This document shows positions 1-64,000 of a stretch of 64,000 bases of DNA, one piece after another. Within the stretch, counting starts at the first letter, position 1; every line of letters begins with the position of its first letter. The notes beneath the pieces are model-generated. The model had not been told where the DNA came from. It saw only the letters and a program-made list of their open reading frames with translations, and ran no database searches. Origin of the DNA: Xanthobacteraceae bacterium (GTDB taxonomy: Bacteria; Pseudomonadota; Alphaproteobacteria; Rhizobiales; Xanthobacteraceae); assembly GCA_029266425.1 (NCBI GenBank), contig JAQSWY010000006.1:62001-126000 (forward strand), written 5' to 3'. A program made the position numbers and the translations under genes.

Positions 1-18
1 GCAGGGGAGATAGACGCC

Positions 19-240
19 ATGAACATCTGCACGACCAGCCGCAGCGTTTGCGATCTGCTGAAGGAAGTGGCCAAGGACGACCGCAAGCACGCCCTAACCA
101 TCAAGCTGCGCAGCGGCGACATGATCACCGCTTATGGCCCGATCGAAGTCGCGGACCGCTTCATGCTCTGCCGGCTGCACGACAATAATTACCAGGGCAC
201 CCAGCTGATCTCGCTCGACACCATCGAGTTCATCCGCTGA
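19..240 (+). CDS. Small hypothetical protein (73 aa)
   Basis: I do not recognise a family. The protein is short, acidic-basic mixed and has no signal peptide or membrane segment, so it is probably cytoplasmic. The centre (KLRSGDMITAYGPIEV, then CRLHD) alternates hydrophobic and polar residues as a small beta-barrel would, vaguely like an Sm or SH3-type fold, but that is a guess. The ATG is preceded by an AGGGGAGA ribosome-binding site at good spacing, which supports a real gene. It is convergent with the dpp operon. Confidence 0.6.
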   Translation: MNICTTSRSVCDLLKEVAKDDRKHALTIKLRSGDMITAYGPIEVADRFMLCRLHDNNYQGTQLISLDTIEFIR

Positions 241-334
241 GCCGCCGGCCACCGGGCGGATACCGCTCGCTGGCCACGACATTTCAGACATGCCCCGCCG
301 GCCAACAGCGCCGAGACCCTTGCTTTGTCGCGGT

Positions 335-1317
<983 letters not shown>

Positions 1318-1321
<4 letters not shown>

Positions 1322-2307
1322 GCCGCCACCTCGATGCGTTGGGGCACGCCATCCACCAGCGGCGTATGGCAGAGCGCATGGCCGAGCGCGGGGCCGTGGC
1401 GCGGCGGCGGCACATTGCGGCAGCGGTCGGTGGCGAAGCGGCAACGCGGCGAGAACAGGCAGCCCTTGGGACGGTCCGCCAGCCCGGGGACGACGCCCGG
1501 GATCGAAGGCAGCAGGCGACCGCTCGCCCGCTCGGGCAGCGCCGCGAGCAGCGCTGCCGTATAGGGGTGGTGCGGGTCTCGGAACAGGCCTTCGGTGGAC
1601 TGCATCTCCACCTGCTGGCCGGCATAGTGCACGCAGACGCGCTGCGCGGTCTCGGCGACCACGCCCATGTCGTGGGTGATGAGCACCAGCCCGACGCCGT
1701 TCTCGCGCTGCAGCCGCACCAGGAGATCGAGGATCTGCGCCTGGATGGTGACGTCGAGCGCGGTGGTCGGCTCGTCGGCAATGATGAGCTTCGGCCGGCA
1801 GGCGAGCGCCATGGCGATCATGACGCGCTGGCTCATGCCGCCGGAGAGCTGGTGCGGGAAGGCCCGCAGCCGCCGCTCCGGTTCGGGAATGCCGACTTGG
1901 TTGAGCAAATCGATGGCGCGGGCGTGGCGCTCGCTGCGGGACAGGCCGAGATGGGCCTTCAGGGCCTCGCCGAGCTGGAAGCCGACGGTGAAGCACGGAT
2001 TGAGGCTCGACATCGGCTCCTGGAAGATCATGGCGAGGTCACGCCCGATGATCTTGCGCCGCTCGCGCGGCGAGAGCGCCAGCATGTCGTGGCCGTCGAA
2101 TGCGAGCTTGTCGGCGGTCACCGTGGCGGTCCAGGGCAGCAGCCCCATCACCGCCAGCATGGCGACCGACTTGCCGGAACCGCTCTCGCCGACGATGGCG
2201 ACGAGCTCGCCCGTCGCGACGTCGAGATCGACGCCGTCCACGGCGCGGAACGGCCCCCGCCCGGTGGCGAAGGCGACGCTGAGGTTGCGGATGGAAAGGA
2301 GGGACAT
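1318..2307 (-). CDS. dppD: Dipeptide ABC transporter ATP-binding protein DppD
   Basis: Second ATPase of the dipeptide importer (329 aa). Walker A GESGSGKS lies at residues 40-47, with signature LSGGMSQR, Walker B LIIADEPTTALD, and the C-terminal CLFSPRC cysteine motif of the Dpp/Opp ATPase family. The ATG at 2307 follows a few bases after the dppC stop, with the purine-rich end of dppC (AGGAGGAGC) serving as ribosome-binding site. It overlaps dppF by four bases. Confidence 0.94.
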
Positions 2308-2309
2308 GT

Positions 2310-3314
2310 TCAGCTCCTCCTGAGCTTCGGATCGAGCGCGTCGCGCAGGCCGTCGCCCATCAGGTTGATGGCGACGACGGTCGACAGGATGGCGAGGCCC
2401 GGCAGGGTCACGATCCAGGGCGCGGCGCGGATGAACTCGCGACTGTCGGCGAGCATGGCGCCCCACTCCGGTGTCGGCGGCTGCGCGCCGAGCCCGAGGA
2501 AGCCGAGCGCGGCGGCCTCGAGGATCGCGTCCGATATGCCGAGCGCAGCCTGCACGATCAGCGGCGCCAGGCAGTTCGGCAACACGGTGACGAACATCAG
2601 CCGGAGCTTGCCGACGCCGGCGACGCGGGCGGCGGTGACATATTCCTTGGAGAGCTCCGATAGCGCGGAGGCGCGCACGATGCGAACATAGCGCGGCATG
2701 TAGACCACGGTGACCGCGACGATGGTGTTGGTGAGGCTCGGCCCCAGCACGGCGACGACGAGGATCGCCAGCACCAGGCTCGGTATCGCCGTCACCAGAT
2801 CCATGATGCGCATCACCACGGTCTCGACGATGCCGCGCATGAAGGCACTGGCGAGGCCGAGCACAATGCCGACCGCGACCGACACCGCCATCACCGAGAG
2901 CCCGATGCCGAGCGAGATGCGCGCGCCATAGATCAGCCGCGAGAGCACATCGCGCCCGACCGCGTCGGTGCCGAACGGGAAGTTCCAGTCGCCGCCGGCC
3001 CAGACCGGCGGGCGCAGCACGAACTGGCGGAACTGCTCGACCGGCGAGTGCGGCGCAACCCACGGCGCGAACAAGGCGAGCAGCGCGATGAAGACGACGA
3101 AGACGAGGCCGGCGACGGCGCCGCGATTCTCGCTGAACGCCGACCAGAAGGCGCGGAGCTGGGAAGGCTCGGGGCGCACCGGCTCGGCGCTCGCGAGCGA
3201 TGCCGGGCTAAGCGGTGCCGTAGTTTGGGTCAGCGTAGCCTGGGTGTTGGGGTCCAGCATTGCCAAGGCAGGGCTGGTCGGGATCGGATCGTCGATGGCG
3301 CGCTCGTCAACCAT
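2310..3314 (-). CDS. dppC: Dipeptide ABC transporter permease DppC
   Basis: Inner-membrane permease of the DppBC channel (334 aa). A long N-terminal cytoplasmic leader of about 65 residues is followed by a first membrane helix (GLVFVVFIALLALFAPWV), the periplasmic segment with PFGTDAVGRD typical of OppC/DppC, then five further helices and the EAA-type coupling loop (TAARVAGVGKLR). I prefer the ATG at 3314, which overlaps the dppB stop by eight bases, over an in-frame ATG at 3341 inside dppB. Confidence 0.93.
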   Translation of the reverse strand: MVDERAIDDPIPTSPALAMLDPNTQATLTQTTAPLSPASLASAEPVRPEPSQLRAFWSAFSENRGAVAGLVFVVFIALLALFAPWVAPHSPVEQFRQFVLRPPVWAGGDWNFPFGTDAVGRDVLSRLIYGARISLGIGLSVMAVSVAVGIVLGLASAFMRGIVETVVMRIMDLVTAIPSLVLAILVVAVLGPSLTNTIVAVTVVYMPRYVRIVRASALSELSKEYVTAARVAGVGKLRLMFVTVLPNCLAPLIVQAALGISDAILEAAALGFLGLGAQPPTPEWGAMLADSREFIRAAPWIVTLPGLAILSTVVAINLMGDGLRDALDPKLRRS

Positions 3315-4317
3315 GCCGGATCCTCGGATTGATCGCGACATAGGTGAGGTCGACGATGAGGTTGACGATGATGACGATGCCGGAGATCAGCATGATGCCG
3401 CCTTGCAGCGCCGGGTAGTCGCGCCGCGCGATCGACTCGATCAGCCACTTGCCGACCCCGGGCCAGGCGAAGATGGTCTCGGTCAGCACCGCGCCGGCGA
3501 GCAGCGTGCCGGTCTGCAGCCCGATTACCGTGACCACCGGGATCAGCGCGTTGCGCAGCGCGTGCAGGCCCACCACCCGCAGCGGGGAGAGGCCCTTGGC
3601 GCGGGCGGTGCGGACATAATCCTCGCCCAGCACCTCCAGCATGGAGGAGCGCGTCATGCGGGCGATCACCGCGAGCGGGATGGTGCCGAGCACGATGGAG
3701 GGCAGGATGAGGTGCGCGACCGCCGCCGAGAACGCACCTTCCTGGCCGGACAGCAGGCTGTCGATCAGCATGAAGCCGGTGACCGGCTCGAAATAGTAAT
3801 TGATCAGGTCCATGCGCCCGGACACCGGCGTCAGGCCGAGATACTCCGACATGAACATGATGAGCAGCAGGCCCCACCAGAAGATCGGCATGGAATAGCC
3901 GGTGAGCGCCACCGACATCACCGCATGGTCGAGCGTGCTGCCGCGCTTCACCGCGGCCAGCACGCCGGCCGGCACGCCGAGCACGACGGCGAAGATCAGC
4001 GCGCAGATGGAGAGCTCCAGCGTCGCCGGGAACAGCGTCAGGAATTCGTGGAGCACCGGCGTCTTGGTGACGATGGACAGGCCGAAATCGCCATGGATGA
4101 GGCCGTTGGCATAGTCGAGGAATTGCTGCCACATCGGCCGGTCGAGGCCGAGCTCATGGCGGAACTGGGCGAGGCGCTCGGGCGAGATGCCGCGCTCACC
4201 GGTGCGCACCTCGATCGGGTCGCCCGGCACCATGCGCACCGCGACGAAGGTAACGAACATCAGCGCGATGAAGGTCGGAACCGTCAGCGCGACGCGGCGG
4301 ATGATGAAGCGGAGCAT
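3307..4317 (-). CDS. dppB: Dipeptide ABC transporter permease DppB
   Basis: Inner-membrane permease partner of DppC (336 aa). It begins with the characteristic MLRFIIRR leader and first helix, carries RMVPGDP after helix 1 (the family's conserved VPGDP segment), and an EAA loop (RTARAKGLSPLRVV) near residue 215-235. Six membrane helices are evident. It is separated from dppA by about 160 bases that hold a paired palindromic repeat, which may lower expression of the permease genes relative to the binding protein. Confidence 0.94.
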   Translation of the reverse strand: MLRFIIRRVALTVPTFIALMFVTFVAVRMVPGDPIEVRTGERGISPERLAQFRHELGLDRPMWQQFLDYANGLIHGDFGLSIVTKTPVLHEFLTLFPATLELSICALIFAVVLGVPAGVLAAVKRGSTLDHAVMSVALTGYSMPIFWWGLLLIMFMSEYLGLTPVSGRMDLINYYFEPVTGFMLIDSLLSGQEGAFSAAVAHLILPSIVLGTIPLAVIARMTRSSMLEVLGEDYVRTARAKGLSPLRVVGLHALRNALIPVVTVIGLQTGTLLAGAVLTETIFAWPGVGKWLIESIARRDYPALQGGIMLISGIVIIVNLIVDLTYVAINPRIRHG

Positions 4318-4340
4318 TGCACCGTGCCTATATGACGGGG

Positions 4341-4446
4341 CGTCATCCCGGACGCCGCGCAGCGGCGATCCGGGATCGTACGACGGGTAAGCGCTTTATG
4401 CGGGCAGCGGTCCCGGATCGCGGCGTTGCCGCGTCCGGGATGACGG
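4341..4446. repeat. Paired CGTCATCCCGG palindromic repeat between dppA and dppB
   Basis: Two inverted copies face each other: CGTCATCCCGGACGC... at 4341-4375 and its near reverse complement ending ...GTCCGGGATGACGG at 4411-4446. Each copy can itself fold through GCCGCGCAGCGGC or CGGCGTTGCCGCG. The unit resembles repetitive intergenic palindromes of Hyphomicrobiales. It lies in the spacer between the binding-protein gene and the permease genes of the dpp operon. Confidence 0.85.
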
Positions 4447-4477
4447 CCCGTGAGGGCGACGACAGGTTACTGTCCGC

Positions 4478-6070
4478 TCACTTCAGCGACACGCCGTAGA
4501 ATTCATGACGGCCGAAAGGGCTGACCTTGTAGTCCGTCACTTCCTTGCGGATCGGCTCATAGACGATCGAATGCGCAATGGTGAACCAGGGCGCCTCTTC
4601 CTTCACGATCACCTGCGCCTGCTCATAGAGCTTGGTGCGCTCTTCCATGTCCGAAATGTTGCGCGCCTTGGTGATCAGGTCGTCGAACTCCTTGTTACAC
4701 CACTTGGAGAGGTTCTGGCCGCCCTTGCGGGCCGCCGGGCAGCCGAGCAGAAAGAAGAAATTGTCCGGATCGCCATTGTCGCCGGTCCAGCCCAGCTGGC
4801 CAGTCATGTGCTCGCCTTCCTGCATGCGCTTGCGGTATTCGCCCCATTCATAGGAGACGAGCTTGGCATTGATGTTCAGCTTGGCGAGGTCGGCCTGCAT
4901 CATCTCGGCAATGCGCTTGGCGTTCGGATTATACGGGCGCTGCACCGGCATCCACCACAGGTCGATGTCGAGCGGCAGCTTCACCCCGGCGCTCTCCAGC
5001 ATCTGCTTGGCCTTGCCGGGATCGTAAGGATAGTCCTTCACATCCTTGTTGTAGGACCAGATGGTCGGCGGGATCGGATTGATCGCGCCCTGGCCGGCGC
5101 CCTGATAGACGTCCTTGATGATCGCCGCCTTATCGATCGCCATGTTGAAGGCCTGGCGCACCTCCTTCTTGTCGAAGGGCGGCTTCTCGACGTTGAACGA
5201 CCAATAGGCGATGTTGAGGCCGGGCTGCGAGAGCAGGTTGATCGCCGGGTCGGTCTTCATCGCCGCGATGTCGGCCGGGTTCGGCGCGATCATCACATGG
5301 CACTCGCCCTTCTTCACTTTGGCGTAGCGGGCAGTCGGGTCCGGGGTGATGGCGAAGACCAGGTCGTCGATCCCCGCCTTGCCCTCGAAATACTCGGGGA
5401 AGGCCTTGTAGCGGATCACCGCGTCCTTCTGGTAGGTCACGAAGCTGAACGGGCCGGTGCCGACCGGGATCTGGTCGAGCTGCTCCGGCGCGCCCTTTTT
5501 CAAGAGGAAGTCGGCATATTCCTTCGACATGATGGTGCCGAAGTCCATGGCGAGGTTGGCGAGCATCGGTGCGTTCGCTTCATTGAGCGTGAACTTCACC
5601 GTGTAGTCGTCGACCTTGTCGATGCTCTTGAGCAGGTCAGGCATGCTCATGTCGTTGAAGTAGTCGTAAGCGCCGCCGGAGACCTTGTGGTAGGGGTTGT
5701 CCGCCTTCCACTGCCGCTCGAAGGAGAACAGCACGTCATCGGCATTGAAGTCGCGGGTCGGCTTGAAGCCGTTGACGCCGGAATGGAACTTCACGCCCTT
5801 GCGAAGCTTGAAGACGATTTCCTTGCCGTCCGGGCTGACCGTCCAGCTCTCGGCGAGGCCGGGGACCACCTTGGTGGTGCCGCGCTCGAACTCGACGAGT
5901 TGGTTATAGACCGGGCGGGCGGCATCGAAGCTGGTGCCGGTGGTGTTGAGCGCCGGGGTGAAATTCTCCGGGCTGCCTTCCGAGCAATAGACGAGCGTTT
6001 TTGCATAAGCGGGGACCGCCAGCACAGCCATCACGGCCGCGGCGGCGAGTCCGGTCTTGAGAACGCGCAT
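4478..6070 (-). CDS. dppA: Dipeptide-binding periplasmic protein DppA
   Basis: Periplasmic solute-binding protein of the dipeptide importer (530 aa, SBP family 5). A Sec signal peptide (RVLKTGLAAAAVMAVLAVPAYA) precedes mature KTLVYCSEGSPENF, which closely matches enterobacterial DppA. Family landmarks are PVGTGPFSF, MPVQRPYNPNAKR and GWTGDNGDPDNFF, and it ends GRHEFYGVSLK. The ATG at 6070 has a GAGGGAAGA ribosome-binding site. First gene of the operon; its promoter should lie in 6071-6300. Confidence 0.95.
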   Translation of the reverse strand: MRVLKTGLAAAAVMAVLAVPAYAKTLVYCSEGSPENFTPALNTTGTSFDAARPVYNQLVEFERGTTKVVPGLAESWTVSPDGKEIVFKLRKGVKFHSGVNGFKPTRDFNADDVLFSFERQWKADNPYHKVSGGAYDYFNDMSMPDLLKSIDKVDDYTVKFTLNEANAPMLANLAMDFGTIMSKEYADFLLKKGAPEQLDQIPVGTGPFSFVTYQKDAVIRYKAFPEYFEGKAGIDDLVFAITPDPTARYAKVKKGECHVMIAPNPADIAAMKTDPAINLLSQPGLNIAYWSFNVEKPPFDKKEVRQAFNMAIDKAAIIKDVYQGAGQGAINPIPPTIWSYNKDVKDYPYDPGKAKQMLESAGVKLPLDIDLWWMPVQRPYNPNAKRIAEMMQADLAKLNINAKLVSYEWGEYRKRMQEGEHMTGQLGWTGDNGDPDNFFFLLGCPAARKGGQNLSKWCNKEFDDLITKARNISDMEERTKLYEQAQVIVKEEAPWFTIAHSIVYEPIRKEVTDYKVSPFGRHEFYGVSLK

Positions 6071-6653
6071 GTTGATCTTCCCTCTCTGGACCGGACGCCA
6101 CGGACCCCCACTTCGATGCGGGTGGTTTTCGGTTCCTTCGGCGACGGTCGACCAAGCGGACTCAATCACGCCCGAACAAGCGGCGCAATCGTCCCGACAC
6201 ACGACGAACGTCCTATTGCGCGATTGCTGCCACATGGGCGTCGAAATACGTCGCGTTAAGTAAATTTCCCATCGGCTCAACCTACGCAGCCGGCGCAAGC
6301 TTCGGTAAAGACAGCGAGTTTGGGCTGGTCGCGGCTGCCTGAGAACGCCCGGTCCCGGCGCTGTCGTGCTTGCGTTATTCACCTTGCGTCAGCTGGTTAC
6401 TTGGTGGAACCATACGAATTGTGCAGCGCCAACCGTATTGTGTGCATCGCAGCATCGCTTACATAGCAAGCCGGGTAGCACCGGGGGGGTCCGCATCGAT
6501 CCGCCCGGGCGCCCCTCGATCGACAGGTGACGGCATGCACAACAAGACATCCTGCGGCACCGCGCTTCCGGTCTCGGAAATCGGCTTCCGGACCGCGGCT
6601 GGCAATGCGCGATCTATCCACCGTGCGCCTGCCGTCGTGAGCGGAGCGCACTG
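6071..6653. other. Intergenic region between divergent dppA and MFS genes
   Basis: About 580 bases separate the divergent starts. I see no convincing gene, RNA or repeat. Base composition drops around 6230-6480, as expected for two promoters. A 94-codon plus-strand reading frame at 6370-6654 lacks similarity, ribosome-binding site and coding periodicity. Confidence 0.6.
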
Positions 6654-7868
6654 ATGCTGGAGCGCACGCCGCCGGCCTCGGCACAGGAAGCTGAGCAAGG
6701 TCCATCCCGGGCCCTCGTCACCACGCTCGCGGTGGCGGCGGGCGCACTGGTGGCGAACCTCTATTATGCCCAGCCCCTCGTCGCCTCCATCGCTCCGGAA
6801 ATCGGGGTCGGCCCCGATCTCGCCGGCTCGCTGGTCAGCGTCACCCAGATCGGCTACGGCCTCGGCCTGTTCCTGCTGGTCTCGCTCGCCGACCTGGTCG
6901 AGAACCGCACTCTCGTGCTGACGACGCTCGGCTTCACCGCGCTCGGCCTCATCGGCGCGGCGACCGTGACCAGTGCGGCGCCGTTCTTCGCCGCCTCGCT
7001 CCTGATCGGCATCGCTTCCTCTGGAGCGCAGGTGCTGGTGCCCTTCGTCGCCCATCTCGCGCCCGAGCAGCGGCGCGGCCGCCTCATCGGCAATGTCATG
7101 GCGGCGGTGCTTACCGGCATCATGCTGGCGCGGCCGGCCTCGCTGTTCATCGCCGCCAATTTCGGCTGGCGCGCCGTGTTCTTCGCCTCGGCGGCGCTGA
7201 TGGTCGTGATCGGCGTGCTGCTGGCGAAGATGATGCCGCGCTACCAGCCGCGCGCCGGCATGCATTATGGCCGCATCCTCGCCTCCATGCCCGCGCTGCT
7301 GCGCGACATTCCGGTGCTGCGCTGGCGGGCGGCCTATCAGGCGCTGCTGTTCGGCGCCTTCAACATGTTCTGGACCGCGGCGCCGCTGATGCTGGCCGAG
7401 CGCTTCGGCATGAGCGGGGAGGGCATCGCCCTGTTCGCGCTGGCCGGCGCCGGCGGCGCGCTCGCCGCCCCGCTCGCCGGGCGGCTCGCCGATCATGGCC
7501 TTGCCCAGGCCGCGACCGCCGGCGCCATCATTGCCATGGGCCTCTCCTTCTTCGCCAGCGAATGGGCGGTGGTGGCACTGGCGCTCATCGCCCTCGTGGT
7601 GCTGACCCTGATCATCGATGCCGCGGTGCAGACCAACCAGGTCATCAGCCAGCGCCTCATCTTCTCGGTGCCGGCGGAGATACGTGGCCGGGTCAATGCG
7701 CTCTACATGACCTTCACCTTCGCCGGCGGCGCCGCCGGCTCGGTGCTCGGCACGCTCACCTATCACGCCGGTGGCTGGACCATGACGGCGCTTGCCGGCG
7801 CCGGCATCGGCCTCGTGGCCATCGTGGTGTTCGTCCTCGAGCGCTGGAACGCGGCGAAAAGAGCTTGA
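6654..7868 (+). CDS. MFS transporter
   Basis: Twelve-helix major facilitator (404 aa) in the inner membrane. A 20-residue cytoplasmic N-terminus leads into helix 1 (TTLAVAAGALVANLYYAQPL); NLYYAQPL is typical of the DHA1-like efflux subgroup related to YnfM and sugar or drug efflux proteins. The loop 2-3 region reads SLADLVENRTLVL, a degenerate MFS motif A, and the central cytoplasmic loop is at about residues 195-220. Substrate cannot be told from sequence. It stands alone and is divergent from dppA, so it may be a single-gene transcript. Confidence 0.87.
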   Translation: MLERTPPASAQEAEQGPSRALVTTLAVAAGALVANLYYAQPLVASIAPEIGVGPDLAGSLVSVTQIGYGLGLFLLVSLADLVENRTLVLTTLGFTALGLIGAATVTSAAPFFAASLLIGIASSGAQVLVPFVAHLAPEQRRGRLIGNVMAAVLTGIMLARPASLFIAANFGWRAVFFASAALMVVIGVLLAKMMPRYQPRAGMHYGRILASMPALLRDIPVLRWRAAYQALLFGAFNMFWTAAPLMLAERFGMSGEGIALFALAGAGGALAAPLAGRLADHGLAQAATAGAIIAMGLSFFASEWAVVALALIALVVLTLIIDAAVQTNQVISQRLIFSVPAEIRGRVNALYMTFTFAGGAAGSVLGTLTYHAGGWTMTALAGAGIGLVAIVVFVLERWNAAKRA

Positions 7869-7885
7869 GGGGTGGACCACATCCA

Positions 7886-7972
7886 CCGTCATGGCCGGCC
7901 CTGTGCCGGCCATCTCGGCCTCTGATGCGCCGTCAGGAATCGAGATCCCCGGCACGAGGCCGGGGATGACGG
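7886..7972. repeat. Palindromic intergenic repeat, ATCTCG-type
   Basis: CCGTCATGGCCGG... at the left and ...GGCCGGGGATGACGGG at the right form a long imperfect inverted repeat with the spacer TCTGATGCGCCGTCAGGAATCGAGAT. It belongs to the same family as the copies near 19220, 24330 and 45133. Lying between convergent genes, it may serve as a bidirectional terminator. Confidence 0.8.
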
Positions 7973-8018
7973 GTTCATTTCCGATCTATGCGCAATATCT
8001 GATGCCGGCGCGACGTGC

Positions 8019-8390
8019 TCAGCGCGGGCGCGCCAGCAGTGTCTCGATCTTGCCGAGCAGTCGCGGCAGTTCGACCGGCTTGGTGTCGAAATCGTCGCAT
8101 CCGGCAGCAAGTGCCCGCTCGCGGTCGCCGGCCATGGCGTGGGCGGTCAATGCGATGATCGGCAATTTGGCATGGCCGTCCCTGGCCCGGATCTGGCGGG
8201 TGGCCTCCCAGCCGTCGATCTTGGGCAGGCTGAGATCCATCAAGATGAGGTCGGGCGTCTCCTCCGCCGCCTTGAGGATCGCCTCCTCGCCGTCCGCTGC
8301 GTGCACGACCGCATAGCCGGCGCGGGCGAGCCGCCTCGTCAGCATGTCGCGGTTCATTTCATTGTCCTCGACGAGCAGGATCTTCGGCAT
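8019..8390 (-). CDS. Single-domain response regulator
   Basis: Stand-alone CheY-like receiver (123 aa) with no output domain. Acidic pocket residues are E8-D9, phospho-acceptor D52 (LILMDLSLP), T/A switch ALTAHAM and the DTKP lysine. It starts just downstream of the hybrid kinase gene, with two bases between them, so the two are co-transcribed and the receiver is probably a phosphorelay partner or sink. The start reads MPKILLVEDNE, with no better upstream start. Confidence 0.92.
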   Translation of the reverse strand: MPKILLVEDNEMNRDMLTRRLARAGYAVVHAADGEEAILKAAEETPDLILMDLSLPKIDGWEATRQIRARDGHAKLPIIALTAHAMAGDRERALAAGCDDFDTKPVELPRLLGKIETLLARPR

Positions 8391-8392
8391 CG

Positions 8393-11146
8393 TCAGCCCA
8401 CCTTGCCGGCCAGGGAGCGCGTCGCCTGCGCGGTGATGTTGCGGATCGCCTGGCTGAGCTCGACATGGGCGGCCTGGCCCTTGGCGATGACGAGCTGGGC
8501 GTTCTTGCCGAGGATCTCGCGCTCGCGCGCCGAGAGCTCCTGCGCGGTGCAGACGATGACCGGAATATTGAGCCAGCGCTCGTCGCCGCGCAGATGCCGC
8601 AGGAAGCCGAAGCCGTTCAGCTCCGGCATGTTGAGGTCGAGCAATATGGCGAGCGGCGGCTCGTGCGTGGCGAGCCAGTCCATGCCCTCGCGGCCATTGC
8701 TGAGCGCGATGGCCTTGAACTCCAGCTTCTCAACCGCGCGGGTCATGATCTCACGCGTCGCCGGATCGTCCTCGACGATCAATATGGCGGCGTCCTTGGG
8801 GGCGGTGCCGACGACCGGCACGAGGTGGCGCTTCAGCACCTCGATCAGTTCGTTACGGTCGACCGGCTTGGTCAGCATGGCCGAGGCGCCGAGATTGAAA
8901 CCGAGGCTGCGCTCATTGGTGATGGAGATGATCACCACCGGGATCTCCGCGAGCTCGGGATCCTTCTTCAGCGCCACCAGCACCGACCAGCCGTCGACCT
9001 GGGGCATCATGATGTCGAGGGTGATGGCGTCGGGCTTGTGCAGCCGCGCCATCTCGATCGCCTCCGGCCCGGACTTGGCATAGAGCAGGCTGTAGCCCTC
9101 GCGGGCGAGGTGCGAGCCGATGATGTGGCCGGCGGACGGATCGTCGTCGACCACCAGAACCCGCGGTGCCGACCCTTGCTCGGCCGCCACCTCGACCGGG
9201 GCGGCGGGCTGATCCGCGGCGCCCTCCTCCTTCGTCTTCGGAGCCTCGGCCGGCAAGGTGAGGGTGAAGCAGGAGCCCTTGCCCGGCTCGCTCGCCACCG
9301 TTAGGTCGCCGCCGAGGGTGCGGGCGAAGCTGCGCGAGATGGCAAGGCCGAGCCCGGTGCCGCCGAAGCGGCGCGTGGTCGAATTGTCGGCCTGCGAAAA
9401 GGCCTGGAACAGCCGGCTCATCTGCTGCTCGCTCATGCCGATGCCGGTGTCCGTCACCGAGAAGGCGAGCTTGTGCCCGGCGGCACCCGAGGTGCGCTGC
9501 ACCTTCAGCGTCACCGTGCCGTCCTGCGTGAACTTGGTGGCGTTGCTCAGCAGGTTGAGCAGCGCCTGCTTCACCTTGGTGATGTCGGAGGAGACCTGGC
9601 CGATATCCGCAGGGCAGTCGACCACGAGCGTGTTGCGGTTGTTCGCCGCCAGGGGCGCCACCAGCGTCTCGACATCACGCACCAGGCCCGCCACGTCGAA
9701 GCTCTCGACATAGACCTCCATCCGCCCGGCCTCGATCTTGGAGAGATCGAGTATGTCGTTGATGAGGTGCAGCAGATGATTGCCCGCATTCTCGATCTTC
9801 TGCAGGTCGGGAATGGTCTCGGTGTTGCCGGCGTCGGTGGCGTCTTCCTGGAGGATCTGGCTGTAGCCGATGATGGCGTTGAGCGGGGTGCGCAGCTCGT
9901 GGCTCATATTGGCCAGGAATTCGGACTTCACCTGCGTCGCCCGGTCGGCCTCCTCCTTGGCAGCCTCGAGCTGGGCCTGACGGTGCTGGAGCTCGGTGAC
10001 GTCGGTATAGACTGCGACGATGCCGCCATCATGCGTGCGGCGCTCATTGATCTGCACCCAGCGCCCGTCGGCGAACAGCTCCAGGCGCCCGGTCTCCTCG
10101 CCGCGGTGGCGCAGCCTTTCGGCGATCCACTCCTCCGGCGGCCGGTCGGTGTGGATGCCGAGCTTGACCGCCGTCCGCAACACGTCGGTGAAGCTCATGC
10201 CGGGCACGATGTGCTCGCCGAGACCCGGCTGGAGCTGGCGATAATGGCTGTTCACCAGTTGCAGCCGGTCGTCCTTGTCATAGAGCGCGAAGCCCTGGTT
10301 GATGCTCTCGATGGCGTCGAACAGCGTGTTGCGCTGGTGCTCGGCCTCTTCCGCCAGCGTCTGGCGCTCTTCATAGCTGTCGCGCAGCAATTTGAGCGCC
10401 TCGGTCATCTCGCCGAGTTCGTCGCGCGAGGGCGGCGGCAGCTCGACCTCGTCATCGCCACGGGTGATGCCGCGTATCGCCGTCGACAAGCGGTGCAGCG
10501 GCGTGAGGATCGAGGACAGGATGATGTAGGTCAGGAAGCCGCCGAGCAGAACTGCGCCGATCGTCACCAGCATGGAGAAGCGGGCGCCGGCGCTGAATTC
10601 CTCCAGCACCCCTTGCCGGGCCGACTGGGCCTTGGCGCGCAGCTTGCCTTCTATGTCGTTCAGGATGCGGTCGACATCCATGCCGTCCTGGCGGGCCTGC
10701 GCGAACAGCGTGTTGCCGATCACCCGCTGCTCGTCCGTATAGGCGTCGACCGCCTGTCTGGCGACCGTATCGAAGCGCTGATAGCTCTGGCGCAGCGCGT
10801 CTGCCTCCGCCGGCAGCGTCGCCTTCAACTGGTCGATCTCGCGATCGAGGCGCGCGCGCGCATCGATGGCATTGTTCTCGGCGAGGGTGAGCAGGCTCAC
10901 CGCAAGGTCGGTCTGCCAGTAGCGCAGATCGTGGAAGGCGGAGCGCACGCCGGCCACGATGTCGAGCTGGTCGGCGATCTCCTGCGCTTCCTCCGTGGTC
11001 CTGGAGGCCTCGCCCAGCGTGCGCATCAGATAGAGGCTGCTGCCGATCATGGCGAGGAGCAGCACCACGAACAGGAACACCAGGCGGGCCGTAATGGAGA
11101 ATCGGCCGAGGAAATCCAGCCGCCCGCTTTCCATCTCCACGCTCAT
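8393..11146 (-). CDS. Hybrid sensor histidine kinase with two C-terminal receivers
   Basis: Inner-membrane sensor kinase of 917 aa. Order: helix 1 (about 20-42), a periplasmic helical region (43-190), helix 2 (191-214), HAMP (215-265), a PAS-like domain (273-385; NQGFALYDKDD), HisKA with phospho-acceptor H416 in MSHELRTPLN, HATPase with N box NLLSNATKF and G boxes DTGIGM and GGTGLGL, then receivers with D711 (TLDIMMP) and D837 (LLDLNMP). The ATG at 11146 overlaps the stop of the upstream heme-motif gene (ATGA), so the CxxCH protein is probably its sensory partner. Signal unknown; redox, NO or oxygen is plausible. Confidence 0.93.
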   Translation of the reverse strand: MSVEMESGRLDFLGRFSITARLVFLFVVLLLAMIGSSLYLMRTLGEASRTTEEAQEIADQLDIVAGVRSAFHDLRYWQTDLAVSLLTLAENNAIDARARLDREIDQLKATLPAEADALRQSYQRFDTVARQAVDAYTDEQRVIGNTLFAQARQDGMDVDRILNDIEGKLRAKAQSARQGVLEEFSAGARFSMLVTIGAVLLGGFLTYIILSSILTPLHRLSTAIRGITRGDDEVELPPPSRDELGEMTEALKLLRDSYEERQTLAEEAEHQRNTLFDAIESINQGFALYDKDDRLQLVNSHYRQLQPGLGEHIVPGMSFTDVLRTAVKLGIHTDRPPEEWIAERLRHRGEETGRLELFADGRWVQINERRTHDGGIVAVYTDVTELQHRQAQLEAAKEEADRATQVKSEFLANMSHELRTPLNAIIGYSQILQEDATDAGNTETIPDLQKIENAGNHLLHLINDILDLSKIEAGRMEVYVESFDVAGLVRDVETLVAPLAANNRNTLVVDCPADIGQVSSDITKVKQALLNLLSNATKFTQDGTVTLKVQRTSGAAGHKLAFSVTDTGIGMSEQQMSRLFQAFSQADNSTTRRFGGTGLGLAISRSFARTLGGDLTVASEPGKGSCFTLTLPAEAPKTKEEGAADQPAAPVEVAAEQGSAPRVLVVDDDPSAGHIIGSHLAREGYSLLYAKSGPEAIEMARLHKPDAITLDIMMPQVDGWSVLVALKKDPELAEIPVVIISITNERSLGFNLGASAMLTKPVDRNELIEVLKRHLVPVVGTAPKDAAILIVEDDPATREIMTRAVEKLEFKAIALSNGREGMDWLATHEPPLAILLDLNMPELNGFGFLRHLRGDERWLNIPVIVCTAQELSAREREILGKNAQLVIAKGQAAHVELSQAIRNITAQATRSLAGKVG

Positions 11147-11985
11147 TCGTTCGGCAGGATGACGCTGATGACGCCGCCGAGATCGTGCTCGGCCGCTCCC
11201 TCGCGCGGATAGCCGGTGATGTCGAGCGTACCCTTCGGCGTGCCGTGGCAGGTGAGGCACGAGGCGGCGTAATATTCCGGGACCATCATCCGGAAGGCCG
11301 GCTTGCCCTTGACCTCGACGGTCTCGGCATAGGGCGTCCCGGCTTTCCAGTCCTTGCTGAGGAAGCGGGCCTTGATGACCTCAGTCTCCCAGTCGTCCGG
11401 GCGCGCCTTGCGGTTGCGCACCAGTTCAGGCGGCGCCGTCACCTTCATCGTCGCGCCGCCTTCCACGCGGCGCGCGAAGGCTTCGTTGACGAGACGGGCG
11501 AAGGTCGCCGGGATGAAGCCCTTGAAGCCCAGGCCCTCGCGATTGATGATCGCCTGGTTGTCGTTGATCACGTCGGCGATGGCATCGCGCTGCGCCTTGA
11601 GCATCCGGCCCTGGCGGGTTGCGGGATCGTAGCTCGCCGGGTCGATCCCGGTCGCGGCCTTGTAATTGGCGTCGGCCTCCGCCAGCACCACGGCCGCGGT
11701 CAGCCCCTTGTCGCCGCGCTTCGGGTCGTTGATGTCCTCCTGGTGCTTGGAGATCACCGCCCGGGCGGATTGCAGCATCTTGGCGAGGCTGTCGGCAACG
11801 GTGCGCGACTCGGCGGCCTCGTCCGCGGCGCCCGACACGGCGATGCCGGTGATCAGGACGGACGACGCGACCAGAATGAGCGCGAGGCCCCGCGCAAGGC
11901 TGCGCGTGGTCGCCGGTGATTTGACAGCGTTCAAGGACACCCCCCCGGGTTGGTCCGCCGCGTTTTCCTGTATCCCCTTGATCAT
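11143..11985 (-). CDS. DUF3365 (Tll0287-like) heme-motif sensor protein
   Basis: Membrane-anchored extracytoplasmic protein (280 aa from the ATG at 11985). An N-terminal hydrophobic anchor (ARGLALILVASSVLITGIAV, about 31-50) is followed by a long helical region and a domain containing CLTCHG (C243, C246, H247), the single c-type heme motif expected of DUF3365/Tll0287-like sensors. It overlaps the hybrid kinase start by four bases, implying that it senses redox state or a gaseous ligand for that kinase. The start is uncertain: an in-frame ATG at 12051 and a GTG near residue 16 are alternatives, and none has a well-spaced ribosome-binding site. Confidence 0.85.
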   Translation of the reverse strand: MIKGIQENAADQPGGVSLNAVKSPATTRSLARGLALILVASSVLITGIAVSGAADEAAESRTVADSLAKMLQSARAVISKHQEDINDPKRGDKGLTAAVVLAEADANYKAATGIDPASYDPATRQGRMLKAQRDAIADVINDNQAIINREGLGFKGFIPATFARLVNEAFARRVEGGATMKVTAPPELVRNRKARPDDWETEVIKARFLSKDWKAGTPYAETVEVKGKPAFRMMVPEYYAASCLTCHGTPKGTLDITGYPREGAAEHDLGGVISVILPNE

Positions 11986-12149
11986 CCTATGCGCAACACG
12001 CGCGCGCAAGTTTCTCGGCGAAGTGGTGAATCTCCGCGCCGGAAAATGCATTTGCCGCTCGGTCAGGCGGATTTCCGCCCCGAGGGCAGTCCTTCACAGA
12101 TATCCCCTTCACTGGAGATGCCTTGCGGGCAGCACCGGCAGGCGGCGGC

Positions 12150-12578
12150 TCAGCGCCCCTCGGTCAGCATCGTCTCGTTCGCCTTGAAAGAGAGATAGGC
12201 CTGCCGGCGTTGCTCCGGGGGAGCCATGCAGACGCCGTCGCGCAGGCCGAGCGCGTAGCCGACAATGTCCTGGATGGTCAGGTTGTCCGGCTCCCGCGCC
12301 AGGTCGATCACGTCGTCATCCTCGAACCAGCCCATAAAGGCGTGGGCGACGACAATGCGAACCGGCGCGCCATTGGTGACGACGACCCGGATCCGCTCGA
12401 CCGAGCCATTGCCGTTCCGTGAGATGATCTCCATGGTCCCGCGATTCTCGTCGTCGCATTTCAAGGCGACCGGCAGCATCTGCTCGCCGCTCACGCTGGA
12501 ACCCGTATATGTCGGTGCTGCATGCGCCGCAGACACGCCGAGCAGCATCGATGCTGCCAGGAACATCGCCTTCATCAT
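12150..12578 (-). CDS. Secreted hypothetical protein (142 aa)
   Basis: Unrecognised small periplasmic protein. A clear Sec signal (MKAMFLAASMLLGVSAAHA) precedes mature APTYTGSSV. Two cysteines (in LKCDDENRG and DGVCMAPPE) could form a disulfide. The sequence IQDIVGYALGLRDGVCMAPPEQRRQAY resembles Rap1a/Tai-like immunity domains (a family with conserved Gly-Tyr and Cys residues in a C-terminal helical region), but I hold that weakly. It stands alone; no toxin-like gene is adjacent. Confidence 0.7.
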   Translation of the reverse strand: MMKAMFLAASMLLGVSAAHAAPTYTGSSVSGEQMLPVALKCDDENRGTMEIISRNGNGSVERIRVVVTNGAPVRIVVAHAFMGWFEDDDVIDLAREPDNLTIQDIVGYALGLRDGVCMAPPEQRRQAYLSFKANETMLTEGR

Positions 12579-12985
12579 CGTGATCGTTCCCCGAGTACCG
12601 CCCCTTCAAGTCAGGCTTGTTGCAGTCATTTTGGCGTATTGCCTTTTACACACGCAAGCAAAATCCAAGCCATAATCTTGCGGATTGTTGGTAGGATATG
12701 GCCGTCTTCTGGTATTCGATCGCCATTGCGCGCCCGTCCGGATCGAGGACATGGGCGCGCGATCGGTGAAGGCGGCACAGCCGATTCGGCCGCACTCATT
12801 TGAATTGTATCAATTCGTAACAGCGGGCGGTCTCGCCAGACTCTGCGACAATCGTCCGACGCCCGCGACAAGCTTCCGTGGCGAACGGCGTCTAGGCTGC
12901 ACCTCGTCGCTGCCGGTGCGATCGTGGCCAACAGGCCGCCACAGCGTCCGGAACCGTCCGTCCGTTTCCTGCTGAGGAGTTCGAC
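12579..12985. other. Intergenic promoter region upstream of the Mo-hydroxylase/Sox operon
   Basis: About 400 bases separating divergent genes. The segment 12620-12720 is distinctly AT-richer than its surroundings and likely carries promoters in both directions. I see no clear operator palindrome, RNA or small gene here. The plus-strand frame at 12685-12975 looks non-coding. Confidence 0.55.
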
Positions 12986-13444
12986 ATGGCTCGATTGACG
13001 ATCAATGGCGAGACCCGCGAAGTCGAGGCGGAGCCCGACACGCCGCTGCTCTGGGTGATCCGCGAGCAGGTCGGGCTCACCGGCACCAAGTTCGGCTGCG
13101 GCATCGCCCAGTGCGGCGCCTGCACCGTGCACATCGACGGCGTTCCCACCCGCTCCTGCGTCATGCCGATCAGCAGCGTCGAGGAGGGCTCGAAGATCGT
13201 GACCATCGAGGGCCTCTCGCCCGACGGCTCGCATCCGGTGCAGAAGGCCTGGCTCGCGCTCGATGTGCCGCAATGCGGCTATTGCCAATCCGGCATGATC
13301 ATGTCCGCGGCGGGCCTGCTCGAGGCCAATCCCAAGCCGACCGACGAGGACATCAGCAACGAGATCACCAATATCTGTCGCTGCGGCACCTATAACCGCG
13401 TCCGCGCCGCCATCCATATGGCGGCTGCCGACAAGGCCGGTTGA
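12986..13444 (+). CDS. (2Fe-2S) subunit of molybdenum hydroxylase (IorA-like)
   Basis: Small iron-sulfur electron-transfer subunit of a xanthine-oxidase-family enzyme (152 aa). The plant-type ferredoxin cluster is bound by C38, C43, C46 and C58 ([11 protein letters not shown]), and the second, helical 2Fe-2S domain by C97, C100, C131 and C133 (CGYC and CRC). It matches the small subunits of isoquinoline 1-oxidoreductase and periplasmic aldehyde dehydrogenases. It has no signal peptide; in this group it is exported with the Tat-tagged large subunit that follows. First gene of the operon. Confidence 0.95.
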
Positions 13445-13455
13445 GGGAGGACGCG

Positions 13456-15642
13456 ATGAATTACGTACCGACCGTTTCCCGCCGCAACTTCCTCGCCGGC
13501 TCCGCTGCCACACTGGGCGGCCTGTCGCTCGGCTTCCACGTGCCGCTGGACAATGGACCGTTCAGTGGTGAGGCCCTCGCCCAAGGCGCCGCGCCGGAGA
13601 TCAATGCCTGGGTGGTGGTGAAGCCGGACGACACCGTCGTCATTCGTGTCGCCCGTTCCGAGATGGGCCAGGGCACGCTCACCGGCCTCGCCCAGCTGGT
13701 CGCCGAGGAACTGGAATGCGACTGGTCGAAGGTGACCACCGAATATCCGACCCCCGGCCAGAACCTCGCCCGCGATCGCGTCTGGGGCAGCTTCTCCACC
13801 GGCGGCAGCCGCGGCATCCGCGATTCCCATGAATATGTCCGCAAGGGTGGCGCCACCGCCCGCGAAATGCTGATCGCCGCCGCCGCGGCGGCATGGAAGG
13901 TGCCGGCGAGCGAGTGCCGGGCCTCGAACAGCATCATCACCCATACGCCGACCGGCCGCACCACCACCTATGGCAAGGTCGCCGATGCCGCGGCGCGGAT
14001 GACCCCGCCGAGCGAGATCAAGCTGAAGGATCCGAAGGACTGGAAGGTCGCCGGCAAGCCGCTGCCGCGGCTCGACACCGTCGACAAGCTCACCGGCAAG
14101 CAGGTCTATGGCGCCGATCTCACCATGCCCGGCATGCTCAATGCCGCGGTGAAGGCGTGCCCGGTGTTCGGCGGCAAGGTGGCGAGCTTCAACGCAGCGG
14201 CGGTCGAGAAGATGCCCGGCGTGAAGAAGGTGCTGAAAGTCAACGACAACGCCGTCGCCGTCGTCGCCGACACCTGGTGGCGCGCCAAGGTCGCGCTCGA
14301 CAAGCTGCCCATCACCTGGGACGAGGGCCCCAACAAGGACCTCACCAGCGCCGCCATCGCCGAGACGCTGAAGGCCGGCCTCGACGCCAAGGACGCCTTT
14401 GTCGGCAACAGCCGGGGCGATGCCGGCGCTGCGCTGGCGGGGAGTGGGGCCAAGGTGGTGACGGCGATCTATGCCTTCCCGTACCAGAACCACGCCACAA
14501 TGGAGCCGATGAACGCGACGGCGGTCTACACCGCCGACAAGTGCGAGGTGTGGGTGCCGACGCAGAATGGCGAAGGCAGCCTCGCCGCGGTGGCGGAGGC
14601 CTCGGGCCTGCCGATCCAGCAGTGCGAGGTCTACAAGATCAATCTCGGCGGCGGCTTCGGCCGGCGCGGCAATTTCCAGGACTATGTCCGCCAGGTGGTC
14701 GCCATCGCCAAGACCATGCCCGGCACACCGGTCAAGCTGATCTGGTCGCGCGAGGAGGACATGCTCCACGGCGCCTATCACCCCACCACCCAGGCCAAGC
14801 TGACCGGCGCGCTCGATGCGCAGGGCAACGTGACCGCGCTGCACATGCGCATTTCCGGCCAGTCCATCCTTGCCGCGGTGCGGCCGGAGGGCATGCAGGG
14901 CGGCATGGATCCGGTGGTGTTCCAGGGCCTCACCGAGAAGGCCCCGGAGGGCCATCTCGGCTATACCGTGCCGAACCTCATGATCGACCACGCGATGCGC
15001 AATCCGCCGATCCCGCCGGGCTTCTGGCGCGGGGTCAATCTCAACCAGAACGCGCTCTATGTGGAGTGCTTCATCGACGAGCTGGCGAGCGCGGCCGGCG
15101 TCGAGCCGCTGGCCTTCCGCCGCAAGCTGATGGCGAACCATCCCAAGCACCTCGCGGTGCTGGAGGCGGCGGCCAAGGGCATCGGCTGGGACACCCCGCC
15201 GGAAAAGGGACGCGGCCGCGGCCTCGCCCAGATCATGGGCTTCGGCAGCTACGTCGCCGCCGCCGCCGAGGTGTCGGTCGATGGCGGGCAACTGACCATC
15301 CACCGCATCGTCGCCGCCACCGATCCGGGACACATGGTGAACCCGGCGCAGATCGAGCGGCAGGTGGAGGGCTCCTTCGTCTATGGCCTCTCGGCGTGCC
15401 TCTATGGCGAGTGCACGGTGAAGGGCGGGCGCATGGAGCAGGAAAACTTCGACACCTACGACGTGATGCGCATGGCGCAGATGCCGAAGGTCGAGACCAT
15501 CATTCTCCCTTCTGGCGGCTTCTGGGGCGGCGTCGGCGAGCCCACCATCGCGGTGGCGGCACCGGCGGTGCTGAACGCCATCGCCGCCGCCACCGGCAAG
15601 CGCTTCCGCACCATGCCCTTGAAGAACCACGAGCTCGCCTGA
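13456..15642 (+). CDS. Molybdopterin-binding large subunit of molybdenum hydroxylase (IorB-like), Tat-exported
   Basis: Catalytic subunit (728 aa) of a single-chain-Mo xanthine-oxidase-family enzyme of the IorB type, acting in the periplasm. A twin-arginine signal is present (SRRNFLAGSAATLGG, about residues 8-22). Cofactor and active-site landmarks are GQGTLTGLAQ, GGGFGRRGNFQDYV (cytosine-dinucleotide cofactor region) and the catalytic glutamate in GGVGEPT near the C-terminus, so it should be active. There is no FAD subunit, so electrons must leave through the 2Fe-2S protein, presumably to the cytochrome encoded next. I chose ATG 13456 behind a GAGGGAGG ribosome-binding site. The substrate is unknown: family members oxidise aldehydes or N-heterocycles, and the Sox context suggests a sulfur-containing substrate as an inference only. 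Confidence 0.93.
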   Translation: MNYVPTVSRRNFLAGSAATLGGLSLGFHVPLDNGPFSGEALAQGAAPEINAWVVVKPDDTVVIRVARSEMGQGTLTGLAQLVAEELECDWSKVTTEYPTPGQNLARDRVWGSFSTGGSRGIRDSHEYVRKGGATAREMLIAAAAAAWKVPASECRASNSIITHTPTGRTTTYGKVADAAARMTPPSEIKLKDPKDWKVAGKPLPRLDTVDKLTGKQVYGADLTMPGMLNAAVKACPVFGGKVASFNAAAVEKMPGVKKVLKVNDNAVAVVADTWWRAKVALDKLPITWDEGPNKDLTSAAIAETLKAGLDAKDAFVGNSRGDAGAALAGSGAKVVTAIYAFPYQNHATMEPMNATAVYTADKCEVWVPTQNGEGSLAAVAEASGLPIQQCEVYKINLGGGFGRRGNFQDYVRQVVAIAKTMPGTPVKLIWSREEDMLHGAYHPTTQAKLTGALDAQGNVTALHMRISGQSILAAVRPEGMQGGMDPVVFQGLTEKAPEGHLGYTVPNLMIDHAMRNPPIPPGFWRGVNLNQNALYVECFIDELASAAGVEPLAFRRKLMANHPKHLAVLEAAAKGIGWDTPPEKGRGRGLAQIMGFGSYVAAAAEVSVDGGQLTIHRIVAATDPGHMVNPAQIERQVEGSFVYGLSACLYGECTVKGGRMEQENFDTYDVMRMAQMPKVETIILPSGGFWGGVGEPTIAVAAPAVLNAIAAATGKRFRTMPLKNHELA

Positions 15643-15974
15643 TGCGCCTTAGCTATCTGCTGTTGCCGGCGCTGTGGCTTCTCGCCACCGCGCCGGCAGA
15701 AGCCGCGCCGCCGCGCGGCGCCACCTCCTGCACCGGTTGTCACCCGCGGTCAGCCACGAGCGGCCCCGTGCCGACGCTGACGGGACGCCCGGCGGATGAC
15801 ATCATCACCCAGATGAACGCCTTCAAGACCGGCGAGCGGCAATCGACGGTCATGGTCCGTATCGCCAAGGGCTTCTCCGATGAGGAAATCCGCGCCCTCG
15901 CAGACTGGTTCGCCAACGGCGCCAATGCGAGACCTGCCCAGCCAGCACCGCAGCCGCAGCCTGCCCAGCCGTAG
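15642..15974 (+). CDS. Monoheme cytochrome c, FCSD cytochrome subunit-like
   Basis: Periplasmic class I cytochrome c (110 aa) with a Sec signal (RLSYLLLPALWLLATAPAEA), one heme motif CTGCH at residues 30-34 and a probable axial methionine in TVMVRIAKGFSDEE. The segment AFKTGERQ...RIAKGFSDEEIRALADWFA is the signature of flavocytochrome c sulfide dehydrogenase cytochrome subunits (FccA/SoxE type). It starts within the stop of the preceding gene (TGATG) and its proline-glutamine-rich tail overlaps the next gene by 50 bases. It could accept electrons from the flavoprotein, the Mo hydroxylase, or both. Confidence 0.9.
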   Translation: MRLSYLLLPALWLLATAPAEAAPPRGATSCTGCHPRSATSGPVPTLTGRPADDIITQMNAFKTGERQSTVMVRIAKGFSDEEIRALADWFANGANARPAQPAPQPQPAQP

Positions 15975-17229
15975 GCGCGTGCTCGGCGGTATCGCCGCCG
16001 GCGCCACGGCAGCGATGCTGGGCGGGCCTTCCGCGCTCGCCCAGGCCGCGCCGCGTGTCGTCGTCATCGGCGGCGGCTTCGCCGGGGCGAGCTTCGCCCG
16101 TGCGTTGAGGCAGGAGGATGCGGGAATAGCGGTCACGCTGGTCGAACCCAATGCCCGATACACCGCTTGCCCGCTCAGCAACGCGGTCATTGCCGGGCTC
16201 CGCGAGATCGGCGCGCAGCAATTCGGTTATGACGGGCTCAAGAAGGACGGCATCGCGCTGGTGGCGCAGGCGGCGGTAGGCGTCGATCCCCAGGCGCGCC
16301 GGGTGCGGCTCGCCGACGGCACGAGCCTCGATTATGACCGTCTCGTCGTCGCGCCCGGCATCGACCTGCGCTTCGACGCCATCCCCGGCTATGACTCGAC
16401 GGCGGAGAATGAGATTCCCCATGCCTGGAAGGCGGGCGAGCAGACGCTGCTGCTGCGCCGGCAATTGGAAGCGATGGAGGATGGCGGCCTCGTCGTCATC
16501 TCCGCCCCGGCCAATCCCTTCCGCTGTCCGCCCGGCCCCTATGAGCGGGCGAGCCTCATCGCGCATTTCCTGAAGACCCGGAAGCCGCGCTCCAAGCTCA
16601 TCATCCTCGATGCCAAGGACGCGTTCTCCAAGCAGCGCCTGTTCGAGGCGGCCTGGCAGGAGCTCTATCCCGGCATGGTGGAATGGGTGGCGCTTTCCTT
16701 CGGTGGCCGCGTCACCGAGGTCGACGCGGCGACGAAGACGCTCACCACCGAATTCGGCAATCACCGTGCCGCGGTGGCCAACATCATCCCGCCGCAGCGC
16801 GCCGGCGCCATCGCCGCGAGCGTCGGCGTGGCGGACCAGACCGGCTGGTGCCCGATCGATCCGGTGAGCTTCGAATCCCGCCTGGTGCCGGGCATCCATG
16901 TCGTCGGCGATGCCGCCATCGGCGGCGCCATGCCGAAATCCGCCTTCACCGCCAACGCCCAGGCCAAGGTCTGCGCCGGTGCGGTGGCGAGTATGGTGCG
17001 CGGGCGCGAGCCCGAGGCGCCGAAGCTCATCAACACCTGCTACAGCCTGGTTGCGCCGGACTACGGCATCTCCATCGCCGGCGTCTATCGGCCGAAGGAC
17101 GGCCTGCTGGCCGAGGTCGAGGGCGCCGGAGGCATCAGCCCGCTCAACGCCCCGCGCTCGGTGCGCACTGAAGAGGCAGCCTTCGGCGAGGCGTGGTTCA
17201 CCACCATCACCACCGAGGCCTTCGGATGA
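15925..17229 (+). CDS. soxF: Flavocytochrome c sulfide dehydrogenase flavoprotein (FccB/SoxF)
   Basis: FAD-binding sulfide dehydrogenase subunit (434 aa) acting in the periplasm. A Tat signal is visible (SRRRVLGGIAAGATAAML, about residues 15-32). It has a dinucleotide fold VVVIGGGFAGASFAR at about 45-59, the ACPLSN cysteine region seen at the FAD in this family, FRCPPGPYERA, and a C-terminal FCSD domain with NTCYSLVAPDYGISI containing the second redox cysteine. It oxidises sulfide or polysulfide and passes electrons to a c-type cytochrome. The chosen ATG lies inside the cytochrome gene, which puts the whole Tat signal in the protein; later starts would delete it. Its stop overlaps soxX (ATGA). 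Confidence 0.92.
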   Translation: MRDLPSQHRSRSLPSRRRVLGGIAAGATAAMLGGPSALAQAAPRVVVIGGGFAGASFARALRQEDAGIAVTLVEPNARYTACPLSNAVIAGLREIGAQQFGYDGLKKDGIALVAQAAVGVDPQARRVRLADGTSLDYDRLVVAPGIDLRFDAIPGYDSTAENEIPHAWKAGEQTLLLRRQLEAMEDGGLVVISAPANPFRCPPGPYERASLIAHFLKTRKPRSKLIILDAKDAFSKQRLFEAAWQELYPGMVEWVALSFGGRVTEVDAATKTLTTEFGNHRAAVANIIPPQRAGAIAASVGVADQTGWCPIDPVSFESRLVPGIHVVGDAAIGGAMPKSAFTANAQAKVCAGAVASMVRGREPEAPKLINTCYSLVAPDYGISIAGVYRPKDGLLAEVEGAGGISPLNAPRSVRTEEAAFGEAWFTTITTEAFG

Positions 17230-17681
17230 AGGCCGCCGGGCATTGCGTGGCCTTGCTCGGCGCCGCCCTGATGGCGCCGCAGGAAGCCGGTGCCGCGGAC
17301 GTGCTCGCCACCTACAGCATCCAGGGGGACGCCATCGCCGAGCCGCTCGAAGGCAGCCGCGGCAATGCCGTGGCTGGCGCCGCGCTGATGGCGGACCGCC
17401 AGCGCAGCCTCTGCGTGCTGTGCCATTCCGGTCCGTTCCCCAACCCGCATCTGCAGGGCACGCTGGCGCCGGATCTCACCGGCATCGGGGCGCGGCTGTC
17501 GGAAGGCCAGATCCGGCTGCGCATCGTCGACATGAAGCACCTCAACCCGCAAAGCATCATGCCGGCGTATTATAGGCTCGATGCCGGTGAGAGGGTTGCG
17601 GGCGCGTGGCGCGGCAAGCCGGTGCTTCAGGCCGGCGAGATCGAGGATCTCGTCGCCTATCTCGTGACCTTGAAGGACTGA
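17226..17681 (+). CDS. soxX: Sulfur-oxidation cytochrome SoxX
   Basis: Monoheme c-type subunit of the periplasmic SoxXA enzyme (151 aa), which couples thiosulfate sulfur onto the cysteine of SoxY. A Sec signal (CVALLGAALMAPQEAGA) is followed by heme motif CVLCH (C63, C66, H67) and the Sox-type methionine ligand in NPQSIMPAYY (M112), ending in LVAYLVTLKD. Translationally coupled to soxF by an ATGA overlap. Its partner soxA is three genes downstream rather than adjacent. Confidence 0.93.
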   Translation: MKAAGHCVALLGAALMAPQEAGAADVLATYSIQGDAIAEPLEGSRGNAVAGAALMADRQRSLCVLCHSGPFPNPHLQGTLAPDLTGIGARLSEGQIRLRIVDMKHLNPQSIMPAYYRLDAGERVAGAWRGKPVLQAGEIEDLVAYLVTLKD

Positions 17682-17684
17682 CGT

Positions 17685-18104
17685 ATGGCGGATGGCGAGA
17701 CGCAGGTCAGGATCGGCGAGCGGGTGGTGACGCGGCCTTCGCTCGAGGAGACTATCCGCGACTTCACCGATGGCGCGCCGGTGCAGGCCGGGCGGGTCGT
17801 GCTCAGCGTCCCGCCGCTGGTCGAGAACGGCAATGCCGTGGGCGTCACCGTCACGGTCGAGAGCCCGATGACTTTGAGCGACCATGTGCGGCGCATCGCG
17901 CTGTTCAACGAGAAGAACCCGCAGCCCGATATCGCGGTGTTCCATCTCGGCCCCCGGGCCGGGCGCGCCCGGGTGGCGACGCGCATCCGGCTCGCCACCT
18001 CGCAGACCATGGTGGCGGTCGCGGAACTGAGCGACGGCAGCTTCTGGTCGGCAAGGGCGAACGTCATCGTTACGCTGGCCGCCTGCATCGAGGATCTGTC
18101 ATGA
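17685..18104 (+). CDS. soxY: SoxY-like sulfur carrier, atypical: no export signal, no GGCGG tail
   Basis: Homologue of the SoxY sulfur carrier (139 aa), recognised by VPPLVENGNAVGVTVTVESPM, DHVRRIALFNEKNP and VAELSDGSFWSA. Two features depart from the family. First, there is no Tat signal: the start codon follows the soxX stop by three bases, and the same frame is closed by that stop, so no upstream extension is possible. Second, the C-terminal swinging arm normally ends VTxGGCGG; here it reads VTLAACIEDLS, keeping a single cysteine (C134) but with five residues after it. Whether it is exported, or carries sulfur at all, is open. It overlaps soxZ by four bases. Confidence 0.88.
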   Translation: MADGETQVRIGERVVTRPSLEETIRDFTDGAPVQAGRVVLSVPPLVENGNAVGVTVTVESPMTLSDHVRRIALFNEKNPQPDIAVFHLGPRAGRARVATRIRLATSQTMVAVAELSDGSFWSARANVIVTLAACIEDLS

Positions 18105-18421
18105 CCCGCGCGCTGATCAATGTGCCGAAGACGGCGAGGCGCGGCGAGATCGTCGAGGTCCGCGCCATGATCGCCCACCCGATGGAGACCGGCTATCGCA
18201 TGGGGCCGAACGGCGTCGCCATCCCGCGCAACATCATCAAGCGCTTCGCCTGCACCTATGATGGCGAGGAGATCTTCTCCGCCGATTTTTCCCCGGCGAT
18301 GTCGGCCAATCCATACGTTGCCTTCAGCACGGTGGCGACCGCGAGCGGCCCGCTGCGCTTCAGCTGGACCGACGATCAGGGGAACACCGAGACGGCGAGC
18401 GCCGAGATCGTGGTCGGCTGA
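18101..18421 (+). CDS. soxZ: Sulfur carrier partner SoxZ
   Basis: Immunoglobulin-fold partner of SoxY (106 aa), typical in length. Landmarks are RALINVPKTARRGEIVEVRAMIAHPM, NIIKRFACTYDG and a C-terminal FSWTDDQGN. SoxZ normally has no signal peptide and travels across the membrane bound to Tat-tagged SoxY; because the SoxY here has no signal, the pair has no visible export route. Start ATGA-overlaps soxY, and the stop overlaps the soxA start (TGATG). Confidence 0.93.
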   Translation: MTRALINVPKTARRGEIVEVRAMIAHPMETGYRMGPNGVAIPRNIIKRFACTYDGEEIFSADFSPAMSANPYVAFSTVATASGPLRFSWTDDQGNTETASAEIVVG

Positions 18422-19197
18422 TGAACGGGCTGTGCGCCCTCGTCGCCGGCGGGGCAGTCTTCGCGGGCAGCGCCCTTGCCGCGGAAATTCCGCTCGCGGA
18501 GCGGCGCTCCGGCGCCGCCTTCATGGCTCCGGAGACGCAGGCCATGCAGGCGGACGACACCGCCAATCCGGGCATGCTCTGGGTGCTCCAGGGCGAGCAG
18601 ATCTGGAACGCGCCGGCCGGCACCTCCGGCAAGTCCTGTGCCTCCTGTCACAATGAGGCGGCGGCCAGCATGCGCGGCGTCGCGACGCGCTACCCGGCAC
18701 TCGACGCCGCGTCCGGAAAGCCGATCGATCTCGCTGGGCGCATCGCGCTCTGCCGGCGCGACAGGCAGGGCGCCCCCGAGCCGGCGCGCGAGAGCGACGA
18801 ACTGCTCGCGCTCTCGGCCTATGTCGGTCATCAATCGCGCGGCTTGCCCGTGGAGCCGCCGGACGATGCCCGCCTCGCCGCCTCCCGTGCCAATGGCAGG
18901 CGCCTGTTCGAGACCCCCATGGGCCAGCTCGATCTCGCCTGCGCCTCCTGTCACGACGACAATTGGGACAAGCGGCTCGGCGGCAGCGCGGTCACCCAGG
19001 CGCACCCGACCGCCTATCCGCTCTACCGCCTCGAGTGGCAGGCGCTCGGCTCGCTGCAGCGGCGCATGCGCAGTTGCATGGTCGGCGTGCGCACCGAGCC
19101 GTTCGCCTTCGGCTCGCAGGAATTCATCGATCTGGAGACGTTTCTGATGTCGAGGGCCGCCGGCCTGCCGGTCGAGACGCCGGGGGTGCGGCCATAG
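18421..19197 (+). CDS. soxA: Diheme sulfur-oxidation cytochrome SoxA
   Basis: Catalytic subunit of SoxXA (258 aa). A Sec signal (LCALVAGGAVFAGSALA) precedes two heme motifs CASCH at 73-77 and 174-178, so it is the diheme type. The active-site cysteine (C219) is present in LQRRMRSCMVGVRTEPF and would carry the persulfide and ligate heme 2. It looks fully functional. Last gene of the operon; no soxB or soxCD follows, only a palindromic repeat and a convergent kinase gene. Confidence 0.93.
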   Translation: MNGLCALVAGGAVFAGSALAAEIPLAERRSGAAFMAPETQAMQADDTANPGMLWVLQGEQIWNAPAGTSGKSCASCHNEAAASMRGVATRYPALDAASGKPIDLAGRIALCRRDRQGAPEPARESDELLALSAYVGHQSRGLPVEPPDDARLAASRANGRRLFETPMGQLDLACASCHDDNWDKRLGGSAVTQAHPTAYPLYRLEWQALGSLQRRMRSCMVGVRTEPFAFGSQEFIDLETFLMSRAAGLPVETPGVRP

Positions 19198-19219
19198 GTG
19201 TCGTTCCGCCTTGGAACCG

Positions 19220-19306
19220 CGTCCTCCCCGGCCTCGTGCCGGGGATCTCGATTCAGGACAGCGCATCGGGAATCGAGATGGCCGGCACAAGGCCTGCCAT
19301 GACGGC
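19220..19306. repeat. Palindromic intergenic repeat, ATCTCG-type
   Basis: Left half CCTCCCCGGCCTCGTGCCGGGGATCTCGATT and right half AATCGAGATGGCCGGCACAAGGCCTGCCATGACGG are inverted repeats around the spacer CAGGACAGCGCATCGGG. Same family as 7886, 24330 and 45133. It sits between convergent soxA and a kinase gene and could end transcription of both. Confidence 0.82.
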
Positions 19307-19324
19307 TGATCGCGAGTTTGGAAC

Positions 19325-20824
19325 TCAAGCCGGCGAGCGCTTGCCGAGCGGGAGGCCGACGGTGCGCGCCGGCTTGGGCGCGCTCTTGCCCTCGCTCGGC
19401 AGTTCGGCGTAGGGCAGGCTGATGGTGGCGATGAGGCCGCTGCCGGTATTGGTCAGGGTGACGTCGCCGCCATGGTGGCGCACGATGTTGCGGGCGATGG
19501 AGAGCCCGAGCCCGATGCCGCCGGTCTCGCGGTTGCGCGAATTCTCCAGCCGGAAGAACGGCGCAAAGACACGCTCGATCGCTTCGGCATCGATGCCCGG
19601 CCCGTCATCCTCGACCACGATCTCGATCGCCGAGGGACCCGAGCGCAGCGAGACCCGCGCCCGCTCGCCATAGCGTACCGCATTCTCGACGAGGTTGCGC
19701 ACTGCGCGCTTCAGGGCGTCGGCGCGGCAGCGATAGCCGATCTTCGGCGCGTCCAGGCAGGTTACGTCGTGGCCGATCTCGACGAGGTCGTCGCACAGGC
19801 TTTCCACCAGCGCGGTGAGATTGACGTTGCGCGTCACCTCCTCGGTCGCCTGCTCGCGCGAGAAGGCGAGCGTCGCCTCGGTCATGGCGCGCAATTCGTC
19901 GAGCGTCGAGAGCATCTTCTCGCGCGTCTCGTCGTCGGTGACGAACTCGGTCCGCAGCCTGAGCGAGGTGATCGGCGTGCGCAGATCATGGCCGATCGCC
20001 GCCAGCATGCGGGTGCGATCCTCGACGAAGCGCTGCAGCCGCGCCTGCATCAGGTTGAAGGCCACGGCGGTCTGGCGGATATCGTCCGGCCCGCTTTCGG
20101 GAAGCGGCGTCACGCTCTCGCCACGGCCGAGCGCCTCGGCGGCCACCGCCAGCCGGCGCATCGGCCGCGTCATGCCGCGGGCGATGAAGGCGGCGCATAT
20201 GGAGAGGATCACCGCCGTCACCGCCAGCGAGATGATCGACTGCGTCGTCCACATGCCGTTCACCATCTTCTTGGCGAAGGCGGTGCTCAGCCACGAGCCG
20301 TCCTTGAGCTGGACCGCGAGGCCCATGCCGTTATCCTCGCCGAGATAGAGGAATTTGGCCGGCCGCGACAGCGGCCAGGCATATGGGGGCATCTCGGTCC
20401 ACGACGATTGCGGGCGCTCGGTGGCCGGCGAGGCGAGCGGCGGTGCTGGCGTCGGAGCAGCAGCACCGGCGGTTGCCGGCATGCCGGCGAGGTTCGCAAC
20501 GGTGGGCAGCGGCTCGGCGAGCCGGCCGAGGGCGTCCATGCGCCAGGCCGAGACGTCGGAAGGGAAGTCCCGCGTCACCCAGAAGCGGGTGTAGCCGGTG
20601 GCGCTGGCCCGCAATATGTCGTTCTGCAGCGCCGGCGGCGTGGTCTCGAGCAACTGGGCCACCGAGGCGCTGCGGCTGAGGAATTCGGTCTTCGCCGCCT
20701 TGACCAGCGCCTGGCCGCGCTCATCCAGGAACAAGAGGAAGCTGATGCCCTGCGACAGCGCAAGGGCGAGCAGCATGATCGCGACGAAGCGCGCGGTGAG
20801 GCTGCGGTTCCACAGGCCGATCAT
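19325..20824 (-). CDS. Two-component sensor histidine kinase
   Basis: Inner-membrane sensor kinase (499 aa). Helix 1 is at about 12-33, a periplasmic sensor of about 160 residues contains an alanine-proline-rich stretch (residues 117-135), helix 2 is at about 196-217, then HAMP, HisKA with H279 in AAIGHDLRTPITS, N box NLVENAVRYGE, and G boxes EDDGPGID and GGIGLGLSIARNI. It resembles EnvZ/RstB-type kinases. The ATG at 20824 overlaps the stop of its response-regulator gene (ATGA). Convergent with the Sox operon, so a role there is only a possibility. Confidence 0.92.
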   Translation of the reverse strand: MIGLWNRSLTARFVAIMLLALALSQGISFLLFLDERGQALVKAAKTEFLSRSASVAQLLETTPPALQNDILRASATGYTRFWVTRDFPSDVSAWRMDALGRLAEPLPTVANLAGMPATAGAAAPTPAPPLASPATERPQSSWTEMPPYAWPLSRPAKFLYLGEDNGMGLAVQLKDGSWLSTAFAKKMVNGMWTTQSIISLAVTAVILSICAAFIARGMTRPMRRLAVAAEALGRGESVTPLPESGPDDIRQTAVAFNLMQARLQRFVEDRTRMLAAIGHDLRTPITSLRLRTEFVTDDETREKMLSTLDELRAMTEATLAFSREQATEEVTRNVNLTALVESLCDDLVEIGHDVTCLDAPKIGYRCRADALKRAVRNLVENAVRYGERARVSLRSGPSAIEIVVEDDGPGIDAEAIERVFAPFFRLENSRNRETGGIGLGLSIARNIVRHHGGDVTLTNTGSGLIATISLPYAELPSEGKSAPKPARTVGLPLGKRSPA

Positions 20825-21540
20825 TGCGGTGCGACCTCGGCCGAGAAGCTGTAGCCGCCGCCCCAATGGGTCTTGATGAGGGTCGGCGACTTCGGGTCGG
20901 CCTCGATCTTCTTGCGCAGCCGGCTGACCTGGTTGTCGATGGCGCGGTCGAACGGCTCGGCATTGCGCCCGACCGTGAGGTCGAGCAGCTGGTCGCGACT
21001 CAGCACCAGCCCGACATGGTCGAGGAACACGCTGAGCAGGCGGAACTCCGCGGTACTGAGCGGCACGACGAGCCCGTCCTCGCCGATCAGCTCGCGGCGC
21101 CCGACATTCAGCGACCAGCGATCGAATTGAACTTCCTTCGCCTTGAGCTGCCCGCGCTGCGGCGGCAGGCTCTGCACCCGGCGCAGCACCGCCTTGATGC
21201 GCGCCAGCAATTCGCGCGGATTGAACGGCTTGGAGAGATAGTCGTCGGCACCGAGCTCCAAGCCGACGATGCGGTCGGTCTCTTCCGCCATGGCGGTGAG
21301 CATGATGACCGGCAGATTGGTCGATTCCCGCAAATAACGGCACAGCGAAAGGCCGTCCTCGCCCGGCATCATCACGTCGAGCACGACAAGATCGATAGCA
21401 TTGCGCTCGAGCAGGCGGCGGCACGCCGCCGCGTTCTCTGCAAGGCTGGTGCGGTAGCCATGGCGATGAAGGTATTTACCGACCAGATCGCGGATGTCGC
21501 GATGGTCATCGACAATGGCGATGTGCGGCGCTGCGTCCAT
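20821..21540 (-). CDS. OmpR-family response regulator
   Basis: DNA-binding response regulator (239 aa): receiver with D11/D12 and phospho-acceptor D55 (LVVLDVMMPG), DDYLSKPF lysine motif, and an OmpR/PhoB winged helix from about 135 to the end (LSTAEFRLLSVFLDH, then RKKIEADPKSPTLIKTHWGGGY). Partner of the kinase it overlaps. Its own promoter should be in 21541-21830, where ATTCGAAGGCG at about 21698 faces GCGCCTCGAAT at about 21719, a possible autoregulatory site. Confidence 0.93.
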   Translation of the reverse strand: MDAAPHIAIVDDHRDIRDLVGKYLHRHGYRTSLAENAAACRRLLERNAIDLVVLDVMMPGEDGLSLCRYLRESTNLPVIMLTAMAEETDRIVGLELGADDYLSKPFNPRELLARIKAVLRRVQSLPPQRGQLKAKEVQFDRWSLNVGRRELIGEDGLVVPLSTAEFRLLSVFLDHVGLVLSRDQLLDLTVGRNAEPFDRAIDNQVSRLRKKIEADPKSPTLIKTHWGGGYSFSAEVAPQ

Positions 21541-21830
21541 AAGATGTCTCCGTCGATCTTACATAACGCCATCGCTCCCGACACGCCGCGAAAAAAATGT
21601 ATCAAACCTTGCGGCATTCCCGAGGCGCGACAGTACACGACATTCCCGCCCGTCTGCTGCGAAAGAACTGCGACATCCGTCTCCTAACGTTCAAGCATTC
21701 GAAGGCGGCCACTCCGAGGCGCCTCGAATCTTCGAAGATGACGCAGGTAATGATCGGATCCGGTCGTCGCGTCATCAGGCAAATATGCATCGCGGCGCAC
21801 GTCGGATGCTGGAACTTTGGGAAGTGACTG

Positions 21831-22082
21831 ATGACCAAGATCATATCCACCCTGAGCCTCGCGACCCTGCTTGGCGGTATCGCTCTGTCGCCGGCCTATG
21901 CACAGACCGACGCTTATAAGCGGGACGCCTATCGCGGGACCCCGCGCGGCCAGAGCGCGCTCACCGTACCGGCGCCGAGGGGGCCGGTCATCGAGGGCCG
22001 CAATGTCTATATGGCGCCGCCCGCCGACGCCGTCGAGCCTTACATCCGCCGTTCCGAAGAGAGCGACCGCCGCAGCAAGTGA
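21831..22082 (+). CDS. Small secreted protein, paralogue 1 (83 aa)
   Basis: Unrecognised small periplasmic protein. A Sec signal (KIISTLSLATLLGGIALSPAYA) leaves a mature chain of about 58 residues that is polar and predicted disordered. Its end, VIEGRNVYMAPPADAVEPYIRRSEESDRRSK, shares the pattern EGRN...VEPYI.R..ES..RS with the next gene, which is also 83 aa. The two are evidently tandem duplicates. A ribosome-binding site is weak (GGGAAGTG). Confidence 0.72.
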   Translation: MTKIISTLSLATLLGGIALSPAYAQTDAYKRDAYRGTPRGQSALTVPAPRGPVIEGRNVYMAPPADAVEPYIRRSEESDRRSK

Positions 22083-22192
22083 GCGCGGCGCCGGCAGACG
22101 ACGCAATCACCCGTGTTGCCATTGCGGGCAACGAACTCCCCACAACCAGGCGCCCTCCACGCGAGGAGCGCCCCAATCAGGGAATACACCCC

Positions 22193-22444
22193 ATGAAGAG
22201 CACCATACTCGCGCTCGCGTCAGTGGGAGCCGTCCTGCTCGGCTCCGCCGTCACCGCAGACGCCGCCGGCCGTGACGACACCTGGAGCGAGGGCTGGAGG
22301 CAGAGCGTCACCAATGGTCAGCCTCAACCTTCGCAGGCCCCGGTGACCGAGGGACGCAATGCGGCATCCAACCCCCAGGTCCAGGTGCAGGGCGTCGAGC
22401 CCTACATTGCCCGCCAGATCGAGAGCAACAGCCGCAGCCGCTGA
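22193..22444 (+). CDS. Small secreted protein, paralogue 2 (83 aa)
   Basis: Second member of the tandem pair, same length. Sec signal (STILALASVGAVLLGSAVTADA), then a polar mature chain with VTEGRN at residues 51-56 and VEPYIARQIESNSRSR at the end. No cysteine, no catalytic motif. I chose ATG 22193 because the signal peptide begins there; an in-frame start at 22079 would prepend a non-signal leader. Function unknown. Confidence 0.72.
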   Translation: MKSTILALASVGAVLLGSAVTADAAGRDDTWSEGWRQSVTNGQPQPSQAPVTEGRNAASNPQVQVQGVEPYIARQIESNSRSR

Positions 22445-22654
22445 GGCTATGGGTAATGTGGTAGCCGCGGTGGCATGGTAGGCCCCGCGGCTACCGTCCG
22501 GCGCGGTGGAGGGCGCGGGCTCGGGTCCGCGCCCTTTTGCGTGTGCAGCCCCTCCCTGCGCGCGCGTCGCTGGCCAGACGTTATGCGGGCTGGCCAGACG
22601 CCCCGGGACAGCCGATCCTGCGCGAGACGCGATGTGCTCGATCAGGATGTGACG

Positions 22655-23050
22655 ATGAGCGAACGATCCGCAGAACTGCCTCCTGACGAGCCCCCGGTCA
22701 TCCGCACCATTGCGATGCCCGCCGACACCAATCCGGCCGGCGACATCTTCGGCGGCTGGCTGATGGTGCATATGGACCTAGCGGCCGGCAGCGTCGCCAC
22801 GCGCACGGCGCGCGGGCGTGCCGCGACCATCGCGGTGGAGGCCATGACCTTCCACAGCCCGGTGCTGGTCGGCGACGAGGTGAGCTTCTACGGTTCCGTC
22901 ATCAGCATCGGCCGCACCTCGATCCGCATCCGTATCCAGGCGTGGCGGCGCAAGCGCGAGGACGACGCCGTGGTGAAGGTGACGGAGGCGATCTTCACCT
23001 TCGTCGCCATCGATGAGAACCGCCGTCCGCGCCCCGTCAATCCTGGATAG
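22655..23050 (+). CDS. Acyl-CoA thioesterase, YciA-like hotdog fold
   Basis: Cytoplasmic hotdog-fold thioesterase (131 aa) expected to hydrolyse acyl-CoA. The family core is clear: IRTIAMPADTNPAGDIFGGWLMVHMDLAA (N-terminal catalytic region with the conserved NPAGDIFGGW) and VEAMTFHSPVLVGDEVSFYG. Length is normal for YciA. I place the start at ATG 22655; a longer upstream frame is arginine-rich and non-conserved. The following gene begins within or just after its end. Confidence 0.9.
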   Translation: MSERSAELPPDEPPVIRTIAMPADTNPAGDIFGGWLMVHMDLAAGSVATRTARGRAATIAVEAMTFHSPVLVGDEVSFYGSVISIGRTSIRIRIQAWRRKREDDAVVKVTEAIFTFVAIDENRRPRPVNPG

Positions 23051-23060
23051 GCGCCCAGCC

Positions 23061-24305
23061 GTGGCACACCGCTCTTTATCCGGCCGGCATCTCCTCGTCT
23101 GCGGACGCTGGGATCCCTGGCTCAGCGTCGTCAGCCTGGATGATGCGCTCGATCCCATGAATTCGGGCACCGACCGCGCCGTGATCAATCGTCTCCGGGT
23201 CACGCCGGACGCGACAGACGACGACGGCACGGCGGCGCCGGCGTGTGGCCTGCCGGTCAGCGTTGTCGTCGCGCCCGATTTGAGGCGCCTCTTCGTCGTC
23301 AATCACGCCGGCAGCGCCAGTGCAGCCGATACCGCGCGCATGACGCATGGCCATTCCGGCTCGGTCGCAATGCTGGACATCGACGCCGCGCTGGATCGCC
23401 GGAACACCGGCACGCTCGACGCCGTGCGGAGCATCGTCGCCACCGCTACCCACGGCCCTGTCGGCGGTGCGCTGACACCGGACGGCGGGTATCTGCTGGT
23501 CGCCGCCGGGGAGGGCAACGGCACCGAGGATGGCGGCCGCGCGATCACCGTCATCCGGACCGCCGCCGGGACGGTCCTGCACAACTATCCTCTCGCCGCG
23601 CAGGGGGCGCCGAGCGTGCATCCTTCGCCGCACGCGGATTTCGGGCGTTATCCGAACCCGGCCGGCATTGCCGTGACTGCGGCGCATGGCGGCCTGGTGT
23701 TCACCGGCAATGGCGGGACCGACGATGTCTCGGTGCTGTCTCTGTCGGCGGTGCTCGGCGGGCAGCCGGGCGGCGAGATTGCCCGCATTCCGGTTCGCCA
23801 CGGGCCCTTCGGCATCGCGATCAGTCCCGACGATCGGCTGCTCGCGGTGGCGAACCGTGAGAGCGCGCGCACCGGCGCCGAAGGCAATACCGTCTCCCTG
23901 ATCGACATCGCCGGAATCGCGTCCCGATCCGCGCGCGATCCGGCGCGAGCGCATGCAGCCGAGGTGCGGATAGGCACGGATCGCATGGAAGTGCCGACAC
24001 GGCCGATGAGCTGCGCCTTTGCGGCGGACGGCGCCCTGTTCGCGGTGTCGTACCGGACCGGCACAGTCTCCCGGATCAATACGGTCGAGGCACGCGAGGT
24101 CCGGCGGGTCGCGTTGGCGACCCCGGACGGCTCGCCCGCCTGCCCGCGCGGCGTCTGCGCCGTGGGCAACCATGTGGCCGTGTCCGGTGGCGCGAAATCC
24201 GACTCGGGCAGCAGCTGGCTGTGGATCCTCGACGCCGCTTCGCTTGAGACGGTCGGGCTGGTCGGCGGGGTCGGCAACGAAGCCTATCTCGTCGCGGCGC
24301 TCTGA
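23061..24305 (+). CDS. Beta-propeller (lactonase/YVTN-like) protein
   Basis: Predicted seven-bladed beta-propeller (about 414 aa) with repeated strands such as LLVCGRWDPWLSVVSL, RRLFVVNHAGS, GGYLLVAAGEGNG, GGLVFTGNGGTDDVSVLSL and DRLLAVANRES, each an outer-blade beta pattern as in lactonase or 40-residue YVTN proteins. No signal peptide. The GTG at 23061 follows GGATAGG eleven bases after the thioesterase stop; an ATG at 23013 inside that gene is an alternative. The enzymatic role, if any, is unknown. Conserved Gly-Ser-Val blades and a HSGSVAMLDID segment suggest surrogate quinohemoprotein-like propellers too. Confidence 0.72.
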   Translation: MAHRSLSGRHLLVCGRWDPWLSVVSLDDALDPMNSGTDRAVINRLRVTPDATDDDGTAAPACGLPVSVVVAPDLRRLFVVNHAGSASAADTARMTHGHSGSVAMLDIDAALDRRNTGTLDAVRSIVATATHGPVGGALTPDGGYLLVAAGEGNGTEDGGRAITVIRTAAGTVLHNYPLAAQGAPSVHPSPHADFGRYPNPAGIAVTAAHGGLVFTGNGGTDDVSVLSLSAVLGGQPGGEIARIPVRHGPFGIAISPDDRLLAVANRESARTGAEGNTVSLIDIAGIASRSARDPARAHAAEVRIGTDRMEVPTRPMSCAFAADGALFAVSYRTGTVSRINTVEAREVRRVALATPDGSPACPRGVCAVGNHVAVSGGAKSDSGSSWLWILDAASLETVGLVGGVGNEAYLVAAL

Positions 24306-24329
24306 GACTGACCTAACTGCGAGAACGCC

Positions 24330-24693
24330 CGTCATCCCCGGCCTCGTGCCGGGAATCTCGATTCCGGACAGCGCATCAGAGGCCGAGATGGCCGGCACAA
24401 GGCCACTGCTGTCCGGTGCGGCGAAAGTGGTTGTGACACGCCCGCAAGACTCGCGGTGGCAGTAGTCGGGGATTGTTTGCACACGGTTTTTCACCGTGGA
24501 CTGATCGAATTCAACTGCCGCAGTAAAGTTGCGATCGACCTATGGCTGGGAAAATAAGGGCGCCGGCAGGAATTACTGAACGCCCACGCAGTCGCCCCAC
24601 CCGTTCGCCTCCTTGAAAGACTCTGTTTTGGTTAATTTTTTACGTCGCAAAACCGAACCGGACAGCAGTGGCACAAGGCCGGCCATGACGGGT
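24330..24693. repeat. Palindromic intergenic repeat interrupted by an insertion
   Basis: A standard copy of the ATCTCG-type repeat begins CCGTCATCCCCGGCCTCGTG at 24330 and ends GGCCGGCCATGACGGG at about 24693. Its right arm is split after 24404 and resumes at 24670; removing 24405-24669 and one copy of GGCACAAGGCC restores a repeat matching that at 19220. This shows the intervening DNA inserted into a pre-existing repeat. Confidence 0.85.
24405..24669. mobile_element. 265-bp MITE-like element with terminal inverted repeats and 11-bp target duplication
   Basis: The element begins ACTGCTGTCCGGTGCGG and ends with the inverse, CCGAACCGGACAGCAGT, giving 17-bp terminal inverted repeats with one mismatch. 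GGCACAAGGCC occurs directly on both sides (24394-24404 and 24670-24680), an 11-bp target-site duplication. There is no transposase reading frame inside, so it would be a non-autonomous MITE or a deletion relic mobilised in trans. Long duplications of this size occur in IS4-type families, which is a suggestion only. The interior is AT-richer than the flanks. Confidence 0.82.
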
Positions 24694-24800
24694 GGAAATG
24701 ACCCCACCTTTGCCCGGTCGGCATCCCGCAACAACGCGTCTTACCCAGAGGAAGCCACGCCTGTAAAATCTCTATTGCATTCCGTGCGTACCCTGCCAAA

Positions 24801-24817
24801 CTGAATTCATAATTCAG
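24801..24817. promoter_or_regulatory. Palindrome upstream of tctC, candidate operator
   Basis: CTGAATT-CAT-AATTCAG is a perfect 7-bp inverted repeat with a 3-bp centre, 47 bases before the tctC start in an otherwise GC-rich context. The size and symmetry suit a GntR- or IclR-type regulator of the transporter operon. No footprint or regulator is known; the LysR gene downstream is a less likely binder. Confidence 0.4.
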
Positions 24818-24863
24818 ATAAGGCGCAAAAGCGTCGCTGAACAGGTTCTGGGAGGAACCGCAA

Positions 24864-25838
24864 ATGACCCCATCTCGTCGAGAGGTGCTCCTCGGAGCAT
24901 CCGCTGCGTCACTTGCTCTGTCATCTGGAGTTGGATTCGCGCAAGGCGCCTGGGTGCCGACACGCGACGTAGAGTTCGTGATTCCCTTCGCCGTCGGCGG
25001 CGGGTCTGACCTCCTGGCGCGCGTCATCGGGAAGATCATCGTCGAGGAGAAGCTGATTCCGACGCCCCTGGTGCTGAACAACCGTCCGGGCGGCGGCGGC
25101 GCGGTCGGCATCGGCTATGTGGCGGCGAGCCGCCGCGCCGATCCGCACACCATCATTCTGGTGAATGGCACCACCCAGATCACGCCGATCCTCAACCCGG
25201 CGGCGCGCACCCTGACCGAGGTGCAGCCGATCGCCAATGTGATGCTCGACGACTTCCTGCTCTTCGTGAAGAGCGACTCCAAATACAAGACCATTCAGGA
25301 ATTCGTCGCCGACGTCCGCTCGAAGCCCGACAAGACCTTCAATTTCTCCACCGGCGGCACCACCGACGTGATGGCCATCACCATCTTCTCGCGCGCCATC
25401 GGCAAGGAGATCAACGCGGTCAATTTCAACAGCGGCGGTGAATCGCTGACCGCGCTGCTCGGCGGCCATGTCGACGGTTCGATCGGCAATCCGCTGGAAT
25501 TCATGGGTCATATCGGCCCCGATGGTCCGATCCGCCCGCTCGCCGTGTTCCGCGACGATCGCTTCAAGGCGTTCCCGAACGTGCCGACCATGAAGGAGAG
25601 CGGCATCAATGCGCCGAACTTCCAGATGTGGCGCGGACTTGCCCAGCCGAAGGGCGTCGATGCAGCGTCGCAGGCCTATTGGCAGGGCATCATGCGGAAG
25701 GTGAACGCATCGGCGACGATGAAGAAGTACATCGCCGACAATGTCGCCACGGAAGCGCCGCTCTACGGCAAGGACTTCGAGAAGTTCCTCACCGACCAGG
25801 AGCGCCTCTATCGCGACCTTCTCGGCAAGCCGGCATAG
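24864..25838 (+). CDS. tctC: Tripartite tricarboxylate transporter substrate-binding protein (TctC family)
   Basis: Periplasmic binding protein (324 aa) of a TctCBA secondary transporter for a carboxylate-type solute. The N-terminus is Tat-like (SRREVLLGASAASLALSSGVGFAQG). Bug/TctC landmarks are VEFVIPFAVGGGSDLLARVI, LNNRPGGGGAVG and FPNVPTMKE. TctC genes are expanded in many proteobacteria with diverse ligands, so the substrate is unassigned. It leads an operon with tctB, tctA and a TIM-barrel isomerase. A GGGAGGAACC ribosome-binding site precedes the ATG. Confidence 0.92.
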   Translation: MTPSRREVLLGASAASLALSSGVGFAQGAWVPTRDVEFVIPFAVGGGSDLLARVIGKIIVEEKLIPTPLVLNNRPGGGGAVGIGYVAASRRADPHTIILVNGTTQITPILNPAARTLTEVQPIANVMLDDFLLFVKSDSKYKTIQEFVADVRSKPDKTFNFSTGGTTDVMAITIFSRAIGKEINAVNFNSGGESLTALLGGHVDGSIGNPLEFMGHIGPDGPIRPLAVFRDDRFKAFPNVPTMKESGINAPNFQMWRGLAQPKGVDAASQAYWQGIMRKVNASATMKKYIADNVATEAPLYGKDFEKFLTDQERLYRDLLGKPA

Positions 25839-25845
25839 CATCACC

Positions 25846-26298
25846 ATGAAACGCTCCGCGCTCACCGGCGAATTGCTGTTCGCCTTGATGTTCGCGGTGC
25901 TCGGCCTGGTCTGGATGGTGGGGTCCCGCGACCTCCCCCTCTGGGCCGGCTTTGCGCCGGATTCCGGCTTCCTGCCGCTCGTCTTCGGCACGCTGCTGTT
26001 CGTGCTTTCCGGCTGCGTCGCCCTCGCCGTGTGGCGCAGCCCGACCGACATGTCCGAGCGCGAGCCGATCGGCAAATCCTGGCAGATCCTGATTGCGCTG
26101 CTCGTCGCCGTCGCGGCGCTCGGCGTCCTCGGCTTCGTCATCCCGCTGTTCGCGATGATGCTGTTCCTCTACGCCTATGTTGAGAAGCTGCCATTCATCC
26201 GCTCCGCCGTCGTTTCCGGCGCGACCACGGCGGCTCTGGCTTTCATCTTCGAATATCTTCTCGAAGTCCCTCTGCCGCTGCTTCCCTGGGGGACGTGA
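25846..26298 (+). CDS. tctB: Tripartite tricarboxylate transporter small subunit (TctB family)
   Basis: Small four-helix membrane subunit (150 aa) of the TctCBA system. Helices are visible at about 9-27, 42-62, 80-103 and 106-145, with the family's GFAPDSGFLPLVFG region between helices 1 and 2. Lies seven bases after tctC and one base before tctA. Confidence 0.88.
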   Translation: MKRSALTGELLFALMFAVLGLVWMVGSRDLPLWAGFAPDSGFLPLVFGTLLFVLSGCVALAVWRSPTDMSEREPIGKSWQILIALLVAVAALGVLGFVIPLFAMMLFLYAYVEKLPFIRSAVVSGATTAALAFIFEYLLEVPLPLLPWGT

Positions 26299-26299
26299 G

Positions 26300-27796
26300 A
26301 TGGATTCGCTGATCAATCTCATGGGCGGCTTCGCCACCGCGCTCACGCCGACCAATGTGCTGATGTGCTTCCTCGGCGTGTTCCTCGGCCAGTTGGTCGG
26401 CGTCTTGCCGGGCATCGGGCCGGCGGCGGCGATCGCGCTCTTGCTGCCGCTGACCTTCGGCGCCGATCCCACCGCCTCGCTCATCATGTTCGCCGGCATC
26501 TATTACGGCGCGCAATATGGCGGCACCATCACCTCGGTGCTGATCAGCGTGCCGGGCGAATCCTCCACGGTGATGACCAGCATCGACGGCTACCAGATGG
26601 CGATCAAGGGCCGCGCCGGCGCCGCGCTCGGCATCGCCGCCATCGGCTCCTTCATCGCCGGCACCATCTCGACTCTCGGCCTCACCTTCCTCGCCCCGCC
26701 ACTGGCGAAGGCGGCGCTCTCCTTCGGCCCTCCGGAATATTTCTCCCTCGTGGTGCTCGGCCTCGTCGCGCTTGCCGCAGTGAGCGGCGGCTCGGTGGTG
26801 AAGGGCCTCGCCTCGGGCGTCGCCGGCCTGGTGCTGGCGACCATCGGGATCGACCCGCAGAGCGGCGTCGCCCGCTTCGATTTCGGTGCGGTCTGGCTGC
26901 TCGACGGCATCGAGTTCATCGTGCTCACCGTCGCCCTGTTCGGCATCGGCGAGGTGTTGGCGAGCTGCACCACCGCCACCGCACGCCCGGTCGCCGACGT
27001 CAAGAACGTGATCCCGACGCGAGACGACTGGCGGCGCAGCCGCATGCCGATCCTGCGCGGCTCGCTCATCGGCTTCGTCGTCGGCGTGCTGCCGGGAACC
27101 GGGGCGACGATAGCCAGCTTCGTTTCCTACATCACCGAGAAGAAGGTCTCGAAGCATCCGGAACAGTTCGGCACCGGCGCCATCGAGGGCGTCGCCGGGC
27201 CGGAGGCCTCGAACAATGCCGCCGCGGCCGGCGCCATGGTGCCGATGCTGGCGCTCGGCGTGCCGGGCTCGGGGACGACCGCGATCATCCTCGGCGCGCT
27301 GGTGATGTTCGGCTTGCGGCCGGGGCCGGAGCTATTCACCCAGAACAGCACGCTGGTCTGGGGCGTGATCGCCAGCATGTATATCGGCAATCTCCTGCTG
27401 CTGATCATGAACCTGCCGCTCGCCGGCCTGTTCGCCCAGCTCCTGAAGGTGCCGTACAAATGGCTCTATCCGCCGATCCTCGCCGTGTGCCTCGTCGGCG
27501 TGTTCTCGCAATCGAACAGCCTCGAGGATTGCTGGCTTCTGGTCGGCTTCGGCGCACTCGGCTGGGCGATGAAGCGCTATGACTGGCCGGCTCCGCCGAT
27601 GATCCTCGGCTTGGTGCTCGGCCCGATGTTCGAGAGCGCGCTGCGCCAGTCGCTGACCATCTCCCACGGCGCGATGGACATCTTCATCACGCGGCCGATC
27701 TCGGCGGCGCTGATCCTTTGCGCCGTGCTGTTCGTGGCGATCCCGGCGATCGCGGCGCTTTATGGCCGGCACTCCACGCCGGCCGCGGCAGAGTGA
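26300..27796 (+). CDS. tctA: Tripartite tricarboxylate transporter large permease (TctA family)
   Basis: Main channel subunit (498 aa) with about ten to twelve membrane helices. TctA hallmarks are VLPGIGPAAAIALLLPLTFG, YYGAQYGGTITSVLISVPGE, GVLPGTGATIASFVSY and a second repeat ALGVPGSGTTAIILGAL. Complete, no frameshift. Start at 26300 directly after the tctB stop with GGGGGACG as ribosome-binding site. Confidence 0.94.
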   Translation: MDSLINLMGGFATALTPTNVLMCFLGVFLGQLVGVLPGIGPAAAIALLLPLTFGADPTASLIMFAGIYYGAQYGGTITSVLISVPGESSTVMTSIDGYQMAIKGRAGAALGIAAIGSFIAGTISTLGLTFLAPPLAKAALSFGPPEYFSLVVLGLVALAAVSGGSVVKGLASGVAGLVLATIGIDPQSGVARFDFGAVWLLDGIEFIVLTVALFGIGEVLASCTTATARPVADVKNVIPTRDDWRRSRMPILRGSLIGFVVGVLPGTGATIASFVSYITEKKVSKHPEQFGTGAIEGVAGPEASNNAAAAGAMVPMLALGVPGSGTTAIILGALVMFGLRPGPELFTQNSTLVWGVIASMYIGNLLLLIMNLPLAGLFAQLLKVPYKWLYPPILAVCLVGVFSQSNSLEDCWLLVGFGALGWAMKRYDWPAPPMILGLVLGPMFESALRQSLTISHGAMDIFITRPISAALILCAVLFVAIPAIAALYGRHSTPAAAE

Positions 27797-27801
27797 GGAA
27801 A

Positions 27802-28659
27802 ATGAGCGTGGGCATCCGGGACCGCATAGGGATCGACCTCAATCGGCGCATCGGCCTGGAGCCGGGCCTCGACTGGGCCATCCGCAACGAGGTGCGCTAC
27901 CTCAATATCTGCCTCGATCCCGATCCGGAGCTGTTCGACCCGGCCAATCCCCGTCTTGCCGAGGCGGGCCGGCGGCTGCGCGACAACGGCATCACCCTCG
28001 GCCTGCACACGCTCTCCGCGGTGAATGTCGCGGAGGACAGCCGCTTCCTGTCGGAGGCGATGGACCAGTATCTCACCGCCTATCTTCGCGTGGCGCGCGC
28101 GATCGGCGCCGGCTGGGTCATCATGCATGGCGGCTACCACTTTACCGCCGACAAGGCAGAGCGGATGGAGCTCGCCGTCGCCCGGCTCGCTCGCATGTGC
28201 CGGATTGCCGAGGATGAGGGCGTCACCATCCTGCTGGAGAACATGAATCCGGAGCCGGCCGGCGCCGAGGTGAAGTACCTCGTCCATGATGTGGAGGAAG
28301 CGAAATTCTACTTCGCCAACCTAACCTCGCCATCGCTGCGCTGGGCCTTCACGTCGAACCACGCGCACATGCTGGACTATGGGATAGTCGGCTTCCTCGA
28401 TCGCATGCAGGAAGCCGGCATCGGTGTCGACCGCATCGGCGAGGTGCGGCTCGCCGACAATCGCGGGGTGATCGAGGAGCATCTCTATCCCGGGACCGGC
28501 AATCTCGACTTCGTCGGGCTGTTCACCACGATGGAGGCGCGCGGCTATCGCGGCCACTACATGCAGGACTACACGACGATCGAGGACATGCTCTCCGGCC
28601 GCGACGTCATCGTGGAGTTGATCGAGCCGGCATTGGAGCAGGTGCAGCTGCCCGCATAG
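27802..28659 (+). CDS. Sugar phosphate isomerase/epimerase-like TIM barrel protein
   Basis: Xylose-isomerase-like TIM barrel (285 aa), cytoplasmic. Metal-binding candidates of this superfamily are E146 in TILLENMNPEP, H187 in FTSNHAHML and H227 in EEHLYPGTGNLDF. HGGYHFTADKAERM matches the nucleic-acid/sugar epimerase pattern. It follows tctA by five bases with a GTGAGGAAA ribosome-binding site, so it probably acts on the imported compound or a derivative. Whether it isomerises a sugar acid or inositol-like compound is not resolvable here. Confidence 0.85.
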   Translation: MSVGIRDRIGIDLNRRIGLEPGLDWAIRNEVRYLNICLDPDPELFDPANPRLAEAGRRLRDNGITLGLHTLSAVNVAEDSRFLSEAMDQYLTAYLRVARAIGAGWVIMHGGYHFTADKAERMELAVARLARMCRIAEDEGVTILLENMNPEPAGAEVKYLVHDVEEAKFYFANLTSPSLRWAFTSNHAHMLDYGIVGFLDRMQEAGIGVDRIGEVRLADNRGVIEEHLYPGTGNLDFVGLFTTMEARGYRGHYMQDYTTIEDMLSGRDVIVELIEPALEQVQLPA

Positions 28660-28744
28660 ATCACGCCTTCTCCTGTTTCCCATTCAGACCCCGCCCGAGG
28701 AGTGCTAGACGGGCGGCAACGATGAAGGCGCGACAGGAGGAACC

Positions 28745-29497
28745 ATGCCCGATCACCTTCAAAGTGCGCTTGACGAACTCGCGCCCACCGGCCGCCTCCG
28801 GGCGGCCGTCGCCGTCGGCGAAGCGGCCTCCGCGGTATGGAACACCCGCGATGCGGTGACCGGCGAACTCAAGGGCGTCGCCGCCGATCTGGCGCGGGGA
28901 ATCGCGAAGACGCTCGGCCTGCCGCTCGAGTTTGTCGCGCACAAGAGTTCGGCCGCGATCGTTGAAGGGGCGGAGAGGGGGATCTGGGATGTCGGCTTCA
29001 CCCCGGTTGACGCCGAGCGCAAGAAGCGGGTGGATTTCAGCACCGATTATTTCCTCGGCGACAGCACCTATATGGTGCGTCCCGGCTCCGCGATCGCGAC
29101 GCTGGCGGATGTCGATTCCGCCGCGGTGCGCATCGTCGGCATCGAGGGCACGGCTACTTTGCGGGCCGCTCGGACCTCGCTCCGCAACACTACGGCGCAG
29201 GGCCTCGCCCAACTCGACGAGGCGCTCGCCATGTTCGGGCGCGGCGAGATCGACGCGCTCGCCTTGGGCCGCGAATCCATCCTCAGCCTGCTGCCGCGCT
29301 TCCCTGGCGCTCGCGCGTTGAAGGAGCATTTCCTGGCCACGGGCACGGCGGTCGCGCTGCCGAAGGGGCGTCCCGAGGCCTTGGCTCTGGTGACCGCTGT
29401 CGTCGAGGCCATCAAGGCCGACGGTACGCTGCGCGCCATCCTCGACCACAACGGTCTTGCCGGCGCTGCCGTGCCGCCGCCGGGGTCCCGGGCCTGA
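28745..29497 (+). CDS. Solute-binding-domain protein (family 3-like) without signal peptide
   Basis: Resembles periplasmic amino-acid binding proteins of family 3 (250 aa): LRAAVAVGEAAS, GVAADLARGIAKTLGLPLEFV, WDVGFTPVDAERKKRVDFSTDYFLGDSTYMV and GRGEIDALALGRES. However, it begins directly with the mature-type fold (MPDHLQSALDELAPTGRLRAAV) and has no signal, and a perfect AGGAGG site fixes the start. It should therefore be cytoplasmic, perhaps an enzyme or a ligand sensor rather than a transport receptor. Its stop abuts the convergent LysR gene with no gap (TGATCA). Confidence 0.85.
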   Translation: MPDHLQSALDELAPTGRLRAAVAVGEAASAVWNTRDAVTGELKGVAADLARGIAKTLGLPLEFVAHKSSAAIVEGAERGIWDVGFTPVDAERKKRVDFSTDYFLGDSTYMVRPGSAIATLADVDSAAVRIVGIEGTATLRAARTSLRNTTAQGLAQLDEALAMFGRGEIDALALGRESILSLLPRFPGARALKEHFLATGTAVALPKGRPEALALVTAVVEAIKADGTLRAILDHNGLAGAAVPPPGSRA

Positions 29498-30403
29498 TCA
29501 ACCCCGATCTATCCGCGCCGTCCGCACGAAGTCGAGGAAGGCGCGCAGCTTCGGCGGCGCCAGCCGGCGGCTCGGATAATAGAGGTGCAGCGGCTCATAG
29601 GTCGGGCAGTACGTGTGCAGCGCCTTGACCAGCGTGCCATTGCGCAGTTGGTCCTTCACCAGGTCCTCTGCGAGGAAGGCGAGGCCCGCGCCTCTCGCCG
29701 CCATCAGCGCCGCGAAGGGCATGGTGTTGGCGGCGAGCCGCGGCTCGGGCGTGAAGCTGACATCGCGCCCGTCGACCACGAATTCCCAGGCCGCTATCAC
29801 CCGGCTCGAGGCGAAGCGATAGGCGATGCAGTCGTGCGCAGCGAGATCGGCCGGCCGCTCCGGCGCGCCGCGACGGGCGAGATAGGCCGGGCTCGCCAGC
29901 ACCGCCATGCGCAGCGGTTCGCTGACGCGCAGCGCGATCATGTCCCTGTCGAGCAATTCGCCGATGCGGATTCCGGCGTCGAAGCCCTTGGCGGCGAGGT
30001 CGACGAAATCGTCGTCGAACACGATGTCGAGCCGCACGTCGGGATAGGCTTCGAGGAACGGTGCGGCTACCGCCTCCATCAGCAGGGGACCGGCGATCCA
30101 CGGCACATTGAGCCGCAGCAGCCCGGCCGGATGATTCTTCGCTTCCCTCAAGGCGATGCCCGCGGTCTGTATCTCTTCCGCCGCCGGCCGCACCCGGGCG
30201 AGATAAGCGGCACCTGCCTCGGTGAGGCCGACGCTGCGTGTGGTGCGGTTCAGCAAGCGCACGCCGAGCCGCGCCTCCAGCCCTCGTACCGCTTCGCTGA
30301 GCGAGGCCGGCGCGACGCCGAGCGCGGCCGCGGCCCGAGTGAAGCTCCTCGTCTCCGCGACCTTGAGGAAGGCGATGATGCCGCTGAGCTGGTCGATCCT
30401 CAT
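29498..30403 (-). CDS. LysR-family transcriptional regulator
   Basis: LysR-type regulator (301 aa). The winged helix covers about 1-60 (FLKVAETRSFTRAAAALGVAPASLSEAVRGLEARLG...NRTTRSVGLTEAG), followed by the effector-binding domain of the AaeR/DmlR-like subgroup (GLLRLNVPW, DAGIRIGELLD). Start at 30403; the frame runs on upstream without conservation. It is divergent from a short-chain dehydrogenase gene across about 100 bases, the classic arrangement for a LysR target, so it probably controls that gene. Confidence 0.92.
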   Translation of the reverse strand: MRIDQLSGIIAFLKVAETRSFTRAAAALGVAPASLSEAVRGLEARLGVRLLNRTTRSVGLTEAGAAYLARVRPAAEEIQTAGIALREAKNHPAGLLRLNVPWIAGPLLMEAVAAPFLEAYPDVRLDIVFDDDFVDLAAKGFDAGIRIGELLDRDMIALRVSEPLRMAVLASPAYLARRGAPERPADLAAHDCIAYRFASSRVIAAWEFVVDGRDVSFTPEPRLAANTMPFAALMAARGAGLAFLAEDLVKDQLRNGTLVKALHTYCPTYEPLHLYYPSRRLAPPKLRAFLDFVRTARIDRG

Positions 30404-30505
30404 TATGAGGCTTTTCCGAATACCCAGAGCGGATATTGGCGATTTCTCGCAAGTCTGAAAAGGCGGACCATCTGTGCGAAACGGCACAGCCGAGGGAGAC
30501 GCGCC

Positions 30506-31492
30506 ATGAACGAGCATGCATCGAACGATGGAGAGATGAGCCGGCGGGACATCCTCATCGCCGCGCCGCTTGCGGCCGGACTGGCCGCATCGCTTGGCGC
30601 CTCACCGGCGACCGCCCAGCCGTCGGCGGGTGCTCGCAGCGGCGGCCCCAGCCGGATGCAGGGCAAGGTCGCGCTCGTCACCGGGGCGGCGCGCGGCATC
30701 GGCCGGGCCTGCGCCGTGGCGCTCGCCATGGAAGGCGCGGATGTGGTGTCGCTCGATCTCGCCGGGCCGGTGGAGAGCGTCACCCAATATCCGCCGGCGA
30801 CCCCGGCCGATCTCGGCGAGACGGTACGCCGCATCGAGGCGGCGGGACGGCGCGGCCTCTCCGTGCGGGCCGATGTGCGCGACAGCACGGCGCTTCGCAA
30901 CGCGGTCGCGCGCACCGTGAGCGAATTCGGCCGGCTCGACATCGTGGTGGCCAATGCCGGCATCGGCATGTGGGGCGCGCTGGCAGCGATGGACGACCGC
31001 CAATGGCGGGACGTCATCGACATCAATCTCACCGGCGCCGCCAACACCATGCGAGCAGTGCTGCCCCACATGCTCGAACGCCGCGACGGACGCCTCATTG
31101 CCATTGCCTCGGTGGGCGGGCGCGCCGGCTTTCCGGATGTGTCCGCCTATTGCGCCAGCAAATGGGGAGTGATGGGCCTCGTCAAATCCGCCGCCCTGGA
31201 GCTCGGCAAGTCGAACGTGCGGGTCAACGCTGTGTGCCCCACTGCAGTCGACACGCCCATGTTCCGCAGCCCCGAGGGCCAGTACCGCTCGATACTGCCG
31301 GATCTCGGCCGCACCCCGACCGATGACGACATCATCCCGCTGATGCGGCAGGTGCATGCCTTGCCGGTGCCCTGGGTGTCGCCCGAGGACGTCGCCGCCG
31401 CCGTCACCTTCCTCGCCTCGGACGAGGCGCGCCATATCACCGGTGCGGCCATCGACGTCGGTGCCGGCAGCAATGCGCGCTACACCGCCTGA
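30506..31492 (+). CDS. Short-chain dehydrogenase/reductase with Tat signal
   Basis: SDR oxidoreductase (328 aa) preceded by a twin-arginine-like signal (MSRRDILIAAPLAAGLAASLGASPATAQ). The SDR domain starts at about residue 50: ALVTGAARGIGRA (NAD(P)-binding TGxxxGIG), NAG in VVANAGIGMWG, catalytic Ser (IASVGGRAG), and YxxxK in AYCASKWG. Mycofactocin-type SDRs share the insert near SLDLAG and the long C-terminal segment PMFRSPEGQYRSI. Because the Tat system exports folded, cofactor-loaded proteins, a periplasmic NAD(P)-enzyme is possible. Target of the divergent LysR is likely. Confidence 0.88.
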   Translation: MNEHASNDGEMSRRDILIAAPLAAGLAASLGASPATAQPSAGARSGGPSRMQGKVALVTGAARGIGRACAVALAMEGADVVSLDLAGPVESVTQYPPATPADLGETVRRIEAAGRRGLSVRADVRDSTALRNAVARTVSEFGRLDIVVANAGIGMWGALAAMDDRQWRDVIDINLTGAANTMRAVLPHMLERRDGRLIAIASVGGRAGFPDVSAYCASKWGVMGLVKSAALELGKSNVRVNAVCPTAVDTPMFRSPEGQYRSILPDLGRTPTDDDIIPLMRQVHALPVPWVSPEDVAAAVTFLASDEARHITGAAIDVGAGSNARYTA

Positions 31493-31510
31493 GGCATCCG
31501 CATGCCGCCA

Positions 31511-31546
31511 CTACCAGCCGGCAAGCGAAGGCTTGCCAGCTGGTAG
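31511..31546 (+). terminator. Stem-loop after the SDR gene
   Basis: CTACCAGCCGGCAAGC and GCTTGCCAGCTGGTAG form a 16-bp stem with one mismatch and a GAAG tetraloop, 19 bases beyond the SDR stop. There is no T-run after it, so it may be a Rho-assisted terminator, an mRNA 3' end stabiliser, or an operator for the GntR gene that starts 66 bases downstream. Confidence 0.55.
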
Positions 31547-31611
31547 TGCTTGACAGCTGGCCGCAGCGCCATCGTAGACTGGATAAGTGGATACACATAT
31601 TCAGTAGCGCG

Positions 31612-32283
31612 ATGTCCCGCTTCGGCACGGCACTTTCCAACGGCACGGCGGAAGAGGAAGCCTACCGCCACGTGCTGGCCGGCATCCGCACTGGCCGCTT
31701 CAAGGCCGGCGACCGGTTGATCCCCGAGGAACTTGCCGGCGAGATCGGCATGAGCCGCATGCCGGTGCGCGAGGCGTTCCGCCGGCTCGCCACCGAAGGG
31801 CTGGTGGTGCTGCGGCCGAACCGCGGCTGCATGGTCGCCGGGCTCACCGTCGAGGAGATGTACGAGGTCTTCGAGATACGCTCCGTGCTCGAGGGCCTCG
31901 CGGTGCGCCTTGCGATGCCGCGGCTCGATGCCGAGGCGTTCGATGAACTCGAACGACTGCTCGAGCGCATGGTGCGCAGCGGCACCGCGGGCGGAGGCTG
32001 GGTAAGCCGGCATCGCGAACTCCACGAATATATTTGCGGCTTCAGTCATCGGCCGAAGCTGATCCGCCAGATCGCCGCGCTCCACATCACCATCGAGCCC
32101 TATCTGCGCATCTGGTTCGACCATGCGGAGAAGCCGCTCTCGGCGGAAGCCGAGCATCGTGCCATCATCGACGCGCTGAAGACGGGCGATACCGCCCATG
32201 CCGAGCGGCAGATGGCCGAGCACATCCTCACCACCGCGCCCGATCTTGCCGCCTTCGCCTTTGGCGGGGGAAGGCCGGCCTGA
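31612..32283 (+). CDS. GntR-family (FCD) transcriptional regulator
   Basis: GntR/FadR-type regulator (223 aa). The N-terminal winged helix contains RHVLAGIRTGRFKAGDRLIPEELAGEIGMSRMPVREAFRRLATEG, and the C-terminal FCD ligand domain has the metal-type residues in RSVLEGLAVRLA, HRELHEYICG and EHRAIIDALKTGD. It opens an operon with an amino-acid ABC importer 50 bases downstream and presumably senses the importer's ligand. AGTGGATACACAT just upstream (31586-31598) is a possible self-operator. Confidence 0.92.
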   Translation: MSRFGTALSNGTAEEEAYRHVLAGIRTGRFKAGDRLIPEELAGEIGMSRMPVREAFRRLATEGLVVLRPNRGCMVAGLTVEEMYEVFEIRSVLEGLAVRLAMPRLDAEAFDELERLLERMVRSGTAGGGWVSRHRELHEYICGFSHRPKLIRQIAALHITIEPYLRIWFDHAEKPLSAEAEHRAIIDALKTGDTAHAERQMAEHILTTAPDLAAFAFGGGRPA

Positions 32284-32334
32284 CGACCAGCCCAACCAAC
32301 AAACGGCACACAAGTGCAAACAGAGGGAATGATC

Positions 32335-33204
32335 ATGAAACCGATCCGGAACATCGAGCCGATCCGGAAGATCCTGGCTGCCGGCCTCGGGCTGGCGCTG
32401 CTGGCCGTCGCCCCGGGCGCGAAAGCGCAGGACAAGCCGACCGCCATCACCATAGCCACCGAAGGCGCCTATGCGCCCTGGAACTTCACCGCGCCGGACG
32501 GCAAGGCGGCGGGTTTCGAGATCGACCTCGCGCAGGATTTGTGCGCACGCATGAAGCTGACCTGCACGATCGTCATCCAGGATTGGGACGGGCTGATCCC
32601 GGCACTCAATGTCGGCAAGTACGACGTCATCATGGCCTCCATGTTCATCACCGACAAACGCCTGGAGGTCATCAATTTCAGCCGGCCCTATGCGATCGAT
32701 CCCTCGGGCTTCGCGGTCTCCAAGACGAGCGCCCTGGCCAAGGCCGGGCTCACCGGCAAGTTCGACCTCAACAACGAGGCCGCCGCGCTGCCGATGATCG
32801 AGAAGATGAAGCCGCTGGTGAAGGGGCAGATCGTCGGCGTGCAGGCGGCGACCACCAACCTCGCCTTCGTGAAGAAGTATTTCGAGGGCGTCGTCGACAT
32901 CCGCGAATACAAGACCACCGAGCAGCACGACCTCGATCTCGCCGCCGGCCGGGTCGATGCCATCTTCGCGCAGAACACCTCGCTCGCCGCAACGCTGGAG
33001 AAGCCGGAGTTCGCCGAGTTCACGCTGGCCGGACCGGGCTTCCTCAACGGTGTGTTCGGCCGCGGCACCGGCGCCGGCTTCCGCAAGAAGGACACCGTCC
33101 TGCTCGGCATGTTCAACGAGGCGATCGGTGCGGCCATTGCCGACGGCACCATCAAGAAGCTCTCGATGAAATGGCTGAAGTCCGACGTCACGCCTCCGCA
33201 ATGA
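32335..33204 (+). CDS. Amino-acid ABC transporter substrate-binding protein
   Basis: Periplasmic family-3 binding protein (289 aa). A Sec signal (ILAAGLGLALLAVAPGAKA) is followed by TIATEGAYAPWNFTAPDGKAAGFEIDLAQDLC, the octopine/nopaline/lysine-arginine-ornithine receptor pattern, and DWDGLIPALNVGKYDVIMASMFITDKR. The arrangement GntR-SBP-Q-M-P resembles opine or basic amino-acid uptake operons (occ/noc/his type). ATG 32335 has GAGGGA at optimal spacing; another ATG six bases upstream is less well placed. Confidence 0.92.
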   Translation: MKPIRNIEPIRKILAAGLGLALLAVAPGAKAQDKPTAITIATEGAYAPWNFTAPDGKAAGFEIDLAQDLCARMKLTCTIVIQDWDGLIPALNVGKYDVIMASMFITDKRLEVINFSRPYAIDPSGFAVSKTSALAKAGLTGKFDLNNEAAALPMIEKMKPLVKGQIVGVQAATTNLAFVKKYFEGVVDIREYKTTEQHDLDLAAGRVDAIFAQNTSLAATLEKPEFAEFTLAGPGFLNGVFGRGTGAGFRKKDTVLLGMFNEAIGAAIADGTIKKLSMKWLKSDVTPPQ

Positions 33205-33240
33205 TGGAACACAGCTCCGGCGCCTGGAGCCCTGTCCGCC

Positions 33241-33334
33241 CGGATAGAATCATCCGAGCGACAAGATAGCGCTCTGGATTCAACGAGCTGGAGCATGTTC
33301 CGCAAGAGCCTTTCAACTCTTGCGGAACATGCTC
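33241..33334. repeat. Stem-loops between binding-protein and permease genes
   Basis: CGGAT-AGAATC-ATCCG (33241-33256) is a small hairpin. It is followed by a perfect 18-bp stem, GAGCATGTTCCGCAAGAG (33291-33308) with CTCTTGCGGAACATGCTC (33317-33334), loop CCTTTCAA. The GGAGCATGTTCCGCAA unit recurs at 39472 in another ABC operon in the same relative position. Likely role: mRNA 3' end stabilisation or partial termination behind the binding-protein gene. Confidence 0.85.
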
Positions 33335-33365
33335 TAGTGCGCCGGGGCTGTCGCCGGAGGTTGGC

Positions 33366-34085
33366 ATGGGTTTTCCGGAGGTCATCGCGCTGCTCGGCGT
33401 CGGGCCGGGCGGGTGGGGTGGCGCGCTGCTGAAGGCGGCTCTCGTCACGCTTGCGCTCTCCGTCGCCGGCTTTGCGCTCGGCGCCGTGTTCGGCGCTCTC
33501 GCGGCGTTCGGGCGGCTGAGCGGGAGCCTCATCGCGCGCGGCGTGGCCGACGCCTACAGCACGCTGTTTCGCGGCGTGCCGGACCTCCTCACCATCTACC
33601 TGCTCTATTTCGGCGGCAGCGTCGTGCTCACCTCGATCGGCCAGATGTTCGGCGCGCAGGGCTTCATCGGCCTGCCCACCTTCGCCACCGGCGTGCTGGC
33701 GCTCGGCATCATCTCCGGCGCCTATCAGGCGGAGGTCTATCGCGGCGCCTTCAATGCCATCCATCGCGGCGAGCTCGATGCGGCGCGGGCGTATGGCATG
33801 TCGGGCCTGTTGATGCTGCGCCGGGTCGTGGCGCCGCAGGTGCTGCGCTATGCCATCCCCGGGCTCGGCAATGTCTGGCAGCTGGTGCTGAAGGATTCCG
33901 CCCTGATCTCGGTGATCGGCCTCGTCGAGCTGATGCGGCAGGCGCAGGTCGGCGCTGGCTCCACTCGGCAGCCCTTCATCTTCTATATCAGCGCCGCAGT
34001 GCTCTATCTTCTCATCGCGCTCGTCAGCAGCGCGCTGTTCCAGCGGGTGGAGCGGCGCAGTATGCGCGGCGTCAGGAGGGCGTGA
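33366..34085 (+). CDS. Amino-acid ABC transporter permease (HisQ/OccQ-like)
   Basis: Inner-membrane permease (239 aa) with about five helices and the coupling EAA loop (ELDAARAYGMSGLLMLRRVVAPQVLRYA). TLFRGVPDLLTIYLLYFGG is the Q-type signature of histidine, arginine and opine transporters. Pairs with the following M-type permease. The stop overlaps the next start (TGATG). Confidence 0.92.
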   Translation: MGFPEVIALLGVGPGGWGGALLKAALVTLALSVAGFALGAVFGALAAFGRLSGSLIARGVADAYSTLFRGVPDLLTIYLLYFGGSVVLTSIGQMFGAQGFIGLPTFATGVLALGIISGAYQAEVYRGAFNAIHRGELDAARAYGMSGLLMLRRVVAPQVLRYAIPGLGNVWQLVLKDSALISVIGLVELMRQAQVGAGSTRQPFIFYISAAVLYLLIALVSSALFQRVERRSMRGVRRA

Positions 34086-34819
34086 TGGATTTCGCCTTCT
34101 TTTCCGAAGTGTTCATGCGGTTGCTCGGGGGCGTGCCGCTCACCCTCCAGCTTGCCGGCATATCGGTGGCCGCCGGCCTGGTGCTGGCATTGACGCTCGC
34201 GCTCGCATTGCAGACCGGGACCCGCGCCGTGACCTGGCCGATCAATGCCTATGTCACGCTGTTCCGCGGCACGCCGCTGCTGGTGCAGATCTTCCTCATC
34301 TATTACGGGCTCGGCCAGTTCCGGCCGTCCCTGCAGGCCGTGGGCCTGTGGGGCTTCTTCCGCGAGCCTTACTGGTGCGCGATCCTGGCGCTCACGCTCA
34401 ACACTGCGGCCTATGGCGCGGAGATCATCCGCGGCGGCCTGCAATCGGTGCCCGTTGGGCAGGTCGAGGCGGCGCGGGCCTGCGGCATGTCGCGCTTCCT
34501 GGTCTATCGGCGGGTGATCTTGCCCGTTGCGCTACGCCAGGCGCTGCCGAGCTACGGCAATGAGATCATCCTCATGGTGAAGGGCACCTCGCTCGCCTCG
34601 ATCGTCACCCTGCTGGAGGTCACCGGCATCGCCCAGCAGATCATCTCGCAGACCTACCGGGCGATGGAGGTGTTCATCTGCGCCGGGGCGATCTATCTGA
34701 CGCTGAACTTCATCATCACGCGCCTGCTCGGGCTGCTGGAATGGCGGCTCTCCGCGCATTTGCGGCCCGCGCCCGGCGCCGCTGCCGCCCTGAGCACGCC
34801 GAAAGGGGCCGTATCGTGA
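34085..34819 (+). CDS. Amino-acid ABC transporter permease (HisM/OccM-like)
   Basis: Second permease (244 aa), five helices, with [19 protein letters not shown] and the coupling loop VEAARACGMSRFLVYRRVILPVALRQALPSYGNE. Short hydrophilic C-terminal tail. It overlaps the ATPase gene by four bases. Confidence 0.92.
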   Translation: MDFAFFSEVFMRLLGGVPLTLQLAGISVAAGLVLALTLALALQTGTRAVTWPINAYVTLFRGTPLLVQIFLIYYGLGQFRPSLQAVGLWGFFREPYWCAILALTLNTAAYGAEIIRGGLQSVPVGQVEAARACGMSRFLVYRRVILPVALRQALPSYGNEIILMVKGTSLASIVTLLEVTGIAQQIISQTYRAMEVFICAGAIYLTLNFIITRLLGLLEWRLSAHLRPAPGAAAALSTPKGAVS

Positions 34820-35619
34820 GCGAAGTCCTCAATGCCAGGCCGGGGAGCGCTGCAACGGAGCCGGCCATCATCGTCGAGGATCTGCACAAGAGCTTCGGGA
34901 GCCTCGAAGTGCTGAAGGGCATTTCGCTCACGGCGCATCAGGGCGACGTCGTCTCCATCCTCGGCTCGTCGGGCTCCGGCAAGTCGACCATGCTGCGTTG
35001 CCTCAATCTGCTTGAAGTGCCGGATGCGGGCAGCATCAGCGTCGGCGGCGAGACGCTGCGCTTTGAGAAGGACCGCCACGGCCGCGTCAATCGACCCGAC
35101 CATCGGCAGGTCGACCGGCTGCGGCGCTCCATGAGCATGGTGTTCCAGAGCTTCAATCTCTGGAGCCACATGACGATCCTCGAGAACGTCATCGAGGCGC
35201 CGGTGCATGTGCTGAAGCGCCCGCGCGCCGAGTGCATCGCCGAGGCCGAGCAATTGCTCGCCAAGGTCGGCATTGCCGAGCGGCGCCATCATTATCCGGC
35301 GCACCTGTCCGGCGGCCAGCAGCAGCGTGCGGCGATTGCCCGCGCGCTTGCCATGCGGCCGAAGGTGATGCTGTTCGACGAGCCGACCTCGGCGCTCGAC
35401 CCCGAACTCGTCGGCGAGGTGCTGCGGGTGATGCGCGCGCTCGCCGAGGAAGGCCGCACCATGCTGGTCGTCACCCACGAGATGGCGTTCGCCCGCGATG
35501 TCTCCTCCCGCGTGCTGTTCCTGCACAAGGGCGGCGTCGAGGAGGACGGCCCGCCAGCCGAGGTGTTCGGCAATCCCCGCTCCGAGCGCTTCCGTCAGTT
35601 CATCTCGGCACAGCGGTAG
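34816..35619 (+). CDS. Amino-acid ABC transporter ATP-binding protein (HisP-like)
   Basis: ATPase of the preceding importer (267 aa). Walker A GSSGSGKS at 50-57, Q-loop MVFQSFNLWSHMT, signature LSGGQQQR, Walker [15 protein letters not shown] and H-loop VVTHEM. It starts with GTG at 34816 overlapping the upstream stop (GTGA). HisP-type proteins in this group have the KDRHGRVNRPDHRQVDRLRR insert near residue 80-100. Confidence 0.93.
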   Translation: MSEVLNARPGSAATEPAIIVEDLHKSFGSLEVLKGISLTAHQGDVVSILGSSGSGKSTMLRCLNLLEVPDAGSISVGGETLRFEKDRHGRVNRPDHRQVDRLRRSMSMVFQSFNLWSHMTILENVIEAPVHVLKRPRAECIAEAEQLLAKVGIAERRHHYPAHLSGGQQQRAAIARALAMRPKVMLFDEPTSALDPELVGEVLRVMRALAEEGRTMLVVTHEMAFARDVSSRVLFLHKGGVEEDGPPAEVFGNPRSERFRQFISAQR

Positions 35620-35652
35620 ATCGTCGGTTTTCGGCAACGCGTACCGCGCCGC

Positions 35653-37653
35653 TTACTCCGCTTGGTCGAATATGAGCCTGCGGATAAGAGCGGCAGCCGT
35701 CACCGGCGGCTGTGTCAACGCGGCACGGTAGGTCGCGGCGATCAGCGCGCAAAAATCGCCGTACTGTTGCGGCGTCGGCGTTCGCGAGTACAGGACGAGG
35801 TTCTTGCGCTGCGGGCCGGCTTGCAAGGTCGCCATGATATTCTTCATTCCCGCCTCCACGATGGCCTTTTCGGTGGGCTTGCGTGGCGCGGCGGTGCGGA
35901 TCATCGCCGCCACTAGCTCCGCTTCCCGCTTGATGAGCTCGGGCGTCAGATAGTTGGTCAAGTTGGCATTTCCGACACCGCTGAGATGCTCGTAGCAGAC
36001 CAAGGTATCGAGCCTTGCAATCTGCTCGATCTGATCGATCGCCAACTGGCCGAACGCTATCGTGGACTTGTCGTCTGCCATGCGCCTGTATTTGAGGAAC
36101 TCGGTGTCCAATGCGTCCTGTAAGGCCAGGACGACCTCCGCAACAGAATTGCCAGCGAGATACATTTGCCGAAACTGGCGGTAGATCGCCTGCGCCGTTG
36201 CGGGATCTCGCTCTTCGATAGCGGCAATGGAGGGCGATATGATCTTGACGTTCGCCGCGGCCCCGGCGAGGTCGAGATCGGCACCGAAGCCGGATATCGC
36301 GAATTTGGCCGGCGTGGCGAGGTCGGTCACGGCGCGTCCCGCGAACAACTCCTGGGTGGTGGGGATCCAAAGGGACGTTGCCGGCGTCGACAGGGCGCGA
36401 GCTATGAACCGCGGATCGAATCCGTTGTCGGCCAAAAGCTCCTGCTGGTCGACGACGGCGGATGACAGTTCGGCCGGGCCCATGCCGGGGAAATCGGGGG
36501 CATGAAAGCCGAGCTTGCCCGCCCCGCCCAGCCAGCGCTCCCCACCACCGGCGAAGGCGAGGGTACAGGCCGAGTAGCACCGCGCAGCGACATAGGTGAT
36601 GAGGCGCCTTTGACGGATGATGTCGTGCACCTTCATCGCCTCGCCGATGCGCCCGCCGATGCTGTCGAGATGGACGACGGCAATCTGCGGCGAGGCCCTG
36701 AGCACACGATCGAGATCTGTGGCGAGTCCGTATTTGAAGCCGCCGACGATTTCGATTTCCGTGCCGTTGCGCATGACGCGCAGCGAATAGTCGGGAAGAT
36801 CCGGGTCGCCCCGAAAGGCGATGCTGTAGGTTTCCCTTATTTGCGGGAAGGCGCTTTGCACCAGCTGCATGGTGCTGGCAAGCACCGAGAACACCAGGAG
36901 AAGTTTAACGAGGCCGCCCCAGAAGGTATGCCTGCCCCGCCTCCAGCGTTCGTGCATGTGGTGGGTTGCCGATCTCCAAAGGCCCACGGTCTGCCAGATC
37001 GTCGCAAGTATCACGATTGCCCAGAGCGACACCAGGAAGCCAAAAAGGCTATAGGGATTATAGTCCCCCGAGACGTCGAAGATTGTATTGAGGGCAAGGA
37101 CGATGAGAGCCGCCGCCACCCCGACCAGGATTCCGACTACCCAGAAGCTGAAGGGCAGTGAGAACTCTCCGCGCCAATAGCGTTTGAAGAAATTCCGATT
37201 GACCTCATCTGCAGGCGGATCGTCATGAATCGTGTTAGCAGGATCTTGCGTGGATGCGCCGTTGACTGCTGCGGCCGCTGCGTCCGATGAGGCCGCAAAC
37301 GCCGGCTCGATCCGGCCCGACGGCAGCGGCGACGCGTGTGGCGCCTTCATCGCGGAGCCGCGTGGTATAGCCAACTTGAACGCATTGAGGCGTAGCCAAA
37401 ATAACCCCAACAAAAGAAACGCTAGCTGGGGCACCAGGAAACCGAGAACAACCTCGATATAGGTGTTCTTATGGCTGGTCAGCGGCGATAAATATATTAT
37501 ACTACTTACAATCAGCACACAAAGCAGATTTGCTACGACAAAACGCAAGTAGCGACCTAAGCGTTTGCGCAACAGCAAATTCAATAAAAACGTAAGTACA
37601 AGAATTGCTGCTATGCCGGAAAGTTCAATAGTTGTATATAAATGCCCAGGCAT
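35653..37653 (-). CDS. Membrane protein with ClpP/crotonase-fold serine-protease-like domain (COG3904-like)
   Basis: Large membrane protein (666 aa). Six helices are predicted (about 9-28, 36-57, 66-89, 168-192, 203-226, 246-268), then a soluble domain (about 285-480) like COG3904: LDSIGGRIGEAMKVHDIIRQRR, CYSACTLAFAGGGERWLG with probable nucleophile S361 between two cysteines, and GFHAPDF with H384. A long helical C-terminal region follows. Substrate and role are unknown. The first 200 bases of the gene (37430-37653) are strikingly AT-rich and codon use is unlike its neighbours, suggesting horizontal acquisition. It is not part of either adjacent ABC operon. Confidence 0.82.
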   Translation of the reverse strand: MPGHLYTTIELSGIAAILVLTFLLNLLLRKRLGRYLRFVVANLLCVLIVSSIIYLSPLTSHKNTYIEVVLGFLVPQLAFLLLGLFWLRLNAFKLAIPRGSAMKAPHASPLPSGRIEPAFAASSDAAAAAVNGASTQDPANTIHDDPPADEVNRNFFKRYWRGEFSLPFSFWVVGILVGVAAALIVLALNTIFDVSGDYNPYSLFGFLVSLWAIVILATIWQTVGLWRSATHHMHERWRRGRHTFWGGLVKLLLVFSVLASTMQLVQSAFPQIRETYSIAFRGDPDLPDYSLRVMRNGTEIEIVGGFKYGLATDLDRVLRASPQIAVVHLDSIGGRIGEAMKVHDIIRQRRLITYVAARCYSACTLAFAGGGERWLGGAGKLGFHAPDFPGMGPAELSSAVVDQQELLADNGFDPRFIARALSTPATSLWIPTTQELFAGRAVTDLATPAKFAISGFGADLDLAGAAANVKIISPSIAAIEERDPATAQAIYRQFRQMYLAGNSVAEVVLALQDALDTEFLKYRRMADDKSTIAFGQLAIDQIEQIARLDTLVCYEHLSGVGNANLTNYLTPELIKREAELVAAMIRTAAPRKPTEKAIVEAGMKNIMATLQAGPQRKNLVLYSRTPTPQQYGDFCALIAATYRAALTQPPVTAAALIRRLIFDQAE

Positions 37654-37970
37654 TTCTTGTCCAATGAGTGTGCGCGGTTGTTTCTAGCGACGTGGCGAGT
37701 GTCTCAGATGAACTTGATCTGGCAAATCTTCCTTAGATGGTGCCAAATGCCCGCCCTGTCGCCACGATGATCATCTTCAAGGCCCGTTCCTCACTCGAGG
37801 CTCGCGTAAGTTCAACTGCAAGTCGAGTCTGGAAGTTCGAATTTCGAGGAGAAATACCGCGACCGATCGTCCATCCTGGCGTGACGCCAGGGCGAACTTC
37901 GCGCGCCGCGCAAGGCAAGATTGTTCCGTTTTTGTTCCGTACCGTCAAGTGCCGCTATACCGCCCCGGCC
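37654..37970. other. Intergenic region, AT-richer, no gene seen
   Basis: About 317 bases between the 5' end of the membrane-protease gene and the 3' end of tcyN, both read leftward. It is AT-richer near 37654-37740. GTTCCGTTTTTGTTCCGT at about 37923 is a short direct repeat. A minus-strand frame of 71 codons (37733-37948) lacks a ribosome-binding site and conservation. Confidence 0.5.
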
Positions 37971-38738
37971 TTAAATCGCCGATCCGTCCGTCTCCAGGCT
38001 GTTGGTCAGGGTCGAGATGAAGCGCCGGGTGCGGGCTTGCGCTGGGTTGAAGAACAGCTCCCGGGATGGGCCGGCCTCGACGATCTCGCCGGCTTCCAGC
38101 AGCGCGGCCTCCTGCGCGACGCTGGCGGCGAGCCTGAGGTCATGGGTGGCGATCAGCATGGTCGTGCCCTCCCGCGCCAGCTGCGCCAGCACCTCGACGA
38201 CTTCCATAGCCAGCTCGGGGTCGAGCGCCGAGGTCGGCTCGTCGCACAGCAGCACGCGCGGCGAGGAGGCGAGCGCGCGGGCGATGGCGACGCGCTGCTG
38301 CTGGCCGCCGGAAAGCTGGGCCGGCCAGGCCTCAGCCTTGTGCGCAAGGCCAACCTTGTCGAGCAGCTCCAGCGCGCGCGCGCGCGCCTTTGCTTCCGGC
38401 CAGCGCAGCACGGTGAGGAGGCTTTCCATCACATTGCCCAGTGCGGTGCGGTGCGGGAAAAGCTGGAAGTTCTGGAACACCATGCCGGACTGCCGCCGCA
38501 CCCTGAGGATCGTGTCGCGCGGGATATGCTGGCCGGCGAAACGTACCGTATCCTCGCCGATGACGAGCTCGCCGGCCTGCGGGATCTCAAGCAGGTTCAC
38601 GCAGCGCAGCAGCGTGCTCTTGCCCGATCCGGAGGGGCCGATCAGCGCGGTGACGGAACCCTCGCGGACGGTCAGGCTCACCCCGGCCAATACGGTGAGC
38701 GGGCCGAAGCGTTTCACTATGTCGGTGAGCCGGATCAT
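37971..38738 (-). CDS. tcyN: Cystine-type amino-acid ABC transporter ATP-binding protein
   Basis: ATPase (255 aa) of the FliY/YecSC-like importer. Walker A GPSGSGKS at about 34-41, [18 protein letters not shown], signature LSGGQQQR, Walker [15 protein letters not shown] and switch ATHDLR. Translational overlap of four bases with the permease gene upstream. Last gene of the operon. Ligand inferred from the binding protein. Confidence 0.9.
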
Positions 38739-39415
38739 GTCGCCGGCTCCAGGTAGCCGCCGGAGCGGGAGAGATGACGCTCGAGCCGCTCCTGCAGGAC
38801 CGAGAGCACCGAGCTCAGCGCCAGATAGATCAGCGCCGCCTCGATATAGATGATCAAAGGCTCATAAGTGGTGGCGACGATGCGCTGCGCCGCCTGGAAC
38901 AGTTCCGGCACCGTCACCGCCGCGGCGAGCGAGGTGTCCTTCACCAGCGAGATGAAGGTGTTCGACAGCGGCGGCACGGCGACCCGCGCCGCCTGCGGCA
39001 GCACCGTGCGGCGCAAGGCCTGCGACCAGGTCATGCCGATCGAATAGCTGGCCTCCCATTGCCCCTTGGGGATCGAGGCGATCACCGCGCGCAGGATCTC
39101 CGACGTATAGGCGCCGACATTGAGGGTGAAGCCGATCAGCGCGGCGGGAAAGGCATCGAGCAGGATGCCGACGCTCGGCAGGCCGTAGAAGATCACGAAC
39201 AGCTGCACGAGGAGCGGCGTGCCGCGGATGATCCAGACATAGAAGCGCGCGATCGCCGACACGGGAGCTGGTCCGAACAGCCGGGCGAGCGCGGTCAGGA
39301 AACCGAGCGCCAGCCCGAAGGTGAAGGACAGCAAGGTCAGCGGAACGGTGAAGATGAGGCCGGCCCACAGCAGCGGGACCAGCGATTCCACCATCAGTTC
39401 GAGCCAATGGGGCAC
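38735..39415 (-). CDS. tcyL: Cystine-type amino-acid ABC transporter permease
   Basis: Single permease (226 aa) with five helices; [24 protein letters not shown] and the coupling loop [25 protein letters not shown] are typical of YecS. I place the start at GTG 39415 because a strong GAGGGAAGG site lies six bases upstream; an ATG at 39487 would add a proline- and arginine-rich leader with no support. Preceded by paired hairpins behind the binding-protein gene. Confidence 0.9.
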
Positions 39416-39474
39416 GGCAAGCCTTCCCTCAAAAGGAAACGGAACCGGCCGGGGCACCGACCGATCCCGCTGGA

Positions 39475-39574
39475 GCATGTTCCGCAAAAGTTGAAAGACT
39501 TTTGCGATAAGAACATGCCCCAGCCTATTTAACCTGAAGCGCTTCCTTATCGTTCGGATGGTTCCATCCGAACG
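39475..39574. repeat. Stem-loops between cystine binding-protein and permease genes
   Basis: GCATGTTC and CGCAAAAGT (39475-39491) pair with ACTTTTGCG and GAACATGC (ending 39518), interrupted by an ATAA bulge. A second perfect hairpin, CGTTCGGATG-GTTC-CATCCGAACG, is at 39551-39574, directly beyond the binding-protein stop. Same repeat family as 33241-33334. Expected to limit read-through into, or protect the message before, the permease and ATPase genes. Confidence 0.85.
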
Positions 39575-39609
39575 GGAAAGGCTCCAGGATCACGAAGGAA
39601 GCGAAGAGA

Positions 39610-40389
39610 TCAATTCGAGACGTCGGCGCCGAAGTATTTTTCCGAGATCTTGGCGTAGGTGCCGTCGGCTTTCATCGCGTCGAGCGCCTCGTTGATCGCC
39701 GCCACCAGCTCGGGATTGCCCTTGCGCACGATCACGCCGGAATATTCGGCGTCCTTCTGGGTGGCGGCGATGCGCACCTTGGCGTCCGGCTTGTGCTTCT
39801 TGAAGTCGAGGAAAGACAGGCTGTCATTGATGGTGGCGTCGGCGCGACCCGTCAGCACCAGCTGGATCGACTGGTCGAAGCCGTCGGTGCCGACGAGGGT
39901 GGCGCCGCTCGCCTCCGCCAGCTTGCCGAAATTACTGGTCAGCGACTGCGCCGCCTTCTTGCCCTTCAGATCCTCGAAGCCTTTGATCGAGCTGTTGTCG
40001 TCGCGCACGATCAGCGCCGCCTTCGAGGCGATATAGGGCTTGGAGAAGTCGTATTTCGCCTTGCGCGCCTCGGTGATGCCGACCTGGTTGATCACGGCGT
40101 CATAGCGGCGCGCATCGAGGCCGGCGATCAGGCCATCCCATTTGCCCTCGAGGAACTCGGCCTTCACGCCGAGGCGTTTTCCGATCTCGCGGCCGATCTC
40201 GACATCGAAGCCGACCAGTTCGTTCGAGCTGTCATGATAGGTGAAGGGCGCATAGGTGCCCTCGGTGCCGATCTTGACGACGCCGGCCGCCTTGATGGCG
40301 GTGAGGTCGTCGGCGTGGGCGCCGGCAGCCGCGCCGACCTGGAGGACGGCGGCGAGGCCGAGCGCGAGCAGTGTCTTCGTCACGTTCAT
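39610..40389 (-). CDS. tcyJ: Cystine-type substrate-binding protein (FliY/TcyJ-like)
   Basis: Periplasmic family-3 binding protein (259 aa). Sec signal (VTKTLLALGLAAVLQVGAAAGAHA), then GVVKIGTEGTYAPFTYHDSSNELVGFDVEIG, KWDGLIAGLDARRYDAVINQVGITEARKAKYDFS, and the end ISEKYFGADVSN. These match enterobacterial FliY, the L-cystine receptor, closely, so cystine or a related sulfur amino acid is the probable ligand. First gene of tcyJLN. Confidence 0.9.
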   Translation of the reverse strand: MNVTKTLLALGLAAVLQVGAAAGAHADDLTAIKAAGVVKIGTEGTYAPFTYHDSSNELVGFDVEIGREIGKRLGVKAEFLEGKWDGLIAGLDARRYDAVINQVGITEARKAKYDFSKPYIASKAALIVRDDNSSIKGFEDLKGKKAAQSLTSNFGKLAEASGATLVGTDGFDQSIQLVLTGRADATINDSLSFLDFKKHKPDAKVRIAATQKDAEYSGVIVRKGNPELVAAINEALDAMKADGTYAKISEKYFGADVSN

Positions 40390-40531
40390 GTTCAAGCTCC
40401 CCGGCAGTGCGCTGCCGTACTTCCAGGCGCCAGTCACAGCGGGCGCACATGTGCCAAGCAAATAGGTGCGCTGTACCGTTCCGTCACCGGGGGCGGTGCG
40501 CAATTCCAATGCCGTCATCCGCGGCGGGAGC

Positions 40532-40969
40532 CTACTGCCCTGTTCCGGCACCCCGGCGGCTGGGTCTGGACGCGGCAGCCTTGCCGGGCGCGCCGCGGCC
40601 GGCGGCGGTGGCCCACGGACGCGCCGAGCGCCCGGGAACCGGCCGGCCCTGCATCCGTGTTGCGCTCTGCAAGGCCACGGCCCGCGCCAGCACCGTGATC
40701 AGCTCCATCTGCGCGCGCCCCTTGAGGTGCAGGTTGAGCAGCGCGATCAGGCTGATCGCCACCCATACATAGATCACCAGGTCGACGCCGCGGCCGATGC
40801 CCGCCCATGCCGCGAGCCATGTCGCGTGCCCGGGCACCAGCACGAAATAGAGCCCCGCCAGCGCCGCTGCCATCGACAGCAGCCCGACGACCGGCGCGTG
40901 CCGATATTCCCGCCAGGCATAGAGCACCACGGCGAGCAGCAGGACGATGAAGACGAGCTTTGCGATCAT
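40532..40969 (-). CDS. DUF2304 membrane protein
   Basis: Small inner-membrane protein (145 aa) with three helices in the first 80 residues (KLVFIVLLLAVVLYAW, VVGLLSMAAALAGLYFVLV, VDLVIYVWVAISLIALLNLHL), the DUF2304 pattern commonly encoded next to a glycosyltransferase. The C-terminal third is a low-complexity arginine-, alanine- and proline-rich tail. Overlaps the glycosyltransferase gene by four bases. Probably an accessory in lipid-linked glycan assembly. Confidence 0.82.
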   Translation of the reverse strand: MIAKLVFIVLLLAVVLYAWREYRHAPVVGLLSMAAALAGLYFVLVPGHATWLAAWAGIGRGVDLVIYVWVAISLIALLNLHLKGRAQMELITVLARAVALQSATRMQGRPVPGRSARPWATAAGRGAPGKAAASRPSRRGAGTGQ

Positions 40970-41655
40970 CGGCGTAGCCTCCGCGCGAAGAGATCGAGCA
41001 CGATGGTGAGGGCGTCGCTGGTCCTCTGGCCCTTGGCGAGCGAGTAGTCGCTGTAGGCGACCGTCACCGGCGCCTCGATATAGGGGAGGCCGCTGGCGGC
41101 GATCTGGTGCAGGATCTCCGAGGCATGGGCCATCCGGTTCTGGTGCAGGTGGATGACGCTGGCGCCGCGGCGCGTCATGGCGCGCAGGCCGTTATGGGCG
41201 TCGGTCACGGCAAGGCCGGTGGTCATCCGGGTGAACCAGGTCGCCGCCTTCAGGAGCCAGCGGCGGCGCGGCGGGAGATCGACCGTGGCGCCCAGGGTGC
41301 GGCTGCCGAGGGCGAAGTCGGCATTGTTGCGTTCCAGGGCATCGAGCAGCGCCGTGATGTCGCTTGGGCGGTGCTGGCCGTCGGCATCGAAGGTGACGAC
41401 GAAGCGCGCGCCCTCACTGAGGGCGAATTCGATTCCGGTCTGCAGCGCCGCGCCCTGGCCGAGATTGAACGGGTGGCGCACCACCTCGGCGCCTGCCGCG
41501 GCGGCAAGTTCCGCCGTTGCATCTGCCGAGCCGTCGTCGACCACGACCAGCGCATGCCCGGTGCGCCGGACTTCGCGCACGACCTCCGTGATCATGCGGG
41601 CTTCGTTGTAGGCGGCGACCACCACCCAGACGCCGGCATTCGGTTGGGGACGCAT
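40966..41655 (-). CDS. Family 2 glycosyltransferase
   Basis: GT-A type glycosyltransferase (229 aa, cytoplasmic face). VVVAAYNEARMITEVV, VVVDDGSADATAELA, the DxD-type metal site in FDADGQHRPSDI, and AHNGLRAMTRRG are the dolichol-phosphate-mannose/DPM1-like pattern. No membrane helices of its own, so it may work with the adjacent DUF2304 and SMR-type membrane proteins to make an undecaprenyl-phosphate sugar. Confidence 0.91.
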   Translation of the reverse strand: MRPQPNAGVWVVVAAYNEARMITEVVREVRRTGHALVVVDDGSADATAELAAAAGAEVVRHPFNLGQGAALQTGIEFALSEGARFVVTFDADGQHRPSDITALLDALERNNADFALGSRTLGATVDLPPRRRWLLKAATWFTRMTTGLAVTDAHNGLRAMTRRGASVIHLHQNRMAHASEILHQIAASGLPYIEAPVTVAYSDYSLAKGQRTSDALTIVLDLFARRLRR

Positions 41656-41657
41656 CG

Positions 41658-42023
41658 CTAGCCTCCCACCAGTATGAGACCGAACAGGATCACGACGATG
41701 CCGCCCACCAGGCGGGCCGACAGCGGCTCGGCGAAGAGGAGGGCGCCGAGGAGCGGGGTGACGGCGAAGGCCAGCGCCACGAACGGATAGGCCCGCGACA
41801 GCGGAGTGAAGCCGAGGACCCACACCCACACCACCGAGAGCGCGAAATAGAGCGCCAGCGCTGCGAGGAAGAAGCCGTTCTGCAGCAGCTGCGGCAGGCG
41901 CTCCACCAATCCCGCGCCGCCGGTCCTGAGCGCCGCCAGCTTGAACAGCAACTGCCCGCCGGCCATTCCCGCGGCGTACAGGCAGAGCAGGGCGATTTGC
42001 AGGGTGGAAAGCCGCTCGTTCAT
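41658..42023 (-). CDS. SMR/EamA-type small membrane protein
   Basis: Four-helix membrane protein (121 aa) of the small multidrug resistance/EamA superfamily; helices at about 9-30, 45-70, 75-95 and 100-119 with AGMAGGQLLFKLAAL and PLSRAYPFVALAFAVTPLLGALLF. Like ArnE/ArnF it may flip a lipid-linked sugar across the inner membrane, an inference from the glycosyltransferase context. Two bases separate it from the glycosyltransferase gene. Confidence 0.85.
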   Translation of the reverse strand: MNERLSTLQIALLCLYAAGMAGGQLLFKLAALRTGGAGLVERLPQLLQNGFFLAALALYFALSVVWVWVLGFTPLSRAYPFVALAFAVTPLLGALLFAEPLSARLVGGIVVILFGLILVGG

Positions 42024-42877
42024 GACGGCCTCCGCAGCACCACGCGCATGGCGTCGAACAGATTGACCGGCAGGCCGATCGCACTCGCCTTTGGTGCTGT
42101 CGCCCGCCGGCCGAACATGCGGCCGAGCTGGAACAGCACGAGCGAGGCCGGCACGATCTTCCAGGGATGGTCGAGCGCCTCGACGCGCATGCCGAGGCGA
42201 ACCGAGAGGCGCTCGATGCTGTGCGCCGTGAAGAACCACAAATGCTGCGGCGGCGTCATCAGCCGCCACGAGGCGCCGAGCCAGCGGGCGAGCGGCGAGC
42301 CGAAATCCCCGGTGGTGAGGACGATGATGCCGCCGGGCCGCAAGTGCCGGGCACAGAGCGACAGCGTCTCGTGCGGATCGGGCAGATGTTCGATGACGTC
42401 GAGCAGGACGATGACGTCCATGTCGCCGAGCGCGGCGAGCTTCTCCTCATCGGCGACGCCGCTGAGCACGTTCAGCCCGCTCTTGCGGCAATGCTCCGCG
42501 GCATCCTCGGCAAGCTCGATGCCGGCGACCTCGAAATGCCGGCGCGCCTCCTCGAGGAAGAAGCCATAGGCGCAGCCGATCTCCAGCAGCCGGCCGGAGT
42601 GGCAATGGCGGCGAATGAGGTCCACCGTGCCGGCGAACTCGCGGCGCAGCACGCCTTCGGTGCCGAGGTAATCGGCATAGCCGTCGGCGTGTCCCCCTGA
42701 GAAGTAGTCGGCGGTGTAGTAGGTGTCGGGATCGAAGCTGGCGGCGTCGGTGCGGCCGAGCCCGCAGGCCTCGCATTGCCAGATGTCGTAACCGGCCTTG
42801 GTGTAGAGGCAATGCTGCAGCATTGCTTCAGCACAGGCAGGGCAATGCCAGAGACGAGGGTCTGTCCGCTGCAGCAT
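42020..42877 (-). CDS. Class I SAM-dependent methyltransferase with N-terminal Cys-rich domain
   Basis: Methyltransferase (285 aa). An N-terminal zinc-finger-like domain (WHCPACAEAM, then WQCEACGLGRTD) precedes the SAM-binding fold: LLEIGCAYGFFLEEARR, IELAEDAAEHCRKSG, VIVLLDVIEHLPDP. This combination occurs in sugar or glycan C- and O-methyltransferases. Sits between the SMR protein and the DUF2142 membrane protein, so it probably methylates a cell-surface sugar. Confidence 0.88.
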   Translation of the reverse strand: MLQRTDPRLWHCPACAEAMLQHCLYTKAGYDIWQCEACGLGRTDAASFDPDTYYTADYFSGGHADGYADYLGTEGVLRREFAGTVDLIRRHCHSGRLLEIGCAYGFFLEEARRHFEVAGIELAEDAAEHCRKSGLNVLSGVADEEKLAALGDMDVIVLLDVIEHLPDPHETLSLCARHLRPGGIIVLTTGDFGSPLARWLGASWRLMTPPQHLWFFTAHSIERLSVRLGMRVEALDHPWKIVPASLVLFQLGRMFGRRATAPKASAIGLPVNLFDAMRVVLRRPS

Positions 42878-42879
42878 GG

Positions 42880-44403
42880 CTACCACCCCCAGTCGAGGCG
42901 GCCGACCGCCTGGAACGTCGCCGCGGCGGAAACGATCGAGCCGGCGATCGCGATCCCGGCCATCACCGCCCGCGGCGGCATCCAATCAATGAGCGCGGCG
43001 ACCACCGCCGCCGCCACCGGCAGCAGCACGACGAAATAGCGGCCCTGGACGCCAGAGATGAAGCCGTCCGCGATCGGCGACCAGGCGAGGAAGAAGACGA
43101 GATAGACGCACACCACATAGGCCAGCATGGTGAGGACGCCGATGGCGGCGATCCGCATCCGTGTCGTGCGGTCCGGCCCCAGTCGCGTCATGAAGCTCGC
43201 GACGAGGCCGGCGCCGAGCAGCGGATAGGCGAGGGACGGCAGCCGGGTATCGCCCCAGCCGAGCACGCCGATCACCTGCGGCCACAGGGCAACGCAATCG
43301 CGCGCCAGCGTCGCCGCCAGCATCCGCGGAAACAGCAGCGGATCGCTCGCCATCTGACCGAGCTTCCAGAGCGGATCGAACTGCTCGCCCGGGAGGTTCG
43401 AGCCATCGCTGATGCGCCACGTCCCGGCGTCGCCGCCGACCGCGATCACCCATAAGGGCGTCAGGATAAGGCCGGGAAGCACGACGAGGGCGAGCGTGCG
43501 CCAGCGCCGCGGCAGCTCCCGCAGCGGCGTGCGCACTGTCTCGAGCAAGGCGAAGACGATCTGTGGCGGCTTGCTGAGGATGCACAAGGTCATCCACGCC
43601 ATCCGTTCCCACAGCCCCGAGCCCTTCTCGGGGTCGACCGTGAAGGCGCGCGAGGCGCCGGCAAGGGAGAGCGCCAGCACCAGCATGGTGAAGCCGAGCG
43701 TCGGGCCATCGGCGCTGATGACCGCGCGGCCATAGAGCGAGGAAGGCAGCATGCCGATGAACAGGAAGGCCCAGCCAAGGCGCGGCGCGAGGCTGATGGC
43801 GTAGGCGATCAGCACGGTGGTCACCGCCAGCCCTACAAAGCGCATCAGATAGAGCGTGCCGAGGAAGTCGAGGCCTGCCAGCCGGGCAATGGCCGCGGCG
43901 GCGACATAGGGTACATAGGCCGCCGGCGTATAGCCTTCCGAACCCTCATAGAGCACGAAGACCGGCTCGCGCGGGGCATCGCCGGCGTGTTCGGCGGGGT
44001 GGCGCCGCTCAAAATCCTGCAGCACGCCGCGATAGGAGAAACCGGGCGTGCCGATCTTGTATCGGGTCTTCTGGAAGTAATCGAAATCCGCCGCTAGACC
44101 GGCGGGAAGAAGGATTCCCTTCCGCCCCCTCTCATCGATCTCGGACACGATGATCTCGCCTCGCGAGAGCCCGTAGGCGCGCAAGAGATGCGCCGGCTCG
44201 TCGGCCCCGCGCAGCGGCGGCACGAAGACGGCGACAAGCGTGCCGAAAAGGAACGAGAACAGGACGAACAGCCGGGCTGGCCGGATGATCTGCCACGAGG
44301 AGTGGACCGGTGCATATCCGGCCTCAAGGCTGCCCTCCAGGGCGGCGGCCCTGGGTGGGCCCTGGTGAAAGAGAAACATTCCTCCCTCGACCGTTCGACG
44401 CAT
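42880..44403 (-). CDS. DUF2142 multi-spanning membrane protein
   Basis: Large inner-membrane protein (507 aa) with about twelve helices, recognisable as DUF2142 by VFVPPLRGADEPAHLLRAYGLSRGEI (an acidic D-E dyad after helix 1, as in GT-C enzymes) and PPSAYVPY-like EGYTPAAYVPYVAAA. Such proteins are suspected GT-C glycosyltransferases. First gene of a five-gene cassette. The start is uncertain between ATG 44403 and ATG 44379; the latter has its GGGAGG too close. Confidence 0.85.
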   Translation of the reverse strand: MRRTVEGGMFLFHQGPPRAAALEGSLEAGYAPVHSSWQIIRPARLFVLFSFLFGTLVAVFVPPLRGADEPAHLLRAYGLSRGEIIVSEIDERGRKGILLPAGLAADFDYFQKTRYKIGTPGFSYRGVLQDFERRHPAEHAGDAPREPVFVLYEGSEGYTPAAYVPYVAAAAIARLAGLDFLGTLYLMRFVGLAVTTVLIAYAISLAPRLGWAFLFIGMLPSSLYGRAVISADGPTLGFTMLVLALSLAGASRAFTVDPEKGSGLWERMAWMTLCILSKPPQIVFALLETVRTPLRELPRRWRTLALVVLPGLILTPLWVIAVGGDAGTWRISDGSNLPGEQFDPLWKLGQMASDPLLFPRMLAATLARDCVALWPQVIGVLGWGDTRLPSLAYPLLGAGLVASFMTRLGPDRTTRMRIAAIGVLTMLAYVVCVYLVFFLAWSPIADGFISGVQGRYFVVLLPVAAAVVAALIDWMPPRAVMAGIAIAGSIVSAAATFQAVGRLDWGW

Positions 44404-44563
44404 ACGGTTGCCGGTCGGCGCGGCGCTTCCCTAACGGAGGGTGGAGGGATTTGGTTCCTGCTGGAATTTCTATGAATACTCCAATACCGCACGCGGCACG
44501 AGCCGTGGTTGCGGAATGCCAGCGGCTGCTGGCGGATAGGTCAGGCCGTCGCCCGCGGCCGGA

Positions 44564-44734
44564 TCACGCATCGCCGATGCGGTCGAGTTCGTCGAGCTCG
44601 GCGGCATGGCGCTGCCCCCAATCGCAAAGCGCGAGCAGCACCCGCTCCAGGCTCAGTCCCAGCGCCGTCGCCGAATAGTCGACGCGCGGCGGCACCTGCC
44701 GGAATACCTCGCGATGCACCAGCCGGTGCTCCCG
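44564..44734 (-). pseudogene. HxlR-family regulator, C-terminal remnant
   Basis: On the minus strand the last 56 codons of an HxlR winged-helix regulator are readable: EHRLVHREVFRQVPPRVDYS, then ATALGLSLERVLLALCDWGQRHA, ending ELDELDRIGDA before TGA. VPPRVDYSATALG is the HxlR signature. The N-terminal half, start and promoter are missing; homology stops at about 44731, where a plus-strand oxidoreductase remnant begins. Confidence 0.8.
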
Positions 44735-44735
44735 G

Positions 44736-45090
44736 CGGCCAAGGCGTCGATCTCGCTTTCGATCTCATGGGCGGCACGCCGACGCAATCGTGCGTCGATG
44801 CGCTGGCGCCGGGCGGCGAACTGGTGTTCGGCGCGCTCGGACGCTTCGCTCTCGCACCAAGCGCTCTGGAGACGATGTTCGCCGGCAACCAGTCGGTGCG
44901 TGGCTTCTCCCTGCTGCCTTTGCTGACGCCGGCCAATGTGCACGCGGATCTGACGGCCCTGTTCGACCTCGCCGTTACCGGCGGATTGAAGGTGGTGCAC
45001 GGCGGGTCCAATCGCCTCGATCAGGCGGCGGAGGCGCATCGCGCGCTCGAGGAGCGTCGCTCCAGCGGCAAGATCGTCCTGATACCATGA
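44736..45090 (+). pseudogene. Zinc-type/quinone oxidoreductase, C-terminal remnant
   Basis: About 115 codons of the C-terminal half of an MDR-superfamily NAD(P)H:quinone oxidoreductase: GVDLAFDLMGGTPTQSCVDA, PGGELVFGALGRF, FDLAVTGGLKVVHGG, RALEERRSSGKIVLIP. No N-terminal catalytic domain, start or nucleotide-binding loop is present, so it should not make a functional enzyme. It abuts the reverse-oriented HxlR remnant at about 44735, consistent with one deletion that removed the divergent 5' ends of both genes. Confidence 0.8.
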
Positions 45091-45132
45091 TGCCGCCCGC
45101 TATCAGAGCCGCCCGGCAGTCCAGGATGAGCT

Positions 45133-45214
45133 GTCGTCCCCGGCCCTGTGCCGGGGATCTCGATTCCTGACAGCGCATCGGAGATCGAGATGGCCGGGAC
45201 AAGCCGGCCGTGAC
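45133..45214. repeat. Palindromic intergenic repeat, ATCTCG-type
   Basis: GTCGTCCCCGGCCCTGTGCC...GGGGATCTCGATTCC, spacer TGACAGCGCATCGG, then AGATCGAGATGGCCGGGACAAGCCGGCCGTGAC. Member of the family at 7886, 19220 and 24330, between the oxidoreductase remnant and a convergent oxidoreductase gene. Confidence 0.82.
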
Positions 45215-45240
45215 CGAGAATTGGACTGTCGGGCAGAATC

Positions 45241-46233
45241 TCAGTCGAGCGTGACGACGATCTTGCCCATCTGCTCGTTGGATTCGAGATAGCGGTGGGC
45301 CTCGACGATGGCGTCGAACGGGAAGGTGCGGGTGATGATCGGCTTCAGAGCGCCGGAGGAGAGACCTTCGAGGATGAAGGTCTTGGCGGCGGCGAGCTTG
45401 CCGGCATCCTTGACGATCTCGCTATAGACGTAGCCGCGCACGGTGAGGCTGCGGGTCAGCGCCTGGAACAGCGGGAAGGGCGTCGGCGCGCCGCTGAGCA
45501 GGCCGTATTCGAGCAGCACGCCGCCATCCGCCATGGCCTCTGCGAGCGTGTCGACGATCGGCCCGGCGATCGGATCGAACACCAACCGCGCACCGGCGCC
45601 GCCGGTGATGGCGCGCACCTGCGCGACGAGATCCTCCTCCTCGGTGGCGATGACGTGCGCTGCGCCGGCATCGAGGATTCCCTGGCGCTTTGCGCTGGTG
45701 CGCGTGGTGGCGATCGGGATGGCGCCGATCATGTTGGCGATCTGGATCGCGGCGAGGCCGACGCTGCTGGAGGCGGCCGTGATCAGAACGAACTCGCCCT
45801 TGGTGAGGCGTCCGACATCGATCAGCCCGCCATAAGCGGTGACGTACTGCATCCAGGAGGCGGCCGCCTCCTCCATCGACAGCGAGGACGGATGCTTGAC
45901 GACGAGCTCGGCCGGGAAGGTCGCGAGCTCGCCATAGGCCGGCCAGCGCCGCATGGAGAGCGGCGGGATCACGCTCACCGCATCGCCGGGCGTGAAGCCT
46001 TCGACTTTGGCGCCGACGGTTTCGACGACCCCGGCCGCCTCATAGCCGAGCCGCTGGGGAAATTGCGGCTCCTCCACATAGATGCCGCTGCGGAACATCG
46101 CCTCGGCGCGGTTGAGGCCGAGCGCGCGCACGCGGATGCGGATCTCGCCGGGTCCCGGCGGGGGAAGCTCGATGTCCTCGATCCTCAGCGCCTCGGGACC
46201 ACCGATTTCGTGAAAGCGAACCACACGGGTCAT
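45241..46233 (-). CDS. Zinc-dependent alcohol dehydrogenase-family/quinone oxidoreductase protein
   Basis: MDR-superfamily oxidoreductase (330 aa). N-terminal GroES-like domain (GPGEIRIRVRALGLNRAEAMFRSGIY, LGYEAAGVVETVG) and Rossmann domain (ITAASSSVGLAAIQIANMIGA, near residues 150-170). No structural-zinc cysteines, so probably a zinc-free NADPH:quinone oxidoreductase type. Divergent from a LysR gene across about 110 bases, so it is the likely LysR target. Confidence 0.9.
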   Translation of the reverse strand: MTRVVRFHEIGGPEALRIEDIELPPPGPGEIRIRVRALGLNRAEAMFRSGIYVEEPQFPQRLGYEAAGVVETVGAKVEGFTPGDAVSVIPPLSMRRWPAYGELATFPAELVVKHPSSLSMEEAAASWMQYVTAYGGLIDVGRLTKGEFVLITAASSSVGLAAIQIANMIGAIPIATTRTSAKRQGILDAGAAHVIATEEEDLVAQVRAITGGAGARLVFDPIAGPIVDTLAEAMADGGVLLEYGLLSGAPTPFPLFQALTRSLTVRGYVYSEIVKDAGKLAAAKTFILEGLSSGALKPIITRTFPFDAIVEAHRYLESNEQMGKIVVTLD

Positions 46234-46343
46234 TGCTTGGCTCCAAATTGAAAAGCAGAGTGCTCGTATGGATGTATGATGCAGGTGCGAGACAGGATAA
46301 ATCGGCCCGCCGTTACGACTATCGAAATCACTGGTTCTCAATC

Positions 46344-47243
46344 ATGGATCGCCTCACCAGCATGTCGGTGTTCGCCAAGGTTGCCGAGGTCGGCTCCTTC
46401 GCTGCCGCGGCCGAGCTGTTCGACCTGTCCGCGCCGATGGTCGGCAAGCATGTGCGGGCGCTGGAGGAGCGGCTCGGTGCAAAGCTCATCAACCGCACCA
46501 CGCGGCGCCAGAGCCTCACCGAGTTCGGGCGGCTCTATTATGAGCGCTGCAAGTTGGTGCTGGCCGAGGCCGATGCCGCCGACGCGCTGGCCGGCGAGAT
46601 GCAGGGCGCCCCGCGCGGCCCGCTGCGCGTCACCGTGCCGGTGCTGTTCGGGCGGCGCTGCGTGGCGCCGGTGCTGATCGGGCTCGCGCGCCGGCATCCC
46701 GAGCTGGAGCTGACGCTGTCGTTCAGCGACCGTCCGGTCGACCTGATGGAAGACGGCTTCGATCTTGCGGTGCGCAACGGCGCCATCGGCGAAGGCGTCG
46801 GGCTGATCACCCGCCGCGTCGCCCGCCAGCACATGACGGTCTGCGCCGCGCCATCCTATCTCGAAGCCCGGGGCACCCCGGCAACGCTCGCCGGGCTGGA
46901 AGCCCACGATGGCATTCTCTATGGCCGCTCAGGCCTCACCCGCACCTGGATGTTTCCACAAGACGAGGGCGCGCCGCTCGCCATAACGCCGCGCAGCCGG
47001 CTGCGCTTCGACGATCTCGAAGCCATCGCCGATGCCGCCATCGCCGGCATGGGGCTGGCCTGGTTGCCCTGCTGGCTGATCCGCGACCATCTCGCCTCGG
47101 GCGCGCTGGTCCGCGTGCTGCCCGACCAGCCCAACATCGCCTTCGACAGCCATGCTCTGTGGCTCGAAACCCCGCATCTGCCGCTGCGCATCCGCCTCGC
47201 CATCGATGCGCTGGCGACCGAGCTGTCGAGATACACGGACTAG
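46344..47243 (+). CDS. LysR-family transcriptional regulator
   Basis: LysR-type regulator (299 aa): winged helix (MSVFAKVAEVGSFAAAAELFDLSAPMVGKHVRALEERLG at 7-45), NRTTRRQSLTEFG, then GPLRVTVPVLFGRRCVAPVL effector domain of the DmlR/AaeR-like type with DGFDLAVRNG. Divergent from, and expected to regulate, the oxidoreductase gene at 45241-46233. Confidence 0.92.
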   Translation: MDRLTSMSVFAKVAEVGSFAAAAELFDLSAPMVGKHVRALEERLGAKLINRTTRRQSLTEFGRLYYERCKLVLAEADAADALAGEMQGAPRGPLRVTVPVLFGRRCVAPVLIGLARRHPELELTLSFSDRPVDLMEDGFDLAVRNGAIGEGVGLITRRVARQHMTVCAAPSYLEARGTPATLAGLEAHDGILYGRSGLTRTWMFPQDEGAPLAITPRSRLRFDDLEAIADAAIAGMGLAWLPCWLIRDHLASGALVRVLPDQPNIAFDSHALWLETPHLPLRIRLAIDALATELSRYTD

Positions 47244-47348
47244 CGGGTTCGCGGGCCGGCGAGATTTCGGCGTGGCCGGTTTGGCCGCAATGCTCCCGCA
47301 ATGTTCGTCCAATAGCGGGACGAGAGCGAGCCGCGGCCGGAGACAGCC

Positions 47349-48035
47349 TTGCGCATTCTGCTGGTGGAAGACGAGGCGGAAATGGCGAGCGCCCTCGGCA
47401 CGGCGCTCAACCGGCACGATATTGTGCTCGATCATGTCCCGACATTGGCGGAAGCCGAGGAGGCGCTGGCCGAGCGCGTCCACGATGCGGTGCTGCTCGA
47501 CCGGCAATTACCGGATGGCGACGGCCTCTCGCTGCTGGCGCAATTGCGCTCCGGACGTGCGGCGGATTCGCGCGGCGTGCCGGTCATCGTGCTCACAGCG
47601 CGCAGCGAGATCTCGGAGCGCGTCGCCGGGCTCGACGCCGGAGCCGACGACTATCTCGCCAAGCCCTTCGCGGTGGAGGAATTGCTGGCCCGCCTGCGTG
47701 CCGTGCTGCGTCGGCCGGGCGACCTCGCCGCCCGCATCGTACGCCTCGGCAAGCTCGCTTTCGATTGGGAGCATCGCGAGGCGAGCGTCGCCGGCCTCGC
47801 GCTCGACCTGCCGCGCCGCGAGCTCCTGGTGCTGGAGACGCTGCTGCGTCGCGCCGGGCGCACGGTGATGCGCGCCTCGCTTGAAGAGGCGGTCTACGGC
47901 TTCGACGACGAAGTGCAGTCCAACGCCCTCGACGCCCATATATCGCGCCTGCGCCGGAAGCTCGCCGAGGCCGGCGCCGGCATCGAGATCCACGGCATTC
48001 GCGGCGTCGGCTATCTGTTGCGGGCGCCCGCATGA
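47349..48035 (+). CDS. OmpR/QseB-like response regulator
   Basis: DNA-binding response regulator (228 aa): receiver with E7-D8, phospho-acceptor D51 (AVLLDRQLPDGDG) and LAKPF lysine; winged helix with LPRRELLVLETLLRRAGRTV and VQSNALDAHISRLRRKL, ending GIRGVGYLLRAP. QseB/PmrA/TctD type. The ATGA overlap couples it to the kinase gene. The upstream region could hold a self-operator, not identified. Confidence 0.93.
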   Translation: MRILLVEDEAEMASALGTALNRHDIVLDHVPTLAEAEEALAERVHDAVLLDRQLPDGDGLSLLAQLRSGRAADSRGVPVIVLTARSEISERVAGLDAGADDYLAKPFAVEELLARLRAVLRRPGDLAARIVRLGKLAFDWEHREASVAGLALDLPRRELLVLETLLRRAGRTVMRASLEEAVYGFDDEVQSNALDAHISRLRRKLAEAGAGIEIHGIRGVGYLLRAPA

Positions 48036-49411
48036 GCATGGCCCGGAAATGCTCGCTCCGCTGGCGGCTCGTGGTGCGGCTCCTCGCGCTGCAGGCGGCG
48101 CTCCTCACCTTGTTCATGCTGGTGAGTTTCGGCGCCCTGCTCGCATCTGGCTGCCTCCCCAATCTGGAGCCGGAGGACAGCGTCGTCGACACGCTGGCAG
48201 CGGCGGTGGCACGGGATGCGCAAGGCGGTCTGGTGCTCGATCCGACGCCGGAGCTGGTGCGGTTACGCGAGGCCAACCCCGCACTGTGGTTCCAGGTTCG
48301 CGACGGTGGCGGAGGCGTCCTGACCGAAGGCGCGGTGCCGGCGCGGTTCGCCGGCGTCGGCAAGGCGCTCGATCAGGTCGGGCAGGCCCGACTCGGCTGG
48401 AGGATGGGCGACCCGCCGCGCTCCGGCGCCCGCATGAAGCAGGTGGCGACGGCGGCGGGCAGCGTGCAGATCATGACCGGCTATGGCGGCCAGGTGCCGA
48501 TCACTTCGGTGATCTGGGCGGCCCTCACCATTTCCGCGGGTGTCATGCTCCCCGTCCTTATTCTGATGGCGGTGGCGACATTGATCGCGACGCCGATCGT
48601 GGTCCGCCAGGCGCTGGACGGGCTGGATGCCACGGCGGCCGAGGCGGAGCGCATCGAGATCAGCGAGCCCGGGGCGCGTCTATCGCTCGACAACGTTCCC
48701 CGGGAAGTCGCCCCGCTGGTCAAGGCGGTGAACGACGCGCTCGGGCGGCTCGATGAGGGCTATGAGCGCCGCCAGCGCTTCCTGATGGACGCGGCCCATG
48801 AGCTGCGCACCCCGATCGCCATATTGACGACGCGGCTCGAGGGTCTCGACGATGGCCCGCAAAAGGCGCGCCTCGTCGCGGATGCCGCACGGCTCGCCAA
48901 TCTCGCCGAGCAATTGCTCGACCTGCAGCGCGTGGACCGCGACCGGCGCAGCTTCATCGCGGTGGACCTCGTCGAACTCGGCCGGCAGGTCGCCGCCGAC
49001 CTCGCGCCGCTGGCCATCGCCGCCGGCTTCGAATTGTCGTTCGAGGCCGATGCCGGGCAGGTGCAGGTGTTCGGCGATCCGCTGTCGCTGGAGCGGGCGC
49101 TGACCAATCTGGTGCAGAATGCGATCGAGCATGCCGGCAGGCGCGGGGCCATCACCATTCGCGTGGAGCGCAGCGGCGCGGTGGAAGTGGTGGACGAGGG
49201 CCAGGGCATTCCCGCCGAACTCCGCCGGCAGATCTTCGAGCCGTTCCAGCGCCTGCAGCCGCGCGACCGCGGCGCCGGGCTCGGCTTGACGCTGGTCAGC
49301 GAGATCGTCCGGCTGCACCGCGGCTCGATCACCGTGCTCGACGGGCCGCGCGGCGGCGCGCGGTTTCGTATCCTGCTGCCGATGCCGCAGGCTGGATTCA
49401 TGGTGGGCTGA
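48032..49411 (+). CDS. QseC-like sensor histidine kinase
   Basis: Inner-membrane kinase (459 aa). Helix 1 at about 15-38, a periplasmic sensor of about 120 residues, helix 2 at about 160-188, HAMP, HisKA with H256 in MDAAHELRTPIA, N box NLVQNAIEHAG, G boxes VVDEGQGIP and GAGLGLTLV. Senses an unknown external signal for the coupled response regulator. An ATG six bases downstream (MARKCSL) is an alternative start. Confidence 0.92.
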   Translation: MSMARKCSLRWRLVVRLLALQAALLTLFMLVSFGALLASGCLPNLEPEDSVVDTLAAAVARDAQGGLVLDPTPELVRLREANPALWFQVRDGGGGVLTEGAVPARFAGVGKALDQVGQARLGWRMGDPPRSGARMKQVATAAGSVQIMTGYGGQVPITSVIWAALTISAGVMLPVLILMAVATLIATPIVVRQALDGLDATAAEAERIEISEPGARLSLDNVPREVAPLVKAVNDALGRLDEGYERRQRFLMDAAHELRTPIAILTTRLEGLDDGPQKARLVADAARLANLAEQLLDLQRVDRDRRSFIAVDLVELGRQVAADLAPLAIAAGFELSFEADAGQVQVFGDPLSLERALTNLVQNAIEHAGRRGAITIRVERSGAVEVVDEGQGIPAELRRQIFEPFQRLQPRDRGAGLGLTLVSEIVRLHRGSITVLDGPRGGARFRILLPMPQAGFMVG

Positions 49412-49459
49412 AGGGTTGCGGCCGCGTAATGCTGCCGCAACCCGGAGGCCCCACATGAA

Positions 49460-49511
49460 GGAGGGTTTCGCCCCATCTTCGCCCCCCACGGGGCGAAACC
49501 CTCCACTTTTT
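49460..49511 (+). terminator. Intrinsic terminator after the QseBC-like pair
   Basis: GGAGGGTTTCGCCCC (49460-49474) and GGGGCGAAACCCTCC (49490-49504) form a perfect 15-bp stem with a 15-base loop, followed by ACTTTTT. Stable, well-placed Rho-independent terminator about 50 bases beyond the kinase stop. Confidence 0.85.
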
Positions 49512-49519
49512 CGCAGCCG

Positions 49520-50146
49520 ATGGATCGCCGCGACATGGCTCAGACCCACACCGACTCGCTCAACTTCTTCCGCGCCTGGATCGCCGATCCGCGCGGCATC
49601 GGCGCGGTGGCGCCCTCCGGGCGCGCACTCGCCGACCTCATCACCGGCGACATCAACGAAGCGACCGGGCCGGTCATCGAGCTCGGCCCGGGGACCGGCG
49701 TGTTCACTCAGGCGCTGCTGGATCGCGGCGCGCGCGAAGAGGACCTGACGCTGGTCGAGTTCGGCGCGGATTTCGCCCGGCTCTTGCGGGCGCGCTTTCC
49801 CGAAGCCCGCGTGCTGTGCATGGATGCCGGCCGGCTTGCCCAGCACAGGCTGTTCGAGGGTGCTCCTGTCGGCGCCGTCATCAGCGGCCTGCCGCTGCTC
49901 ACCATGAGCCCGCGCAGGGTGATGGCGATCCTCGACGGCGCCTTCTCCTACATGCAGCCGCGCGGCGCCTTCTATCAGTTCACCTATGGTCCGCGCTGTC
50001 CCATCCCGCGCCCGATCCTCGAGCGCCTCGGCCTCAAGGCGACGCTGCTCGGCCGCGCCATCCGCAACATCCCGCCGGCGGCGGTCTATCGCATCAGCGC
50101 CCGCCCGGCGCGGCAGAGCCGGCACGGTGCCGGACGCTCAGAATAA
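49520..50146 (+). CDS. Phospholipid N-methyltransferase-like protein
   Basis: SAM-dependent methyltransferase of the COG3963 (PmtA-like) type (208 aa). FFRAWIADPRGIGAVAPSGRALADLI is the family's N-terminal pattern, followed by VIELGPGTGVFTQALLDRG (SAM motif I) and AVISGLPLLTMSPRRVMAIL. It could methylate phosphatidylethanolamine. A second ATG (MAQTHTD) 15 bases in is equally plausible as start. Its 3' end overlaps the convergent ICMT-like gene by nine bases. Confidence 0.85.
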   Translation: MDRRDMAQTHTDSLNFFRAWIADPRGIGAVAPSGRALADLITGDINEATGPVIELGPGTGVFTQALLDRGAREEDLTLVEFGADFARLLRARFPEARVLCMDAGRLAQHRLFEGAPVGAVISGLPLLTMSPRRVMAILDGAFSYMQPRGAFYQFTYGPRCPIPRPILERLGLKATLLGRAIRNIPPAAVYRISARPARQSRHGAGRSE

Positions 50147-50767
50147 CGCGATGAGTTGCGGCAGCAGGCCGGCTCCTTTGGCATAGGCCACCAGTTCGGC
50201 GGTCGGCGCTGCGAGCAGGAACAGCATGCCATCGCGCAGCGCACGGCGCAGCGCCCGTGGCTGGAAGCTCGGCACGTCGGCATCCCGATAGAGCGACAAT
50301 CGCGGCCACAGCAGCGGGACACGTGCGGCATAGGCCTCGTAGCTTGCGCCGAACCGTTGGCCGAGCAGCGCGGCCTCGGCGCGCGCCGTCGAGGCGAGCA
50401 GGCCGCCGATCGAACCGCTGAGGATCGTCGCGATGACGAGGCTGCCGAACACCAGGCCGATGCCGGCGGCGCCGAGGATCGAGAAGCAATAGAGGGGGTT
50501 GCGGGTGATGGAATACGGGCCTGTGGTGACCAGGCAGGCGTTCTTGCGCCCGCCTATATAGAGCGTCGACCATAGCCGCCCGAGGACGGCGGCCATGATG
50601 AGGCAGATGCCGGTGGCCCTGATGGCGTTGCCGGCGAACGAATCCCGGTCCCATGGGTCGTGCGAGACGAGGATCAGCGCGGTCACGGCGAGGGCAACGG
50701 CCTTGATGGTGGCGATGCGGCGGGACTGGCTGACATTGCCTGCCGGGCGCTCGATATCCGAGGGCAT
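50138..50767 (-). CDS. ICMT-like integral membrane methyltransferase-family protein
   Basis: Membrane protein (209 aa) with the isoprenylcysteine carboxyl-methyltransferase/PEMT-like pattern: helices at about 22-38, 48-65 and 90-120, and LVTTGPYSITRNPLYCFSILGAAGIGL, the conserved GPYxxxRNPLYxG core that binds SAM and substrate. Substrate unknown. Start at 50767. Followed, in transcription direction, by the convergent methyltransferase gene, sharing nine bases. Confidence 0.85.
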   Translation of the reverse strand: MPSDIERPAGNVSQSRRIATIKAVALAVTALILVSHDPWDRDSFAGNAIRATGICLIMAAVLGRLWSTLYIGGRKNACLVTTGPYSITRNPLYCFSILGAAGIGLVFGSLVIATILSGSIGGLLASTARAEAALLGQRFGASYEAYAARVPLLWPRLSLYRDADVPSFQPRALRRALRDGMLFLLAAPTAELVAYAKGAGLLPQLIALF

Positions 50768-50776
50768 TGTTCGTCC

Positions 50777-51601
50777 TCAGAAGCGATAGCCGATGGCGAG
50801 CATCGCCGAAGGCTGGAAAGCCTCCTGCACGATCGGGCTGTCGGCGGCGTTTCCGAGGAGATAGCCGATGCCGACCTGTCCGCGCACGAGCCAGTGCTCG
50901 CTCGCCATGTACGTCACCGCGAGATCGAGATCGACGCGCTTGAAGCCCGCTCCGATGTCGTATTGGGCGAGCCCCGAGGCGGCGGACTGCGCGGCGGTGA
51001 CGCCGAAATACGCCTCCATGTAATTTTCGTCCGCCCATGTCGCGGAGACCCCGGCCGAGAAGCGGAACTGGTCGATATTGTGGGCGAGATCGAAGCCGAT
51101 CTTCGCCTCCAGTCCCTCGCTGCCGCCGATGGTGCGGCTGAGCGAGGCGTAGAATTCCGCCGGCCCCATCTCGTAGGCCACGGTGCCGCCGACCACGGCG
51201 CCCGCGTCGACGTCGCCGAGACCACGCAGATGATCTGAATCGTCTTCCGAACGGCCGAGGTCGTAACCGAGCTGGCCGCTGAAGTTGAAGTTGCCGACGC
51301 TATGGACGGTCACGGATAGGCCGCGCGGATCGACCTTCACCCGCTCTCCGAAGGTCGCGGTGACGAAGGGTATCGGCTGGATGTCGAACTCGTCCGAGCC
51401 CTCATATTTCGGTGCGATCATCGCCCCGCCGCCGAGCACGACCTTCCACTCGGTGAGCTTCTGGCTGATGAAGGCGAGACGGTCGATGGAGGTGGTGACG
51501 CTCTCCCCCTCGTTCGGGAGGTCGGCGCCGGCTGCCGGCCCGACCGGGATAAACGGCACGATGAAGTGGAGGCCGATGAGGGCCGCCTTGCCATGTCTCA
51601 T
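50777..51601 (-). CDS. MipA/OmpV-family outer-membrane protein
   Basis: Predicted outer-membrane beta-barrel (274 aa). Signal-like N-terminus (KAALIGLHFIVPFIPVGPAAGA), then WKVVLGGGAMIAPKYEGSDEFDIQPIPFV (MipA/OmpV signature) and alternating strands such as FNFSGQLGYDLG, AEFYASLSRTIG, FRFSAGVSATWADENYM, ending with aromatic F (LAIGYRF), as expected for BAM-dependent barrels. Nine bases separate it from the ICMT-like gene downstream, probably the same transcript. Confidence 0.87.
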   Translation of the reverse strand: MRHGKAALIGLHFIVPFIPVGPAAGADLPNEGESVTTSIDRLAFISQKLTEWKVVLGGGAMIAPKYEGSDEFDIQPIPFVTATFGERVKVDPRGLSVTVHSVGNFNFSGQLGYDLGRSEDDSDHLRGLGDVDAGAVVGGTVAYEMGPAEFYASLSRTIGGSEGLEAKIGFDLAHNIDQFRFSAGVSATWADENYMEAYFGVTAAQSAASGLAQYDIGAGFKRVDLDLAVTYMASEHWLVRGQVGIGYLLGNAADSPIVQEAFQPSAMLAIGYRF

Positions 51602-51746
51602 TCACTCGCTCGCGGGTGGTTCGCAGGATGTTTTTTCAGGCTCGACCCACAAGTCCCGCGCCTGCCTTTCGAGAGCCAGTTTGGCTTCGCAATTGCGCCA
51701 AACTCTTCGCCAAACGTGCGAAATCGGTGCTCGGGGACCATTCGCG

Positions 51747-52571
51747 ATGCGTGATTTCGCCAGTTCGCAGACGGACGCTGCGATGCCGGCCGGCTGGCTC
51801 CGGCGCCGCGCCGCAGAGGCATGTCTCGCGCTGGCCCTCAGTCCGGCTCTCGCCTGGATGCGGCCGTTCGGCACCGACGAGCAGACCTTCTTCGCGCGGC
51901 TCGGCTATTGGGTCGTGCTGCTGGTGAGCTGGTTCATCGTCACGGCGGCCGTAGAATGCCTGCTCGCCAGTCGAGGCTTCTTCCGTCCCCTCGCCCCGAT
52001 GGCTCGCCGGGCGCTGGTGATCGGACTTGCCGCGCTCCCTATGATCATCATCGCCGGGGCGGCGACCAATGCGCTCTCCGGCTGGGAGCCCAGCCTCAGC
52101 GAGGTCACCGAGATGTACGCACAGATCGTGCTCGTCGGCTCCGTCGTGACGCTCCTGGCGAGGGTGGTGCTGCCTCGGGACACCGAAGCCGTGCCGATGT
52201 CCATCGAGGCGCCGCGCCAGATCCCGCGCCCGGCGCTGCCGGCCGTCGATCCGCCGGTTGCGTCATGCCCGCTCGCCGCGCGGCTGCCGCTCGACGTGCG
52301 CGGGCGCATCGTCTGCCTGGAGATGGAAGACCATTATGTCCGCGTGCACACCGATCGCGGCTCGGTGCTGGTGCTGCTGCGGCTGAGCGATGCGATCGCC
52401 GAGGCGAACCCGGTGCAGGGGCGGCAGGTGCATCGCTCCTGGTGGGTGAGCGACGACGCGGTGGAAGGCTTCGAGCGTGTCGGACGGGTCGGCGCGGTCC
52501 GCCTCAGCAACGGGGTGCGCGTGCCGGTGTCGCAGCGCTATCTGAAGTCGGTCGAAGCCTCGTTCTCCTGA
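51747..52571 (+). CDS. Membrane-anchored LytTR-domain regulator
   Basis: DNA-binding protein (274 aa) with four N-terminal membrane helices (about 25-38, 53-72, 88-108, 125-143) and a C-terminal LytTR domain from about 175 (RGRIVCLEMEDHYVRVHTDRGSVLVLLRLSDAIAE...GRQVHRSWWVSDDAVEGF...LSNGVRVPVSQRYLK). No receiver domain. It is divergent from the MipA-like gene, which it might regulate. Start at 51747 inside a longer frame; the upstream frame belongs to antisense coding. Confidence 0.88.
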   Translation: MRDFASSQTDAAMPAGWLRRRAAEACLALALSPALAWMRPFGTDEQTFFARLGYWVVLLVSWFIVTAAVECLLASRGFFRPLAPMARRALVIGLAALPMIIIAGAATNALSGWEPSLSEVTEMYAQIVLVGSVVTLLARVVLPRDTEAVPMSIEAPRQIPRPALPAVDPPVASCPLAARLPLDVRGRIVCLEMEDHYVRVHTDRGSVLVLLRLSDAIAEANPVQGRQVHRSWWVSDDAVEGFERVGRVGAVRLSNGVRVPVSQRYLKSVEASFS

Positions 52572-53104
52572 GTGTCTGGCCCGTAAATGTCCTAACTGAA
52601 CCCGGGCATCCACGGCCCTTGAGATTGGGCAACCGTGGATGGCCCCGACAAGCCCGGCCATGACGGCGAGATGGTCGATAATTCGCTGCCGTCGTGGAGA
52701 TGCGAGTCGGACTCTGAATCTGGCCCTCTGCCCTTCGCCGGGAAAATCCTTAGTCGGTTTCCGAACCCGAGCCCTGATGGTCGGAGCCGGACGTTTCACT
52801 GCCGCATGACTTCGCGTTTGCTTGACGCGTCGCTCACTCGACAGCTTTCCTGCGGCGAGCACCGAATTGCGTCGTCCTCAATAGGGCAAATATCCAGTTG
52901 CGGCGGCAGCAATAACTGCGCTCCGGACTTTACTGGCGCCGCCGCGGCGCGCTGACCTTACGTACACCAATGATTTTGTCCCAGAATGCAACCGTTTCGC
53001 CGAGTGACATCCGACTGTCATCAGGGCATGGTTGCTGGCGCCGGCCAGCGGTAGGGCGGTCTGTCCCCGATGCTGAGGCGAGTACGATCAACGAGGGCGC
53101 GCAA
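52572..53104. other. Intergenic region upstream of polyamine-type ABC operon
   Basis: About 530 bases with a palindromic repeat at 52601-52668 and otherwise no gene or RNA that I can support. An inverted GGCGCCGCCGCGGCGC occurs at about 52935. The promoter of the ABC operon probably lies around 52960-53090. A plus-strand frame at 52635-52955 looks non-coding. Confidence 0.5.
52601..52668. repeat. Palindromic intergenic repeat, ATCCACG-type
   Basis: CCCGGGCATCCACGG and CCGTGGATGGCCCCGACAAGCCCGGCCATGACGG flank the short spacer CCCTTGAGATTGGGCAA. It is a shorter, truncated relative of the copy at 57115; the left arm has lost the CGTCATCCCC end. Confidence 0.75.
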
Positions 53105-54205
53105 ATGAAAAATGTGCTGAGCCGAACTCTCTCCATTTCCATCCTGGCACTGTGCGCTTCGACCGGCGCTGCGTTCAGCCAGTCGATGGACAAGCTGGTC
53201 GCCGACGCGAAGGCGGAAGGCCAGCTCACCGTCATCGCCCTGCCCCACGACTGGTGCAACTACGGCGAAATGCTGAGCACCTTCAAGGCGAAGTACGGCA
53301 TCCAGATCAACGAGCTCAATCCCGACGCCGGCTCCGGCGACGAGGTCGAGGCAATCAAGGCGAACAAGGGCAATAAGGGCCCGCAGGCTCCCGACGTGAT
53401 CGATGTCGGCCTCTCCTTCGGCCCGACCGCCAAGTCCGAAGGCCTGCTGCAGCCCTATAAGGTCTCCACCTGGGAGACCATCCCGACTGAGGCCAAGGAC
53501 GCCGACGGCCACTGGTACGGCGACTATTACGGCGTGCTGGCCTTCCAGGTGAACAAGGACCTGGTGAAGAACGTGCCCAAGGACTGGGCCGACCTGCTGA
53601 AGCCGGAATACGCCAACGCCGTCGCTCTCGCGGGTGACCCGCGCACCTCCAATCAGGCGATCCAGGCGGTCTATGCCGCCGGTCTTTCCACCGCCCCCGC
53701 GGGCGGCGCGGCGGCCGGCAAGGCCGGCCTCGAATTCTTCAAGAAGCTGAATGCCGGCAATTTCGTCCCGGTGATCGGCAAGGCCGCTTCCATCGCCCAG
53801 GGCTCGACCCCGATCGTGATCCGCTGGGACTACAATGCGCTCGCCGACCGCGACAAGCTCGCCGGCAACCCGCCGACCGAAGTCGTCGTGCCGAAGACCG
53901 GCGTCGTCGCCGGCGTCTATGTGCAGGGCATCAGCGCCTACGCCCCGCACCCGAACGCCGCCAAGCTGTGGATGGAGCACCTCTATTCGGACGAGGGTCA
54001 GCTGCTTTGGCTGAAGGGCTACTGCCATCCGATCCGCTTCAACGACCTTGCCGCCAAGGGCAAGATCCCCAAGGAGCTGCTCGACAAGCTGCCCCCGGCT
54101 GAAGCCTACAAGGCCGCGGTGTTCCCGACCCTCGACCAGCAGAACGCCTCCAAGGCGGTCATCGCCGGCGAGTGGGACAAGATCGTCGGCGCCAACGTGA
54201 AGTGA
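53105..54205 (+). CDS. ABC transporter substrate-binding protein (family 1, AfuA/putrescine-like)
   Basis: Periplasmic binding protein (366 aa). Sec signal (RTLSISILALCASTGAAFS), then LVADAKAEGQLTVIALPHDWCNYGEMLSTFKAKYGI, DVIDVGLSFGPTAKSEGLL, and IVIRWDYNALADRDKLAG near residue 240, the COG1840 pattern of iron(III), 2-aminoethylphosphonate and related importers. The ligand is unknown. First gene of a four-gene operon with two permeases and an ATPase. Confidence 0.9.
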   Translation: MKNVLSRTLSISILALCASTGAAFSQSMDKLVADAKAEGQLTVIALPHDWCNYGEMLSTFKAKYGIQINELNPDAGSGDEVEAIKANKGNKGPQAPDVIDVGLSFGPTAKSEGLLQPYKVSTWETIPTEAKDADGHWYGDYYGVLAFQVNKDLVKNVPKDWADLLKPEYANAVALAGDPRTSNQAIQAVYAAGLSTAPAGGAAAGKAGLEFFKKLNAGNFVPVIGKAASIAQGSTPIVIRWDYNALADRDKLAGNPPTEVVVPKTGVVAGVYVQGISAYAPHPNAAKLWMEHLYSDEGQLLWLKGYCHPIRFNDLAAKGKIPKELLDKLPPAEAYKAAVFPTLDQQNASKAVIAGEWDKIVGANVK

Positions 54206-54228
54206 GCTGACGCTGCTTCTGCCGATCC

Positions 54229-54258
54229 AGTCGCCGGCGTATCCTTGCGCCGGCGACT
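54229..54258 (+). terminator. Stem-loop between binding-protein and permease genes
   Basis: AGTCGCCGGCG (54229-54239) and CGCCGGCGACT (54248-54258) form a perfect 11-bp GC-rich stem with loop TATCCTTG, starting 24 bases after the binding-protein stop. It has TCTTC rather than a T-run after it, so partial termination or mRNA protection is likelier than full termination. Confidence 0.75.
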
Positions 54259-54295
54259 TCTTCCCGGGACCTCATTCGCGAGCTGAAACAATCCC

Positions 54296-55198
54296 ATGGT
54301 CGATAATGTCGGTGCAGCCACCATGGATGGCAGCGTTATCGCCGCCCAGCGAAAACGCCTGCCGCTGTCGTGGCTCGGCGTGGTGCCGTTCTTCGTCTTC
54401 GCACTGCTGTTCCTGATCCTGCCGACCGTCGATCTGATGATCGGCGCGTTCCAGACGTCGACCGGCGAGTTCACGCTGCAGAACATCGCCAATCTGAACC
54501 AGCCGAGCATCCTCTCGGCCTATTGGATCTCGATCCAGGTTTCGGTCGCCTCGGCCGTACTGGGCGCCATCATCGGGTTCTTTCTGGCCCACGCCGCGGT
54601 GATGGGCAATCTGCCCAACTGGATCCGCCCGACGCTGACGACCTTCTCCGGGGTCGCCTCCAATTTCGCCGGCGTGCCGCTGGCCTTCGCCTTCATCGCC
54701 ACGCTCGGCCGCACCGGCCTGGTGACGACCCTGCTCTCGACCTATGCCGGCTTCAATCTCTATTCGACTGGCTTCAACATCCTCAGCTTCTGGGGCCTCA
54801 CCATCACCTATCTCTACTTCCAGATCCCGCTGATGGTTCTGATCCTGATGCCGGCTTTGGATGGACTGAAGAAGGAGTGGCGGGAGGCGGCCTCGATCCT
54901 CGGCGCGACCAAGCTGCAGTTCTGGACCCACGTCGCCTTCCCGGTGCTGTGGCCGAGCCTGCTCGGCGCCACCATGCTGCTGTTCGCCAATGCCTTCGGC
55001 GCCATCGCCACGGCCTATGCGCTCACCGGCTCCTCGCTCAACATCGTGCCGATCCTGCTCTATGCGCAGATCCGCGGAGACGTGCTGCACGATCCCAATC
55101 TCGGCTATGCGCTGGCGCTGGGCATGATCTTGATCACTGCAATATCCAACATCACCTATATCTGGCTGCGCGCGCGCAGCGACCGGTGGCTGCGATGA
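54296..55198 (+). CDS. ABC transporter permease (PotB-like)
   Basis: Inner-membrane permease (300 aa). Six helices after a 20-residue cytoplasmic leader (LSWLGVVPFFVFALLFLILPTVDLMIGAF), with the coupling loop EWREAASILGATKLQFWTHVAFPVLWPSL near residues 195-220 characteristic of polyamine/iron family permeases. ATGA overlap with the next gene. Confidence 0.9.
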   Translation: MVDNVGAATMDGSVIAAQRKRLPLSWLGVVPFFVFALLFLILPTVDLMIGAFQTSTGEFTLQNIANLNQPSILSAYWISIQVSVASAVLGAIIGFFLAHAAVMGNLPNWIRPTLTTFSGVASNFAGVPLAFAFIATLGRTGLVTTLLSTYAGFNLYSTGFNILSFWGLTITYLYFQIPLMVLILMPALDGLKKEWREAASILGATKLQFWTHVAFPVLWPSLLGATMLLFANAFGAIATAYALTGSSLNIVPILLYAQIRGDVLHDPNLGYALALGMILITAISNITYIWLRARSDRWLR

Positions 55199-55986
55199 AG
55201 AGCGAACGTTTCGGCCCCTGGCTGGCGATGATTGTCGGCACGCTCTATTTCGTCATACCGCTCATCGCCACCTTCGAATTCTCGCTGCGCAAGCGGCGCG
55301 GCGTCTATTCGTTCGACGCCTACGCTTCGGTGTTTAGCGATGCCCGCTTCATCGAGAGCTTCGGTTATTCGACGCTGATCGCGCTGCTCACCATCATCGT
55401 CGGCGTGCTGCTGGTGGTGCCGACCGCCTATGTGATCCGCCTGCGCATGCCGCGGATGCGGCCGGTGGTCGAGTTCGTCACCTTGCTGCCGCTGGTCATC
55501 CCGGCCATCGTCATCGTGTTCGGCTATTTGCGGCTCTATAATTCCTCGTCCTTCCTGCCGATGACCGCGACCACGCGCAGCACCGACCTCCTGCTGGTCT
55601 TCGCCTATGTCGTCCTCGCCATGCCCTATATGTACCGGGCCGTGGACACCGGCTTGCGCTCGATCGACGTGAAGACGCTCACCGAGGCCGCCGAGAGCCT
55701 CGGCGCCAGCTGGTGGACCATCCTGTTCAATGTGATCCTGCCCAATGTGCGGGTGGCCGTGCTCTCGGGCGCGTTCCTGACCTTCGCCATCGTCATCGGC
55801 GAGTTCACCATCGCGAGCCTGCTGAACCGGCCGGCCTTCGGCCCCTATCTGCAGAATGTCGGCGCCAACAGCGCCTATGAGCCCTCGGCGCTCGCGGTAA
55901 TCGCCTTCGTCGTCACCTGGGCCTGCATGGGCCTGATCCAGCTCTTCGGGCGCGGGGCGCGCGGCGCGTCCCCGGCCACGCGCTAA
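55195..55986 (+). CDS. ABC transporter permease (PotC-like)
   Basis: Second permease (263 aa), six helices, coupling loop LTEAAESLGASWWTILFNVILPNVRVAVLSG. It starts within the stop of the preceding permease gene and ends 22 bases before the ATPase gene. Confidence 0.9.
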   Translation: MKSERFGPWLAMIVGTLYFVIPLIATFEFSLRKRRGVYSFDAYASVFSDARFIESFGYSTLIALLTIIVGVLLVVPTAYVIRLRMPRMRPVVEFVTLLPLVIPAIVIVFGYLRLYNSSSFLPMTATTRSTDLLLVFAYVVLAMPYMYRAVDTGLRSIDVKTLTEAAESLGASWWTILFNVILPNVRVAVLSGAFLTFAIVIGEFTIASLLNRPAFGPYLQNVGANSAYEPSALAVIAFVVTWACMGLIQLFGRGARGASPATR

Positions 55987-56008
55987 CACGGACCCCGAGG
56001 AGACGCAC

Positions 56009-57073
56009 ATGGCATTTCTCGACATTTCCGGCGTTCGCAAGACCTACGGGCAAAACCCCGTGGTGCGGGAATTCGATCTGGCGGTGGAGCGCGGCGAGTT
56101 CGTCTCCTTCCTCGGGCCGTCGGGCTGCGGCAAGACCACGACCCTGCGCATGGTGGCCGGCTTCGAGCATCCGACCGTTGGCACCATCAAGATCGGCGGC
56201 AAGGACGTGACCAATCTGCCGCCCAACCAGCGCAATATCGGCATGGTGTTCCAGGCCTACGCGCTGTTTCCCAACATGACGGTGGCCGACAATATCGGCT
56301 TCGGCCTCAAGGTGGCGAAGAAGCCGGCTTCCGAGATCGGCCCGCGGGTGAAGGAGATGCTGGATCTGATCAAGCTGCCGCACCTCGCCGATCGCTATCC
56401 CTACCAGCTCTCCGGCGGCCAGCAGCAGCGCGTGGCGCTCGCCCGCGCCATCGCCAACAAGCCACAGGTGCTGCTGCTCGACGAGCCGCTCTCCGCGCTC
56501 GACGCCAAGATCCGGGTCTCGCTGCGCGAGGAGATCCGCAGCCTGCAGAAGGCGCTCGGCATCACCACCATCTTCGTCACCCACGACCAGGAGGAAGCGC
56601 TGTCGATGTCCGACCGCGTCGTGGTGATGAGCGAAGGGCGGATGGAGCAGGTCGGCAATCCGTTCGAGATCTACAATTATCCGAAGACCCGTTTCGTCGC
56701 CGGGTTCGTCGGCACGCTCAATACCTTGAAGGCGCAGGTGGTCGATCCGTCATCCGGACGCCTGAGCATCGACGGGCAGGAAGCCGTCACCACCCGCCCG
56801 CTCAACGGCAGCGCCGCCGGCACCGAGCGCACCGTCGCGCTGCGGCCGGAGGCGGTTGCGCTCGGCGAACGCACCGAGGGACGCAACAGCCTGTCCGGCA
56901 CCATCGACGAGGTCGGCTTCCTCGGCTCGGTGGTCCGCATCAAGGTCCGGCTCGGCGAGAACGCAGTGTCGCTCGACACCTTCAACTCATCGAGCGTCAG
57001 CCCGCCCAAGCGCGGCGACACCGCCTCGATCGTCTTCGCCCGCGAGGACCTCTTGGTGCTGGAAGACGCGTAG
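56009..57073 (+). CDS. ABC transporter ATP-binding protein with TOBE domain (PotA-like)
   Basis: ATPase (354 aa) with Walker A GPSGCGKT at about 36-43, Q-loop MVFQAYALFPNMTVADN, signature LSGGQQQR, Walker B VLLLDEPLSALD and VTHDQEEALSMSD, then a C-terminal TOBE/regulatory region (about 240-354). The ribosome-binding site is GAGGAG. The subfamily imports polyamines, iron, or aminophosphonates. Last gene of the operon. Confidence 0.93.
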   Translation: MAFLDISGVRKTYGQNPVVREFDLAVERGEFVSFLGPSGCGKTTTLRMVAGFEHPTVGTIKIGGKDVTNLPPNQRNIGMVFQAYALFPNMTVADNIGFGLKVAKKPASEIGPRVKEMLDLIKLPHLADRYPYQLSGGQQQRVALARAIANKPQVLLLDEPLSALDAKIRVSLREEIRSLQKALGITTIFVTHDQEEALSMSDRVVVMSEGRMEQVGNPFEIYNYPKTRFVAGFVGTLNTLKAQVVDPSSGRLSIDGQEAVTTRPLNGSAAGTERTVALRPEAVALGERTEGRNSLSGTIDEVGFLGSVVRIKVRLGENAVSLDTFNSSSVSPPKRGDTASIVFAREDLLVLEDA

Positions 57074-57114
57074 CAGGGCCGCCGTTCGCACCGCCTCGTA
57101 GTTCAACAATAGAC

Positions 57115-57202
57115 CCGTCATCCCCGGGCTCGTCCCGGGGATCCACGCCCGTGACGAGAGAGCGACCGTGGATGGCCGGGACAAGCCCGGCCATGACGGC
57201 GG
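57115..57202. repeat. Palindromic intergenic repeat, ATCCACG-type
   Basis: CCGTCATCCCCGGGCTCGTCCCGGGGATCCACG and CGTGGATGGCCGGGACAAGCCCGGCCATGACGG surround GTGACGAGAGAGCGA. It is in the convergent gap between the ABC ATPase and pxpA, where it could stop transcription from both sides. Confidence 0.85.
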
Positions 57203-57262
57203 AAATTGCCGCGGTCACTTGCCACAGCTGATGCGGACTCTTACGGCGACAGCCTATCGAGC

Positions 57263-58033
57263 CTACAACCACTCCGCCATCGGTCGCACCGCGTAGCCGG
57301 CATCCTTGAGCCGGGCCTTCACCTTGCGCGCCATGTTCACCGCATCGGCGGTGTCGCCATGGACGCACACCGTGTCGGCGCGCACCGGGATTCGCTTGCC
57401 GCTGATCGAGGTCACCTCGCCGCTCTCGACGATGCGCAGGATGCGCTCGGCGGCCTCCTCGGCATCGTGAAGCACCGCGCCCGGCAGCTTGCGCGAGGCG
57501 AGGTTGCCATTGTCGGCATAAGCGCGGTCGGCATAGATCTCGCGGGCGAGCCTGAGGCCCATCTCCTCGCCGGCGCGCTCGGTCGGCAGGCCCGGCATCA
57601 CCACGAAGATGAAGTCGGGATCGAGCGCCTTGATGGCGCGTGCGACAGCCCGAGCGAGATCTATATCCTCATTGGCCATGTTGCCGAGCGAGCCGTGGGT
57701 CTTGATGTGATCGAGACGCAAGCCCTGCGCATGGGCCAGCGCCTGCAACGCGCCGATCTGGTAGATGATCTGCTTCTCCACATCCGCCGGGCTCTGCCCG
57801 AGGATCGGCCGGCGGCCGAAGCCCCACAGGTCGAAGAAGCTCGGATGCGCGCCGACGCCGACGCCGCGCGCCTTGGCGGCCTCCAGCGTCTTCGCCATCA
57901 CCAGCGGATCGCCGGCATGGAAGCCGCAGGCGATATTGGCCGAGGTGACGATGTCGAGCATCGCCTCGTCATCGCCTAGGGAATAGACGCCGAAGCCCTC
58001 GCCCATGTCGCAATTGAGATCGATGGTCTTCAT
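57263..58033 (-). CDS. pxpA: 5-oxoprolinase subunit PxpA (LamB/YcsF family)
   Basis: Cytoplasmic subunit (256 aa) of ATP-dependent 5-oxoprolinase, which with PxpB and PxpC opens 5-oxoproline to glutamate. The family pattern is complete: IDLNCDMGEGFGVYSLGDDEAMLDIVTSANIACGFHAGDP, GVGAHPSFFDLWGFGRR, IKTHGSLGNMANE and VCVHGDTADAVNMARKVK. Starts at ATG 58033. Third gene on the strand, in order pxpB, pxpC, pxpA. Confidence 0.95.
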   Translation of the reverse strand: MKTIDLNCDMGEGFGVYSLGDDEAMLDIVTSANIACGFHAGDPLVMAKTLEAAKARGVGVGAHPSFFDLWGFGRRPILGQSPADVEKQIIYQIGALQALAHAQGLRLDHIKTHGSLGNMANEDIDLARAVARAIKALDPDFIFVVMPGLPTERAGEEMGLRLAREIYADRAYADNGNLASRKLPGAVLHDAEEAAERILRIVESGEVTSISGKRIPVRADTVCVHGDTADAVNMARKVKARLKDAGYAVRPMAEWL

Positions 58034-58056
58034 GCTTGCTCCCATCCGTTAAGCGC

Positions 58057-59082
58057 TCATTCGAAGGCCGAGCAGACGCCGCCGACCAGATTGTGGGCGA
58101 GCAGCCGCTCGGTGGACAGCTCCATCGCCGGCGCGATCACCTCGCGCATGGCCTCCAGCATGCTCGCGATCATGGCGCGATGGACGCGCACGGCGGCTTC
58201 GGCTTCCGCGGCGGTCACCTGCTGGAAGCGGATGATATCACCCGGGCGCCGCTGGCCCAGGAGCGCGAGGTCGGGCGAGATGACGGTGGCGATCTTCGGA
58301 TAGCCGCCGGTGGTCTGGCGGTCGGCGAGCAGCACCAGCGGCCGGCCGTTCCCGGGCACCTGGATGCTGCCGTTCATGATGCCGTCGGAGACGATGTTGA
58401 AGCCGTCCGCAAGCTCGATCGTCGGTCCGTCGAGCTGGGAACCCATGCGGTCGGTCTTCTCCGTCACCCGATAGTCGGAGCCGAGGAAGGTTTCGATGCC
58501 AGCGGGCGTAAAATAATCGTCCTGAGGCCCGAGCACGACGCGAATGGCCTTGGTGCTCGCCGGCCGATGCTCCGGCGGCAGCGCCAGCAGCGCTCCGTGC
58601 GGTGCGCCATTCAGCGCCAGCCGGTCGCCGGTCCGCAGTGCGCGTCCCTCTAGCCCGCCGATGGCTGAGCGCGAATGGGTGGAGAGGCTGCCGAGCGTCG
58701 GCGCCACCGCAAGGCCGCCGGCGATGGCGAGATAGCCACGCATGCCGCTCTTCGCGCCGCCGATTTCGATGCGGTCGCCATCCTTCAGCTCATGAGCCCG
58801 CCAGCCCTCCGCCGGCTGGCCATTGATGGCGAGCGGCATCTCTGCGCCGGCGAGCGCGAGGCGGCAGCGCTCGGCCTTCACCGTGGCGGCAAGTCCGAGC
58901 ATGGTCATCTCGATCACTGCCTCACCCCGGGCATTGCCGACCAGCGCATTGGCGGCCTGCATCGAAACCGTGTCCATGGCGCCGGACGCCGAGATGCCGA
59001 AATGCTGATAGCCGAAGCGGCCGAAATCCTGGAGGCTGGAGAACAGGCCCGGACGTTCGATGAGGAGATGGCCGCCGCTCAT
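58057..59082 (-). CDS. pxpC: 5-oxoprolinase subunit PxpC (KipA-like)
   Basis: PxpC/KipA-type subunit (341 aa): LIERPGLFSSLQDFGRFGYQHFGISASGAMDTVSMQAAN, LAIAGGLAVAPTLGSLSTHSRSAIGGLEGRAL and QDDYFTPAGIETFLGSDYRVTEKTDRMGSQLDGP are family landmarks. The start ATG overlaps the pxpB stop (ATGA). Length is normal. Confidence 0.94.
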   Translation of the reverse strand: MSGGHLLIERPGLFSSLQDFGRFGYQHFGISASGAMDTVSMQAANALVGNARGEAVIEMTMLGLAATVKAERCRLALAGAEMPLAINGQPAEGWRAHELKDGDRIEIGGAKSGMRGYLAIAGGLAVAPTLGSLSTHSRSAIGGLEGRALRTGDRLALNGAPHGALLALPPEHRPASTKAIRVVLGPQDDYFTPAGIETFLGSDYRVTEKTDRMGSQLDGPTIELADGFNIVSDGIMNGSIQVPGNGRPLVLLADRQTTGGYPKIATVISPDLALLGQRRPGDIIRFQQVTAAEAEAAVRVHRAMIASMLEAMREVIAPAMELSTERLLAHNLVGGVCSAFE

Positions 59083-59843
59083 CGGGCCGCCTCCCAGCTT
59101 GCCACTTCGGCGCCGGCCTCGGCGAGGGCGCACATGTCGCGATAATCGCCAGGCGTCACCGGCGTGAAGCGGATGATGTCGCCGGCGGCGAACAGGAACG
59201 GCTTCTCGGTGCGGCGCGGATCATAGGAGCGCACCGGGGTTCGGCCGATGAGGTGCCAGCCGCTCGGTATCTCCAGCGGCGGCGAGATGGCGGTCTGCTG
59301 GCCGCCGATGGAGATGCTGCGCGGCGGCGTCTTCAGGCGCGGATCGGTGCGCCGGCTGGTGTGGATCGCCTCCGGCAGTCCGCCGAGATAGGCGAAGCCC
59401 GGCGCGAAACCGATCATGTAGACGCGATACTCCGCGCCGGAATGCAGCGCGACCACCTCTTCTGGCATCAGCTTATGGGTGCGCGCGACCCCTTCGAGGT
59501 CGACGCCATGTTCGCCGCCATAGAGCACAGGCACCCGCCAATAGCCCTCCCGCTTGCTCGCCGCCAGGCGCGGCGGCCACAGCTTGCCGATCTCGTCGCG
59601 TAGCGTGGCACGCGGAAGCGCAAGCGGATCGAACAGGATCAGCAGCGAACGATAGGTCGGCACGATCTCGATGATGCCGGCGAGCGCCAGCCCGCCGAGC
59701 GCATCGCCGAGCGCGATCACCAGCCGGTTCGTCCTTTCGCTGATCGCGCTGCCGAGCTCGACCACAAGGCCGCCATCGCCCGCATCGAGCAGGCGGGGCA
59801 TAGCGGGCGGATCCTCATGCATGCGCATTCTTCCATCAATCAA
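59079..59843 (-). CDS. pxpB: 5-oxoprolinase subunit PxpB (KipI-like)
   Basis: PxpB/KipI-type subunit (254 aa): LLDAGDGGLVVELGSAISERTNRLVIALGDAL, EIVPTYRSLLILFDP and MIGFAPGFAYLGGLPEAIHTSRRTDPRLKTP. First gene of pxpBCA. The start could be 59843, 59828 or 59801; all precede the conserved fold and none has a clear ribosome-binding site. Confidence 0.92.
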   Translation of the reverse strand: MIDGRMRMHEDPPAMPRLLDAGDGGLVVELGSAISERTNRLVIALGDALGGLALAGIIEIVPTYRSLLILFDPLALPRATLRDEIGKLWPPRLAASKREGYWRVPVLYGGEHGVDLEGVARTHKLMPEEVVALHSGAEYRVYMIGFAPGFAYLGGLPEAIHTSRRTDPRLKTPPRSISIGGQQTAISPPLEIPSGWHLIGRTPVRSYDPRRTEKPFLFAAGDIIRFTPVTPGDYRDMCALAEAGAEVASWEAAR

Positions 59844-60172
59844 GGCAACCTTGTCCCGCCAATACCAGATGCGTGCCAGCGGCCCTCGGCCGGCTTGCGC
59901 CAGACTGCCGGCGGCACCCGGCGAGGCATTGGCGCTGCTGGCGGAGAGCCTGTCGAGGAGGGCAGCATCTGTTTCGGACGCCGCCGCCCTTGATCGCCGC
60001 TTTTGAGGTCCGCGTACGCCCCGCGCTCACCATTTGAGCAAGTCCTGCCAAAAAATTCCACTTGAATTCCGATGGTATACCCAACAGCATCATGAAGTTA
60101 TAGCAAGCGTCGGCAATCCGGCGTAGCCTTTGGGCAGCCGCGGTTGGCTTCGCCTCCGATCGAGGGAACAGC
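59844..60172. other. Divergent promoter region between pxpB and the DUF1989 operon
   Basis: About 330 bases. The segment 60030-60110 is AT-richer and includes TTGAATTCCGATGGTATACC, in which GGTATACC (60074-60081) is a perfect 8-bp palindrome of the kind bound by GntR/FCD regulators. I looked for a guanidine-type riboswitch and found no ykkC-like hairpin pair with the ACGR motif. No small gene is convincing. Confidence 0.5.
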
Positions 60173-60802
60173 ATGGATTACCGGATCGACGATTCCTTCG
60201 TGCTGCCGGCGGGTTACGGCAAGGCGGTGCGCGTGAGGGCGGGCCAGCGGCTGCGCCTCACCAACCCTTTCGGCACCCAGGCCATCGATTTCTGGGCCTT
60301 CCTCGATCGCGATACCTACGAATTCATCTCGACCGATAATTTCCGGTCCTTCCACAGCACCATCTTCGCCACCACCGACACGGCGCTGGTCAGCACCCGT
60401 CGCCGGCCGCTGGTGACGATCGTGGAGGATACGTCCTCCGGCAAGCACGACACGCTGCTGTGCGCCTGCAATGCCGATATCTATCGCCAGCTCGGCGTCG
60501 AGGGCTACCACCGCAGCTGCGCCGACAACATGCACGAGGCGCTCGGCGAACTGTCGATCAAGATGCCGTTCACCCCGTCGCCGGTGAACCTCTTCATGTG
60601 CGTCGCGGTGCGCGCCGACGGCTCGCTCGATCGGCTGCTTCCGGCCTCGAAGCCTGGTTCCTATGTGGTGCTGCAGGCCGAGGACGATGTCGTCATGGCC
60701 TTCTCCTGCTGCCCGCAGGACGTCACCACCATCAACGGCGCGGATCGCACGCCGCGTGACTGCGGGATCGAGATCCTTACCCCCGTCGCCGGAGCCGCCT
60801 GA
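60173..60802 (+). CDS. DUF1989 (urea carboxylase-associated) protein
   Basis: Cytoplasmic protein (209 aa) of DUF1989, recognised by LTNPFGTQAIDFWAFLDRDTYEFISTDNFRSFHS, LVTIVEDTSSGKHDTLLCACNADIYRQLG, EGYHRSCADNMHEALGEL and FTPSPVNLFMC; the Cys/His residues (about C98, C100, H113, C116) may bind zinc. DUF1989 proteins include the subunits of carboxyguanidine deiminase, so a role on a guanidino/urea compound fits the ureohydrolase gene three positions downstream. A GAGGGAACAGC site precedes the ATG. Confidence 0.87.
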   Translation: MDYRIDDSFVLPAGYGKAVRVRAGQRLRLTNPFGTQAIDFWAFLDRDTYEFISTDNFRSFHSTIFATTDTALVSTRRRPLVTIVEDTSSGKHDTLLCACNADIYRQLGVEGYHRSCADNMHEALGELSIKMPFTPSPVNLFMCVAVRADGSLDRLLPASKPGSYVVLQAEDDVVMAFSCCPQDVTTINGADRTPRDCGIEILTPVAGAA

Positions 60803-61620
60803 TGGAAGGCGAACCCCTCATCCGCATTCGCGACCTGCGCAAGAGCTTCGGCGTGCACGAGGTGCTGAAGGGGATCTCGGTCGATGTCCATGCCGGCGAG
60901 GTGGTGTCGATCATCGGCGCCTCCGGGTCGGGCAAGAGCACCTTCCTGCGCTGCGTGAACGTGCTGGAGCGGCCCAATGCCGGCACCATGCAGTTCGGCG
61001 GCTTCAACTTCGATTTCTCCGAGGGCGCGAAGCGCCAGCCGACCGCAGGCCAGCTGCGCGAACTGCGCACCAACATCGGAATGGTGTTCCAGAGCTACAA
61101 TCTCTGGCCGCACATGACGGTGCTGGAGAACGTCATCGAGGCGCCGATCCGGGTGAAGGGCGTGAAGCCCGCTGACGCCATCGCCCATGCCGAGACGCTG
61201 CTCGCCCGCATCGGCCTTGCGGAGAAGCGCCACGCCTATCCCTCCAAGCTCTCCGGCGGCCAGCAGCAGCGCGTCGCCATCGTCCGCGCGCTCGCCATGG
61301 CGCCGAAGCTGATGCTGTTCGACGAGGTGACCTCGGCGCTCGATCCGGAACTGGTCGGCGAGGTGCTCTCGCTGATGGCGGCGCTGGCAACCGAGGGCAT
61401 GACCATGCTGCTCGTCACCCACGAGATCGGCTTCGCCCGCGAGGTCAGCAACCGCACCATCTTCTTCGACAATGGCGTCGTTGCCGAGGACGGTTCGCCG
61501 CGCGAGGTGCTGCGCGAGCCGAAGAGCGACCGGCTCCGCCAGTTCCTCAAGCGCGTGCTGCACGAGGACGCCTGGCAGCACGGCGCGCAACCGCCGCTCC
61601 AGATCGCAGGTGACGCATGA
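60802..61620 (+). CDS. Amino-acid-type ABC transporter ATP-binding protein
   Basis: ATPase (272 aa) of the polar-amino-acid class. Walker A GASGSGKS at 39-46, Q-loop MVFQSYNLWPHMT, signature LSGGQQQR, H-loop LVTHEI. Walker B reads LMLFDEVTSALDPE, a valine replacing the usual proline, a change seen in several members of this class. It contains the FDFSEGAKRQPTAGQLRELR insert. One-base overlap with the DUF1989 gene (TGATG). Confidence 0.92.
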   Translation: MEGEPLIRIRDLRKSFGVHEVLKGISVDVHAGEVVSIIGASGSGKSTFLRCVNVLERPNAGTMQFGGFNFDFSEGAKRQPTAGQLRELRTNIGMVFQSYNLWPHMTVLENVIEAPIRVKGVKPADAIAHAETLLARIGLAEKRHAYPSKLSGGQQQRVAIVRALAMAPKLMLFDEVTSALDPELVGEVLSLMAALATEGMTMLLVTHEIGFAREVSNRTIFFDNGVVAEDGSPREVLREPKSDRLRQFLKRVLHEDAWQHGAQPPLQIAGDA

Positions 61621-62276
61621 TCGCCGCTTGGTGGGAAGGCTTCGCGCCCTATGTGCCGGGTTTCCTCAATGCCAGCTGGCTGGTGCTGGTGCTCTCGCTG
61701 CTCGCTATCCTGGTGAGCTGGGTCTTCGGGCTGCTGGCCGCGCTCGGCAAGGCCTCGCGCTTCGCGGCGCTTCGGCAAGCGAGCAATTTCTACATCTGGT
61801 TCATCCGCGGCACGCCGACCCTGATCCAGATCTTCATCGTCTATTTCGGCTTCCCGCAAATCGGCATCCGCCTCTCGCCCTTCGTCGCCGGCGTGCTGGC
61901 GCTCGGCTTCAATGGCGGCGCCTATATCGCCGAGATCGTCCGCGCCGGCCTGCTCTCTATCCCCAAGGGGCAGATGGAATCGGCGCAGGCGCTCGGTATG
62001 AGCCGCCTGCATCTGATGTCGCGCATCATATTGCCTCAAGTGTTCCGGGTGATCCTGCCGCCGGTGACGAACGAGGCGATCACCATGGTCAAGAACACCT
62101 CGCTGCTCTCGACCATCACCGTGGTCGAGCTGACGCTCTATTCGCAGACCATCATCGCCACCACCTTTCGTCCGTTCGAGTTCTACATCGCCACCGCCAT
62201 CATCTATCTCCTGATGACCACGATCATCTCGCAGGGGGCGGGGCATATGGAGCGCCATTATGCCCGCTCGGTTTAG
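61617..62276 (+). CDS. Amino-acid-type ABC transporter permease
   Basis: Single permease (219 aa) with about five helices, FYIWFIRGTPTLIQIFIVYFGFPQ and coupling loop MESAQALGMSRLHLMSRIILPQVFRVILPPVTNE. It likely forms a homodimeric channel. Four-base overlap with the ATPase gene. Fits between ATPase and ureohydrolase. Confidence 0.92.
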   Translation: MIAAWWEGFAPYVPGFLNASWLVLVLSLLAILVSWVFGLLAALGKASRFAALRQASNFYIWFIRGTPTLIQIFIVYFGFPQIGIRLSPFVAGVLALGFNGGAYIAEIVRAGLLSIPKGQMESAQALGMSRLHLMSRIILPQVFRVILPPVTNEAITMVKNTSLLSTITVVELTLYSQTIIATTFRPFEFYIATAIIYLLMTTIISQGAGHMERHYARSV

Positions 62277-62288
62277 GAGGACGCGCCA

Positions 62289-63233
62289 ATGAGCGTGCTG
62301 CCGATCGACTCGCTGGAGACGCCGCGCTTCTGCGGCGTGCCGACCTTCATGCGCCTGCCGCAGGCGACGAGCCTTGAGGGGATCGACGCGGCCATCATCG
62401 GCCTGCCGTCGGATTCCGGCGCGCCCTTCCGCACCGGCGCCCGCTTCGCACCGAACGCGGTGCGCGCCATGTCGATCATGCTGCGCCCGATCAATCCGTA
62501 CCGGAACATCCATGTGTTCGAGCGGCTGCGCTGCGTCGATGCGGGCGATGCCGCCGTGGTGCCGGGCTATCTCGAAGAATCGCTCGCGCGGCTCGAGGCT
62601 TCGGTGCGCGCGCTGGTCGACGCCGGGGTGACGCCGTTTGGTATTGGCGGCGACCATTCGGTCACGCTCGCCGGGCTGCGTGCGGTGGCGGCGAAGCACG
62701 GGCCGCTGGCGCTGATCCAGTTCGATTCCCACAGCGACACCTGGGACAAGTATTTCGCCGGCAAGAAATACAGCGCCGGCACGCCGTTCCGCCGCGCCGT
62801 GGAGGAGGGCATCGTCGCGCCCGAGCATTCGATCCAGGTCGGCATGCGCGGCTCGCTGTTCATGCCGGACGATGTCAACCAGTCGGTGGAGCTCGGCTAT
62901 GAGGTCGTCACCACCGACCAGATGTTCGAGATGGGCATTCCGGCGCTGGCGAAGCGCATTGCGGCGCGCACCAATGGGCGTCCGGCCTACCTGACCTTCG
63001 ATCTCGATTTCATCGATCCGGCTTTCGCCCCTGCGGTGCAGACCCCCGAGGCTGGCGGGCCGAGCGCGCGCGAGACGCTCGACGTGCTGCGGCGGCTCGA
63101 CGGCATCAATCTCGTCGGCTGCGACGTCGTCGAGCTCAGCCCGATGTTCGACGGGCCGGCGCAGACCACCGCGCTGCTGGCGGCCACCGTGATGGCCGAA
63201 CTGCTGGCGCTGCGCGCCGCGGTGAAATCCTGA
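62289..63233 (+). CDS. Agmatinase-family ureohydrolase
   Basis: Manganese/nickel-type ureohydrolase (314 aa), cytoplasmic, expected to cleave a guanidino or related compound to urea. Metal ligands are H123 (GGDHS), D146, H148 and D150 (FDSHSD), and D238 and D240 (FDLDFIDP). The substrate-loop stretch usually reading GTGTPEPGG is AVQTPEAGG here, so specificity may differ from agmatinase. It lies in an operon with a DUF1989 protein and an ABC importer whose binding protein follows. Substrate not assignable (agmatine, guanidinobutyrate, guanidine and others are possible). Confidence 0.88.
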   Translation: MSVLPIDSLETPRFCGVPTFMRLPQATSLEGIDAAIIGLPSDSGAPFRTGARFAPNAVRAMSIMLRPINPYRNIHVFERLRCVDAGDAAVVPGYLEESLARLEASVRALVDAGVTPFGIGGDHSVTLAGLRAVAAKHGPLALIQFDSHSDTWDKYFAGKKYSAGTPFRRAVEEGIVAPEHSIQVGMRGSLFMPDDVNQSVELGYEVVTTDQMFEMGIPALAKRIAARTNGRPAYLTFDLDFIDPAFAPAVQTPEAGGPSARETLDVLRRLDGINLVGCDVVELSPMFDGPAQTTALLAATVMAELLALRAAVKS

Positions 63234-63332
63234 GAGGGGGGCGTGCTCGCGCTCCCCTTCATGAGCGGACCGGTGCCGTCCCGGCGGCCCGTTGAATACC
63301 GACGAAACGCAGACGACAGAGGGGATAAACAC

Positions 63333-64000
63333 ATGCGTCTGACATTGCTTCCCGTGCTCGCCGCCGCTCTCGTCGGCGGCCTCATCAGCGGGTCCGCTAG
63401 CGCCGCGGACCTCGAACTCGTCCGTCCCGGCAAGCTGCTGGTGGCGACCGAGGGCACCTATCCGCCCTTCAGCATGCGCGCGCCCGACGGCCAGCTCGAC
63501 GGCCTCGAGGTCCGCGTCAGCAAGGAGGTCGCGAAGCGGCTCGGCCTCGAATACGAGCCAGTCGTCATCAAGTGGGAGGCGCTGCTCGTCGGCCTCGCCG
63601 CCGACCAGTACGACTACGCCTCCGCCGCCATGGACATCACCGCCGAGCGCCAGAAGCAGGTGACGTTTGCCGATGGCTGGCTGGAATCCGGCGGTCGCAT
63701 CGTCACCAAGAAGGATTCGCCGATCAAGGCGCCGGCCGACATCAAGGGCAAGACGGTGGGCGTGCTGGTCTCCTCGACCTGGCAGAAGCTCGCCGAGGAC
63801 CGCGGCGCCACCGCCAAGGCCTACAAGGCGGAATCCGATGCGTTGCAGGATCTGGTGAACGGCAATATCGACGCGGTGATCACCGATTCGATCGCCGCGG
63901 CCTATGCGATCGAAGCCTCCAAGCTGCCGCTGGTCATGGTCGATGAGTATCTCAGCCACATCCAGAAGGGCTTCCCCTTCAAGAAGGGCAAGCCGAACCT
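63333..64000 (+). CDS. Amino-acid-type substrate-binding protein, partial (3' end beyond window)
   Basis: Family-3 periplasmic binding protein, first 222 codons present. Sec signal (RLTLLPVLAAALVGGLISGSASA), mature GKLLVATEGTYPPFSMRAPDGQLDGLEVRVSKEVAKRLG, KWEALLVGLAADQYDYASAAMDITAERQKQVTFADGW. The reading frame is open to the last base of the window. Its position as last gene of the DUF1989-ABC-ureohydrolase operon makes it the receptor of that importer. A GAGGGGAT site precedes the ATG at 63333. Confidence 0.9.
   Translation, partial: MRLTLLPVLAAALVGGLISGSASAADLELVRPGKLLVATEGTYPPFSMRAPDGQLDGLEVRVSKEVAKRLGLEYEPVVIKWEALLVGLAADQYDYASAAMDITAERQKQVTFADGWLESGGRIVTKKDSPIKAPADIKGKTVGVLVSSTWQKLAEDRGATAKAYKAESDALQDLVNGNIDAVITDSIAAAYAIEASKLPLVMVDEYLSHIQKGFPFKKGKPN

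Follow-up and report, generated by a model that had tools for sequence, protein, structure and literature searches.

A SoxB-free sox operon that pairs an AACIE-type carrier with a xanthine-oxidase-family molybdenum hydroxylase in a Xanthobacteraceae bacterium

INTRODUCTION

In canonical Sox systems, the carrier SoxYZ is exported through the twin-arginine (Tat) signal of SoxY, and many Sox systems do without SoxCD. The closest described relative of the locus analysed here is the 'second sox cluster' of Starkeya novella (Snov_1982-1975), which, according to the accessible part of PMC3797975, combines soxX2Y2Z2A2F2 with a xanthine-oxidase-family molybdenum (Mo) enzyme. The same part of that source reports very weak expression on glucose, methanol or thiosulfate, and Kappler and Nouwens, given so low an expression, suggested no functional significance for the cluster in S. 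novella. The very weak expression on thiosulfate speaks against thiosulfate as the substrate. Within the open-licence literature searched, the accessible part of this one paper is the only description of such an enzyme inside a sox cluster; the arrangement has thus been in print once and is not new. New here are the identity of the carrier as a TIGR04487 protein, the co-occurrence of this SoxY with IorB, the IorB clade, the invariant residues and the loss of the signal in two genomes.

RESULTS

Operon layout and gene content

The window (the whole stretch of 64,000 nt that was analysed) contains eight co-directional, tightly packed genes on the + strand, spanning positions 12986-19197 (Table 1). 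The original prediction had placed IorAB, a flavocytochrome c sulfide dehydrogenase (FCSD) pair and SoxXYZA here in near contact, and all of them are present at the predicted span. With start codons picked from the sequence, the junctions from iorA to soxA measure, in order, +11, -1, -50, -4, +3, -4 and -1 nt. The description of these genes as 'fused into one operon' is apt for the operon, but there are no gene fusions. The two-component pair beyond soxA was the commonest neighbour among 73 sources: the homology cluster of the histidine kinase occurred in 23 of them (window included), and a cluster whose representative resembles the response regulator by eye in 19, the window copy being uncounted. 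No high-frequency conserved accessory gene was found outside the operon in these sources.

Table 1. Operon genes and adjoining candidate regulators, with profile matches in bits (cut-offs in brackets)
Feature	Position	Strand	Profile matches
iorA, [2Fe-2S] small subunit of xanthine-oxidase-family Mo hydroxylase, 152 aa, eight Cys	12986..13444	+	PF01799 97.1 (30.3); PF00111 37
iorB, Mo-binding large subunit, twin-arginine signal SRRNF, base Glu in GVGEP	13456..15642	+	PF20256 110.1 (27); PF02738 105.1 (27)
Monohaem cytochrome c, CTGCH, signal-like N-terminus; FCSD-type small subunit or electron acceptor	15642..15974	+	PF13442 21.7 (27; under cut-off)
fccB, FCSD flavoprotein, twin-arginine signal	15925..17229	+	PF21706 165.7 (27); PF09242 88.7 (26)
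soxX, monohaem cytochrome	17226..17681	+	TIGR04485 70.7 (61)
soxY-like carrier, tail VTLAACIEDLS, no export signal	17685..18104	+	TIGR04487 203.4 (172)
soxZ, carrier partner	18101..18421	+	TIGR04490 95.3 (76)
soxA, dihaem cytochrome, presumed catalytic Cys ligand Cys219 and Arg215	18421..19197	+	TIGR04484 218.4 (110)
Histidine kinase, candidate regulator outside the core	19325..20821	-	HAMP, HisKA, HATPase_c
OmpR-family response regulator, candidate regulator	20821..21540	-	PF00072, PF00486

Conservation of catalytic residues

Orthologs were compared in three sets of loci, A, B and C (80, 26 and 19 loci), with some genomes common to several sets. For set A, 334 relatives were found and the best 80 kept, which biases it to close ones, and set B consists of 21 class loci over the cut-off plus five of the eight read under it, namely those with non-GGCGG tails (L145-L147 were left out). 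The first pass of the genome searches may miss matches. Translations crossing a stop (shown as X) made up 3 of 107 for IorA, 13 of 84 for the cytochrome and none for IorB.

IorAB has the make-up of a xanthine-oxidase-family enzyme, with the MoCo domains, two [2Fe-2S] domains and the Glu of the GVGEP motif, which we take to be the catalytic base of these hydroxylases. This Glu was present in 70/70, 24/24 and 18/18 covered orthologs (sets A, B and C), and all eight Cys of IorA in 68/68, 21/21 and 18/18. The closest solved structure to IorB, matched over nearly its full length, was the large subunit of an aldehyde dehydrogenase (8gy3_C, E 2.2e-70); no NCBIfam equivalog that would assign a substrate reached its listed cut-off, the best for IorB being XdhA (176.4 of 780). 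FCSD was recognizable by its two domains, its cytochrome partner and a Cys pair: FccB matched 5n1t_A (E 8.9e-144), and Cys201 and Cys372, presumably the redox pair by analogy with A. vinosum FCSD, were kept in all covered orthologs. The first Cys and the His of the monohaem cytochrome CxxCH were retained in 56/56, 13/13 and 15/15 orthologs, CxxCH and Met112 of SoxX in 79/79, 26/26 and 18/18, and Cys219 and Arg215 of SoxA in 77/77, 26/26 and 18/18. SoxZ and SoxA also matched solved structures (2ox5_Z, E 5.6e-22; 1h31_A, E 1.6e-47).

An AACIE-type carrier

The gene first read as soxY encodes a TIGR04487 'AACIE arm protein' rather than a true SoxY: it passes the former profile (Table 1) and fails the latter (TIGR04488, 93.9 bits against a cut-off of 125). 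Its tail is AACIE, not GGCGG, and the tail Cys is invariant wherever orthologs cover it. An alternative is that IorAB oxidizes aldehydes or alcohols held by the SoxYZ thiol, a hemithioacetal becoming a thioester there, much as with quinoprotein-associated SoxYZ-like carriers. In favour of that idea, the solved structure nearest to IorB is an aldehyde dehydrogenase large subunit, the genome has two further weak SoxY matches whose frame length makes them candidate fused SoxYZ carriers, and SoxYZ-like carriers adjoining alcohol dehydrogenases are documented in the parts seen of PMC11237559 and PMC12997753. We nevertheless consider it unlikely, because the quinoprotein-associated SoxYZ profile (TIGR04557, cut-off 140) was reached neither by SoxY (56.6 bits) nor by SoxZ (49.4), the eight genes include no metallohydrolase and no PQQ enzyme, sulfur-conjugating SoxX and SoxA occur in 23/23 full class loci, and expression of the S. 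novella cluster on methanol is very weak (PMC3797975, accessible part).

The window SoxY has no signal peptide, and an in-frame stop at 17679 leaves no room for one upstream. Of the 125 loci, 120 carry a SoxY signal by a rough heuristic; L009, L104, L048 and L124 failed it, the first two on contigs of the same length, yet by eye all four have RR and a hydrophobic stretch, which leaves L099 as the one true exception. The signal-less form is thus shared by the window and one sister species with a single-contig genome (L099; G022), unlike the other orthologs among these loci. We rejected assembly error as its source, since G022 shares the form on a single contig and soxY is under purifying selection despite the loss (dN/dS 0.233 at dS 0.35; 0.10-0.35 over the eight genes). 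Could the operon then be decaying in this genome, its carrier no longer at work? The restriction of the signal-less SoxY to the window and L099 among the loci read would fit, but two species share the form, one of them in a single-contig genome, the dN/dS values are low and the catalytic residues are retained, all of which makes decay very improbable. In the window and L099, soxX and soxY also lie in one frame, split by TGA and one codon; as the frame relation is spread 42/34/47 over 123 loci, we treat this as coincidence and not as SoxX-SoxY read-through.

Distribution and co-inheritance

The original prediction proposed a search for the gene order and a phylogeny of the Mo subunit as checks. 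Rows with short flanks were dropped (15/80, 3/26 and 2/19 in sets A, B and C, L115 among the last). All eight genes occurred in order in 52 of the 65 full-flank loci of set A (from the best 80 of 334 relatives), where iorA and iorB were each present in 64 and fccB in 61. In an even draw of 387 class genomes, the AACIE-type SoxY was found in 22, which span 16 genera and 12 families, and this spread, together with the order kept in 52/65 loci, argues that the arrangement is not due to chance. A Luteimonas (L030) and a Rokubacteria MAG (L048) show conserved order too; the operon type is widespread among bacteria. In the 23 full-flank class loci, IorB (22) and SoxXYZA (23) are not optional, with iorA in 21, whereas the sulfide dehydrogenase is (fccB in 16). 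The original prediction is thus borne out in part: the unit of Mo enzyme and SoxXYZA is conserved, but a chain through FCSD is not obligatory.

An IorB at least 60% identical was found in 22/22 class genomes with the AACIE SoxY versus at least 10/365 of the others (p 1.6e-28; two best candidates per genome, among the matches listed). The sampled sox-linked IorB proteins form one clade with 100/100 support in a tree with ten outside rows (seven paralogs from the window genome, at most about 40% identical to the operon IorB in the case of its IorB-type proteins, and three from near relatives) and without the copies of G115, G136 and G307. Co-occurrence, clade and gene order together bear out the predicted co-inherited unit. 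No iorAB was found near the GGCGG-tailed SoxY in the three such loci read.

A contig of G033 carries iorA-iorB-soxY-soxZ alone (L115), which also favours the unit, although another cluster of this genome (L116) has soxXA and fccB. Some genomes depart from the pattern: G115 has iorAB-soxXA without soxYZ, so that the unit is broken, and G138 has iorB and soxY split between contigs, with soxY at the edge of its own. An alternative is that IorAB is a hydroxylase in its own right, perhaps acting on an N-heterocycle, and has no more in common with a sox remnant than an operon and the cytochromes that accept electrons. This would be consistent with G307, where iorAB of the same group has no sox gene within the 18 kb read, and with G136, where iorAB and soxY are on separate contigs. 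The 22/22 co-occurrence among the matches listed, the single clade of sampled IorB and an order conserved across many families, a Luteimonas and a Rokubacteria MAG render this improbable.

Absence of SoxB and the question of thiosulfate

SoxB and SoxCD are missing from the cluster, as predicted, and the genome-wide searches gave a similar picture. In the draft genome (91.65% complete), SoxB (TIGR04486) had no match at E 0.001 and the best SoxC match (TIGR04555) was 37.2 of 420 bits, under the cut-off; the single-contig sister G022 likewise had no SoxB match at E 0.001. A complete sox operon elsewhere, or a gene order kept in no other genome, would have spoken against the original prediction; searches for SoxB, SoxC and SoxY revealed no second operon in the draft, and the order is conserved widely. 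Among the 22 class genomes that carry the AACIE SoxY, 4 had SoxB over the cut-off, with no association (p 0.26). In all, the AACIE SoxY was over its cut-off in 39 distinct genomes, 18 of them from the relatives and 22 from the class sample with the window genome in both groups, and 27 of the 39 had no SoxB over the cut-off.

To our knowledge, characterized xanthine-oxidase-family enzymes oxidize carbon centres, not carrier-bound sulfur, and none is known to us as a sulfur oxidizer. This counts against an inorganic variant in which IorAB would take the place of SoxCD and oxidize sulfane that thiosulfate or sulfide has left on the carrier, FCSD feeding in, and sulfate or sulfite would be released without SoxB. 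Such a variant is hard to favour given that SoxB over the cut-off was not found in 18/22 class genomes and that the SoxY tail is not GGCGG, even though SoxXA keeps its Cys/Arg pair intact and FCSD is frequent. SoxCD is also a Mo enzyme, related to sulfite oxidase and working on SoxY-bound sulfur (PMC5336275, in the part available). On the other side, the S. novella cluster is very weakly expressed on thiosulfate (PMC3797975, accessible part), and B. diazoefficiens needs soxY1, not soxY2, for thiosulfate use (PMC5748708, in the part available), although soxY2 is only putatively of the AACIE type. We therefore rate the inorganic variant as unlikely.

Weak association with methanethiol oxidase

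The original prediction had named methanethiol among the compounds on which to compare transcription. In 7 of 73 sources, the operon is followed ∼4-7 kb downstream by a gene (cluster 22) resembling SBP56, which we take to be the methanethiol-oxidase family; Pfam confirmed one representative. The window genome has one SBP56, elsewhere. Co-occurrence was weak at best: 4/22 AACIE-SoxY genomes versus 27/365 others (p 0.09), 6/32 versus 25/355 by IorB group (p 0.03, IorB among the matches listed) and, within the genus, only G000 and G022. We thus rejected this link as a general explanation; single lineages may differ.

DISCUSSION

A possible SoxB-independent carrier module

Our preferred reading, to which we assign a probability of roughly 0.45, is that the operon encodes a dedicated, co-inherited, SoxB-independent periplasmic module whose Mo hydroxylase would oxidize a compound loaded on the SoxYZ carrier, or a fragment of it. 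That there is such a module is very probable; organosulfur chemistry on the carrier is a more tentative proposal, at somewhat less than even odds. Gene content, conservation, catalytic residues, co-inheritance and a draft lacking SoxB and SoxC are read from the genomes themselves, while we infer the action of IorAB on the carrier, the organosulfur substrate and, from SoxA, the loading reaction. SoxXA would load the SoxY(AAC)-SoxZ carrier by oxidative conjugation of a thiol or a sulfane compound to its tail Cys, and IorAB would use water to oxidize the carrier-bound compound, or a carbon fragment released from that compound. IorA and the cytochromes would carry the electrons away, and FCSD, where present, may remove sulfide or sulfane sulfur. 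An organosulfur (C-S) compound is the more likely substrate, rather than thiosulfate. Counting against this reading are the carbon-centred chemistry of characterized xanthine-oxidase-family enzymes, the genomes in which the unit is broken and the low expression in S. novella. The missing SoxY signal fits a purely periplasmic model poorly and counts against it as well; in the window organism and one sister species, a carrier without its own export signal would therefore need another Tat substrate to bring it into the periplasm as a passenger, or would work in the cytoplasm.

A bolder version is doubtful: IorAB would be a second, independently evolved Mo enzyme acting on a substrate bound covalently to a SoxY-type carrier, for SoxB-free C-S oxidation across Alphaproteobacteria and beyond, with one lineage exporting signal-less SoxYZ as a Tat passenger. 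Should IorAB indeed act on the carrier, this substrate would be of a kind new to the xanthine oxidase family, and the Sox carrier would take on an organosulfur or carbon role. Gene surveys can in any case mistake SoxB-less SoxXYZA genes for a thiosulfate oxidation system. As a short tail motif goes almost one-to-one with a Mo enzyme group, the question is directly testable in cultured genera, and Ancylobacter, Bradyrhizobium and Methylobacterium, all among the loci read, are suited to it.

Comparison with known systems

SoxX, SoxA and SoxZ of the window pass the curated cut-offs of canonical Sox (SoxXYZABCD), and SoxA has the Cys/Arg pair. The locus differs from that system in its AACIE tail and failed TIGR04488 match, in the lack of SoxB and SoxC (draft search), in a Mo enzyme from another family and in the missing SoxY Tat signal. 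The carrier passes the cut-off of TIGR04487, a family typed 'exception' whose name gives no function, and has the AACIE tail, but it lacks the signal peptide. Window IorAB shares domains, GVGEP Glu and Tat signal with the IorAB/Mo aldehyde dehydrogenase branch, but its IorB falls in the separate sox-linked clade. Quinoprotein-associated carriers likewise place SoxYZ beside a periplasmic dehydrogenase with no SoxB in the operon; these are fused proteins with PQQ enzyme and metallohydrolase partners (PMC12997753, in the part available), whereas soxY and soxZ are separate here.

Closest of all is the S. novella second cluster. S. novella has a complete SoxB-bearing sox cluster besides, whereas none was found in the draft window genome, and the heuristic recognizes a Tat-like signal in SoxY of L100 (G010), the locus taken as S. 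novella, in contrast to that of the window. In gene set the two agree: both unite soxXYZA, FCSD and the Mo enzyme in one operon free of SoxB and SoxCD, and L100 holds all eight genes at 63-85% identity to the window.

Gene content and active-site residues

Eight genes, iorA, iorB, a monohaem cytochrome gene, fccB, soxX, soxY, soxZ and soxA, lie on one strand with junctions of, in order, +11, -1, -50, -4, +3, -4 and -1 nt, and the original prediction of a co-directional, closely spaced operon was correct. Profile searches bore out the gene names for all but SoxY, with the cytochrome scoring under its Pfam cut-off. Against TIGR04487, the 'SoxY-related AACIE arm protein' family, the window SoxY scored 203.4 bits (cut-off 172), and against the true SoxY family, TIGR04488, it reached 93.9 bits (cut-off 125); its tail reads VTLAACIEDLS. 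Judged by eye, a twin-arginine signal is present on both IorB and FccB, and a Sec-like one on each of SoxX, SoxA and the monohaem cytochrome. The eight-gene module is genuine, and more specific than could be told from the DNA sequence alone.

Every covering ortholog kept the SoxA haem motifs together with Cys219 and Arg215 (which we take to be the catalytic pair), the SoxX CxxCH and Met112, FCSD Cys201 and Cys372, the eight IorA cysteines, the IorB GVGEP glutamate (presumably the base of the xanthine oxidase family) and the SoxY tail cysteine. FCSD Cys82 and Cys350 vary, and SoxA Arg217 is His in one ortholog. Alignments of SoxA to 1h31 and of IorB to 8gy3 agree with these roles.

Features of the operon, its surroundings and related loci
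Feature	Location	Strand	Remark
Eight-gene operon	window 12986-19197	+	
Long hybrid histidine kinase ORF	window 8393-11260		adjoins Tll0287-like gene
Tll0287-like domain protein (PF11845) with CxxCH	window 11143-12051	-	adjoins hybrid histidine kinase ORF
soxX-soxY junction	window 17679-17687		same frame, TGA plus one codon between
Small secreted-looking protein	window 21831-22082		3' of operon; common 'EGRN...VEPYI' stretches; no Pfam match
Small secreted-looking protein	window 22079-22444		3' of operon; common 'EGRN...VEPYI' stretches
Small secreted-looking protein	L020 13810-14328		3' of operon; common 'EGRN...VEPYI' stretches
PF03781 and guanylate-cyclase-like domain protein	L082 14000-15616		downstream of operon; homology cluster in 12 of 73 sources
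SBP56-family gene	G000:C41:6231-7604 (L118)		the one such gene in the host genome
iorA-iorB-soxX-soxA without soxYZ	L172 8849-12913		genome G115
Distant version of the operon	L177 3857-15191	one strand	two tandem iorAB pairs (IorB 38-39%), cytochrome, FCSD, SoxXA; SoxYZ with YGACVED motif and C-terminal extension; sulfatase-modifying-factor-like protein (PF03781)
GAC/SGC-tailed SoxYZ adjoining distant iorAB (37-39%)	L178 7988-12239		
GAC/SGC-tailed SoxYZ adjoining distant iorAB (37-39%)	L179 3050-8212		

Conservation and co-inheritance with the molybdenum enzyme

Scanning genome contigs yielded 334 relatives of the window SoxY, the best 80 of which were kept. All eight genes occurred in order at 52 of the 65 loci with enough flank among these 80; at the same 65 loci, iorA and iorB were present at 64, fccB at 61, soxX at 64, and soxZ and soxA at all 65. 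One relative (G010) carries the operon at locus L100. To lessen bias towards close relatives, we also used 387 evenly drawn genomes of the class, reading 26 loci with a tail other than the canonical GGCGG. In the 23 with full flanks we counted iorB 22 times, iorA 21, the cytochrome 12, fccB 16, and soxX, soxZ and soxA 23 times each; the sulfide dehydrogenase is therefore an optional member, while the Mo enzyme and SoxXYZA are almost always present. The SoxY tail was AAC, GAC or PAC at 125 of 125 loci of the three sets read (80, 26 and 19 loci), which is partly an effect of selection. No iorAB was found at the three GGCGG loci read (L145-L147).

Searching the 387 class genomes with the window IorB gave, among the matches listed, 32 genomes at an identity of at least 60% (two partial), followed by three loci at 51-52% (G132, G228, G307) and then by values of at most 44%, leaving aside a 47% partial. 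All 22 genomes with a TIGR04487 match over cut-off had an IorB at or above 60%, compared with 10 of the 365 others (p = 1.6e-28). Seven of these ten have an AAC-, GAC- or SAC-tailed SoxY inside the iorAB operon (L140-L144, L180, L181). In G393, an under-cut-off SoxY lies ∼480 bp from the IorB match on the same contig. The other two are the exceptions: G115 has iorA-iorB-soxX-soxA without soxYZ, and G307 has one iorAB without nearby sox genes (L176) plus a 51% iorAB-soxYZA locus (L175). G115 is not among the genomes listed with a SoxY match. In G136, iorAB (L173) and the sox genes (L138) are on separate contigs, as are iorB and soxY in G138, where soxY sits at a contig edge.

SoxB, by comparison, scored over cut-off in 4 of the 22 genomes with an AACIE-type SoxY versus 35 of the 365 others (p = 0.26), and in 8 of the 18 with such a SoxY among 61 relatives. 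Judged from these genome sequences, the module is inherited with its Mo enzyme and independently of SoxB.

In the IorB tree, a branch supported at 100/100 separated 48 sox-linked sequences from ten that were unlinked or paralogous; the 48 include an iorA-iorB-soxY-soxZ locus (L115), FCSD-less loci, a Rokubacteria MAG (L048) and a Luteimonas (L030). The host's other IorB-type paralogs share about 40% identity or less. More distant versions also exist (L177-L179), and the GAC/SGC-tailed SoxYZ beside distant iorAB at L178 and L179 suggests that the association of IorAB with SoxYZ is older than the AACIE family.

Sox genes elsewhere in the host genome

The draft host genome comprises 222 contigs totalling 5.67 Mb, with a completeness of 91.65% and a contamination of 7.51%. 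In it, SoxB gave no match at E 0.001 and SoxC was not found (best 37.2 of 420 bits). SoxB was also without a match in the single-contig sister species G022. Just two further SoxY-profile matches, both weak, were detected in the host, on contigs C87 and C175; the open frames there span 286 and 313 aa, lengths that would suffice for a fused SoxYZ-like carrier. Within the genus, the host shares its SBP56-family gene only with G022 among the genomes searched.

A carrier without its own export signal

In the other orthologs, SoxY starts with a twin-arginine signal: a crude heuristic recognized it at 120 of 125 loci, and visual inspection added four more. The window SoxY begins MADGETQVRIGERVVTRPSL, with an in-frame stop 6 nt 5' of the start codon, and that of G022, the other signal-less species, begins MADETPAEIAQKTRPSL. 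Between these two genomes, soxY has a dN/dS of 0.233 at dS 0.35, and the eight operon genes range from 0.10 to 0.35. Signal-bearing control pairs are similar (0.05 to 0.38); the carrier is thus being maintained in its signal-less form. SoxZ already travels as a passenger in the classical Sox system, so the simplest guess is that a different Tat-exported protein from this operon now carries SoxYZ along. In both signal-less genomes (the sister locus is L099), soxX and soxY share a frame; this is probably coincidence, because the frame relation was spread across all three classes over 123 loci.

Possible chemistry and relation to known Sox systems

We propose a scheme in which SoxXA would charge SoxY with a thiol or sulfane, IorAB would oxidize the bound compound or the carbon portion of it, and FCSD, where present, would remove sulfide. 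If R-CH2-S-S-SoxY were hydroxylated at carbon, an aldehyde would be released and a persulfide left; an aldehyde-dehydrogenase-related Mo hydroxylase beside a sulfide dehydrogenase would then make sense. A methanethiol-oxidase link for the operon was tested and proved weak.

The terms 'AACIE arm protein' and 'SoxY-related' did not occur in the open-licence literature searched. In one study, divergent SoxY proteins are suggested to serve organosulfur, tetrathionate or alcohol metabolism (PMC11237559). The operon type is not new, having one prior description: in S. novella, Kappler and Nouwens (2013; PMC3797975) found soxX2Y2Z2A2F2 together with an enzyme of the xanthine oxidase family. According to that paper, expression was very low on glucose, methanol and thiosulfate, and proteomics left SoxAX and SoxYZ undetected, with one FCSD subunit at a low level; its authors suggested that the cluster has no functional significance there or is active under other conditions. 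The operon studied here fails some defining tests of Sox proper, and the carrier of this lineage has no export signal, for which reasons we count it as a variant and not as Sox proper.
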